Below the pieces are notes generated by a model. That model was not told the DNA's origin. It saw only the letters and a program-made list of their open reading frames with translations, and did no database searches. DNA of 34,871 nucleotides from a virus. The translations under genes were made by a program, and so were the position numbers. The stretch covers positions 1 through 34,871 of the IMG/VR virus record IMGVR_UViG_3300010885_056571; one strand, given 5' to 3'. Shown piece by piece: positions 1 through 34,871 of the stretch. Numbering within the stretch: the first letter of the stretch is position 1; each line of letters begins with the position of its first letter.

Positions 1-204
1 CGTTTTATCTCAGTTTTATTTTTACGCTTTACTGAAACGCGTAACAAATTGCAAGAGGTTGATCGCCTAGGAGCATTTAAAGCCGACGATGAAGTGGGTT
101 TTGTATTTAAAGATATCGACGAATCGATCGACGATTTATATCAATTTATAACCAAGTATGTCAACACAGCAGAAGATAAAGAAGACGAGAAAACCAAAGA
201 CTAA
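1..204 (+). CDS. C-terminal fragment of unknown phage protein (5' end outside window)
   Basis: An open frame runs from base 1 to a TAA at 202-204, giving 67 visible codons; the start lies upstream of the window. The visible part looks like a genuine protein end: a charged helical stretch (NKLQEVDRLGAF), a conserved-looking segment DDEVGFVFKDID, then a short helix and a highly charged acidic tail ending EDEKTKD. It overlaps the next gene by 47 nt, an unusually long overlap here, since other neighbours overlap by 1-8 nt. I do not recognise the family. Its position before a late sigma factor suggests a link to late transcription or replication, but nothing visible proves that. Base composition matches the neighbours. 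Confidence 0.6.
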   Translation, partial: RFISVLFLRFTETRNKLQEVDRLGAFKADDEVGFVFKDIDESIDDLYQFITKYVNTAEDKEDEKTKD

Positions 205-889
205 AAGATTATACTTTGGCCCGGATGTTGACTTTGAAATAATAAAATACAATGAGTCGAAAGACTCAATAGAAAGAAGTAAAATTTATCTAAAAGGTAT
301 TCAGCCAGCATTTGAGAAGTTAGTTGAAAATATTATACATACGTTTAAGTTCTACTATACTGGAGATCAAACAATGCAACAACAGCAGCATGAGGTGGTT
401 AGTTTTTTAGTAGAGAAACTTCCTAAGTTTAAGCAGGCAAACGGAAAAGCGTTTAGTTATTTTAGTATAGTTGCTAAAAACTTTTGTATTCTTAAAAATA
501 AAAGTAACTACAAAAAGCTATTAAGCCATGATCGATTAGATGTAGGAAGTGATCTTGTAATGGGAACAACCTATATCGAGATTGAGGATAAAGAGCAGCA
601 GTTAAACTTATTTGTTAACAAGTATGTAGAGTACTGGGATGAAAAAATTGAAGAGGTCTTTTCAAAGCAAAATGATAAGGTTTTAGCTTATGCAATATTG
701 CATTTGTTTAAGACTAGGGATACAATTGAGTTGTTTAATAAAAAAGCACTTTACATTTATATAAGAGAGATGTCGGATGCAAACACTCAACAGATAACAA
801 GAATGGTAAAATTCCTAAAAGACAAGTATAAGATAATGTATAACGACTACTTGCATCACGGATACATACCAAAAGATAAAGTGTATTAA
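158..889 (+). CDS. 55: gp55-like sigma factor for late transcription
   Basis: This 243-aa protein resembles the T4 gp55 family of minimal sigma factors, which replace host sigma on RNA polymerase to read phage late promoters. The diagnostic part is at residues 48-125: a helix KLVENIIHTFKFYY (54-67), then HEVVSFLVEKL (79-89), then GKAFSYFSIVAKNF (96-109), followed by a basic stretch with KSNYKKLL. This is the pattern of sigma region 2 (core binding and promoter melting) in gp55 homologues of T4-like phages. The N terminus is basic (KKTRKPKTKR). The C-terminal third (residues 150-243) is helical and ends with aromatic residues; in T4 gp55 the C terminus binds the sliding clamp, but no exact motif is seen here. 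ATG 158 is the only suitable start, overlaps the upstream frame by 47 nt, and has no clear ribosome site. Its stop overlaps the next start (TAATG). Confidence 0.75.
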   Translation: MSTQQKIKKTRKPKTKRLYFGPDVDFEIIKYNESKDSIERSKIYLKGIQPAFEKLVENIIHTFKFYYTGDQTMQQQQHEVVSFLVEKLPKFKQANGKAFSYFSIVAKNFCILKNKSNYKKLLSHDRLDVGSDLVMGTTYIEIEDKEQQLNLFVNKYVEYWDEKIEEVFSKQNDKVLAYAILHLFKTRDTIELFNKKALYIYIREMSDANTQQITRMVKFLKDKYKIMYNDYLHHGYIPKDKVY

Positions 890-1134
890 TGCTAATTGCA
901 ATAAACAAAGAAGAGCTTATATCCATACTAGAGTCTCAAATTAAGAATTGGGAAGAAATAGGTGGAGGTGCAAATCTTGAAGCTTATGAATTTGATCCTA
1001 AGAAAGTCGGTAGGCAAGAGCTTATCGACTTAGGTTTTTATCAAAACCGCGATCCATGGATAGCAGGAGTTCAAATTAAAAAGCTTCAACAGTACCTTAA
1101 CGATATAAGACAAAATCCGGGTATAAGGATTTAG
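889..1134 (+). CDS. small conserved-looking phage protein, unknown function
   Basis: This is an 81-aa reading frame whose ATG overlaps the stop of the sigma-factor gene by one base (TAATG), so the two are probably translationally coupled. The product is soluble and mixed alpha/beta in look, with an N-terminal helix (KEELISILESQIKNWEEI), a glycine turn GGG, a segment YEFDPKKVGRQELIDLGFY and a C-terminal helix QIKKLQQYL. No signal peptide, membrane segment or metal-binding cluster is visible. I do not recognise a family. Its coupling to a gp55-like gene makes an accessory transcription role possible, but that is only context. Codon use matches the neighbours, and the overlapping start supports it as a real gene. 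Confidence 0.65.
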   Translation: MLIAINKEELISILESQIKNWEEIGGGANLEAYEFDPKKVGRQELIDLGFYQNRDPWIAGVQIKKLQQYLNDIRQNPGIRI

Positions 1135-1153
1135 TACTATTTTTGTTAGCTGC

Positions 1154-1161
1154 TATTTATA
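1154..1161 (+). promoter_or_regulatory. TATTTATA box, candidate late promoter
   Basis: The exact 8-mer TATTTATA is followed by TAAAAGC and ends 14 nt before ATG 1176. It is the most upstream of six identical boxes in intergenic gaps of the window, and its presence favours ATG 1176 over TTG 1143 as the start of the gene. Confidence 0.4.
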
Positions 1162-1175
1162 TAAAAGCAAAGCAT

Positions 1176-1517
1176 ATGGATAAGGATAGTTTATTGTTTG
1201 GAGACAAAACATTTTCAGATTTACTACAAGATGTTTATACAAACACAAAGAAAAAAGAAACACAAATTAATGGGTTAATTGATCAACTAAAACCAATGAT
1301 CAAAAGTATGACTGACGCTTCCGTTATGGTACCACTAGTAAAAGAATACCTAGAAGTTTCAGTAAAAAATGACGATAACCTAGTTAAGTTAACAGCAATC
1401 ATTCAAAGATTATTGGTCAGCACAACAAAGATTCCAACAGATGGAGAATTTGGCTTATCTGAATCAGAGCGTGCTCAACTAATGTCAGAAGCTCAAGAAT
1501 TAATAGACAAAGCATAG
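1176..1517 (+). CDS. conserved phage protein upstream of baseplate spike genes
   Basis: From ATG 1176 the product is 113 aa, starting MDKDSLLFGDKTFSDLL. A longer frame from TTG 1143 exists, but it would place the TATTTATA box (1154-1161) inside the gene and add an unconvincing hydrophobic leader, so ATG 1176 is preferred. The protein is almost all helical: a helix with TNTKKKETQINGLIDQLKP, a loop, then DASVMVPLVKEYLEVSVKND and a last helix SESERAQLMSEAQELIDKA. No enzymatic motif is visible. It ends 2 nt before the spike/hub gene, which suggests a structural or assembly-chaperone role in the baseplate hub; I do not assign a named function. A likely transcription start region precedes it. Confidence 0.7.
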   Translation: MDKDSLLFGDKTFSDLLQDVYTNTKKKETQINGLIDQLKPMIKSMTDASVMVPLVKEYLEVSVKNDDNLVKLTAIIQRLLVSTTKIPTDGEFGLSESERAQLMSEAQELIDKA

Positions 1518-1519
1518 GC

Positions 1520-2674
1520 ATGGGAATGTTTGACTTAATTCAAAGTCCATATGGACAAAATCCAATACAACCGGGATTACAAAAGCAGCGTATTGTTCCT
1601 GCTCATGTGCTAGAGGTGTGTATGGATGCGGAGTCAAAGATGTACGAAAATCCAGCAGACATTGGTAAGATACGATATCGCGATGTAGGAAACCTTACTC
1701 CATTTAAAAGTAATATGGAGGATGACATAGCAGCAGAGGCTTGGCCAATGGATAGAGCATTTGGTCGATATCCTTTACCTGGAGAGCAGGTAATGGTTTT
1801 TGAAGCTTTTGGTGATGTTAAATTACCAACAGCAGATGCACTACAGCGAATATCTTTCTATGCATTTAATGTAAATACCAATCACGTTATTACTTCAAAT
1901 CAAACTCCATTTATAGTATCCAACGTAGATGTTATTTCTAAAAAACGAGTTGCAACATCACTTGCAGTAAAGCGATTTGAAAATAAGTTAATCGATCCGT
2001 CAGAGTATAGAGACGGAAGTGATGTTAAGATATATCCACAAATCCAACCCTATGAGGGAGACTTTATATTGCAGGGACGTTTCGGAAATAGTATACGTTT
2101 AGGATCAACAGCTCCTAATTCTGAAGGAAAAAGAGAAAAAGGCAACGAAGCTTTACCATGGACTAGTCATGGACTACCTGGTGATCCAATAATGTCACTA
2201 AGAGTAAATAGTGACTATGTAACAGATACAGCAGAGATGTATGTGGTGGAGGATCCTGCAAAAGATCAAGGATCTATTTATATATGTTCAACTCAAAATA
2301 TAGAATTAAAATTGCAAATTCCAAAAAGAATGAAAACTTGGGAAGAGGCTTATACTATAACAGCGGGATCAGACACTAAAGATGGTCAGATACCATCAAC
2401 AAGTAAGCTATATGAGGAAACACATGCAAAGGTAGTTGATCAAACTAAAGATACAAAAGATCAACTATTACCAGTACCAACAACTACATCACCAACAGAT
2501 GCAACAAATCAAGCTATAGATTCAGCAAACGAAAATCCAGCATCGATTCCAGATGATCTAGTAGATGCTCAAGATGTAACGCCAGAAACAACTAACACAA
2601 CTCAAGAAATAGTAACTCCAACAAACGACTCAGCTGCCGCTGCCGCTGCTTTTGGAGATGCAGGAGAAGAGTGA
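1520..2674 (+). CDS. gp5-like baseplate hub/spike protein with OB-fold-type N-terminal region
   Basis: This 384-aa protein looks like the N-terminal (OB-fold) part of a T4 gp5-type central spike protein, which sits on the baseplate hub under the tail tube. Supporting segments are GKIRYRDVG (residues 49-57), AWPMDRAFGRYPLPGEQVMVF (74-94, the "Y-P-L-x-G-E-x-V" strand typical of these OB folds), QGRFGNSIRLGS (185-196) and GDPIMSLRV followed by EDPAKDQGSIYICSTQ (221-259), a pattern I associate with hub/spike proteins of distant T4-like phages. From about residue 310 the chain becomes a low-complexity T/P/D/A tail that ends in an alanine run, probably a flexible linker. There is no lysozyme motif; that activity is in the next gene. 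ATG 1520 is chosen; a second ATG two codons later is an alternative. Confidence 0.65.
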   Translation: MGMFDLIQSPYGQNPIQPGLQKQRIVPAHVLEVCMDAESKMYENPADIGKIRYRDVGNLTPFKSNMEDDIAAEAWPMDRAFGRYPLPGEQVMVFEAFGDVKLPTADALQRISFYAFNVNTNHVITSNQTPFIVSNVDVISKKRVATSLAVKRFENKLIDPSEYRDGSDVKIYPQIQPYEGDFILQGRFGNSIRLGSTAPNSEGKREKGNEALPWTSHGLPGDPIMSLRVNSDYVTDTAEMYVVEDPAKDQGSIYICSTQNIELKLQIPKRMKTWEEAYTITAGSDTKDGQIPSTSKLYEETHAKVVDQTKDTKDQLLPVPTTTSPTDATNQAIDSANENPASIPDDLVDAQDVTPETTNTTQEIVTPTNDSAAAAAAFGDAGEE

Positions 2675-2695
2675 TAAATAATAATTAAATAAGAT

Positions 2696-3667
2696 ATGCC
2701 AGCAGCACCACCAACTATAGCAAGTGATTTTAAAGCCGAATGTCAAGCTATAGCAAAAGATATAGACGCTAATTACGATAAGATAGTACAAAAGTATGTA
2801 AGTGGAGCGTTAAAGGGTGCTGGCATTGAACCAAGAATTAAACTCTCAACTTTAATGAATTTAGCTCAAAAACTAATGATACCACAAGTTCAAAAGTTTG
2901 AAGGAGGTTGGGCAGATAACCCAGCTGACTCCGGAGGTCCAACTATGCGAGGAGTGATCACCTCAACATTTCAAGGATTGTATTCTGAAATATTCATTAG
3001 TGCTACTGCAAATGCAGGATTAAGTGCTACATCATCTAGAGCTGCTGCTTTAGCAAAAAAGTATCCAGGCATAAAGAGTGGAGATAGAAGAGGTGAGCAT
3101 GTAAAGGGAGCTCTGTACACACTTTGTAGTAGCGAGAAAGTGGCTCAGCTTTTTATTTGGTCATTCTTATGCTCGTCACTAAATGGCTATCCAATTGCTG
3201 TGATGGCTGAAGATGCATGGTTAGGGTATATCCAATTTGAAATGGCTTGGGGAGGTGGACCTGGTAAAGTGTTTGGAGGTGGTGCGAATTATGATGGTGT
3301 AGCTCAAAAAGAAGAATTTGGATATAATAGAAATAAAAAAGGAACCCAAGGTTGGGTAAAGTGGTTAGCTGAAGATTTAGGACCTACTAAAATACCAGGA
3401 TTTGCAATGCATTGCTTTTTCTCACATTTATCTTTTTTTGATAGAATTAGTAGACCGGGTAATAAAAATAACGTATTCCGTAAAGGTTGGTTTAATCGAT
3501 TAATGAATTGGCCAAACTCCGATTTGAATATGTGTATCATTGTAAACGAACTTTTTAATAAGAATGTATCTGGTATGTTTGAATTTGATGATAAAGAGAA
3601 AGAATTTCTTACACAAAAAGCTAAGATATACGATACTTTAGTGTTGTACATTCCAGACACTATTTAA
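2696..3667 (+). CDS. GH108-like peptidoglycan muramidase (tail lysozyme)
   Basis: The 323-aa product carries the signature of glycoside hydrolase family 108 (N-acetylmuramidase). Residues 68-87 read FEGGWADNPADSGGPTMRGV, matching the family pattern F-E-G-G-x-x-x-x-P-x-D-x-G-G-x-T-x-x-G-[IV], with Glu69 as the expected catalytic acid. Further on, a helical region (about residues 140-195, KVAQLFIWSFLCSS and WLGYIQFEMAWGGG) fits the rest of a lysozyme-like fold. There is no signal peptide, and the gene lies between two spike-type genes, so it is more likely a virion-associated lysozyme that opens the wall during infection than a lysis endolysin. An N-terminal helical extension of about 65 residues precedes the catalytic segment and could dock it on the baseplate. 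The gap to the previous gene is 21 nt, AT-rich, without a ribosome site. Confidence 0.75.
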   Translation: MPAAPPTIASDFKAECQAIAKDIDANYDKIVQKYVSGALKGAGIEPRIKLSTLMNLAQKLMIPQVQKFEGGWADNPADSGGPTMRGVITSTFQGLYSEIFISATANAGLSATSSRAAALAKKYPGIKSGDRRGEHVKGALYTLCSSEKVAQLFIWSFLCSSLNGYPIAVMAEDAWLGYIQFEMAWGGGPGKVFGGGANYDGVAQKEEFGYNRNKKGTQGWVKWLAEDLGPTKIPGFAMHCFFSHLSFFDRISRPGNKNNVFRKGWFNRLMNWPNSDLNMCIIVNELFNKNVSGMFEFDDKEKEFLTQKAKIYDTLVLYIPDTI

Positions 3668-3683
3668 AAAGCATATAGCTAAA

Positions 3684-4673
3684 ATGGCAGGTAATAAACC
3701 AATAACGTACGCAGAAATCCTCGAGAAAGTAAAGAAAGAGGGTGGTTTAGAAAAAGCACTAAAAGGAGGCGCAGGAAGTGGTACTTTTGGAGCTGGTGGT
3801 GATACGGACACTAGCGGTAGCGGTGGATTTAATCCACAAGATTTAGTAGGAAGAAGTATAGAGATAGAGGTACAGCAGCTTCCTATTATAGACTTCCCTA
3901 TGGAAGACTATTCCTATAAAGAAGGAATAAGCAAAGCAGATGGAGGAGGACCTGAAGCTGTAAAAAAAAACCTATCGTTAAAAACAGGAGGAGATGGTTT
4001 ATTTATAAATGACTTTAGCAAAAAGAGTGGTCAAATAGTAATTAACAGTAGTCGTGTACTTATAAACGCAGATAAGGATTACTTAATGCTTTTTGGAAAA
4101 AACGTAGCAATAGCATCAACTGGACCAGTACACATAGATAGTGGAGACTCAGTAACTTTATTTGGTGAAAGTGGATTATACCTAGGAGTCCCTAACAAGG
4201 GGGATAAGTGGGATGAAAACGATCCCCCTAAACCTAAATTAAAATCAGACCCAATTCCAAATCAAGCTTATGAGCCATTGGTATTAGGAACAAAATTGGC
4301 AGAGCTTTTAGATGATATGTTGGTAATTTTAAAAAATGCCAATATTTCTGGAGTAGGTGGAAAGGCGTACTTTTTAGAAGATACGCAGTATGAGTTGGCG
4401 TGTTTGCAATCTCGTATTCCAGAATTGTTGAGTACCTTTGCGTATGTAGACGGAGTAAGCCACCAAAAAAGAATAACACAAGCTCCAGTAGAGCCTGCAA
4501 AATTAACTCCATACCAAACCAAAATAATAGGTACAATCACAGCACTTGGAGACTCAACTTTAAGTAACACAATAACTAACCCAGCTCCAACCAATCCTAT
4601 AACATCACCTTTGAAAGATGTTCCAGGATTTTATGAGTCTGTGGATAATTTATATAACATATTAGGAATATAA
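3684..4673 (+). CDS. beta-helix baseplate spike protein (gp5 C-terminal-like)
   Basis: The 329-aa product contains a run of short alternating beta strands at residues 117-168 (QIVINSSRVLINAD, then DYLMLFGKNVAIAS, then GPVHIDSGDSVTLFGESG), the pattern of the intertwined triple-stranded beta-helix that forms the needle of T4 gp5 and VgrG-type spikes. It is preceded by a Gly-rich linker (residues 28-50). After residue 190 comes a globular helical domain (LVLGTKLAELLDDMLVIL, then ARIPELLSTFAYVDGV-like text) and a Pro/Thr-rich end. The genes before and after encode wall-degrading enzymes. In T4, OB fold, lysozyme and beta-helix are one polypeptide; here the same order is spread over three genes. 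A PAAR tip was considered but its metal-binding pattern is not seen. Confidence 0.55.
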   Translation: MAGNKPITYAEILEKVKKEGGLEKALKGGAGSGTFGAGGDTDTSGSGGFNPQDLVGRSIEIEVQQLPIIDFPMEDYSYKEGISKADGGGPEAVKKNLSLKTGGDGLFINDFSKKSGQIVINSSRVLINADKDYLMLFGKNVAIASTGPVHIDSGDSVTLFGESGLYLGVPNKGDKWDENDPPKPKLKSDPIPNQAYEPLVLGTKLAELLDDMLVILKNANISGVGGKAYFLEDTQYELACLQSRIPELLSTFAYVDGVSHQKRITQAPVEPAKLTPYQTKIIGTITALGDSTLSNTITNPAPTNPITSPLKDVPGFYESVDNLYNILGI

Positions 4674-4676
4674 TAT

Positions 4677-6155
4677 ATGGCAGATTTAAACGGTAAGTTA
4701 GGGCAAGTACCTGGAGGTACTGCTGTAATACAGTCGGATGTATTTTCATACTTTGTTCAATTGCAAGCAGCTTTGAAGCGCGATAAAGGTGTTGAGTTGG
4801 TTGTAGAGCAAAGCTATTTATCTAAATTTGAAGTTACGGACGAGTTGAGAAAACTTGTAAAAAACAAACAAGGGAATGGTACACCAGAGATAGCATCGAT
4901 GTTAGATCCTAAAGTAAGAATAGAAGATATTTTAGGAGTAAAACCACCGGCTTCAGTGCCAAGTGGATCAACTAGTCCAACCGGATCAACTAGTCCAACC
5001 GGATCAACAAACATAAGTGGATCAACAGCACCAACTCCTCCAACTGGATCAACCTTTCCAGCAGATTCTTATCCAAAGCTTGAAGCCTATATTAAAGCTT
5101 TAAAACCATCCGATTTCAGCACACCACTACATACTGCATTTAAAAGCCCAGAAGAGGATTTTCCTGTACTACCCTTTCCTAATTATCCAGGACTTGATCC
5201 TAGACAAACAGCAAACCTTATAGTAATAGGTCCAAAAGAAAACATCAAACCAGACATTTTAACTTGGATTTATAATAATAGTATTCTTTATGGATTTCTT
5301 CCTTATGGTAATCCTCAAACACAAGGTCTATATTACGTAGGAATACAACAATTGAAGAATAAGGTTAAAAGTGCAGAAAGTGTTATAAAGGTGGTTTCTA
5401 TATTTTTGCAAGAGCAGTTATCACCTGATCAAGTGACTGTAACAGTTGATAAAGTAATTACCAATAGTCTTACTGGAGGTACAGAGTTCGCTAATCCAGG
5501 TAATTTTGACTACGTAATAGGTACTGTACCAAATAATAAAAAAGTACAAATTCAACTTGTTTGTCTATCACATCAAGGAAAAAAGCTATTAAAAGAGGAT
5601 GTGGCAACAGCGTTTGAAGCCATGTATCAAGCTTGTAAAAAAGAAATAGGTGCATCATTACAAATAGGCTCAGACTTTAGACCACCATTCAAGCTTGAGG
5701 GAGGACTTAAAACAAAGGGTGGACAAACCATAAACCCAACTACACAATACGATTGTAGAAAGTATAACGCAGTACCTAAAGGACGGAGTGATGAGGACTA
5801 TTTATTAAACAACAAAGCAACAGATTTTTCCCCACAAACAGCTCCTCCAGGAGCTTCTAATCACGGTAACGGTATAGCAATGGACATCTCTGCTGTTAAA
5901 GCAACATACTTGTGGATGGCAAAAAATGCACATACTTATGGATTCTTGAGAGCTGTATCTTCGGAGGATTGGCATTGGGAATATTACCCACCTAATAAAC
6001 CATATGTAGGACTAAAAGGTACTAAGAGTTGTGTAACAGGACCATACACATTAGTAGAGAAATCGCACTCAAGTTGGCACAGTGGTACCAATGCAGTAGA
6101 CTGGGAGTCTGCAGGTCCATTTAAAGGAGATGCCTCAGTAAAAACTACTGCATAA
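4677..6155 (+). CDS. M15-family (VanY/LAS-type) peptidoglycan peptidase of the tail
   Basis: The 492-aa product ends in an M15 zinc peptidase domain. Residues 394-403 read SNHGNGIAMD, the S-x-H-x-x-G-x-A-x-D motif that supplies the zinc ligands His396 and Asp403. Residues 431-435 read DWHWE, with His433 as the third ligand and a nearby acidic catalytic residue. Such enzymes cut peptide cross-links or stems of peptidoglycan. A central region (about 180-235) looks like a degenerate copy of part of the same fold (see findings). Between residues 96 and 126 is a repeated G-S-T-x-P-T linker. No signal peptide is present, which with the baseplate context argues for a virion enzyme rather than a lysis enzyme. 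The gene starts 3 nt after the previous one and overlaps the next by one base. Confidence 0.8.
   Translation: MADLNGKLGQVPGGTAVIQSDVFSYFVQLQAALKRDKGVELVVEQSYLSKFEVTDELRKLVKNKQGNGTPEIASMLDPKVRIEDILGVKPPASVPSGSTSPTGSTSPTGSTNISGSTAPTPPTGSTFPADSYPKLEAYIKALKPSDFSTPLHTAFKSPEEDFPVLPFPNYPGLDPRQTANLIVIGPKENIKPDILTWIYNNSILYGFLPYGNPQTQGLYYVGIQQLKNKVKSAESVIKVVSIFLQEQLSPDQVTVTVDKVITNSLTGGTEFANPGNFDYVIGTVPNNKKVQIQLVCLSHQGKKLLKEDVATAFEAMYQACKKEIGASLQIGSDFRPPFKLEGGLKTKGGQTINPTTQYDCRKYNAVPKGRSDEDYLLNNKATDFSPQTAPPGASNHGNGIAMDISAVKATYLWMAKNAHTYGFLRAVSSEDWHWEYYPPNKPYVGLKGTKSCVTGPYTLVEKSHSSWHSGTNAVDWESAGPFKGDASVKTTA
4965..5000 (+). repeat. 18-bp tandem repeat (two exact units) in the linker of the M15 peptidase
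   Basis: The 18-mer GGATCAACTAGTCCAACC occurs twice back to back (4965-4982, 4983-5000), followed by shortened GGATCAACA and GGATCAACC copies up to about 5055. It encodes Gly-Ser-Thr-Ser-Pro-Thr units forming a flexible linker between the N-terminal domain and the rest of the protein. The repeat could change copy number by slippage. Confidence 0.9.
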
Positions 6156-9100
6156 TGGCTTTAAACTTTCAAGAAAATTTTACAAAACCATTAACAGCTG
6201 ATCTTACTGAAGGTAGACTTAAGGGACCTGAGGATTTTGCATTAGCAATTGTTAAGTATTATCTTGACACTGTTAAGGATGGTATGCCCGTAGGTGTTCC
6301 TCCAACACTGCCAGCACCAGGCCTTAATCCAATTGCCCCACCTCCATTTAATATAGGTGTAAGTGGCGTTAAAGTTAATCCCGCAAAAGAGCAAGCAATG
6401 CTATCAGTGCTAAAAGCTTACTTTATGGCAAAGGATATAGAATTAACAAAGGGTGCAATAGATGGACTTAAAGGAAGTATTACGCAAACTACAAATAGGT
6501 TTAATCAAAAAAAGCAAGAAATAACAAAACTAGTAGCACAAGTAAAGCAGGCCTCTCTTGAATTAAAAAACATTCCAAAATATACAAAAGAAATAGTAGA
6601 GGGAGTTAAAGAGATTATAGGAGAGGAAAAAGCTAAGATCAAAGAACTACAAACGTTTTTTTCAAACTTAAAAGAGGAATCAAAATCCTTAGGAGTTGAC
6701 GAAGATAAATTCAAATCTATATTTCAACAAGAGTTAGGGCTTATAGAAAGCTTGAAAAGTTTTGAAATTAAAAACTTTAGCGACTTTGCAAAGATACCAG
6801 ATTTAATAAAAAACACAAAACAAACCATAACTAGATTAAAAGGTCAAGCTGTAATGGGTACCTCAACAAATAGCGATACTAAGTTTAGCGACATTAAAAT
6901 GTATGTTGCGGATAAGCTTTTAGAGGTAGCTCTTTCTTTTGAAGAATTAGCAAAAATAGTACTGAATCCACCCAGCTTCCTATCCTATGTAGAAAGATTA
7001 TCAAAAAAGAATCCAAAAGTAATTAGACTGTATCGAGGTATGCAAAAATTAGATGCGGTTGAGCGGTTTGTAAAACCTGAAATTCAAAAGTTAAAAATAC
7101 AAATAGAAGGCAAAAAGGCTGAAATTCAATTATACATTCAACCAAAGTTAGATACAATTAAACAGAAGTTAGAAGATAAGGTAACAGAGCTATCAGTAAA
7201 AGTAGATAGTAGTCTAAAGACTAACCTCTATATGAAGGCTACAACAAAAGTAAAAGAATTTAAAGAAAACCACGCAGAATATATAAAAGAAAAGAAGAAG
7301 GAAGTAGAAATAATCCAAAAGATAATTAAAAAAACCAATACACTAGTAAAGCAGACAGTTACACTACAGAAGGACTTGGTAGCTGAGTTTGATGGTATTA
7401 AAGATGAACTAATACTGTTTAAAGAAGATGTAAGCGCTAGTGTTTCTAAATACAAGGATCTCTCAAAGGAAGCTAAAAAGCAATTAGCGGATAGAGCAGC
7501 ACAACCGTTGATTCCAAAAAAAAGCGAACAGACCACTCCAATTGATCCACTAATACCACCATCAATATCTACAATCAATCCACTAGAGCTAGTACAAGGT
7601 TACGAAAGACGCATAGATAGTACTGCTGACTTGCAAAGAACAAGAGAACTTAGAAAGAATGCCTTAAAGAATCAACAAAAACCAGGTCCTACAGAGGATC
7701 AAGTTTATACCTATATGAGCAAAATGGGTTTGGGTGATTTCTCAAAAACAGCATTAAGAATAATTTCAGAGAGTAAAACAGACCTTGTAACTTTTAAGCG
7801 CTTATTTGAAGCAAAAAGAAAGCAATTTGAAACTTACAAACTTACTATAGAGGATATGGTAGATGAGGCACAGGATTTGTTAAAAATGCTTCAAGAATTG
7901 TCTAATGGAAAGGGTCCAGTTGGCAGTAAGGTAGCGTGGGCAAAAACTAAAGGTAATCAATTAAAAAAATCTAAAGTGGGAAGATTTGCTACTGGAGTGG
8001 GTATATCTTTAATGGGCTTATTCTTAGATCTTGTTACATACTTAAAACCAATTATTGAAAAAGTAAAAAAGTTAGCAATACGCTTATTTGAGGGCATTAA
8101 AGCTTATGTAAAAAATAAAACTGCTAAATTTGAAAAAGATATAGAATCGTATTTACTAAATCTAATACCACTAAAGGGTTATATTGCTAATAAGGGTGCA
8201 GATGCCCGAGTGAAAAAACTAGTCATTGACGCAAAACGTAGAAAGGCAGAAGATCTAGTAGAGCAGGCAAAGCATTACAAAAATTTAGCAACAATTATTG
8301 CAAAAATAGCAAAAGGAGCTTCCGGGTTATCCAAAAACCTTATTACAGATAAAAACTACAAATTCCCAGCAAACCAAAGATACGTTAATGAAATTGTTAG
8401 CGGCTACTTTGGTTATAAGAAAGAGCAAGATGGTCCATCAAAGCAGTTAGAATCTGAAGAAGCGGCTTTTAGATTAAAAATGCAAGAACTAGCAACTATT
8501 GATGCTTTTGTAACTGGATTTATAACTTTGCTAAAAGGTGTATTTGATTCTTTAAAAAGTAAAGGAGGGTTTAAAGAAGAGTTAGATGCTTTTACATTAT
8601 CCTTAGAACAGAGTGGTGCTCCATATGCAGCAGGATGGAATCAACTTATGTCAATATTTAATACACCAATAAAAGATCCTAAAGCTCTTGGCAAAGCGGT
8701 TATATCAATAGTAAGGGACGCTGAAGCGGTTACAAAGATGGCACAGGCATTTCAGAGTCTAGAAGTATTTGGTTTTTTAAGTAGAATGGAAACTAAGTAT
8801 TTAGGTAAAACTCGAGAGTTAATTAAAACCTATGTAGATAATCCAATAGGAAACGATCCCAACCATCGTCAAGCAATGGAGGAGTGGGCATTGTGTTTGG
8901 ATAGGAATCAATCCTTAGTAGCTTTTTTATTAACAAAACTTACCGAAACAACCGATAGATTTTTTTTATTTTTTAATAAGCAAGTAAAGCTGTTTATTGC
9001 TAAACAAAAGGTTTTTATCAAAGCAAAATTAGATGCAATTGTAGTGGCACACGAGGCTGATTTAAACAAGATAAAAGATAAACTTATAAACGTTGAATCG

Positions 9101-9361
9101 GTGTTTATGGGAATCGCTTTAGACTTAGCTGCACGTGCATTCTGGACTGGCACAACCTGGCAAGGAAATACCGGAACAAACCACTTAACACTAAACATTG
9201 GATTATTTAAAAAAATAAACATACTTCCTGAAGATGGAGCAACGGGTATGGCTGAAATGATTGCTGCTAGTTTTGAGCTTCAACTTAAGACAATGACTGG
9301 ACTAGTAATACCTCCACCAAATACTGGAATACCACCTATACCATTTCAAGGCTACATCTAA
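6155..9361 (+). CDS. long coiled-coil tail protein, tape-measure or baseplate hub candidate
   Basis: This 1068-aa protein begins with a short globular region (residues 1-75) with Pro-rich text, followed by very long charged helices, Lys/Glu-rich with heptad-like spacing, covering about residues 90-460 and again 500-600. A hydrophobic stretch lies at about residues 607-640 (TGVGISLMGLFLDLVTYL), followed by further helices. The C terminus (about 1010-1068) is globular and ends in a Pro/Gly-rich tail. Long helical build with a central hydrophobic patch is typical of tape-measure proteins, which fix tail length and are expelled at infection. Its place between the spike genes and gp25 would equally fit a hub protein (T4 gp29 does both jobs). 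No enzymatic motif is seen. The ATG overlaps the previous stop (TAATG). Confidence 0.5.
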   Translation: MALNFQENFTKPLTADLTEGRLKGPEDFALAIVKYYLDTVKDGMPVGVPPTLPAPGLNPIAPPPFNIGVSGVKVNPAKEQAMLSVLKAYFMAKDIELTKGAIDGLKGSITQTTNRFNQKKQEITKLVAQVKQASLELKNIPKYTKEIVEGVKEIIGEEKAKIKELQTFFSNLKEESKSLGVDEDKFKSIFQQELGLIESLKSFEIKNFSDFAKIPDLIKNTKQTITRLKGQAVMGTSTNSDTKFSDIKMYVADKLLEVALSFEELAKIVLNPPSFLSYVERLSKKNPKVIRLYRGMQKLDAVERFVKPEIQKLKIQIEGKKAEIQLYIQPKLDTIKQKLEDKVTELSVKVDSSLKTNLYMKATTKVKEFKENHAEYIKEKKKEVEIIQKIIKKTNTLVKQTVTLQKDLVAEFDGIKDELILFKEDVSASVSKYKDLSKEAKKQLADRAAQPLIPKKSEQTTPIDPLIPPSISTINPLELVQGYERRIDSTADLQRTRELRKNALKNQQKPGPTEDQVYTYMSKMGLGDFSKTALRIISESKTDLVTFKRLFEAKRKQFETYKLTIEDMVDEAQDLLKMLQELSNGKGPVGSKVAWAKTKGNQLKKSKVGRFATGVGISLMGLFLDLVTYLKPIIEKVKKLAIRLFEGIKAYVKNKTAKFEKDIESYLLNLIPLKGYIANKGADARVKKLVIDAKRRKAEDLVEQAKHYKNLATIIAKIAKGASGLSKNLITDKNYKFPANQRYVNEIVSGYFGYKKEQDGPSKQLESEEAAFRLKMQELATIDAFVTGFITLLKGVFDSLKSKGGFKEELDAFTLSLEQSGAPYAAGWNQLMSIFNTPIKDPKALGKAVISIVRDAEAVTKMAQAFQSLEVFGFLSRMETKYLGKTRELIKTYVDNPIGNDPNHRQAMEEWALCLDRNQSLVAFLLTKLTETTDRFFLFFNKQVKLFIAKQKVFIKAKLDAIVVAHEADLNKIKDKLINVESVFMGIALDLAARAFWTGTTWQGNTGTNHLTLNIGLFKKINILPEDGATGMAEMIAASFELQLKTMTGLVIPPPNTGIPPIPFQGYI

Positions 9362-9370
9362 AAACGTAAC

Positions 9371-9378
9371 TATTTATA
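9371..9378 (+). promoter_or_regulatory. TATTTATA box, candidate late promoter
   Basis: TATTTATA fills part of the 29-nt gap before the gene at 9391 and ends 12 nt before its ATG. It would serve the group 9391 to 19066 (small helical protein, gp25, gp6 and the Ig-domain proteins), which has no other gap longer than 1 nt. Confidence 0.45.
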
Positions 9379-9390
9379 TATAAAAACAAC

Positions 9391-9870
9391 ATGAAAGCAT
9401 CTGATTTTGTAAATTTAATGCGCAAGGTTATACGCGAAGAAGTTCGTTCAATTGTTCGAGAAGAATTGAAAACAATTAAACCGCTTCTGAAGGAAACCGC
9501 ACAACCAGGATTGAACGCCTCTTTGAGGCAGGGCCTTCCAGCAAAAACGCCAAAGGTTGCAGCTCCGACAAGAAAGCCGTCAATTACACCTCCAACATTT
9601 GAAGGTCCGTTGGCAGGTTTACTAAACGAAACATATCAATCAATGATAGCACAACCACAAGAAGAAGAGGAGTGGCCGGACATGAATGGAGGAGCTCTTA
9701 CAGCAGATCACGCTCAAGGAGGAGTACAAAGCATGGCTAGTTTGTCGGCATTAATGGACGATGATGCACCACTTCCAGAAGCTGGTGGATATAGTGATCC
9801 AACGAGAGCGTTTATGAAAGATTATTCAGCAGTATTGAAAGCGGCTGATGAACATAGTATGGGGAGATAA
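9391..9870 (+). CDS. small structural/assembly protein with N-terminal charged helix, function unknown
   Basis: The 159-aa product starts with a strongly amphipathic Arg/Glu helix (residues 1-35, with the repeated pattern VIREEVRSIVREEL), then a Pro/Thr/Ala-rich linker (40-70), a short segment FEGPLAGLLNETYQ and a Gly/Ala/Asp-rich C terminus. It looks like a scaffolding or docking peptide rather than an enzyme. It overlaps gp25 by one base, so it is probably co-translated with that baseplate protein and may be a minor baseplate component. Arginine is encoded partly by CGC/CGT near the start, while neighbours mostly use AGA, a mild compositional difference. A TATTTATA box lies 12 nt upstream, so a transcript probably begins here. 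I do not recognise a named family. Confidence 0.65.
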   Translation: MKASDFVNLMRKVIREEVRSIVREELKTIKPLLKETAQPGLNASLRQGLPAKTPKVAAPTRKPSITPPTFEGPLAGLLNETYQSMIAQPQEEEEWPDMNGGALTADHAQGGVQSMASLSALMDDDAPLPEAGGYSDPTRAFMKDYSAVLKAADEHSMGR

Positions 9871-10301
9871 TGGCAATAGAAGTAAGAATAAACCCGATTG
9901 ATTTTGAACCAAATACAGCGATTGGTATTGACTTACCTATGAACGCTAGTTCGGGGACTTCTTTTCAGCTTAACTATCTTTCAATAGATCAAGCAGTAGC
10001 TAATGCTAAAAACTTACTATTAACAAATAGAGGAGAGCGTATAATGCAGCCAGAGTTTGGTTGCGATTTACGTAAAACATTATTTCAAAACATAACAGAG
10101 GATCTAATGATGGATATTGAAAATCGCATTAGAACAAGCTTTGAATATTGGTTACCTTACATATTTATTAATAAGTTTACCATTGACGAAAATGTAGACG
10201 CTAACCGCGTAAACATAGTACTATCCATCAGTCTTGCAGGTAATCAGGTAGACACGAGATCAATACAACTTGAGATCATAAACACACAACAGAATGGCTA
10301 A
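9870..10301 (+). CDS. 25: gp25-like baseplate wedge protein
   Basis: The 143-aa product matches the gp25/W/TssE family, the small wedge protein that joins the baseplate to the first sheath ring and is needed for sheath assembly. The characteristic run is at residues 41-72: a helix QAVANAKNLLLTNRGER, then MQPEFGCDLRKTLF, corresponding to the R-G-E-R-x-x-x-P-x-F-G core motif of the family. A helix DLMMDIENRIRTSFEYWLPYI and two C-terminal strands follow, ending in Q-L-E-I. Length is close to T4 gp25 (132 aa). The gene overlaps its upstream neighbour by one base and its downstream neighbour, gp6, by 8 bases; adjacency of 25 and 6 is conserved in T4 relatives. A GGGGAG run 5-10 bases upstream of the ATG is one of the few SD-like sequences here. 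Confidence 0.93.
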   Translation: MAIEVRINPIDFEPNTAIGIDLPMNASSGTSFQLNYLSIDQAVANAKNLLLTNRGERIMQPEFGCDLRKTLFQNITEDLMMDIENRIRTSFEYWLPYIFINKFTIDENVDANRVNIVLSISLAGNQVDTRSIQLEIINTQQNG

Positions 10302-11841
10302 CATATCAAAGACGACATCAAAAGATATAAAGTACCTAGGAAGGGATTTTGATTCCTTAAAGAGAGGGTTAGTAGAGTTTACAAAAACATACTACCCAGA
10401 CACCTACAACGACTTTAATGAAGCATCACCAGGAATGATGTTTATTGAGATGGCTTCGTATATTGGCGATGTTCTTAACTACTACATTGACTCCGAGTTT
10501 AAAGAAACACTACTACTACACGCTACAGAGCGTAGAAATATACTATCTATAGCCGCTGCTATGGGATATAAACCAAAGATTAGCGTTCCATCACAAGTAG
10601 ATGTAGACGTCTATCAGCTTTTCCCTGCCTCAGGAAGTCAAGGGAACGTCGTTCATGATATGAGATATGCGCTCAAAATTCCAGCTGGAATGAGAGGTAG
10701 AAGTACAGCAGGTAATGTTGAGTTCTTAGTACAAGAAGATGTTGATTTTTCAGTTGACAATATATACTCCCCAACTGAAATTTCTGTATATACGGTAGAC
10801 AATAATAATGCACCAAACTATTACCTTGCTAAAAAAACAGTAAAAGCTATTTCAGCACAACCAAAAATAATATCTATACCAGTAACCGATACCAAAAAGT
10901 TTTTTAAATTTCAAATAGAGGATAGCACCTTGATTGGAATTGATAGTATTATCGATGCAGACGGTAATACCTGGTATGAAGTTCCTTATTTAGCTCAAGA
11001 TACTATTTTTGAAAAAGTAGAGAACACAGCATACAATGATCCAGACGCAGCAGTATATGGTCAAGAAACACCATACCTACTTAAACTTAAAAGAGTACCT
11101 CGTCGATTTGTAGCAAGAGTAACTGAAACGGGATTGGAAGTTCAATTTGGAGCAGGCGTATCCTCATCACCAGATGAAGAGTTATTAGCAACTCCTGAGA
11201 ATATAGGATTAAAACTACCAACAGGAAAGGATGATATTGATGTATCAATTGATCCACAATCTCCTATATTTACAACCGCTTATGGAATTGCACCGTCAAA
11301 TACAACATTAAAAGTTACCTACTTAGTTGGTGGAGGAATAGCTTCTAATGTTCCGAGTAATACAATCACAGAGGTAGTGGCATCAAATGCTAATACAAAC
11401 AATTTTCCAACAGCTACTGGGACATTAAACGCAAATATTCTTAATTCTTTAGCAATTAATAATGCAACCGCAGCGATGGGTGGACGAAGTCAAGAAACGC
11501 TAGACGAGATAAGACAAAACACATTAGCACAATTTACATCGCAAAATAGAGCTGTAACAAGAGAGGATTATATTGTAAGAGCTTATGCTATGCCAAACGT
11601 ATATGGAAGCGTAGCTAAAGTATTTATTACTCCAGACGAGCAAGCAAATATAGGAACATCAGAAGTTCACGATACAGTAGCCAATCCATTAGCTATGAAT
11701 ATGTATGTGTTAGGCTATAACAACTATAAGCAGTGCATAACAGCAAACCGTGCAATAAAAGAAAACTTAAAAACATACTTATCGCAATATAGGATGTTAC
11801 AGATAGTATTAATATACGAAATGCTTATATTATTAATATAG
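10294..11841 (+). CDS. 6: gp6-like baseplate wedge protein, N-terminal part (frame broken near 11799)
   Basis: This frame encodes the main part of a gp6/gpJ-type wedge protein, which forms the dimeric ring of the baseplate around the hub. The N terminus has the family's pattern: YLGRDFDSLKRGL, then YPDTYNDFNEASPGMMFIEM, then DVLNYYIDSEFKETLLLHATER (residues about 14-75). In the second half are GGRSQETLDEIRQN and TREDYIVRAYAMPNVYGS, typical of the conserved J-like core. After YLSQYRML the frame runs into unrelated text and stops at 11839-11841, while the expected continuation (TDSINIRNAYIINIGVDF) lies in the -1 frame from 11799. The joined product would be 630 aa, close to T4 gp6 (660 aa). I read this as one gene interrupted by a one-base loss; see the next entry. 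Confidence 0.9.
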   Translation: MANISKTTSKDIKYLGRDFDSLKRGLVEFTKTYYPDTYNDFNEASPGMMFIEMASYIGDVLNYYIDSEFKETLLLHATERRNILSIAAAMGYKPKISVPSQVDVDVYQLFPASGSQGNVVHDMRYALKIPAGMRGRSTAGNVEFLVQEDVDFSVDNIYSPTEISVYTVDNNNAPNYYLAKKTVKAISAQPKIISIPVTDTKKFFKFQIEDSTLIGIDSIIDADGNTWYEVPYLAQDTIFEKVENTAYNDPDAAVYGQETPYLLKLKRVPRRFVARVTETGLEVQFGAGVSSSPDEELLATPENIGLKLPTGKDDIDVSIDPQSPIFTTAYGIAPSNTTLKVTYLVGGGIASNVPSNTITEVVASNANTNNFPTATGTLNANILNSLAINNATAAMGGRSQETLDEIRQNTLAQFTSQNRAVTREDYIVRAYAMPNVYGSVAKVFITPDEQANIGTSEVHDTVANPLAMNMYVLGYNNYKQCITANRAIKENLKTYLSQYRMLQIVLIYEMLILLI

Positions 11842-12185
11842 GAGTTGATTTTGATATTATACCACTACCAAGTATTAATGCAAATGAGGTAATATTAAAT
11901 TGCATTACGCTACTAAAGAGCTTCTTTGAGATAGATAAATGGCAAGTTAATCAACCAATAGTGTATGGTGATATTTACAACCTGCTATTGAGAGCAAAGG
12001 GTGTACAAACCGTTACTGGTGTACGAATTAAAAACTTAAATGATGAGTTACTTGATTACAGTAATGTAGTGTATGACATAGAGGCTGCAACTAGAAATGG
12101 GATTATTTATCCAAGTTTAGATCCAGCAATTTTTGAAGTTAAGTTCCCAGATAACGATATTAAAGGACGCATAGCAACATTCTAA
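11793..12185 (+). CDS. 6: gp6-like baseplate wedge protein, C-terminal part in the -1 frame
   Basis: The frame is open from 11793 (after a TAG at 11790-11792) to TAA at 12183-12185. It continues the gp6 sequence: T-D-S-I-N-I-R-N-A-Y from 11799, then IGVDFDIIPLPSINANEVIL, then LLKSFFEIDKWQVNQPIVYG and RAKGVQTVTGVRI, the usual end of gp6-like proteins. No convincing start exists before GTG 11961, which would lose half of this segment, so independent translation of a functional protein is unlikely. If translated as a -1 continuation, it adds 128 residues. Its text is well conserved in character and shows no other stop, which argues that the full protein is made in nature and that the break is recent or a sequencing error. 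It is followed after 1 nt by the next structural gene. Confidence 0.8.
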   Translation, partial: DVTDSINIRNAYIINIGVDFDIIPLPSINANEVILNCITLLKSFFEIDKWQVNQPIVYGDIYNLLLRAKGVQTVTGVRIKNLNDELLDYSNVVYDIEAATRNGIIYPSLDPAIFEVKFPDNDIKGRIATF

Positions 12186-12186
12186 T

Positions 12187-13281
12187 ATGATACTAAGATT
12201 TTATCCAAAAAAAGACGCAACAATTTATGAAAGGTATCCTCAAAAGAATACAGGATTAGATGCTGTTCTAGAGTTATCAAAATTAGTTGATAATACTAGT
12301 AGTTACAACTCGAGAATACTGGTAGATTTTGATTACCCGGCAATGTCAGCTAGTATAGTTGATTTAGGTCTTAATCCTAATAACTTTACTTGGAACCTAA
12401 AGCTATACGCTACCGAGGAGCAAGAAATACCACTAGACTACACTTTAGAGTGTTGGGCTATTTCACAGAGTTGGAATATGGGAATTGGCCGATATGGTAA
12501 TTCACCAGAAACTACAGAAGGTGTAAGTTGGTATTATAGACAGGGACTTACAACTCCTTCAACAGCTTGGCCAACAAGTTCATTCGCAGCTTTGTCAACT
12601 GGTTCATACATTACTACGAGAGGTGGAGGAGCTTGGTATACATCTTCGGCAGCATCACAATCCTTTAGCTATAAAGCAGCAGATGTTGATATGGACGTAA
12701 GTGCTATAGTTAGAAAGGTGCAATCTGGATCAATATCTTTTCAAGGGTTTATTGTAAAAAAACAATACATAGACGAGAGTTCTTTATCTAGCTTTAAGAG
12801 CATTAAGTTCTTTAGCAAGGATACACACACTATATATTCACCAGTTGTTGAAGCAAAGTATAATGAGAGTGTTACAAACTCAATATTACCTAATATAGAT
12901 ACAAATGAACCCTATAATGTTGTATCGGTAAATTTACAATCAGAATATAAAGAGTCTTCAATTCCAAGAATATCCTTTGCAGCAAGGTATCAATACCCTG
13001 CACCAACATTTGCAACATCCTCTGCATACCTAGATAGATATAAGCTTCCATCAGGTTCGCAGTATGCTATATATAGTGCTCAAACAGACGATGCAATAAT
13101 TGATTTTAGCAATTTTACAACCTTGAGCAAGGACAATAACGGAGATTATTTCAGCTTACCCTTGAGTGGATTTCAGCCTGAAAGATATTATAAAATACTT
13201 TTAAAGGTTCCAAACTCAGGATCTTATGGCTATCAAATTCACGACAAAGATTGGATATTTAAGGTTTCAAGAAATCAATGA
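12187..13281 (+). CDS. virion structural protein with DNRLRE/CBM-like N-terminal domain
   Basis: The 364-aa product starts with RFYPKKDATIYERYPQKN, then a glycine turn, LELSKLVDN and SRILVDFDYPAM. This resembles the start of DNRLRE- or carbohydrate-binding-type beta sandwiches ("x-D-A-T-I-x-...-N-x-G-...-L-x-V-...-R-x-L-V-x-F-D"). The middle, residues about 70-200, is rich in Ser, Thr, Tyr and Trp (SQSWNMGIGRYGN, then GVSWYYRQG), common in phage fibre and wedge proteins. The C terminus ends with strands (YYKILLKV, then WIFKVS). No transmembrane or signal segment is visible. Position right after gp6 and coupling to the next gene through a 4-nt ATGA overlap put it in the outer baseplate, perhaps in a role like T4 gp7 or gp8, but I see no sequence proof of that equivalence. 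Confidence 0.6.
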   Translation: MILRFYPKKDATIYERYPQKNTGLDAVLELSKLVDNTSSYNSRILVDFDYPAMSASIVDLGLNPNNFTWNLKLYATEEQEIPLDYTLECWAISQSWNMGIGRYGNSPETTEGVSWYYRQGLTTPSTAWPTSSFAALSTGSYITTRGGGAWYTSSAASQSFSYKAADVDMDVSAIVRKVQSGSISFQGFIVKKQYIDESSLSSFKSIKFFSKDTHTIYSPVVEAKYNESVTNSILPNIDTNEPYNVVSVNLQSEYKESSIPRISFAARYQYPAPTFATSSAYLDRYKLPSGSQYAIYSAQTDDAIIDFSNFTTLSKDNNGDYFSLPLSGFQPERYYKILLKVPNSGSYGYQIHDKDWIFKVSRNQ

Positions 13282-16200
13282 GAAATTTAGATGATACATT
13301 AAATGGTGACCTTAACGATAACATTTCAGCGTATACAACGGGAAGTGTAACGTCGTTATTGCCAACAAGTAGTATTAACGAAAATGAGACGTACTACGAT
13401 TTGATACCAGTAGTATTAAACGCACCACCTATTATTAATGTAAACATCAGCGACGCATCTCGACCAAAGATTAAGTCATCTAATTCGGCAAATGCGTCTG
13501 GTCAAAACCTGTATCAATTTCCAGACGGAACTGTAAAAGTGATGCAAGGCGTTACTTTTGAACTAAGAATAGGAGCAGTACAGCCAAATACTCTCAACGT
13601 TGAAAATGGTATTCCAGTTATAAAACAGCCAGATCAACAGTTGTCATATGTGTGGAGACACGATGGCGAGGTGATAACATCTGACGAAAGAGTATCATTG
13701 CAGAGTAGGATAATAATAGCAAATAATGTTATTAGGTTTGAAAGAATACAACCTTTTTCTGCAGGAACTTACACTTGCGAAATTTCAAACGATATTGGAA
13801 TTACAACCTCTGAACCTATAATTTTAGAAATTCTCAACCCAGATTTGGATGTGTTTTTTTATAAGAATTTAATTATAAATGGAAATGCAACTGAGGGAAT
13901 AAGAGGTTGGGATGGAGATGTGGATACCTTTGTGTCTAGAGAGTTAACAAAAAAAGATACAGTTGAGTTAAAAATGCCTAACCGTATTGATTTGTTTGGA
14001 TATAATATAGACATGATGCACCCACGACCATATCAGATGGAGGTAGGGGTAGTGAAGGGAATAAATTATGAAGAAGACTTTACTAATAAAAATGGAAAGG
14101 GTGGTTACTTTTCGCGAGATGTTTATAAATTTGAAAAAGCTGGAGGTAGTTTTTTTGTAAAAACATATCAAGACATAGATGTTACACCTATCCAAGATCT
14201 TATAAAAGGAAGTGTTTATGGAATGGATGGAGTAAGAGCTATTTTTGGATGCTATATAGGAAACGCTGTAAGTCAATATATACCAACTAAGGCAACAATC
14301 CTATTAGATCAAAAAACTAATGCAAACAACTACTTCATGGGAGCGCCTCGAATTAGCCTTGAGAACTTTCTGATGGCAGGTCCTGGAACTGTGATTGATA
14401 GGTGTTATGTTACAATTGAAGAGTACGATAAAGAGTCAAGGTTAATTAGCAGTATATTGCGATCGGATGGTTCATCTTATAGAGAACCAAATACCATAAC
14501 ATTAATGGATCCTTGGACAAAACTAATATCAAAGCACGTTGGAGAAAAGTATTATAAAACTGATGCATACAACCTTGGAGTTACATCTTTAGGAAACAGA
14601 TACGATGCCACGCTTTTTACAGCAGATGAATTATATCCAAATGTGGACGATAGGCCAACACACGGACAGTATTTGGAATTTAACCGATTAGTGTTAGAGC
14701 GTTTGAATCCTAAAACTACAAACATTAGAATAGGTTTAAATTTCTTTACAAACGACTGGAGAATTTTTGACAATGCGGATTATAATGTTACTAACTCAGA
14801 TCAAATATTCGAAACAATTGGTTGGGAAAAGAATTTTAAAAAAGGAACTTTTGAGCAAAAGGGTGGTGGAACTGATGAGGTGGATTTCATTAGATCGTTT
14901 GTTTCTAAAAACACATCTTACAAAGATAAACCTATAACCGAACAAGTACCACTAGCACCACCACCTCGAGTTGCAATAACCGGTTTATCTTTAAGCTTAA
15001 TTCCCATTCAGCGACAAAAAGCAGATAGTACAAACTACTATACATCTGCCACTTTTAATAAAAACAGTAGACCGCAAGTAACGGTTCCTAGTGCTTTAGA
15101 TAAAGCAGCAATTTTTGATATAAATGGAACCCTTAATAAAGACATGTTTGTTTATTTTAAGCATGACTCGGATCCAAAAGTAAAGTTTGTTAATAATACA
15201 TTCTTTCAAGTTAATACAACCTCGATGGTCTTAAAAACCCAGATTCCAGGATTACAATCAACTCCATCAAAATTTCCAGCAATTAGTGGATCAGTGTTTC
15301 CTTTTGTAGTAAACGACAGAATATTGGCTTATGGTTTATCCCAATTGGATTTTGAAGGTACTATGACTACTATAGAAAGCAGTATAAAACCGTACAGAAA
15401 TGTTGTATATGCTAACCCTAGTGGGAGTAATTCATCAATTCCAGCCCTACTATCAGCATCCATTGCAACCGCAGTCGGTGAGTTAAAAGGGCCGGTCACA
15501 ACACTTAAGTCTGATTTTTTACCATCCCACGATTCTGTAAGCAATAAGTTTGCAAACTGGAATCAAAAGTTTAGATACGTATTACATTACCTAGTTAGAG
15601 AGTCAGGCTCAATATACAACGCCCCACCAGAACCAGGAGCTTCAAGTTTAATTTCACTTGGTATTGCAGCAACACCTATTAATCCAACCAACAACCCGCA
15701 ATCAACAACAACAACAAATACACCTAGCCTTTATTATCTTTTGGTAGATTTCAAATCGGAAAAGCCGGTTGTGTTGTATAGAGATTCTTCAATACCTAGA
15801 GGACCCATTGAAGGTACACATGAGTTCGAAGTAAAGAATTATGGCATAAATGCTTATGGTGAATTCTTCTTTGATCTACCAGACACAATAATAACCACAT
15901 CAATAGTAGATGGAGGTTTTGGTATTCCTTCAGTCCCAAATTACGCTATGGAGGTAAGTGCATTAGACTCCTTAAACTTTCTAAAAAATATTAGTAGCTA
16001 CCCATCAGCAAGTTTGTCTAAGAATATCGACAACATGGCTATCAGCTATGCTGCAACGCAACCAACTCAAGAACCAGTAGCTCAACAACAACAAAAGATG
16101 CAGTTTATAAAAGACATTGAAGACTATGTGGCTAACATGTCACAAGTATCTCTTGCAGATTTAAAAAGTAAATATCAAGTTGACAGCTTTAAGACGACAA

Positions 16201-16376
16201 TAGAAACTGGCTTAAGTTTACCTGATCCTAAGTATTCAACTACACTTTACGCTGTTAGTATGGCACCACAGATTGGAAATATCATGATAGGATCACCTTT
16301 CCGTGGAAAAGATAAAGATGGTACAACTTACACATTAGGTTATCCACGTATAACGGATTCTCAAACTGCTCTATAA
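13278..16376 (+). CDS. large baseplate/tail structural protein with an Ig-like domain (paralogue 1)
   Basis: The 1032-aa product has one clear immunoglobulin-like (I-set-type) domain at about residues 95-188. Trp126 sits in YVWRHDGEVI, and Cys167 in GTYTCEISNDIG, the usual A/D-G-x-Y-x-C-x-x-x-N strand. The rest is beta-rich with many conserved-looking aromatic stretches. Right after the Ig domain comes FYKNLIINGNATEG, which has a counterpart in the next gene (LFKNLLKNGSSIQN), so the two are probably tandem paralogues. Residues about 805-820 and 935-945 are low-complexity (T/N/P and Q). Ig-like domains on tailed-phage structural proteins are often linked to weak surface binding. Start ATG 13278 overlaps the previous stop (ATGA), and its own stop overlaps the next start. 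Function beyond structural is not assigned. Confidence 0.65.
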   Translation: MRNLDDTLNGDLNDNISAYTTGSVTSLLPTSSINENETYYDLIPVVLNAPPIINVNISDASRPKIKSSNSANASGQNLYQFPDGTVKVMQGVTFELRIGAVQPNTLNVENGIPVIKQPDQQLSYVWRHDGEVITSDERVSLQSRIIIANNVIRFERIQPFSAGTYTCEISNDIGITTSEPIILEILNPDLDVFFYKNLIINGNATEGIRGWDGDVDTFVSRELTKKDTVELKMPNRIDLFGYNIDMMHPRPYQMEVGVVKGINYEEDFTNKNGKGGYFSRDVYKFEKAGGSFFVKTYQDIDVTPIQDLIKGSVYGMDGVRAIFGCYIGNAVSQYIPTKATILLDQKTNANNYFMGAPRISLENFLMAGPGTVIDRCYVTIEEYDKESRLISSILRSDGSSYREPNTITLMDPWTKLISKHVGEKYYKTDAYNLGVTSLGNRYDATLFTADELYPNVDDRPTHGQYLEFNRLVLERLNPKTTNIRIGLNFFTNDWRIFDNADYNVTNSDQIFETIGWEKNFKKGTFEQKGGGTDEVDFIRSFVSKNTSYKDKPITEQVPLAPPPRVAITGLSLSLIPIQRQKADSTNYYTSATFNKNSRPQVTVPSALDKAAIFDINGTLNKDMFVYFKHDSDPKVKFVNNTFFQVNTTSMVLKTQIPGLQSTPSKFPAISGSVFPFVVNDRILAYGLSQLDFEGTMTTIESSIKPYRNVVYANPSGSNSSIPALLSASIATAVGELKGPVTTLKSDFLPSHDSVSNKFANWNQKFRYVLHYLVRESGSIYNAPPEPGASSLISLGIAATPINPTNNPQSTTTTNTPSLYYLLVDFKSEKPVVLYRDSSIPRGPIEGTHEFEVKNYGINAYGEFFFDLPDTIITTSIVDGGFGIPSVPNYAMEVSALDSLNFLKNISSYPSASLSKNIDNMAISYAATQPTQEPVAQQQQKMQFIKDIEDYVANMSQVSLADLKSKYQVDSFKTTIETGLSLPDPKYSTTLYAVSMAPQIGNIMIGSPFRGKDKDGTTYTLGYPRITDSQTAL

Positions 16377-19066
16377 TGAAAAAACTAACATTACAAATAG
16401 GATCAGTTCCAGAGACACAAGAGCTTCGATCAGGAGAGTTTTTCTTAATGCCTGAGAATCCAGTACCACCAGCTATTGTTTCGGACTTAAGTAAAAATAT
16501 AAGACAAAAGACATGGGTCGAAAGATACGAAGAAGATAGACCTGTATTTTTTGAAATACAACCACAGTTTGAGGTATTTAGTGTAGTTGCTGGTACTATC
16601 CTAGAGATGTTTGTTATAGCAGAAGATCCATCATTAGTGGATGCTTCCAATCTTGGAGATGATAGTAATTTGCAGTATGTTTGGAAAAGAAATGGAGCTT
16701 CAATTGTTAGCATTAATTCTCTTGAAAATGGAAAAGGAATAAGTGGAATAAGTTATGCAGCAGATGAAGTAAACTCTGATATTGCTGGGACATATACATG
16801 TGAAGTATCTAACGCGTATGGGACTACTATATCATCACGAGTTAGAATAGAAATAATAGAACCACTAAAACACCCAATGTTATTTAAGAATTTATTGAAA
16901 AACGGATCTTCTATTCAAAACTGGACAACCGATATCGATATAATTACAAGATCTTTTTTAGAGGATATAACACTTACAAGGCATTACGGAAGCTTACCAC
17001 GATTTATGTATTATGATTTTGATGCAGATAGAGTCATAGGAGAAGTCCCACAAGATTTTCGTTTTTGCCAAGGAGGCCATAGTGGTATGCTTTATAGTAT
17101 ATTACAGAGTTGGTATAAAAAAGATAAAGACCTTTACAATATAAAAACAAATAGTAACCCAGACGTTGCGTTAGAAGGTTGGATGTCTTGGCTACTAAAA
17201 GGTTACCCATCGCAGATTGTTCCTAATGAGGATTTAGATAATTGGAAATATGCAGGTTTCTATCCAGGATTAAATTGGATTGATTCTTACAATAAGAATA
17301 AAACTAGAGTTATAGGCTTACAGAGTGAGGCAGAAAATCAAGTTTTAAGCTATATTACTAGAGATAAAATTAAGTTCAAAAAAAACGGAGGCAAGGAAGT
17401 ATCTACTTGTAATCAAATAATAGATATTTCTAGTATCAGCCAAATGGTGGATGGCAACATTACGGGAATGCAGCAACTTAATGCTCAGTTTTTTGCTTAT
17501 GTAGGAGCAGGTATAACTGGGTATAAGATTAAAGCAACAACGGTAGCAGGCGAAAAGATATTTAATTGGTATGTATTAGACCCTGCTGACTTTTTTGATA
17601 GACTCAAGACTAGCAAAGATAATCGCCCAAAACTTATTGAAGGCAGTGTAATAGAGATTATTCCACTAATGGAAGATGCAACTCAAATATCAATTATAGC
17701 TAAAAACGATAACGATGTGGAGAAGTTGAGAGTTGATTTAGACGGTCCAAGTGTAGCAGATGTATTTGCTATTAAGGAAAAAGCACAACTACCTTTGACG
17801 TGGTATCCAATATTTGATATGTTTATAACAAACAACAATCCAATAAAGATATTTGGACAAACCTACTCAGACACAAACGCACTACTAGAGTTAATGTCAC
17901 CAAACACTGACACACCTAGCCAAACTATAGCAGGATATACTTACAGATTAAAGTTAGAAAACTTTTCTGGAGGAGCAAGCAAGCGAAGAAGATTTAAAAA
18001 CGTATTAAATGATGTTGATATTAATGATACTATTGGAGAGCAAATAATAGTATCTAATGGAGAGATTGATTTAACACCCTATATTGCTAGAAAAGAGCGA
18101 GATGGTTATGATAGAAAGGACTTTGCTCCAACAACTCCAACGTCTGCAGATTTGTGGTATTATAAGAGAATAGGAGAGCACTATTTGCATATTCAAAGCT
18201 TATTACAAGAAATTGATTCCGACATCAAGCTTAAGATTATATCAACCCCTATCTATTCAAAACTAAGAGGCGACAATGAGCAGACTAGAATTGACCAAAC
18301 TAATGTTAGTAATTTAGATCAAAACGCAGCTTTCTTTATAAAAAAAGTACCATATAAGGATGGTGGTTCATATTATCCCCAGCAGGCAGCTGAATGGTCC
18401 GGTGATACTAAGATAGATGAAAAAAGAACATTAAAAGCATTACAGGATTATGGCGCTGCTGCTATGTTTGCAGTAGGAGCAACTTTTGCGATTCCAAAGT
18501 ATACAAGGTCAATTCAAGTGGTAATAACTTTCACACACTCATCCGAAGCAATTGATGACGACCAACCAGAAGCAAAAGGATGGACAAACCCAGAAATATA
18601 TAGAAATGATTTTGGTGCAGGAATGGCTAGTAAGCGTTTTGTAGAGTATGGGTTCCCGCGATGTGGGGTGTCAATGGCAAAGGTATTATTGATGACACAA
18701 GAAGCTTCGGTATCAGAAAAATATACCACCTATTACTTGCCACCTTCTGATGCAACTGTACTAGGTTTGAGAAGGCAGAGACTTTATGAAAATCTAAACA
18801 ATACTTCTCAACCAGGAACTTTCAACTACGAAATATTATTACCAAAATCCCTTCCAGAATATGCGGGAATTGATCTAATTAGTCTAAGTAAGGTATCTGA
18901 AGCTTATGAGCTTGGTGTTCGTGAAAAAGGAAAAGATGCACAGCCAACACCAACCACAGAAGAACTTGACAACTTTGCAAGAAACATCATCACTATAGAA
19001 GATGCTAGTCCAGATCGTGAAGAAAACATTGTAACTAATCCACCTATAGATGAGGGAGTTAGTTGA
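16376..19066 (+). CDS. large baseplate/tail structural protein with an Ig-like domain (paralogue 2)
   Basis: The 896-aa product shares its plan with the gene before it. An Ig-like domain covers about residues 70-162, with Trp103 in YVWKRNGASI and Cys142 in GTYTCEVSNAYG, followed by LFKNLLKNGSSIQNW. The next part contains several aromatic-rich segments (FCQGGHSGMLYSILQSWY, then KYAGFYPGLNWIDSYN) and a long beta-rich body. The C-terminal 60 residues are charged, with a Pro/Thr stretch. It is likely part of the baseplate periphery or a fibre-attachment structure. The start overlaps the previous stop by one base. After its stop comes a 65-nt gap with a hairpin and a TATTTATA box, so it probably ends a translation-coupled group that begins at 9391. 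No catalytic motif was seen. Confidence 0.65.
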   Translation: MKKLTLQIGSVPETQELRSGEFFLMPENPVPPAIVSDLSKNIRQKTWVERYEEDRPVFFEIQPQFEVFSVVAGTILEMFVIAEDPSLVDASNLGDDSNLQYVWKRNGASIVSINSLENGKGISGISYAADEVNSDIAGTYTCEVSNAYGTTISSRVRIEIIEPLKHPMLFKNLLKNGSSIQNWTTDIDIITRSFLEDITLTRHYGSLPRFMYYDFDADRVIGEVPQDFRFCQGGHSGMLYSILQSWYKKDKDLYNIKTNSNPDVALEGWMSWLLKGYPSQIVPNEDLDNWKYAGFYPGLNWIDSYNKNKTRVIGLQSEAENQVLSYITRDKIKFKKNGGKEVSTCNQIIDISSISQMVDGNITGMQQLNAQFFAYVGAGITGYKIKATTVAGEKIFNWYVLDPADFFDRLKTSKDNRPKLIEGSVIEIIPLMEDATQISIIAKNDNDVEKLRVDLDGPSVADVFAIKEKAQLPLTWYPIFDMFITNNNPIKIFGQTYSDTNALLELMSPNTDTPSQTIAGYTYRLKLENFSGGASKRRRFKNVLNDVDINDTIGEQIIVSNGEIDLTPYIARKERDGYDRKDFAPTTPTSADLWYYKRIGEHYLHIQSLLQEIDSDIKLKIISTPIYSKLRGDNEQTRIDQTNVSNLDQNAAFFIKKVPYKDGGSYYPQQAAEWSGDTKIDEKRTLKALQDYGAAAMFAVGATFAIPKYTRSIQVVITFTHSSEAIDDDQPEAKGWTNPEIYRNDFGAGMASKRFVEYGFPRCGVSMAKVLLMTQEASVSEKYTTYYLPPSDATVLGLRRQRLYENLNNTSQPGTFNYEILLPKSLPEYAGIDLISLSKVSEAYELGVREKGKDAQPTPTTEELDNFARNIITIEDASPDREENIVTNPPIDEGVS

Positions 19067-19089
19067 TATAGAAGTAGATAACACTTGGA

Positions 19090-19113
19090 GTCAGCAGTAA
19101 CTTTTCTGCAGAC
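19090..19113 (+). other. imperfect hairpin before a TATTTATA box
   Basis: GTCAGCAG (19090-19097) can pair with CTGCAGAC (19106-19113), with one A-A mismatch and an 8-nt loop TAACTTTT. No T-run follows, so a classic terminator is not supported. The location, between a gene end and a TATTTATA box starting 2 nt later, suggests a weak stop or a transcript-end structure. Confidence 0.3.
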
Positions 19114-19114
19114 A

Positions 19115-19122
19115 TATTTATA
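19115..19122 (+). promoter_or_regulatory. TATTTATA box, candidate late promoter
   Basis: The box lies in the 65-nt gap between the second Ig-domain gene and the giant wedge gene and ends 9 nt before GTG 19132. It supports GTG 19132 as the real start. Confidence 0.45.
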
Positions 19123-19131
19123 ATAAAATCC

Positions 19132-22100
19132 GTGGCGAAGAAGTCAATACAAAGCATACTAACCATACCTGCAGGTTCAATTAAAGCCATTCCACCAACT
19201 TTGGGAGCGAATGGAAAGCCTATAGTACCAACTCCACCGGTCAACTCACCAGTAGTGAAACCCTTTGGAATGGAATCAGACGTGGTTAGTCAATATCCCA
19301 ATGATGTAGTAATCTTAGATATATACAATGCAGTCAACGTATATCTAGAAACAAATTATAGAGTTTCTACCTTTGTAAAAAAGGGTAATGATATGGAGCT
19401 TAACGTCGAGGAGGACGTAAAAAACTTAGGCTACATTTCTGGAAAGTATATTGCAGAGTATAAGTTTCATAGAAATTATCTAGGTTCTGGTGATGGACAC
19501 AAGGTACAAATACAAGAGATAAGTTCAGATGGGTTAGAAGCAAGAATTATAGCAATTCCCAGCAGTACAATCAACAACCCCAGCTATCTAGACTTTTTCT
19601 CATCAAAGCTTTTTGATTTACCAAAATCTCAAACACTTTCTGATTTATTTTTATTTAAAAAAGGCACTGGCGGAGCTCAAGCTTATAGAGTATTTGATTA
19701 CATTCAAGATAAGTTTACCCTACCACTTAGTCCTTATTCTATAGTATTAAAGTTTTCATCTCCACTACCAACAACGGTAAGCATAGGTGATCAGGTTTGG
19801 ATAGCACAACAATTAAGCTCACCTATTACGGATACCATTGTAATGGTTCCACCAAAACCAAAAAGAAATCAAACAATAATCTCAGGTCCAAATTGGGATG
19901 TACTAAATAAATTACAAACAACCGTTACAACTCCTTATAAAGATTGGGACGATATACTAACAACAAACACACAAACTACTGAGGGTATAATTAACAGCTT
20001 ATTGAGTGGATCTCTTATAGAGGGAATTAACTTAAATGTCGATTATAGAAAGTTTGACAATCATATAATATTAGGGTCTGCTGTAGAGAGGTTAGAGAAC
20101 TTTAAGTATAAGATAAAACTACTCGAAGATTACAACTCTCGGTTAGCTCTACTGACTACCAACCTCATTGGTTCACCAAACAGTGGTGTATCAGCGAGTT
20201 TAGCTTTTCAGACAAACGTCATTAATACTCAAACTAAAAAAGCAGCTTTATTGGGTAGTTTTGATTCATACGAAAAATATCTCTATAATGAATCAAGCAG
20301 CTACGATAGTAGTAGTTACGGAGAGTTTTATCCATCAACCTGGCCAAAATCAGGTAGCCAAAAACCATACGTTAATTGGTCTGTAACCTCCTCTCAAGTT
20401 GAGAATTGGTATACTGGTATATACAGCTCAGCCAGTCTTTATGATAATAACAACGACAAAGCTCTTTACAGATTAACTCCAGCACACATACTAGAAAATC
20501 CATCAAACGATCAATATAGTTTGTTTGTAAATATGATGGGTCATTATTTTGATATAATGCTGTTGTATATAAAGCAGATTTCAGAAACAACTGATCGTAA
20601 GCAATCTATTTACGAAGGATTTAGTAAGGAGTTAATATATCATGTTGGAAAAAATTTAGGTGTAGATTTTGAAAATGGCAATGTGCTAGAGGAGTTGTGG
20701 TCTTATACGTTAGGTACAAATAACACAGGATCACTATCCTCTCAATACGATGCAACTAGTGGTGATAGAACAAGTGAAATTTGGAAGCGAATAATTAACA
20801 ACTTACCATATCTTTTAAAAACCAAAGGTACTGAGAGAGGAGTAAGAGCGTTGATAAACTGCTACGGTATTCCTCAAACAATTCTAAGAATTAGAGAATA
20901 CGGAGGTGCAGAACCTGAGTTTAATTCAAAAACAGATTTACAATACGAAAGATTCAACTACGCTTTAAATGTTGGTTGGAATGGCTTACCAAGTGGTGGG
21001 CTGGACCCAACTAGGTTAATTAGTATTCCTTGGCAAAAACTACAAAGCAATAGTTTAGTACCAATGGCTGTCCAACTACGAGTGAAGATGGCTAAAGGGG
21101 AGACTAAGACACAAACAATATTTGAGGTTCCAAATAGATGGAAAGTACAAGCTTTCCAAAGTGGTAGCGGAAGTTATTTAAGTTTTCAATTAAGTGGAAG
21201 TGGTGGCGTTGCAACTGCAAGTATAAGTTCATCTATATATGATGGAACATTCCACAGCATTACACTGCAGCGTAGTGTAGCTAGCGATACAACATCCAGC
21301 AATCAAACTTATACATTAATAGCTAAAAAAGTTAACTATGATAAAGTTGTTGCTACTCAAACAGCCAGTTTATTCATAAGCGGATCTAGTGGCTCTTATA
21401 ATAACTCCTTTGTATCTAATAGTGGTTATCTGTGGATTCCAGGATCTGGATCATTTGCATATGCGCAGTCTAAATCAATGGCTATCTTTACGGGTAGTGT
21501 CCAAGAGTTAAGATACTGGTCAACTGCACTACAAAACGCTATTTTAGATAACCATGCATTAACCCCTACTAGCTTTCAAGGAAACACTGATCAAGTGCAT
21601 ACTGGTAGCACTTCAAGTTATTACGATTTGGGTTTTAGGTTATGTCTAGGTTCTGATAACAAGAAGATTAACTACAATACTACAGCGAGTTTATTATCAC
21701 AACACCCTAATCAATACTTATTAACCTTTAGTGGAAGTGCAGTAAAGTCTGGATCTTTTTATAGATTTACCCCAATTTCATCAGGCTCTCAGTATGAGCC
21801 AATAATTGAACGACACTCTCTAGAGTGGCCTGACTTGGGTGGCAATAGAAGCATTGGCACTAAGATTAGAATTGAAAGCACAACTACAGCAGGAACAACT
21901 GAGTTGTGGAGAGACAACAAATCACAAAGAAGCTTGTCAGATACACAACCACCTGACAGCTCTCGTTTAGGAGTTTATTTTTCACCACAAAATGAAATTA
22001 ACCAAGATATAGCAGAACAATTTGGTGGAATAAGTATTGATGATTTCATAGGTGATCCAGGTTATTTATCACTAGACACTTACCCAGCTTTAGATAAATT

Positions 22101-23721
22101 AAAGTGGGAGTATAGCCTTAAATTTACGTCAGGAAGAAATAACGCTCAAAACTATATTAGATTACTAAAACACTACGATGCTTCATTATTTCAATTAATA
22201 AAAAAGTTTGTACCATACAGAGCTAATACACAAACCGGTTTAGTAATTGAACCAACTATTATTGAAAGAGCAAAAGTTAGAACTACAGTACCTTCATACG
22301 AGGCATTACACTACAGTTCTTCTATTAACATAGGACCAGATGCAATATGGACTCCAGGTGGAGCTATACAAGATGGTGACGGTGAACCTTTCAGAGACCA
22401 ACCAGGTACATTCAATAATGGATACGTTCCAGAAGGAAAGATTGGCGGAGACGAGGGTGACTATATTAAATTGAGTGGAGAGGAGCAGCGTATATCTGAA
22501 TACAACGATATTATATACTACCCAACATACAATTACCAAGCCCCAAGACATAACATAGATATGATCCCGGACTTTGGTGCTCCGGTAATTGACTTCGTTG
22601 TTATAGATGGAACCGACATCCCACTATCACCGGCTTTTGGTGATAGCTATGCAAATGAGTTTAACCGATTAGGATTAGACGATAATCCATCTACTAGTGG
22701 AAGTATGGCCGCTCAAGTAGATCTAGGTATTTCTCAGTACGGACGAGATACAAGAGTTTTAGGTTCACAGTATGTGTTTATGACTTGGGCAACAAGTGGA
22801 AGTGGATCAACACATTCAGCACCATTTATGGTGACTAGTAGCCATTACGCTTATAGTGAAGTAATTAGCCCAACTATACTCACCTCTAGATATAGTGAAA
22901 TATCAAATGATAACAATGACATCTATGGTTTAAATGTTTTTGCAAATAGAGCATTTACTGGAAGTTATGCGTTAGAGACTGGATCAACTATATTCACAGC
23001 ATCATTAGCATTCCAAACTAACCTTTGGACTTCACAATATGGCTTACGTATATCTAGTTCATTTACATCTAGTGGAGCTACGTACGGAAGTAGTGTTTAT
23101 GGATCAACTACATATGGTGCTGGCTCTTTTAGCATAAGTCAAACCGGACTATTTCATTGGAGAATGAATAACACAAAAGGCTTATACTACTATAGCACGG
23201 CAGTAGGACAGAAAAACTCAGGCTCTGCAGCAATTCACGCTTTTTATTATGAGCCAAACCAGAAACAAACGCTAGATTATCTATACGATGTTAGTATTAC
23301 ATTAAATGCGGTTGCAGCAACTGGATCAGTAGTTTTATACTATGGTAGTTTTGATTCTAAGTATACTCAGGAAATACCAATGCCAAGTATACCAACAACA
23401 TACACATATAGAACTAAGGCTGACGGTAATGCGTTAGGAATACTTATGAAAGTGTCAGCCTCAACAGCAGGTGGAGGTTTAGAAATAAGAAATCTAATAG
23501 TTAACTCAGTAAATTATAGAGCAGAGGTTCAAGATTTTCACTTACGAGATAGTTATGGTATGAGGAATGCTCGATACGACGGATGTAAAATGACTTCAAC
23601 AGACTATAATGTTGATAGTACAGATACGGTAGATGGAGGTCCAGTAATAACAATAACAACAGGAAATGGAAATGAATTTGTTTCAAATCCAAATCCTCGA
23701 GGAAACTTTCAAATTAGGTAG
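19132..23721 (+). CDS. giant baseplate wedge/fibre protein, P2 gpI-like core with lectin-like domain
   Basis: At 1529 aa this is the longest product in the window. Residues 558-590 read LPYLLKTKGTERGVRAL, then INCYGIPQTILRIREYGG, which resembles the conserved core of tail protein I (P2 gpI), a baseplate wedge component. Residues about 643-823 have the strand pattern of a concanavalin/LamG-type lectin (VQLRVKM, then FHSITLQRS, then GSVQELRYWSTAL). Around residues 940-1040 is a block (INQDIAEQFGGISIDDFIGD, then YIRLLKHYDASLFQLIKKFVPYRA and GLVIEP) that looks typical of large wedge proteins in distant T4 relatives. The C-terminal region (from about 1250) is beta-rich with Gly/Ser/Thr runs and ends in YDGCKMTSTDYNV and DTVDGGPVI-type text. 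The start is GTG 19132, chosen because it follows a TATTTATA box by 9 nt and gives a plausible MAKKS start. Confidence 0.65.
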   Translation: MAKKSIQSILTIPAGSIKAIPPTLGANGKPIVPTPPVNSPVVKPFGMESDVVSQYPNDVVILDIYNAVNVYLETNYRVSTFVKKGNDMELNVEEDVKNLGYISGKYIAEYKFHRNYLGSGDGHKVQIQEISSDGLEARIIAIPSSTINNPSYLDFFSSKLFDLPKSQTLSDLFLFKKGTGGAQAYRVFDYIQDKFTLPLSPYSIVLKFSSPLPTTVSIGDQVWIAQQLSSPITDTIVMVPPKPKRNQTIISGPNWDVLNKLQTTVTTPYKDWDDILTTNTQTTEGIINSLLSGSLIEGINLNVDYRKFDNHIILGSAVERLENFKYKIKLLEDYNSRLALLTTNLIGSPNSGVSASLAFQTNVINTQTKKAALLGSFDSYEKYLYNESSSYDSSSYGEFYPSTWPKSGSQKPYVNWSVTSSQVENWYTGIYSSASLYDNNNDKALYRLTPAHILENPSNDQYSLFVNMMGHYFDIMLLYIKQISETTDRKQSIYEGFSKELIYHVGKNLGVDFENGNVLEELWSYTLGTNNTGSLSSQYDATSGDRTSEIWKRIINNLPYLLKTKGTERGVRALINCYGIPQTILRIREYGGAEPEFNSKTDLQYERFNYALNVGWNGLPSGGLDPTRLISIPWQKLQSNSLVPMAVQLRVKMAKGETKTQTIFEVPNRWKVQAFQSGSGSYLSFQLSGSGGVATASISSSIYDGTFHSITLQRSVASDTTSSNQTYTLIAKKVNYDKVVATQTASLFISGSSGSYNNSFVSNSGYLWIPGSGSFAYAQSKSMAIFTGSVQELRYWSTALQNAILDNHALTPTSFQGNTDQVHTGSTSSYYDLGFRLCLGSDNKKINYNTTASLLSQHPNQYLLTFSGSAVKSGSFYRFTPISSGSQYEPIIERHSLEWPDLGGNRSIGTKIRIESTTTAGTTELWRDNKSQRSLSDTQPPDSSRLGVYFSPQNEINQDIAEQFGGISIDDFIGDPGYLSLDTYPALDKLKWEYSLKFTSGRNNAQNYIRLLKHYDASLFQLIKKFVPYRANTQTGLVIEPTIIERAKVRTTVPSYEALHYSSSINIGPDAIWTPGGAIQDGDGEPFRDQPGTFNNGYVPEGKIGGDEGDYIKLSGEEQRISEYNDIIYYPTYNYQAPRHNIDMIPDFGAPVIDFVVIDGTDIPLSPAFGDSYANEFNRLGLDDNPSTSGSMAAQVDLGISQYGRDTRVLGSQYVFMTWATSGSGSTHSAPFMVTSSHYAYSEVISPTILTSRYSEISNDNNDIYGLNVFANRAFTGSYALETGSTIFTASLAFQTNLWTSQYGLRISSSFTSSGATYGSSVYGSTTYGAGSFSISQTGLFHWRMNNTKGLYYYSTAVGQKNSGSAAIHAFYYEPNQKQTLDYLYDVSITLNAVAATGSVVLYYGSFDSKYTQEIPMPSIPTTYTYRTKADGNALGILMKVSASTAGGGLEIRNLIVNSVNYRAEVQDFHLRDSYGMRNARYDGCKMTSTDYNVDSTDTVDGGPVITITTGNGNEFVSNPNPRGNFQIR

Positions 23722-23738
23722 TTTTCTAAATACTAACA

Positions 23739-23746
23739 TATTTATA
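23739..23746 (+). promoter_or_regulatory. TATTTATA box, candidate late promoter
   Basis: The box lies in the 49-nt gap after the giant wedge gene and ends 24 nt before GTG 23771. It would drive the two structural genes up to the terminator at 25632-25659. Confidence 0.45.
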
Positions 23747-23770
23747 TTAAACCAATAATAATACATACAC

Positions 23771-24526
23771 GTGGGATACTTAGATAACACAACGGTAACA
23801 GTAGACGCAATACTGACAAACAAAGGACGTCAACTTTTAGCTTCAGGAGGAAGACTAAATATCGTAAAATTTGCACTTTCCGATGATGAGATTGATTACG
23901 ACTTATGGAACCCAGCACATACTTTAGGAACAAACTATTACGGTGCTGTAATAGAAAACATGCCAGTATTAGAGGCATTGCCAGATGAATCACAAATGTT
24001 ACGATACAAGCTTCTTACTTTACCAAAAGATGTAATAGGTATTCCAGTAATTAGTGTTAACCCATCAAGCATTTCAATTACATCCTTAAAGCAGGCAGTA
24101 ACTATATCACCAAGCACATTAAATTTAGCAGGTGGTAATGATGGTGCTGGATACACAGCTATATTAAGCGATGACACGGTAGCTACTTTAGAAGTTGCTC
24201 CTGATGGAACAGTTGCTAAAGCTCCACAAACAGCTCTTAACGTATCTAATGCAATCACGACTGTTGCTGATGCTAACTTAGCAAATACAGCGGCTAACTT
24301 TATTGATGATGAAGTAACAGGAATGACAACAGCTGGAAAAACAATAACAAAAGTAGGATCTAAATTTATCATCAAAGCTAAACCACAAGCAGGAACAACT
24401 ATTAAACGAGCATTGTTAACTATCGTAGGAAACGAAACTGGTGGATTTAAGACTATATCTATTACAGTAGATCCTGCTCAATTTTTAACACTAGACATTC
24501 AAACAGCAGCACCATTAAATAAATAA
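23771..24526 (+). CDS. conserved phage structural protein with C-terminal Ig/BIG-like region
   Basis: From GTG 23771 the product is 251 aa. The first 95 residues (MGYLDNTTVTVDAILTNKGR, then LASGGRLNIVKFALSDDEIDYDLW) form a block I associate with structural genes of distant T4-like phages. From about residue 95 the chain turns into strands (VISVNPSSISITSL, then AVTISPSTLNLAGG, then GTTIKRALLTIVGN and FKTISITVDP), suggesting one or two bacterial Ig-like beta sandwiches. Such add-on domains often decorate phage tails. The GTG start is 24 nt after a TATTTATA box, and no better in-frame start exists nearby; the ATG at about 23960 would remove the conserved block. The next gene follows after 6 nt, so the two are co-expressed. 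The role is likely structural; the exact position is unknown. Confidence 0.65.
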   Translation: MGYLDNTTVTVDAILTNKGRQLLASGGRLNIVKFALSDDEIDYDLWNPAHTLGTNYYGAVIENMPVLEALPDESQMLRYKLLTLPKDVIGIPVISVNPSSISITSLKQAVTISPSTLNLAGGNDGAGYTAILSDDTVATLEVAPDGTVAKAPQTALNVSNAITTVADANLANTAANFIDDEVTGMTTAGKTITKVGSKFIIKAKPQAGTTIKRALLTIVGNETGGFKTISITVDPAQFLTLDIQTAAPLNK

Positions 24527-24532
24527 TAACCC

Positions 24533-25588
24533 ATGGCAGAGATTTTCAAGTTCTTTACACAAGACGATATCGTATCAGGCGACATTCAGACTATATCACA
24601 ACCAATATGGTCTGAGAATATGAACCCATACTCACAATCGTATGCTAGTGGTATAGGCTTCTACACATCATCAACTCAATTATCACAATCTGGTGATTAT
24701 TTCATGAACATATACCACCGCAATCCACAGTCGGATGCAAACGCAGCAGTGCAATTTGCGATCGCTTATGGACATAAGAAAGGTAGTGGGTCTTATGGTG
24801 ATCCAAATACAACTGGACAAAATGTAAACGATACTCCAACAAGAGCAATCTACTCGCAATATAGAAATATGCTTCTTCCTCCAACGGATACAGCATTTAC
24901 GTTTGGTGTAGATACTCCGGATGATATTGTAGTAATTAACGTAGCACGAGCTCGCTTCCGTCAAAAAGTAGATCCAGGAAACTGGGAATTGCGTTTGGGA
25001 AGTGGATCTGTTTCCTCTACATGGAATACAGCATTTAGGACGTTTATTGATGCTAGTGGTCAAGGAGATACTCCAACAATTAACGAAGCAGGACGAGTAT
25101 TTGGAATCTATAGTGGTTCGGGAGGTGTAACAGCTTCTTCAACACAATATGGTTTATTCTACCCAGATCAAGGTGTATTTATCTTTAATGCTGCAAGATT
25201 AAAAACCGACTTAGGAATGGCATTTGACAGCCGATCAGCTGATGCATTAGATAATATTCCATTACAACCAAGAAACCACGTAACTATGTCAGCTCGTATT
25301 TCTGGTTCATCTTACTTCCAAGCAAGAAGCGAAGAAAAAGTAACATCTACTCACTATTTTGTGAGAATTACAAACAAGCAATTTAATTTCTCTAACAATC
25401 CAACATTCGTAACTGGATCAAACGGAACATTCTTACACGCTAGTATGGTACGTAACCCGAGTGTTTACGTTACTACAATTGGAATGTATGATACAATTAA
25501 TAGACTTGTTGCTGTAGCTAAATTAAGTCGTCCTTTATTGAAATCTTTCAATCGTGAGGCATTAATTAAGGTAAAATTAGACTATTGA
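24533..25588 (+). CDS. virion structural protein sharing a C-terminal module with the 25679 gene
   Basis: The 351-aa product begins MAEIFKFFTQDDIVSG and has a body rich in Ser/Gly/Tyr with blocks such as DYFMNIYHRNPQSDANAAVQ and YGHKKGSGSYGD (residues 62-90), then TPTRAIYSQYRNMLL and ARARFRQKVDPGNWEL. The C terminus (about 300-351) reads PSVYVTTIGMYDTINRLVAV, then AKLSRPLLKSF, then VKLDY, matching the end of the gene at 25679 in pattern. Proteins of this type are virion structural components in T4-like phages of cyanobacteria and Bacteroidota as I recall them; I cannot give a T4 equivalent. A strong intrinsic terminator lies 43 nt after its stop, so high, separately controlled expression is plausible. 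No SD sequence precedes ATG 24533. Confidence 0.65.
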   Translation: MAEIFKFFTQDDIVSGDIQTISQPIWSENMNPYSQSYASGIGFYTSSTQLSQSGDYFMNIYHRNPQSDANAAVQFAIAYGHKKGSGSYGDPNTTGQNVNDTPTRAIYSQYRNMLLPPTDTAFTFGVDTPDDIVVINVARARFRQKVDPGNWELRLGSGSVSSTWNTAFRTFIDASGQGDTPTINEAGRVFGIYSGSGGVTASSTQYGLFYPDQGVFIFNAARLKTDLGMAFDSRSADALDNIPLQPRNHVTMSARISGSSYFQARSEEKVTSTHYFVRITNKQFNFSNNPTFVTGSNGTFLHASMVRNPSVYVTTIGMYDTINRLVAVAKLSRPLLKSFNREALIKVKLDY

Positions 25589-25631
25589 TCTAAACACTAA
25601 AACCACTCTTTGGATAGTATCCACTGATAGA

Positions 25632-25659
25632 CCCTCCAGCAATTGGAGGGTTTCTTTTT
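25632..25659 (+). terminator. intrinsic (Rho-independent) terminator
   Basis: CCCTCCA (25632-25638) and TGGAGGG (25644-25650) form a perfect 7-bp, mostly G/C stem with a 5-nt loop GCAAT, followed directly by TTTCTTTTT. It ends the 23771-25588 transcript and sits just before the TATTTATA box at 25667. Confidence 0.85.
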
Positions 25660-25666
25660 GCAATGA

Positions 25667-25674
25667 TATTTATA
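25667..25674 (+). promoter_or_regulatory. TATTTATA box, candidate late promoter
   Basis: The box follows the terminator by 7 nt and ends only 4 nt before ATG 25679. If it acts as a -10-type element, transcription would begin at or very near the start codon, giving a leaderless or near-leaderless message. Confidence 0.45.
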
Positions 25675-25678
25675 GGTA

Positions 25679-27445
25679 ATGGCAGGAGTATTTAAGAGTC
25701 TAGATAAATCAGACGTACGCATAACACCGTTTAGAACGTATAAGCTTTGGGCTGATGTTATACAAAATAACCTCAGTGGATCAGTGTATACAGTATACCA
25801 AGCAAACTACAACCCACAATCTAATTACCTTCAAGTTGATCCACTAAATGATTCTTTTGATCAAGGTAATGCACACTTTGAGCAATACGAATTAACCACA
25901 GCTAACGGTAAATATCAAAGAGTAGTACATAAATCAGTAGAACATTTATACTATAGAGATTTTTATACAAACAATAAAGCTTCGTTTGGAAGTGGAAACA
26001 TTAACACGCAGCTGAGGTATCTTGAGGATCAAGCTCAAATTGTAAGTATGCCTCAATCTAAATTTGGAGAAGCAATACTTCCAGGCTCTGTATCAATGAA
26101 TATGAGTTGGTCTTATGCAGTTAATAGTGGAAGCTTATACAATACCTCGTCGGTCACTACAGCAAGTGGAGTTTGGGTAGTTCAAGATGACTTTCATGGC
26201 AATCTAGTTATATCTGGAAGTGGTTATTATTCACCATATGGTCAGTACATTGGAGGTGCTTATACAAATTATACGTCCTCTGTAACAAAAACTCCAGTTG
26301 GAGAGTGGCCAGTAGATACAATCTACAAGTATACAGATATTGGATCAGTTGGATTTACTAGTAGCTTTAACAGGGGTGACTGGCAAATGGAAACAACATA
26401 CAACAATGTTAGCATTTATTTTCCAACTAGCTCAACATACCCCTCAGCATCTGCAACAGAGTTACTAGGAGCACAAATGAAGTTCAATTCAGCTAATAGC
26501 TCAAGCCTAATTATAAAGACAGATTCAGTTTCGGAATACAAAGACTTATATAACTTTCAAAACAAACCGTTCTCGGTAAGCATGCTTGTTAAGCCAATGG
26601 CATATCCAACACAAGCGTCCGGAGCTATATTATTATCAAAGCACGGTCCTGCTGAAGAGCTGCAAATAGATCAAAACGGTAATGTATTTTCACAACCAGT
26701 AAATAATCAATTCCCATATAGACTAACCTATACGTCCGGGTCACGCAAGATTGCTTTTGAGCAAGGTGGTGGACATCAGGGTATATTTTCAGTAACAAGT
26801 AGCGTAGCTTTGGATATTGATACGCTCTACCATGTAGTAGCTACTAAGTCTGGATCAATGGTGAGCATTTATGTTAATAGCGCTGTGAGTAGTTCGGTAA
26901 ACTCAGCAATAAGCTCACTAAATGATAAAGACTGCATAAACCTAGCAAGCACTTACATAGGTAATTCATATAAGCAAACTCAAGGTTTTGATGGATATAT
27001 TGATAATATCAAAATATACAACAAACTACTAAACCAAACAGAAATAAATATACTGCATCATACTCTAGGTGTTGGTAATGTAAATGTTGGTAATGTGTTT
27101 TACAATCACGGAGTAATGGGTTTAACTTCTATTCCTTCTCGATACGCCACCTTTAACACTATTGAGACAAGAGGTACTCACACTATTTGGGAAACAGAAA
27201 TATCTTGCACTATTGGACCTGGCGAATTTACAAAAAGTACTAATCCATCTTTGCAAGTTTATGATCCAAACCAAAATCAATACGTATTTAGCTCATTTGC
27301 TACCTCTTCTGATTTTTCACCATTTGTTACTAGTGTAGGTCTATATGATGACTACCATAGACTGGTGGCTATTGGAAAGCTTAGCACACCAATACAATTA
27401 CCAAATAATACAGATACAACTATAATTGTAAGATTCGATAGATAA
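25679..27445 (+). CDS. tail adhesin-type structural protein with LamG/concanavalin-like domain
   Basis: The 588-aa product has a lectin-type jelly-roll (LamG/Laminin_G_3-like) domain at about residues 260-462. The strand pattern includes PFSVSMLVKPMAYP, then AILLSKHG, then LYHVVATKSGSMVSIYVN, then TYIGNSY and FDGYIDNIKIYNKLLNQTEI, the last being the usual end of the family. Such domains bind carbohydrates, so this may be a host-surface adhesin. The N terminus (residues 1-110) has blocks that look like a structural anchor (SDVRITPFRTYKLW, then YQRVVHKSVEHLYYRDFY). The C-terminal module PFVTSVGLYDDYHRLVAI, then GKLSTPI, then IIVRFDR matches that of the upstream gene. The ATG lies only 4 nt after a TATTTATA box and 20 nt after a terminator, so it opens a new transcription unit. 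Confidence 0.7.
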   Translation: MAGVFKSLDKSDVRITPFRTYKLWADVIQNNLSGSVYTVYQANYNPQSNYLQVDPLNDSFDQGNAHFEQYELTTANGKYQRVVHKSVEHLYYRDFYTNNKASFGSGNINTQLRYLEDQAQIVSMPQSKFGEAILPGSVSMNMSWSYAVNSGSLYNTSSVTTASGVWVVQDDFHGNLVISGSGYYSPYGQYIGGAYTNYTSSVTKTPVGEWPVDTIYKYTDIGSVGFTSSFNRGDWQMETTYNNVSIYFPTSSTYPSASATELLGAQMKFNSANSSSLIIKTDSVSEYKDLYNFQNKPFSVSMLVKPMAYPTQASGAILLSKHGPAEELQIDQNGNVFSQPVNNQFPYRLTYTSGSRKIAFEQGGGHQGIFSVTSSVALDIDTLYHVVATKSGSMVSIYVNSAVSSSVNSAISSLNDKDCINLASTYIGNSYKQTQGFDGYIDNIKIYNKLLNQTEINILHHTLGVGNVNVGNVFYNHGVMGLTSIPSRYATFNTIETRGTHTIWETEISCTIGPGEFTKSTNPSLQVYDPNQNQYVFSSFATSSDFSPFVTSVGLYDDYHRLVAIGKLSTPIQLPNNTDTTIIVRFDR

Positions 27446-27448
27446 GTT

Positions 27449-27850
27449 ATGGCAAGAAAGGTTTACACAAAAAGGCAAGCAGCGGTAAAAGCTGGCTACC
27501 GAAGTGGTCTTGAAGAAGACTTAGACAACACACTGAAGGCTAGAGGTGTTGATGGTGAGTATGAAAAACATAAAATAAATTATACAAAACCAGCCACAAG
27601 TCACACATATACTCCTGATTTTAGATTACCTAATGGAATTTATATAGAAACAAAAGGTCGCTTTGTGTTAGCCGATAGACAAAAGCATTTACTAATAAAA
27701 CAACAAGCTCCACATTTGGATATTCGATTTGTATTCCAAACCTCTAAGGGTAAAATAAGAAAAGGATCAAAAACCACTTATGCAGATTGGTGCATTAAGT
27801 ATGGGTTTCTTTATGCAGATAAGGACATTCCAGCTGAATGGTTTGTATAA
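27449..27850 (+). CDS. T7 endonuclease I-type Holliday-junction resolvase
   Basis: The 133-aa protein matches phage T7 endonuclease I (gene 3; 149 aa) along its length. That enzyme cuts four-way DNA junctions and branched DNA before packaging and in host DNA breakdown. Conserved blocks are YRSGLEEDL (residues 17-25), TSHTYTPDFRLPNGIYIETKG (50-70), DRQKHLLIKQQAPHLDIRFVF (76-96) and DKDIPAEWF (124-132). The catalytic set of T7 (Glu20, Asp55, Glu65, Lys67) corresponds to Glu22, Asp57, Glu67 and Lys69 here, all present, so the enzyme should be active. T4 uses an unrelated resolvase (endonuclease VII, gp49), which makes this gene a mosaic element. It follows the adhesin gene by 3 nt and starts the DNA-metabolism cassette. 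T7 endonuclease I is a domain-swapped dimer; the same is expected here. Confidence 0.93.
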   Translation: MARKVYTKRQAAVKAGYRSGLEEDLDNTLKARGVDGEYEKHKINYTKPATSHTYTPDFRLPNGIYIETKGRFVLADRQKHLLIKQQAPHLDIRFVFQTSKGKIRKGSKTTYADWCIKYGFLYADKDIPAEWFV

Positions 27851-27877
27851 TCAATAAAAAATACGTATAGTTACTGC

Positions 27878-28801
27878 ATGACAGTAAGTGTAGCACAAGG
27901 AAGAAAATTACTTGACGGATATCTGGGATCAAGCATTCCTCATAGAAATGGAGAGATGAGTTACCAATGCCCGTTCTGCAACCACTATAAAAAGAAATTA
28001 CAAGTTAATCTACATACACAAAAGTGGCATTGTTGGGTTTGTGACGCAAGAGGTCAAACGGTTTCGTCACTACTTCGCAAAAGTAATGCACCTTATGAGT
28101 ATATAAAACAAGCTAAAGACTTATATGGAGACTCTTCAGGCAATTCAAAATCACAGTTCAATTCAAGAGAGCTGGTATCACTTCCAGAAGGATACAAACC
28201 ACTTTACATTAAACAAAGCACACCTGACTACAGAAACGCACTACACTACGCAATAACAGAAAGAAAGCTAACATTGATCGACATTTTAAGATATCAAGTC
28301 GGTTACTGTGAAGAAGGACCATATGCAGGAATGATCGTAATACCTAGCTATAACGGGGATAACAACCTTAACTACTATGTGGGTAGGAGTTACTACCACT
28401 CTGCTGTGACACACAAGAACCCACCAGTATCTAAGGACATTATTGGGTTTGAAAATCAAATTAACTGGAAGGAGCCTATTATATTAGTTGAGGGAGCTTT
28501 TGATGCAATAGCAGTAAAAAGAAATGCGATTCCGTTGTTTGGTAAGAAAATTATGACTACATTAAGAAGTCGTATACTAACAGAGAAGGTAAAGAAAATA
28601 TACATTGCACTAGATGTTGATGCCTTTGCTGATAGTGTTAAAGAGGTGGAGTACTTTTTGAATAATGGAATAGAGGTTTTCTTAGTAAAGCTTCCAGAAA
28701 AGGATCCAAGTGAGATTGGTTATAAAGGAATGATTGAGGTAATCGCCAATGCAAAGAAGGTAGATTTTTTTGATTTAGTGAAATTTAAAATGCTTTTATG
28801 A
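27878..28801 (+). CDS. DNA primase with CHC2-type zinc finger and Toprim domain
   Basis: This 307-aa primase makes RNA primers for lagging-strand synthesis, the role of T4 gp61 (342 aa). Cys31, Cys34, Cys52 and Cys55 (C-P-F-C and C-W-V-C, with His51) form the N-terminal zinc-binding module. A Toprim catalytic domain follows: ILVEGAFDAIA at residues 202-212 supplies Glu205 and Asp209, and IALDVDA at 243-249 supplies the D-x-D pair (Asp246, Asp248) for metal binding. A DPSE motif follows at 276-279. There is no helicase part, so this is a stand-alone primase that should work with a separate replicative helicase outside the window. ATG 27878 gives a sensible start 27 nt after the resolvase gene. 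The stop overlaps the next start (ATGA), so primase and the nuclease-ATPase are translationally coupled. Confidence 0.92.
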   Translation: MTVSVAQGRKLLDGYLGSSIPHRNGEMSYQCPFCNHYKKKLQVNLHTQKWHCWVCDARGQTVSSLLRKSNAPYEYIKQAKDLYGDSSGNSKSQFNSRELVSLPEGYKPLYIKQSTPDYRNALHYAITERKLTLIDILRYQVGYCEEGPYAGMIVIPSYNGDNNLNYYVGRSYYHSAVTHKNPPVSKDIIGFENQINWKEPIILVEGAFDAIAVKRNAIPLFGKKIMTTLRSRILTEKVKKIYIALDVDAFADSVKEVEYFLNNGIEVFLVKLPEKDPSEIGYKGMIEVIANAKKVDFFDLVKFKMLL

Positions 28802-31800
28802 TAAATAAAGTAAAGTGTGCAATAAAGGAAGTTGACCATATATTCCATATAGCAGACGTCCATTTACGTAATTGGAAAAGACATAAAGAGTTTAAGGAAG
28901 TTTTTGATAAAGTATTTAAGGCGGTAGATGAACTACCACCTAATTCTATTATCACAGTAGGTGGAGATATAGTGCATGCCAAGACAGATATGAGTCCAGA
29001 GCTTATAGAGATGGTATCTTATTTATTTAATGGCTTAGCTAGTAGGCTACCTACAATAGTAATTGCAGGGAACCATGATGCAAATCTAAATAATAAACAT
29101 AGATTAGATGCATTAACTCCAATAGTTAAGGGATTGGATCATCCTAATTTATTTTACTTACGCAACTCAGGGTTGTATGAAATTGGGGATATAGCGGTAA
29201 GTGTGATGTCATTGCTAGATGAACCAGAAAAGTATATTACTTACGACAAGATATCTAATCCAGAAAAGTATAAAAAGCTAGTAGCGCTTTATCATGGTAC
29301 AATAGCAAATAGCCGAGTCGATAGTGGTTTGATGTTGGCTCACGGTTTAGATTGGAGTGTCTTTGCAGGATTTGACGTTGTACCTCTAGGTGATATTCAC
29401 AAGCGACAAGTCCTATCAAAAAACAATCCAGCCATATTCTATCCTGGATCATTAGTGCAACAAAACTTTGGAGAAGTGTTCGAGGATCATGGATATGCTC
29501 TAGTCGACTTAACAAAGGATGAAATTGAATATTCATTTCACGACATTGCAAACGACTATGGATATTACACTTTAGATGTTGTTGACGGAGAAGTACCACA
29601 GAACTTACCCATCACTTCTAAAACAAACTTAAGAGTAAGAACAACCAACACAGATCCTGCTCAACTCAAAAGAGTACTAGCTACGATTAGAAAAGAGTAT
29701 CGAATAAAAGATGTAATTGTACAGAGATTAGATCGCAATTCAGACGGAACTGCATCAAGTTTACTGGGTGATAGTATTAATCAAGGAGATGTGAGAAACG
29801 TACAGTATCAGAGCCAATTGCTAACAGAATATCTTTTAGCTCAGGGAATTGACGACGACATGATTGCAAAGGTTCTTGAGATAAATAAAAAGCTAAATCA
29901 GGAAATTAACCTTCCAGAGATGGCACGTAACGTAATATGGAAACCAAAGAAGTTTGAGTTCAGTAATATGTTTAGCTACGGGGAAGACAATGTAGTAGAC
30001 TTTAGTACCAAGCAAGGTACTTGTGGTATATTTGCTCCCAATCATGCAGGCAAGTCGGCAGTATTAGATGCTTTGTGCTTTTGTTTATTTGATCAATCGT
30101 TTAGAGCGAGTAAGGCTGACCAAGTACTTAATCGTAAGAAAGATGACTTCCATTGTAAGTTTAACTTTGAGTTAGGAGGTATAGACTATTTTGTTGAAAA
30201 AAGAGCTACAAAGTATAGAAGTGGACCACTTAAAGGTAAGCTACGTGTAGATATAGACTTCTGGTGTATTAACTCAGAAGGAGAACGTGTATCGCTTAAT
30301 GGTGAACAGCGACGAGACACATCAACTAACATACAATCTTACGTTGGAACTTTCGATGATTTTATCTTAACAGCACTATCCCTGCAACAAAATAATTCTA
30401 ACTTTATTGATAAAACTCAAGGAGAGCGTAAGGACTTGTTAGCTAATTTTTTAGATGTAACTATTTTTGATTCGCTTTGTGATTTAGCAAACAAGAACAA
30501 CAGAAAAACAGTTATATTGCTAGAGGAATACCAAAAGCAAGACTTTGAAACAAAACTAGGAGATGCAGAGAGGTCAAAGGAGTCTTATGAGAAAAAGCAC
30601 GAAACAGCTGCTACAGATCTTGAATCAGCACAGCAATGGATGCAAGACCTAAACGACAAGTTATTAGAGCTAAATAGGGAATTACAACCATGCCAGGGTG
30701 AAGGATTGGATTTAAAGGATCTGGAAGGTGACTTAGTTGATTCACAAAATTCATTAGTTGAGTGGGAAGATAAATATAAAACAAGCCAACAAACTTATAA
30801 AGAGTTTGAGCGTGATCATTCCGCAAAATGCTACGAGATAGAGCAAAAAAAGAAATCCTTTGATACAAACCTCTACAACGACTATCAATCCGAAGTTGGA
30901 TCCAAAATTATGTTAGATAAGGAGTTGGATACTCTAAAGCTCACTATTAAGAATAAGCTTGAAAAGCTCGCTAAACTCGACAAACATGAGTATGATCCTA
31001 ATTGCTCTTATTGTACATCCAATGTATTTGTTCAAGACGCAATGCAAACTAAAAAGGAGTTAGAAGAGGATAAACAAACAGTAGGTGAGTTTCTACAAAA
31101 GCGTCAAGATTGTGTCAATTTTATCGAACAAAACTCGTTTATCCAACAGCAGGCTGATGAGTTGACCAAACTGCTAGACGAGAGAGCTCAACTAGATTTA
31201 CAGCGTACTACAGCGAGTGTTGGGTTGGAACGAGTAAGAGCATCTTGCGATAAGCTTAAGGCACAGATTAAGGATATTAAAGCAGACATTAAAGTGTACA
31301 ATGAAAACACTACAATACTTGACAACAACAGACGTATCAATGATGAGATTAGTCAGATCAACAAAGAGAAGAATGTACAGTCTATAGCTGTATCCAAGCT
31401 AAATAACACAGTAAAAGACTACCATGCTAGGATACAAGTTGCTGAGCAAACAATTAGCGAATGCTTGAAGACAATTGATCACATGCAACAATTAGTAGAA
31501 GAGCAAGTTGCTTACGAGTTATACTCAAAAGCAATGTACAAGGATGGTATTCCTTATACTTTAATTAGTAAAGCGGTTCCCTACATTCAACAACATACAA
31601 ATAATATTCTCAATCAAATCATTGACTTTACAGTTGCACTAGAAACAGATGGAAAAAATATAAACGCGTTTATTTGTTATGATGACGATAAATGGCCTCT
31701 AGAGTTGAGCTCAGGGATGGAAAGATTCATGGCCTCCATTGCAATAAGAATAGCACTAATCAAAATTACAAACTTACCGAAACCAGACTTTATGGCAATT

Positions 31801-31980
31801 GATGAGGGACTAGGAGTTTTAGATAGTACTAATCTAAACTCAATGCACACTCTATTTACTCACATGAAAGATGTATTTAGATTCAGTTTGGTAATCTCAC
31901 ACATCGATGTAGTAAGAGATATGGTTGATACAATCTTAACAATAGATAAAAAGGACGACCACAGCTACATATCTTGTTAG
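28798..31980 (+). CDS. fused Mre11/SbcD (gp47-like) nuclease and Rad50/SbcC (gp46-like) ATPase
   Basis: One uninterrupted 1060-aa frame carries both halves of the Mre11-Rad50 complex. Residues 1-250 are the calcineurin-type phosphodiesterase: D20-x-H22, GGDIVH (55-60), GNHD (91-94), YHGT with His166 and GDIH (198-201) give the metal-binding set. Residues 250-375 look like the capping and Rad50-contact part. From 383 the Rad50/SbcC half begins: Walker A APNHAGKS (413-420; first Gly is Ala), a Q-loop-like SLQQNNSNF (528-536), coiled coil about 570-900 with a zinc hook C-S-Y-C (736-739), ABC signature ELSSGMERF (969-977), Walker B FMAIDEGLG (998-1006) and H-loop His1035. The enzyme should process DNA ends in phage recombination-dependent replication, as T4 gp46/gp47 do from two genes. 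ATG overlaps the primase stop by 4 nt. All expected motifs are present, so it looks functional. Confidence 0.93.
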   Translation: MINKVKCAIKEVDHIFHIADVHLRNWKRHKEFKEVFDKVFKAVDELPPNSIITVGGDIVHAKTDMSPELIEMVSYLFNGLASRLPTIVIAGNHDANLNNKHRLDALTPIVKGLDHPNLFYLRNSGLYEIGDIAVSVMSLLDEPEKYITYDKISNPEKYKKLVALYHGTIANSRVDSGLMLAHGLDWSVFAGFDVVPLGDIHKRQVLSKNNPAIFYPGSLVQQNFGEVFEDHGYALVDLTKDEIEYSFHDIANDYGYYTLDVVDGEVPQNLPITSKTNLRVRTTNTDPAQLKRVLATIRKEYRIKDVIVQRLDRNSDGTASSLLGDSINQGDVRNVQYQSQLLTEYLLAQGIDDDMIAKVLEINKKLNQEINLPEMARNVIWKPKKFEFSNMFSYGEDNVVDFSTKQGTCGIFAPNHAGKSAVLDALCFCLFDQSFRASKADQVLNRKKDDFHCKFNFELGGIDYFVEKRATKYRSGPLKGKLRVDIDFWCINSEGERVSLNGEQRRDTSTNIQSYVGTFDDFILTALSLQQNNSNFIDKTQGERKDLLANFLDVTIFDSLCDLANKNNRKTVILLEEYQKQDFETKLGDAERSKESYEKKHETAATDLESAQQWMQDLNDKLLELNRELQPCQGEGLDLKDLEGDLVDSQNSLVEWEDKYKTSQQTYKEFERDHSAKCYEIEQKKKSFDTNLYNDYQSEVGSKIMLDKELDTLKLTIKNKLEKLAKLDKHEYDPNCSYCTSNVFVQDAMQTKKELEEDKQTVGEFLQKRQDCVNFIEQNSFIQQQADELTKLLDERAQLDLQRTTASVGLERVRASCDKLKAQIKDIKADIKVYNENTTILDNNRRINDEISQINKEKNVQSIAVSKLNNTVKDYHARIQVAEQTISECLKTIDHMQQLVEEQVAYELYSKAMYKDGIPYTLISKAVPYIQQHTNNILNQIIDFTVALETDGKNINAFICYDDDKWPLELSSGMERFMASIAIRIALIKITNLPKPDFMAIDEGLGVLDSTNLNSMHTLFTHMKDVFRFSLVISHIDVVRDMVDTILTIDKKDDHSYISC

Positions 31981-31984
31981 GCCA

Positions 31985-31992
31985 TATTTATA
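31985..31992 (+). promoter_or_regulatory. TATTTATA box, candidate late promoter
   Basis: The box lies in the 16-nt gap between the Mre11-Rad50 fusion gene and the next structural gene, ending 4 nt before ATG 31997. It marks the switch from replication genes back to structural genes. Confidence 0.45.
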
Positions 31993-31996
31993 GTAT

Positions 31997-34120
31997 ATGA
32001 GCTTATCATCTTTTTATAAAAAACCACAACCGAGAGGCTATAGCAATAGTAAGTACTATATTGAAGATATTAGTGCATCCTCTCCATATTATTTCAATAT
32101 ACAGCAATTCCCTTCTGTAGTTGGAGGTGGCAAGAGTGTTATTGTAATAAAGGGTAACGGAGACAATCTTAGACTCAACTCCACTATTGATGTAGAGGTA
32201 ATTGACGCGAATGGGGATAATGTTTTTGTTGAAATGACCAACTATATTGATCGATTCAATAATTACTACATCACATTTGAAGTATATGACATAACAGCAA
32301 AAGGACCTGCTACGGTGTACCTAGTTGGAGAAGCTTTAATTGATGAAAAAGGAGATCCAATACCAGTAGAGTATCAAGGAAATTATAATGTAAGGTGGTC
32401 GGGCAACACTATGCTATTACCTTTTGAGAGAAATAATGCTGACCTATATTTTGATAAGCCACCATCTGTTAGTATAGTACAAGTCATTACTCCAGAAAGA
32501 GCTTTAATATCAGAAGCCTCAGGATCTGCAGGATCAGCTTACCTAGTGTATACATCAAGCAAAGACGACTACACTATACAAACCTCAAACTTTCAGGGAT
32601 ATGATCGGGATTTCTCAACAAGTACTGAGATATTAGATACTCGTTTACAATCTATATTGGCTAACCCAAACCAAAAGCCATCGACAACTAATACCATAAA
32701 CTCTTCACTAAGAAGAGGTGTTTCTGATATTGAAAATGGATATCTTAAGGAACAATCATCACGATTTGGAACAATAGTAACTTCAGCCTCCGGATCAATT
32801 AAAAAAGACTTCTTAGGAGCTACATTTAACTTCTTCAGTTCAGAGTCATCTCCTAAAAATTTATATCCAGCTCTACCAGTAAGTGCTTCTGTGTCTGGAA
32901 GCGTTTATGATCAATTAGCTATGTTTGAAGCTAACGTTGTTGAGGTAATAAGCAGCACTCAAATGGTGCTAAGTAAACCCTTATCGGTAGTAATGTTGGA
33001 CACAAACCAAAAGAGTAAAAATTATACAACTACTTTTAATTATAAAAAAGCAACCAACTTCACAGGTAGTTTAACATATTTACCTAGTGATGGTGCTTTT
33101 GTTACAAGTTCAACGGTTAGCCAATCATATTTGGAAACAACCTTTTCAGATCTTAAACCAATAAGTGGTGAGGTTTATAGAATCAAAACATACTACAAAA
33201 GAGGTATTGCAACCGGTGAATATAAATTGATATATGATCATGTTGTATCCCCAGTTGAGTATTTAACAGATGCAGCTTATCCTAATCAAACATCATATGC
33301 AAAACATGATTCAGATTATAGACTAATTGGACATTTTACCACCGATGATATTATAGATCATTATTGGGATTTTTATGTAGAAACTTCAAATGCAATATAC
33401 ATATCACCAACTCCAAACATAGTAAGCTCCTCATTACACGAAAGCATTCCAGTAAATGCTAACTATAGCCAATCTTACCTAGCTACAACAAAGTACAATC
33501 AAAATTACAATGCTAACCAAATATATACTCTCAGCTGCTTAATAGCAATGGATCCTAACACAGAGGTGGAGGTGTACATGAATAGTGAGCCAGTGAGTAC
33601 AAATACATACATAGCCTCATCCTATCCACGAGCTTTTTCTAAAACAATTAACAAAGAAAAAGATAGGTATGGTGATTCTTTTAATCGATTTGGAAAGTAC
33701 CTAGGAAAAATAATTAACGATAGTAATAAAGCAAAATATTATGGTCGTGTTGAGTTTGATTTTTTAACAGATAATGATGGATTAGGTAGACCTTTATTCA
33801 GAGCTAATACTATAGATAGAGTAAATACAACTGGAAGTGCTTATGTGGCAGAGATAGGCATTAAACCACTAACAATGAATGGCTTTTCTCCAAACCTAGT
33901 TCAATTTTCAATTCCATTTAACAATGAGATAGATAGCATTTTATCACTATCTCAATCTTTAGATTTTAAAATAGAGTATTTTGATTACACGGGAAAGCAG
34001 TCTGAATACGTTACAAATATAAATGATTTGGTTGTAAACTTAAAGGGTGAAATACCATCCAATACATGCCAAGCAGATACAACCTACTTCTACGCACTAG
34101 GAACAACCGAAAATTATTAA
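31997..34120 (+). CDS. large tail/fibre structural protein, beta-rich, function not assigned
   Basis: The 707-aa product resumes the structural genes after the DNA-metabolism cassette. The N terminus (MSLSSFYKKPQPRGYSNSKY, then YYFNIQQFPSVVGGGKSVI) leads into a beta-sandwich-like region at about residues 35-115 (IVIKGNGDNLRLN, then YYITFEVYDITAKGPATVYL). The middle contains SerThr-rich text (about 210-290), and the body is rich in Tyr, Asn, Ser and Thr (YETTF-type strands, YRIKTYYKRG, then YWDFYVETSNAIYISPTP). The end is VNLKGEIPSNTCQ and TYFYALGTTENY. No enzymatic motif, signal peptide or membrane segment is visible. The ATG is 4 nt downstream of a TATTTATA box, so it begins a new late transcript separated from the replication genes. 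It is likely a wedge or fibre component; the next gene follows after 1 nt. Confidence 0.6.
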   Translation: MSLSSFYKKPQPRGYSNSKYYIEDISASSPYYFNIQQFPSVVGGGKSVIVIKGNGDNLRLNSTIDVEVIDANGDNVFVEMTNYIDRFNNYYITFEVYDITAKGPATVYLVGEALIDEKGDPIPVEYQGNYNVRWSGNTMLLPFERNNADLYFDKPPSVSIVQVITPERALISEASGSAGSAYLVYTSSKDDYTIQTSNFQGYDRDFSTSTEILDTRLQSILANPNQKPSTTNTINSSLRRGVSDIENGYLKEQSSRFGTIVTSASGSIKKDFLGATFNFFSSESSPKNLYPALPVSASVSGSVYDQLAMFEANVVEVISSTQMVLSKPLSVVMLDTNQKSKNYTTTFNYKKATNFTGSLTYLPSDGAFVTSSTVSQSYLETTFSDLKPISGEVYRIKTYYKRGIATGEYKLIYDHVVSPVEYLTDAAYPNQTSYAKHDSDYRLIGHFTTDDIIDHYWDFYVETSNAIYISPTPNIVSSSLHESIPVNANYSQSYLATTKYNQNYNANQIYTLSCLIAMDPNTEVEVYMNSEPVSTNTYIASSYPRAFSKTINKEKDRYGDSFNRFGKYLGKIINDSNKAKYYGRVEFDFLTDNDGLGRPLFRANTIDRVNTTGSAYVAEIGIKPLTMNGFSPNLVQFSIPFNNEIDSILSLSQSLDFKIEYFDYTGKQSEYVTNINDLVVNLKGEIPSNTCQADTTYFYALGTTENY

Positions 34121-34121
34121 C

Positions 34122-34871
34122 ATGGCACAAGCAGGAGTATATACACACGCATTTGATTTTTATTATAAATGGATTCCAACTGGGTCAGGAGTAATCACAA
34201 ATTTATCTTGGAGTCAGCATTACGTATACGTCAATGGTACTACTAAACCAAATGCAGCAATGTCAGCTTCATGGTACAACTATCCTCCTTTTGGAATACC
34301 AGCAGCGACGGGTAGTATATTAACAAGACACACCTCATCAATAACAACTAAAGATGGAGCATTAGCTTGGGGTAGCGCAGCAAGTGATTTTTTATGGAAT
34401 GTGTTAACACCATCAATGTCATATATACAAAGCAATGATACAATAAGATATGACACCACTTACAGGTTTACTTATAATAGCGAGAGTTTAAATTATAAAG
34501 AATTTAAGATTATTGGATCTTCATTTGGAGTAGCTACGTATCCAATAACATCAAGTTGGATTGCATACGAACCAAGAATGATCAAGATTGCTTCAGGATC
34601 AACAAGTGTTGGTTATAGGATAAGAGGAGCTGGAACTGCTTACTTTCCAGCAGATGCACCAACTACTACACTTAATCCAGTATACAGTCTACCAAGCATA
34701 CACACATCACCAACAACAACTTACCCAGTAGTAGGACAAAATCCTACTATGATAACCTATGGAGACAATAGTACTGGGTCAAATGATGGAAGATTTTTTG
34801 ATTTAGCAGGAGGTTGTGGAATAACTAGATCAAGCATTAGCGCTTCCTTAGTTGCATTTGCAGCAAGTGCA
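34122..34871 (+). CDS. structural protein, N-terminal part (cut by the window end)
   Basis: From ATG 34122, one base after the previous stop, the frame is open for 250 codons to the end of the window. The product begins MAQAGVYTHAFDFYYKWIP and has the Ser/Thr/Tyr/Gly-rich, beta-strand composition of the neighbouring tail genes, with segments such as YVYVNGTTKPNAAMSASWYN and DTTYRFTYNSESLNYKEFKI, then SVGYRIRGAGTAYFP and a Pro/Thr-rich stretch (TTTLNPVYSL). The last visible part (MITYGDNSTGSNDGRFFDLA, then GGCGITRSS) is likely the start of another domain. The close spacing suggests co-expression with the 707-aa gene and a shared role in the tail periphery or fibres. No recognisable family; the 3' end is missing. 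Confidence 0.65.
   Translation, partial: MAQAGVYTHAFDFYYKWIPTGSGVITNLSWSQHYVYVNGTTKPNAAMSASWYNYPPFGIPAATGSILTRHTSSITTKDGALAWGSAASDFLWNVLTPSMSYIQSNDTIRYDTTYRFTYNSESLNYKEFKIIGSSFGVATYPITSSWIAYEPRMIKIASGSTSVGYRIRGAGTAYFPADAPTTTLNPVYSLPSIHTSPTTTYPVVGQNPTMITYGDNSTGSNDGRFFDLAGGCGITRSSISASLVAFAASA

Follow-up and report, generated by a model that had tools for sequence, protein, structure and literature searches.

The window analysed here, an IMG/VR virus record of 34,871 bases, carries on its plus strand a single open frame of 1060 aa (28798-31980) that begins with ATG, contains no internal stop codons, and encodes, in this order, an Mre11/SbcD nuclease, a helix-loop-helix, a linker and a complete Rad50/SbcC ATPase that includes a zinc hook (Table 1). 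Pfam places Metallophos at residues 15-129 (1.8e-8) and AAA_23 at residues 389-629 (1e-13), and PHROGs places the SbcD-like phrog_100 at residues 5-369 (2.1e-23) and the SbcC-like phrog_77 at residues 359-1058 (5.3e-43). The open reading frame and these placements bear out the original prediction, made from the DNA alone, of a nuclease and an ATPase fused in one frame with Mre11 preceding Rad50; the gene does not have the two-polypeptide layout of T4 gp46/gp47. The upstream primase overlaps the start of the fusion by four bases (28798-28801), and a baseplate wedge-like protein gene is among the genes that precede the endonuclease and the primase. A scan of the window for promoters and terminators gave no excess over shuffled sequences. 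The carrier of the fusion is an uncultured tailed phage.

Table 1. Features of the fused Mre11-Rad50 locus, with coordinates in the window.
Feature	Coordinates	Strand	Basis
Phage endonuclease of phrog_945	27449..27850	+	phrog_945 2.2e-51; in 60/80 relatives
DnaG-like phage primase (zinc ribbon and Toprim)	27878..28801	+	phrog_47 9e-32
Fused Mre11-Rad50 (SbcD-SbcC) gene, 1060 aa	28798..31980	+	ORF, Pfam, PHROGs; intact frame in 68/80 IMG/VR relatives
Mre11/SbcD phosphoesterase and capping domain, residues 1-310	28798..29727	+	Pfam Metallophos, fold matches, invariant motifs
Helix-loop-helix, residues 335-369, at the position of the Rad50-binding helix-loop-helix of Mre11	29800..29904	+	AlphaFold helices 335-348, 353-369
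Inter-domain linker, residues 370-379, about 10 residues	29905..29934	+	between model helix 353-369 and strand 380-389
Rad50 N-terminal ATPase lobe, Walker A A413-P-N-H-A-G-K-S420, Q530	29935..30462	+	motifs, fold match
Antiparallel coiled coil, residues 556-728 and 743-913	30463..31536	+	AlphaFold helices
Zinc hook C736-S-Y-C739	31003..31014	+	both Cys invariant in 71 fused proteins
Rad50 C-terminal ATPase lobe: S972-G-M-E975, D1002-E1003, D-loop D1009, switch H1035	31537..31977	+	motifs, fold match

In the nuclease part, the metallophosphoesterase set DxH, GDxx(D/H), GNHD, H-G and G(H/D)xH is present as D20-x-H22, G56-D57-x-x-H60, G91-N-H-D94, H166-G and G198-D-I-H201, with GDIH rather than GHxH as motif V. 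Conservation was measured over an alignment of 71 fused proteins, in which D20, H22, G56, D57, G91-N-H, H166 and G198-D-I-H201 are invariant or nearly so, position 60 being His in 69 and position 199 Asp in all 71. The nuclease motif set that had been predicted is therefore present and nearly all invariant, but GDxxH and GDIH are substitutions rather than the textbook form, with H60 in place of the Asp of many Mre11 proteins and D199 in place of the His of cellular Mre11. The same two substitutions (the third Asp replaced by His, and the His of GHxH by Asp) have been reported for Mimivirus R555 (PMC3175470); Thermotoga maritima Mre11 likewise has His at the position of H60, and GDxH is found too in the SbcD-like proteins of other phage groups (Thermus phiLo and Vibrio VCPH).

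In an AlphaFold model built from 40 sequences (mean pLDDT 80.4; pTM 0.50, so that the relative placement of its domains is not reliable), the phosphoesterase and capping domain takes up the first 310 or so residues, two helices lie at 335-348 and 353-369, and Rad50 begins at residue 380. Compared with solved structures, the Mre11 part of the model has the phosphoesterase and capping fold over residues 8-311 (7dog, Z 24.0; 4nzv, Z 23.0; 3thn, Z 22.6); the match to S. aureus SbcD (7dog) covers 279 residues (residues 13-311) at an rmsd of 4.1, and T. maritima Mre11 is also among the fold matches.

A poorly ordered stretch (model residues 313-326) precedes the helix-loop-helix, which lies where Mre11 has the element by which it binds Rad50 (PMC3175470). 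The linker is placed between the end of the last Mre11 helix and the first Rad50 strand of the model, inside the range of about 29900-29960 originally predicted for the junction, and its length agrees with the 9-12 residues argued to suit the known geometry (PMC3175470). The window protein thus has the combination expected of R555-like proteins: one frame, Mre11 first, a helix-loop-helix and a linker of about 9-12 residues. One mRNA could nevertheless give rise to two proteins resembling separate SbcD and SbcC, if translation also began inside the gene near the junction or if a protease cut the linker; in-frame ATG codons do occur there (29860, 29920 and 29968), and three relatives encode the protein in two pieces, though split elsewhere than at the junction. 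However, no clear ribosome-binding sequence was found ahead of the in-frame junction ATGs, a start at 29968 (Met391) would lose the first Rad50 strand (380-389), and a split at the domain junction is absent among the fetched relatives of the window clade. We therefore regard the production of two proteins as very unlikely.

The single-chain form is genuine, intact and conserved. A scan of IMG/VR gave 233 relatives, of which 80 were kept; counts out of 80 refer to this set, with identities of 39-96% to the window protein across the IMG/VR relatives. The frame is unbroken over both domains in 68, is truncated by contig ends in nine and is interrupted in three (L015, L043 and L061), and the isolate Microcystis phage Mel-JY01 has a full-length fusion with 36.5% identity. 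The three broken frames show that errors or real splits occur in such data, and the original prediction had itself raised a missed stop or frameshift at the junction as a possible flaw. However, the same unbroken frame recurs in relatives from independent metagenomes and in an isolate, and junction substitutions fall mostly at third codon positions, as expected if the junction is translated: between the window and L007 there are one, none and eight at codon positions 1, 2 and 3 (8/9 third-position), and between the window and L009 there are four, two and 28 (28/34). We thus reject the possibility that two separate genes were joined in error during assembly or sequencing, the chance of which appears negligible. 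A cellular or prophage origin was likewise rejected, since a pattern scan of cellular genome contigs found no relatives with the window patterns and the matches in plasmids were all partial and fell in ordinary SbcD or SbcC genes.

The Rad50 part has Walker A (413-420), the signature S972-G-M-E975, Walker B (D1002-E1003), the D-loop and the switch histidine (H1035) in two lobes around a coiled coil, and it matches E. coli SbcC (7yzo) with Z 29.6 over 351 residues at an rmsd of 3.5 (AlphaFold model against solved structures). N415, G418-K419, C736, C739, S972-G973, E975, D1002-E1003 and H1035 are invariant or nearly so across the 71 fused proteins. The predicted zinc hook is confirmed by the invariance of both cysteines, which form a CxxC at the apex of the coiled coil between the helices that end at 728 and start at 743. 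The coiled coil is, as was predicted, short compared with that of cellular SbcC, which is normal for phages; at about 680 aa the Rad50 part is larger than T4 gp46 (560 aa). Walker A has the sequence APNHAGKS, a variant form A-x-N-x-x-G-K-S with Ala in the first Gly position. Ala413 is nearly invariant across the 71 aligned proteins, and in a tree of 34 proteins an Ala-first Walker A occurs in every member of the window clade, including Mel-JY01 and a 484-kb uncultured phage, whereas the remaining fused phage proteins have a Gly-first Walker A. The A-x-N-x-x-G-K-S Walker A of the window clade may be little known.

The clade-wide Ala for the first Walker A Gly, together with GDIH for GHxH, means that catalysis could differ from that of SbcCD. 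One consequence might be a Rad50-like DNA tether or clamp in which the nuclease or the ATPase is weakened, as the near-invariance of Ala413 and the invariance of Asp199 in the 71 proteins would allow. Such a loss of activity is unlikely, since GDxH is shared with the phiLo and VCPH proteins and R555 is also reported to have the Asp (PMC3175470), and since the conservation of every other catalytic residue points to selection for activity. It is also doubtful that the fused clade represents a mechanistically distinct enzyme, a proposal for which AxNxxGKS, GDIH, the covalent tie between nuclease and ATPase and a tolerated cut after GDIH could be cited; if it were so, the nuclease and the ATPase would be coupled in cis rather than through separate, exchanging subunits.

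The original prediction knew of no characterised enzyme with this design, but also allowed that it might already be well described as a common form, and the latter is the case. Mre11/Rad50 fusions were published in 2011 by Yoshida, Claverie and Ogata from Mimivirus R555, phage, plasmids, bacteria, eukaryotes and many marine viral scaffolds, the named carriers including Bacillus phage 0305phi8-36, plasmids of Clostridium kluyveri and Deferribacter, and several eukaryotes (PMC3175470). Mapping the spread of proteins with both domains, as had been proposed, indicates that the fusion is widespread in phages, both among the IMG/VR relatives and among annotated phage isolates. Searches of the open-access literature returned no work on the biochemistry of a naturally occurring fusion.

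The window gene is very likely a member of the R555-like group of marine viral scaffolds, with which it shares architecture, motif substitutions and neighbours; the placement rests on the reported substitutions, the neighbours and fold matches, R555 itself being absent from the sequence tree. Mimivirus R555 and the marine fusions likewise have Mre11 and then Rad50 in one frame, a helix-loop-helix, a short linker and both nuclease substitutions, but R555, at 1351 aa, is longer than the 1060-aa protein of this tailed phage, and its coiled coil is as long as in cellular proteins. The neighbours of R555 homologues on marine scaffolds include phage primases and T7 gp3-like endonucleases (PMC3175470), as does the neighbourhood of the window gene: the primase lies directly upstream of the fusion in all 80 kept relatives, and the phrog_945 protein is likely a T7 gp3-type Holliday junction endonuclease, judging from the neighbours named in that study. 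In Mel-JY01 (WWT39521.1) the fusion likewise follows a primase gene and has the same tail genes close by, but a small extra ORF separates primase and fusion, and a GIY-YIG protein precedes the primase. In 2011 the R555-like genes of aquatic metagenomes were argued to be mostly viral, some of them from phages (PMC3175470); Yoshida and co-workers, limited to short marine scaffolds, had to infer what the long contigs confirm: these fused genes are carried by abundant tailed phages and have constant primase and nuclease neighbours. In a Foldseek search, the best viral match was a fused protein of Tupanvirus (E 2e-65), followed by Yasminevirus and Harvfovirus; together with a Catovirus protein, these giant-virus proteins of fused length are the top viral fold matches, with Tenacibaculum, Listeria and other phage proteins of about 1000-1300 aa ranked after them.

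A second group of phage fusions comprises Thermus phiLo, Rhizobium RHph_Y65, Escherichia IME392, Acinetobacter Ab1-TPeters, Cobetia Carin-5, Xanthomonas phiXF1 and Vibrio 150E35-1. These also have both domains in one polypeptide (866-1054 aa, annotated as single genes), but they occupy a separate branch and have a Gly-first Walker A, which indicates that fusion arose or was lost more than once. The tree of 34 concatenated proteins separates the window clade from this Thermus-Rhizobium-Acinetobacter clade and needs at least two changes between fused and separate forms, in agreement with the repeated fusion proposed in 2011 (PMC3175470); with its root unplaced and several of its branches long, the tree does not separate gain from loss of fusion, and finer claims are limited. 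A single origin of all phage fusions is disfavoured by these changes. Listeria phage LMTA-57 has a 3030-base gene of the fused kind, and Yersinia phage YerA41 has Mre11 and most of Rad50 in one gene, with the last Rad50 lobe in the next.

The window protein is, with high probability, a phage Mre11-Rad50 (SbcD-SbcC) nuclease in single-chain form, belonging to the Mimivirus R555-like kind, and on the best reading it would be a recombination or resection nuclease that does the job of T4 gp46/47 from one chain. T4 gp47/gp46 likewise combines these two domains and is inferred to do the same work in phage recombination, but is encoded by two genes separated by gp46.2 and gp46.1, with a shorter Rad50 and canonical GDxxD and GHFH motifs; E. 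coli SbcCD shares the fold of both parts and a Walker B of the DEGxGxLD type, but consists of two proteins and has a much longer coiled coil. By homology, we infer that two chains most likely pair via their Mre11 domains and, with ATP, via their Rad50 heads, which would give the same 2:2 machine as SbcCD or T4 gp46/47. The fixed 1:1 ratio that the original prediction attributed to the fusion adds little, because bacterial SbcCD is already a 2:2 assembly. By binding and hydrolysing ATP, the heads would control whether DNA ends or hairpins can reach the Mre11 metal centre; the tethering of ends or duplexes would fall to the zinc-hooked coiled coil. The fusion would be made together with the primase and the endonuclease from one operon-like gene set, and during infection would serve in DNA-end resection for recombination-dependent replication and in the trimming of branched phage DNA. 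Single-chain forms of this size would be handy for structures of Mre11-Rad50 coupling, because their parts cannot dissociate, and isolates such as Mel-JY01 make the coupling question testable.

Three relatives (the 484-kb uncultured phage L002, L043 and L133) have the gene split at one identical site, immediately behind the nuclease sequence GDIHK(R/M)Q; in each of them the first piece ends after a short added tail, and the second has an ATG a short way ahead of the conserved xGS strand. A group I intron was rejected for the split copies, as no Rfam match at gathering scores was obtained in L002, L043 or the window. The gap in L002 is occupied by an ORF of 305 aa, whose product has a TnsA-like nuclease domain (Pfam 5.8e-6) as well as cysteines resembling those of a zinc ribbon, and relatives of this inserted endonuclease were detected at 11 loci, as partial matches only. 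This arrangement resembles the insertions of homing endonucleases that split nrdA of Aeh1, the T4 topoisomerase and gene 43 of phage 25; among these cases, the enzyme from the divided Aeh1 gene was reported to be fully functional (PMC2988022). Renewed splitting right after GDIH in three lineages, once with an endonuclease gene in the gap, may be little known.

Three distinct lineages (the 484-kb uncultured phage L002 and loci L043 and L133) carry relatives of the fused Mre11-Rad50 gene that are broken at one common site, directly past the GDIHK(R/M)Q motif of the nuclease part; the first piece ends with a short tail, and the second restarts at an ATG. This split resembles homing-endonuclease insertions, which leave genes in pieces. 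In Yersinia phage YerA41, one gene covers Mre11 together with the N-terminal portion of Rad50, and the C-terminal Rad50 lobe has its own, overlapping gene; this arrangement is an additional way of dividing the same Mre11-Rad50 machine.

Across the whole window clade (the fused proteins related to that of the window), the Walker A motif is A-x-N-x-x-G-K-S, with Ala replacing the first Gly, whereas the other fused phage proteins examined, which form a separate branch, have Gly at this position.

A counterpart of the 707-aa protein, possibly a structural protein, is kept after the fusion in many relatives; its length varies between about 700 aa and well over 1700 aa. The Laminin_G_3 protein, which differs strongly in length between relatives, is probably a tail or receptor-binding protein.

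Coordinates of features in the window and in related loci
Feature	Location	Remarks
Variant Walker A	window 30034-30057	same position in relatives
588-aa protein, Laminin_G_3 (concanavalin A-like lectin) domain	window 25679-27445	Pfam, E 5.8e-18
707-aa protein, next gene after the fusion	window 31997-34120	without clear family match
Mre11/Rad50 locus, Yersinia phage YerA41	L101 1405-4442	
Split fused gene	L002 7980-12205	
Split fused gene	L043 2474-5754	
Split fused gene	L133 3304-6544	
TnsA-like endonuclease ORF	L002 8701-9618	occupies gap between the two pieces of the split fused gene
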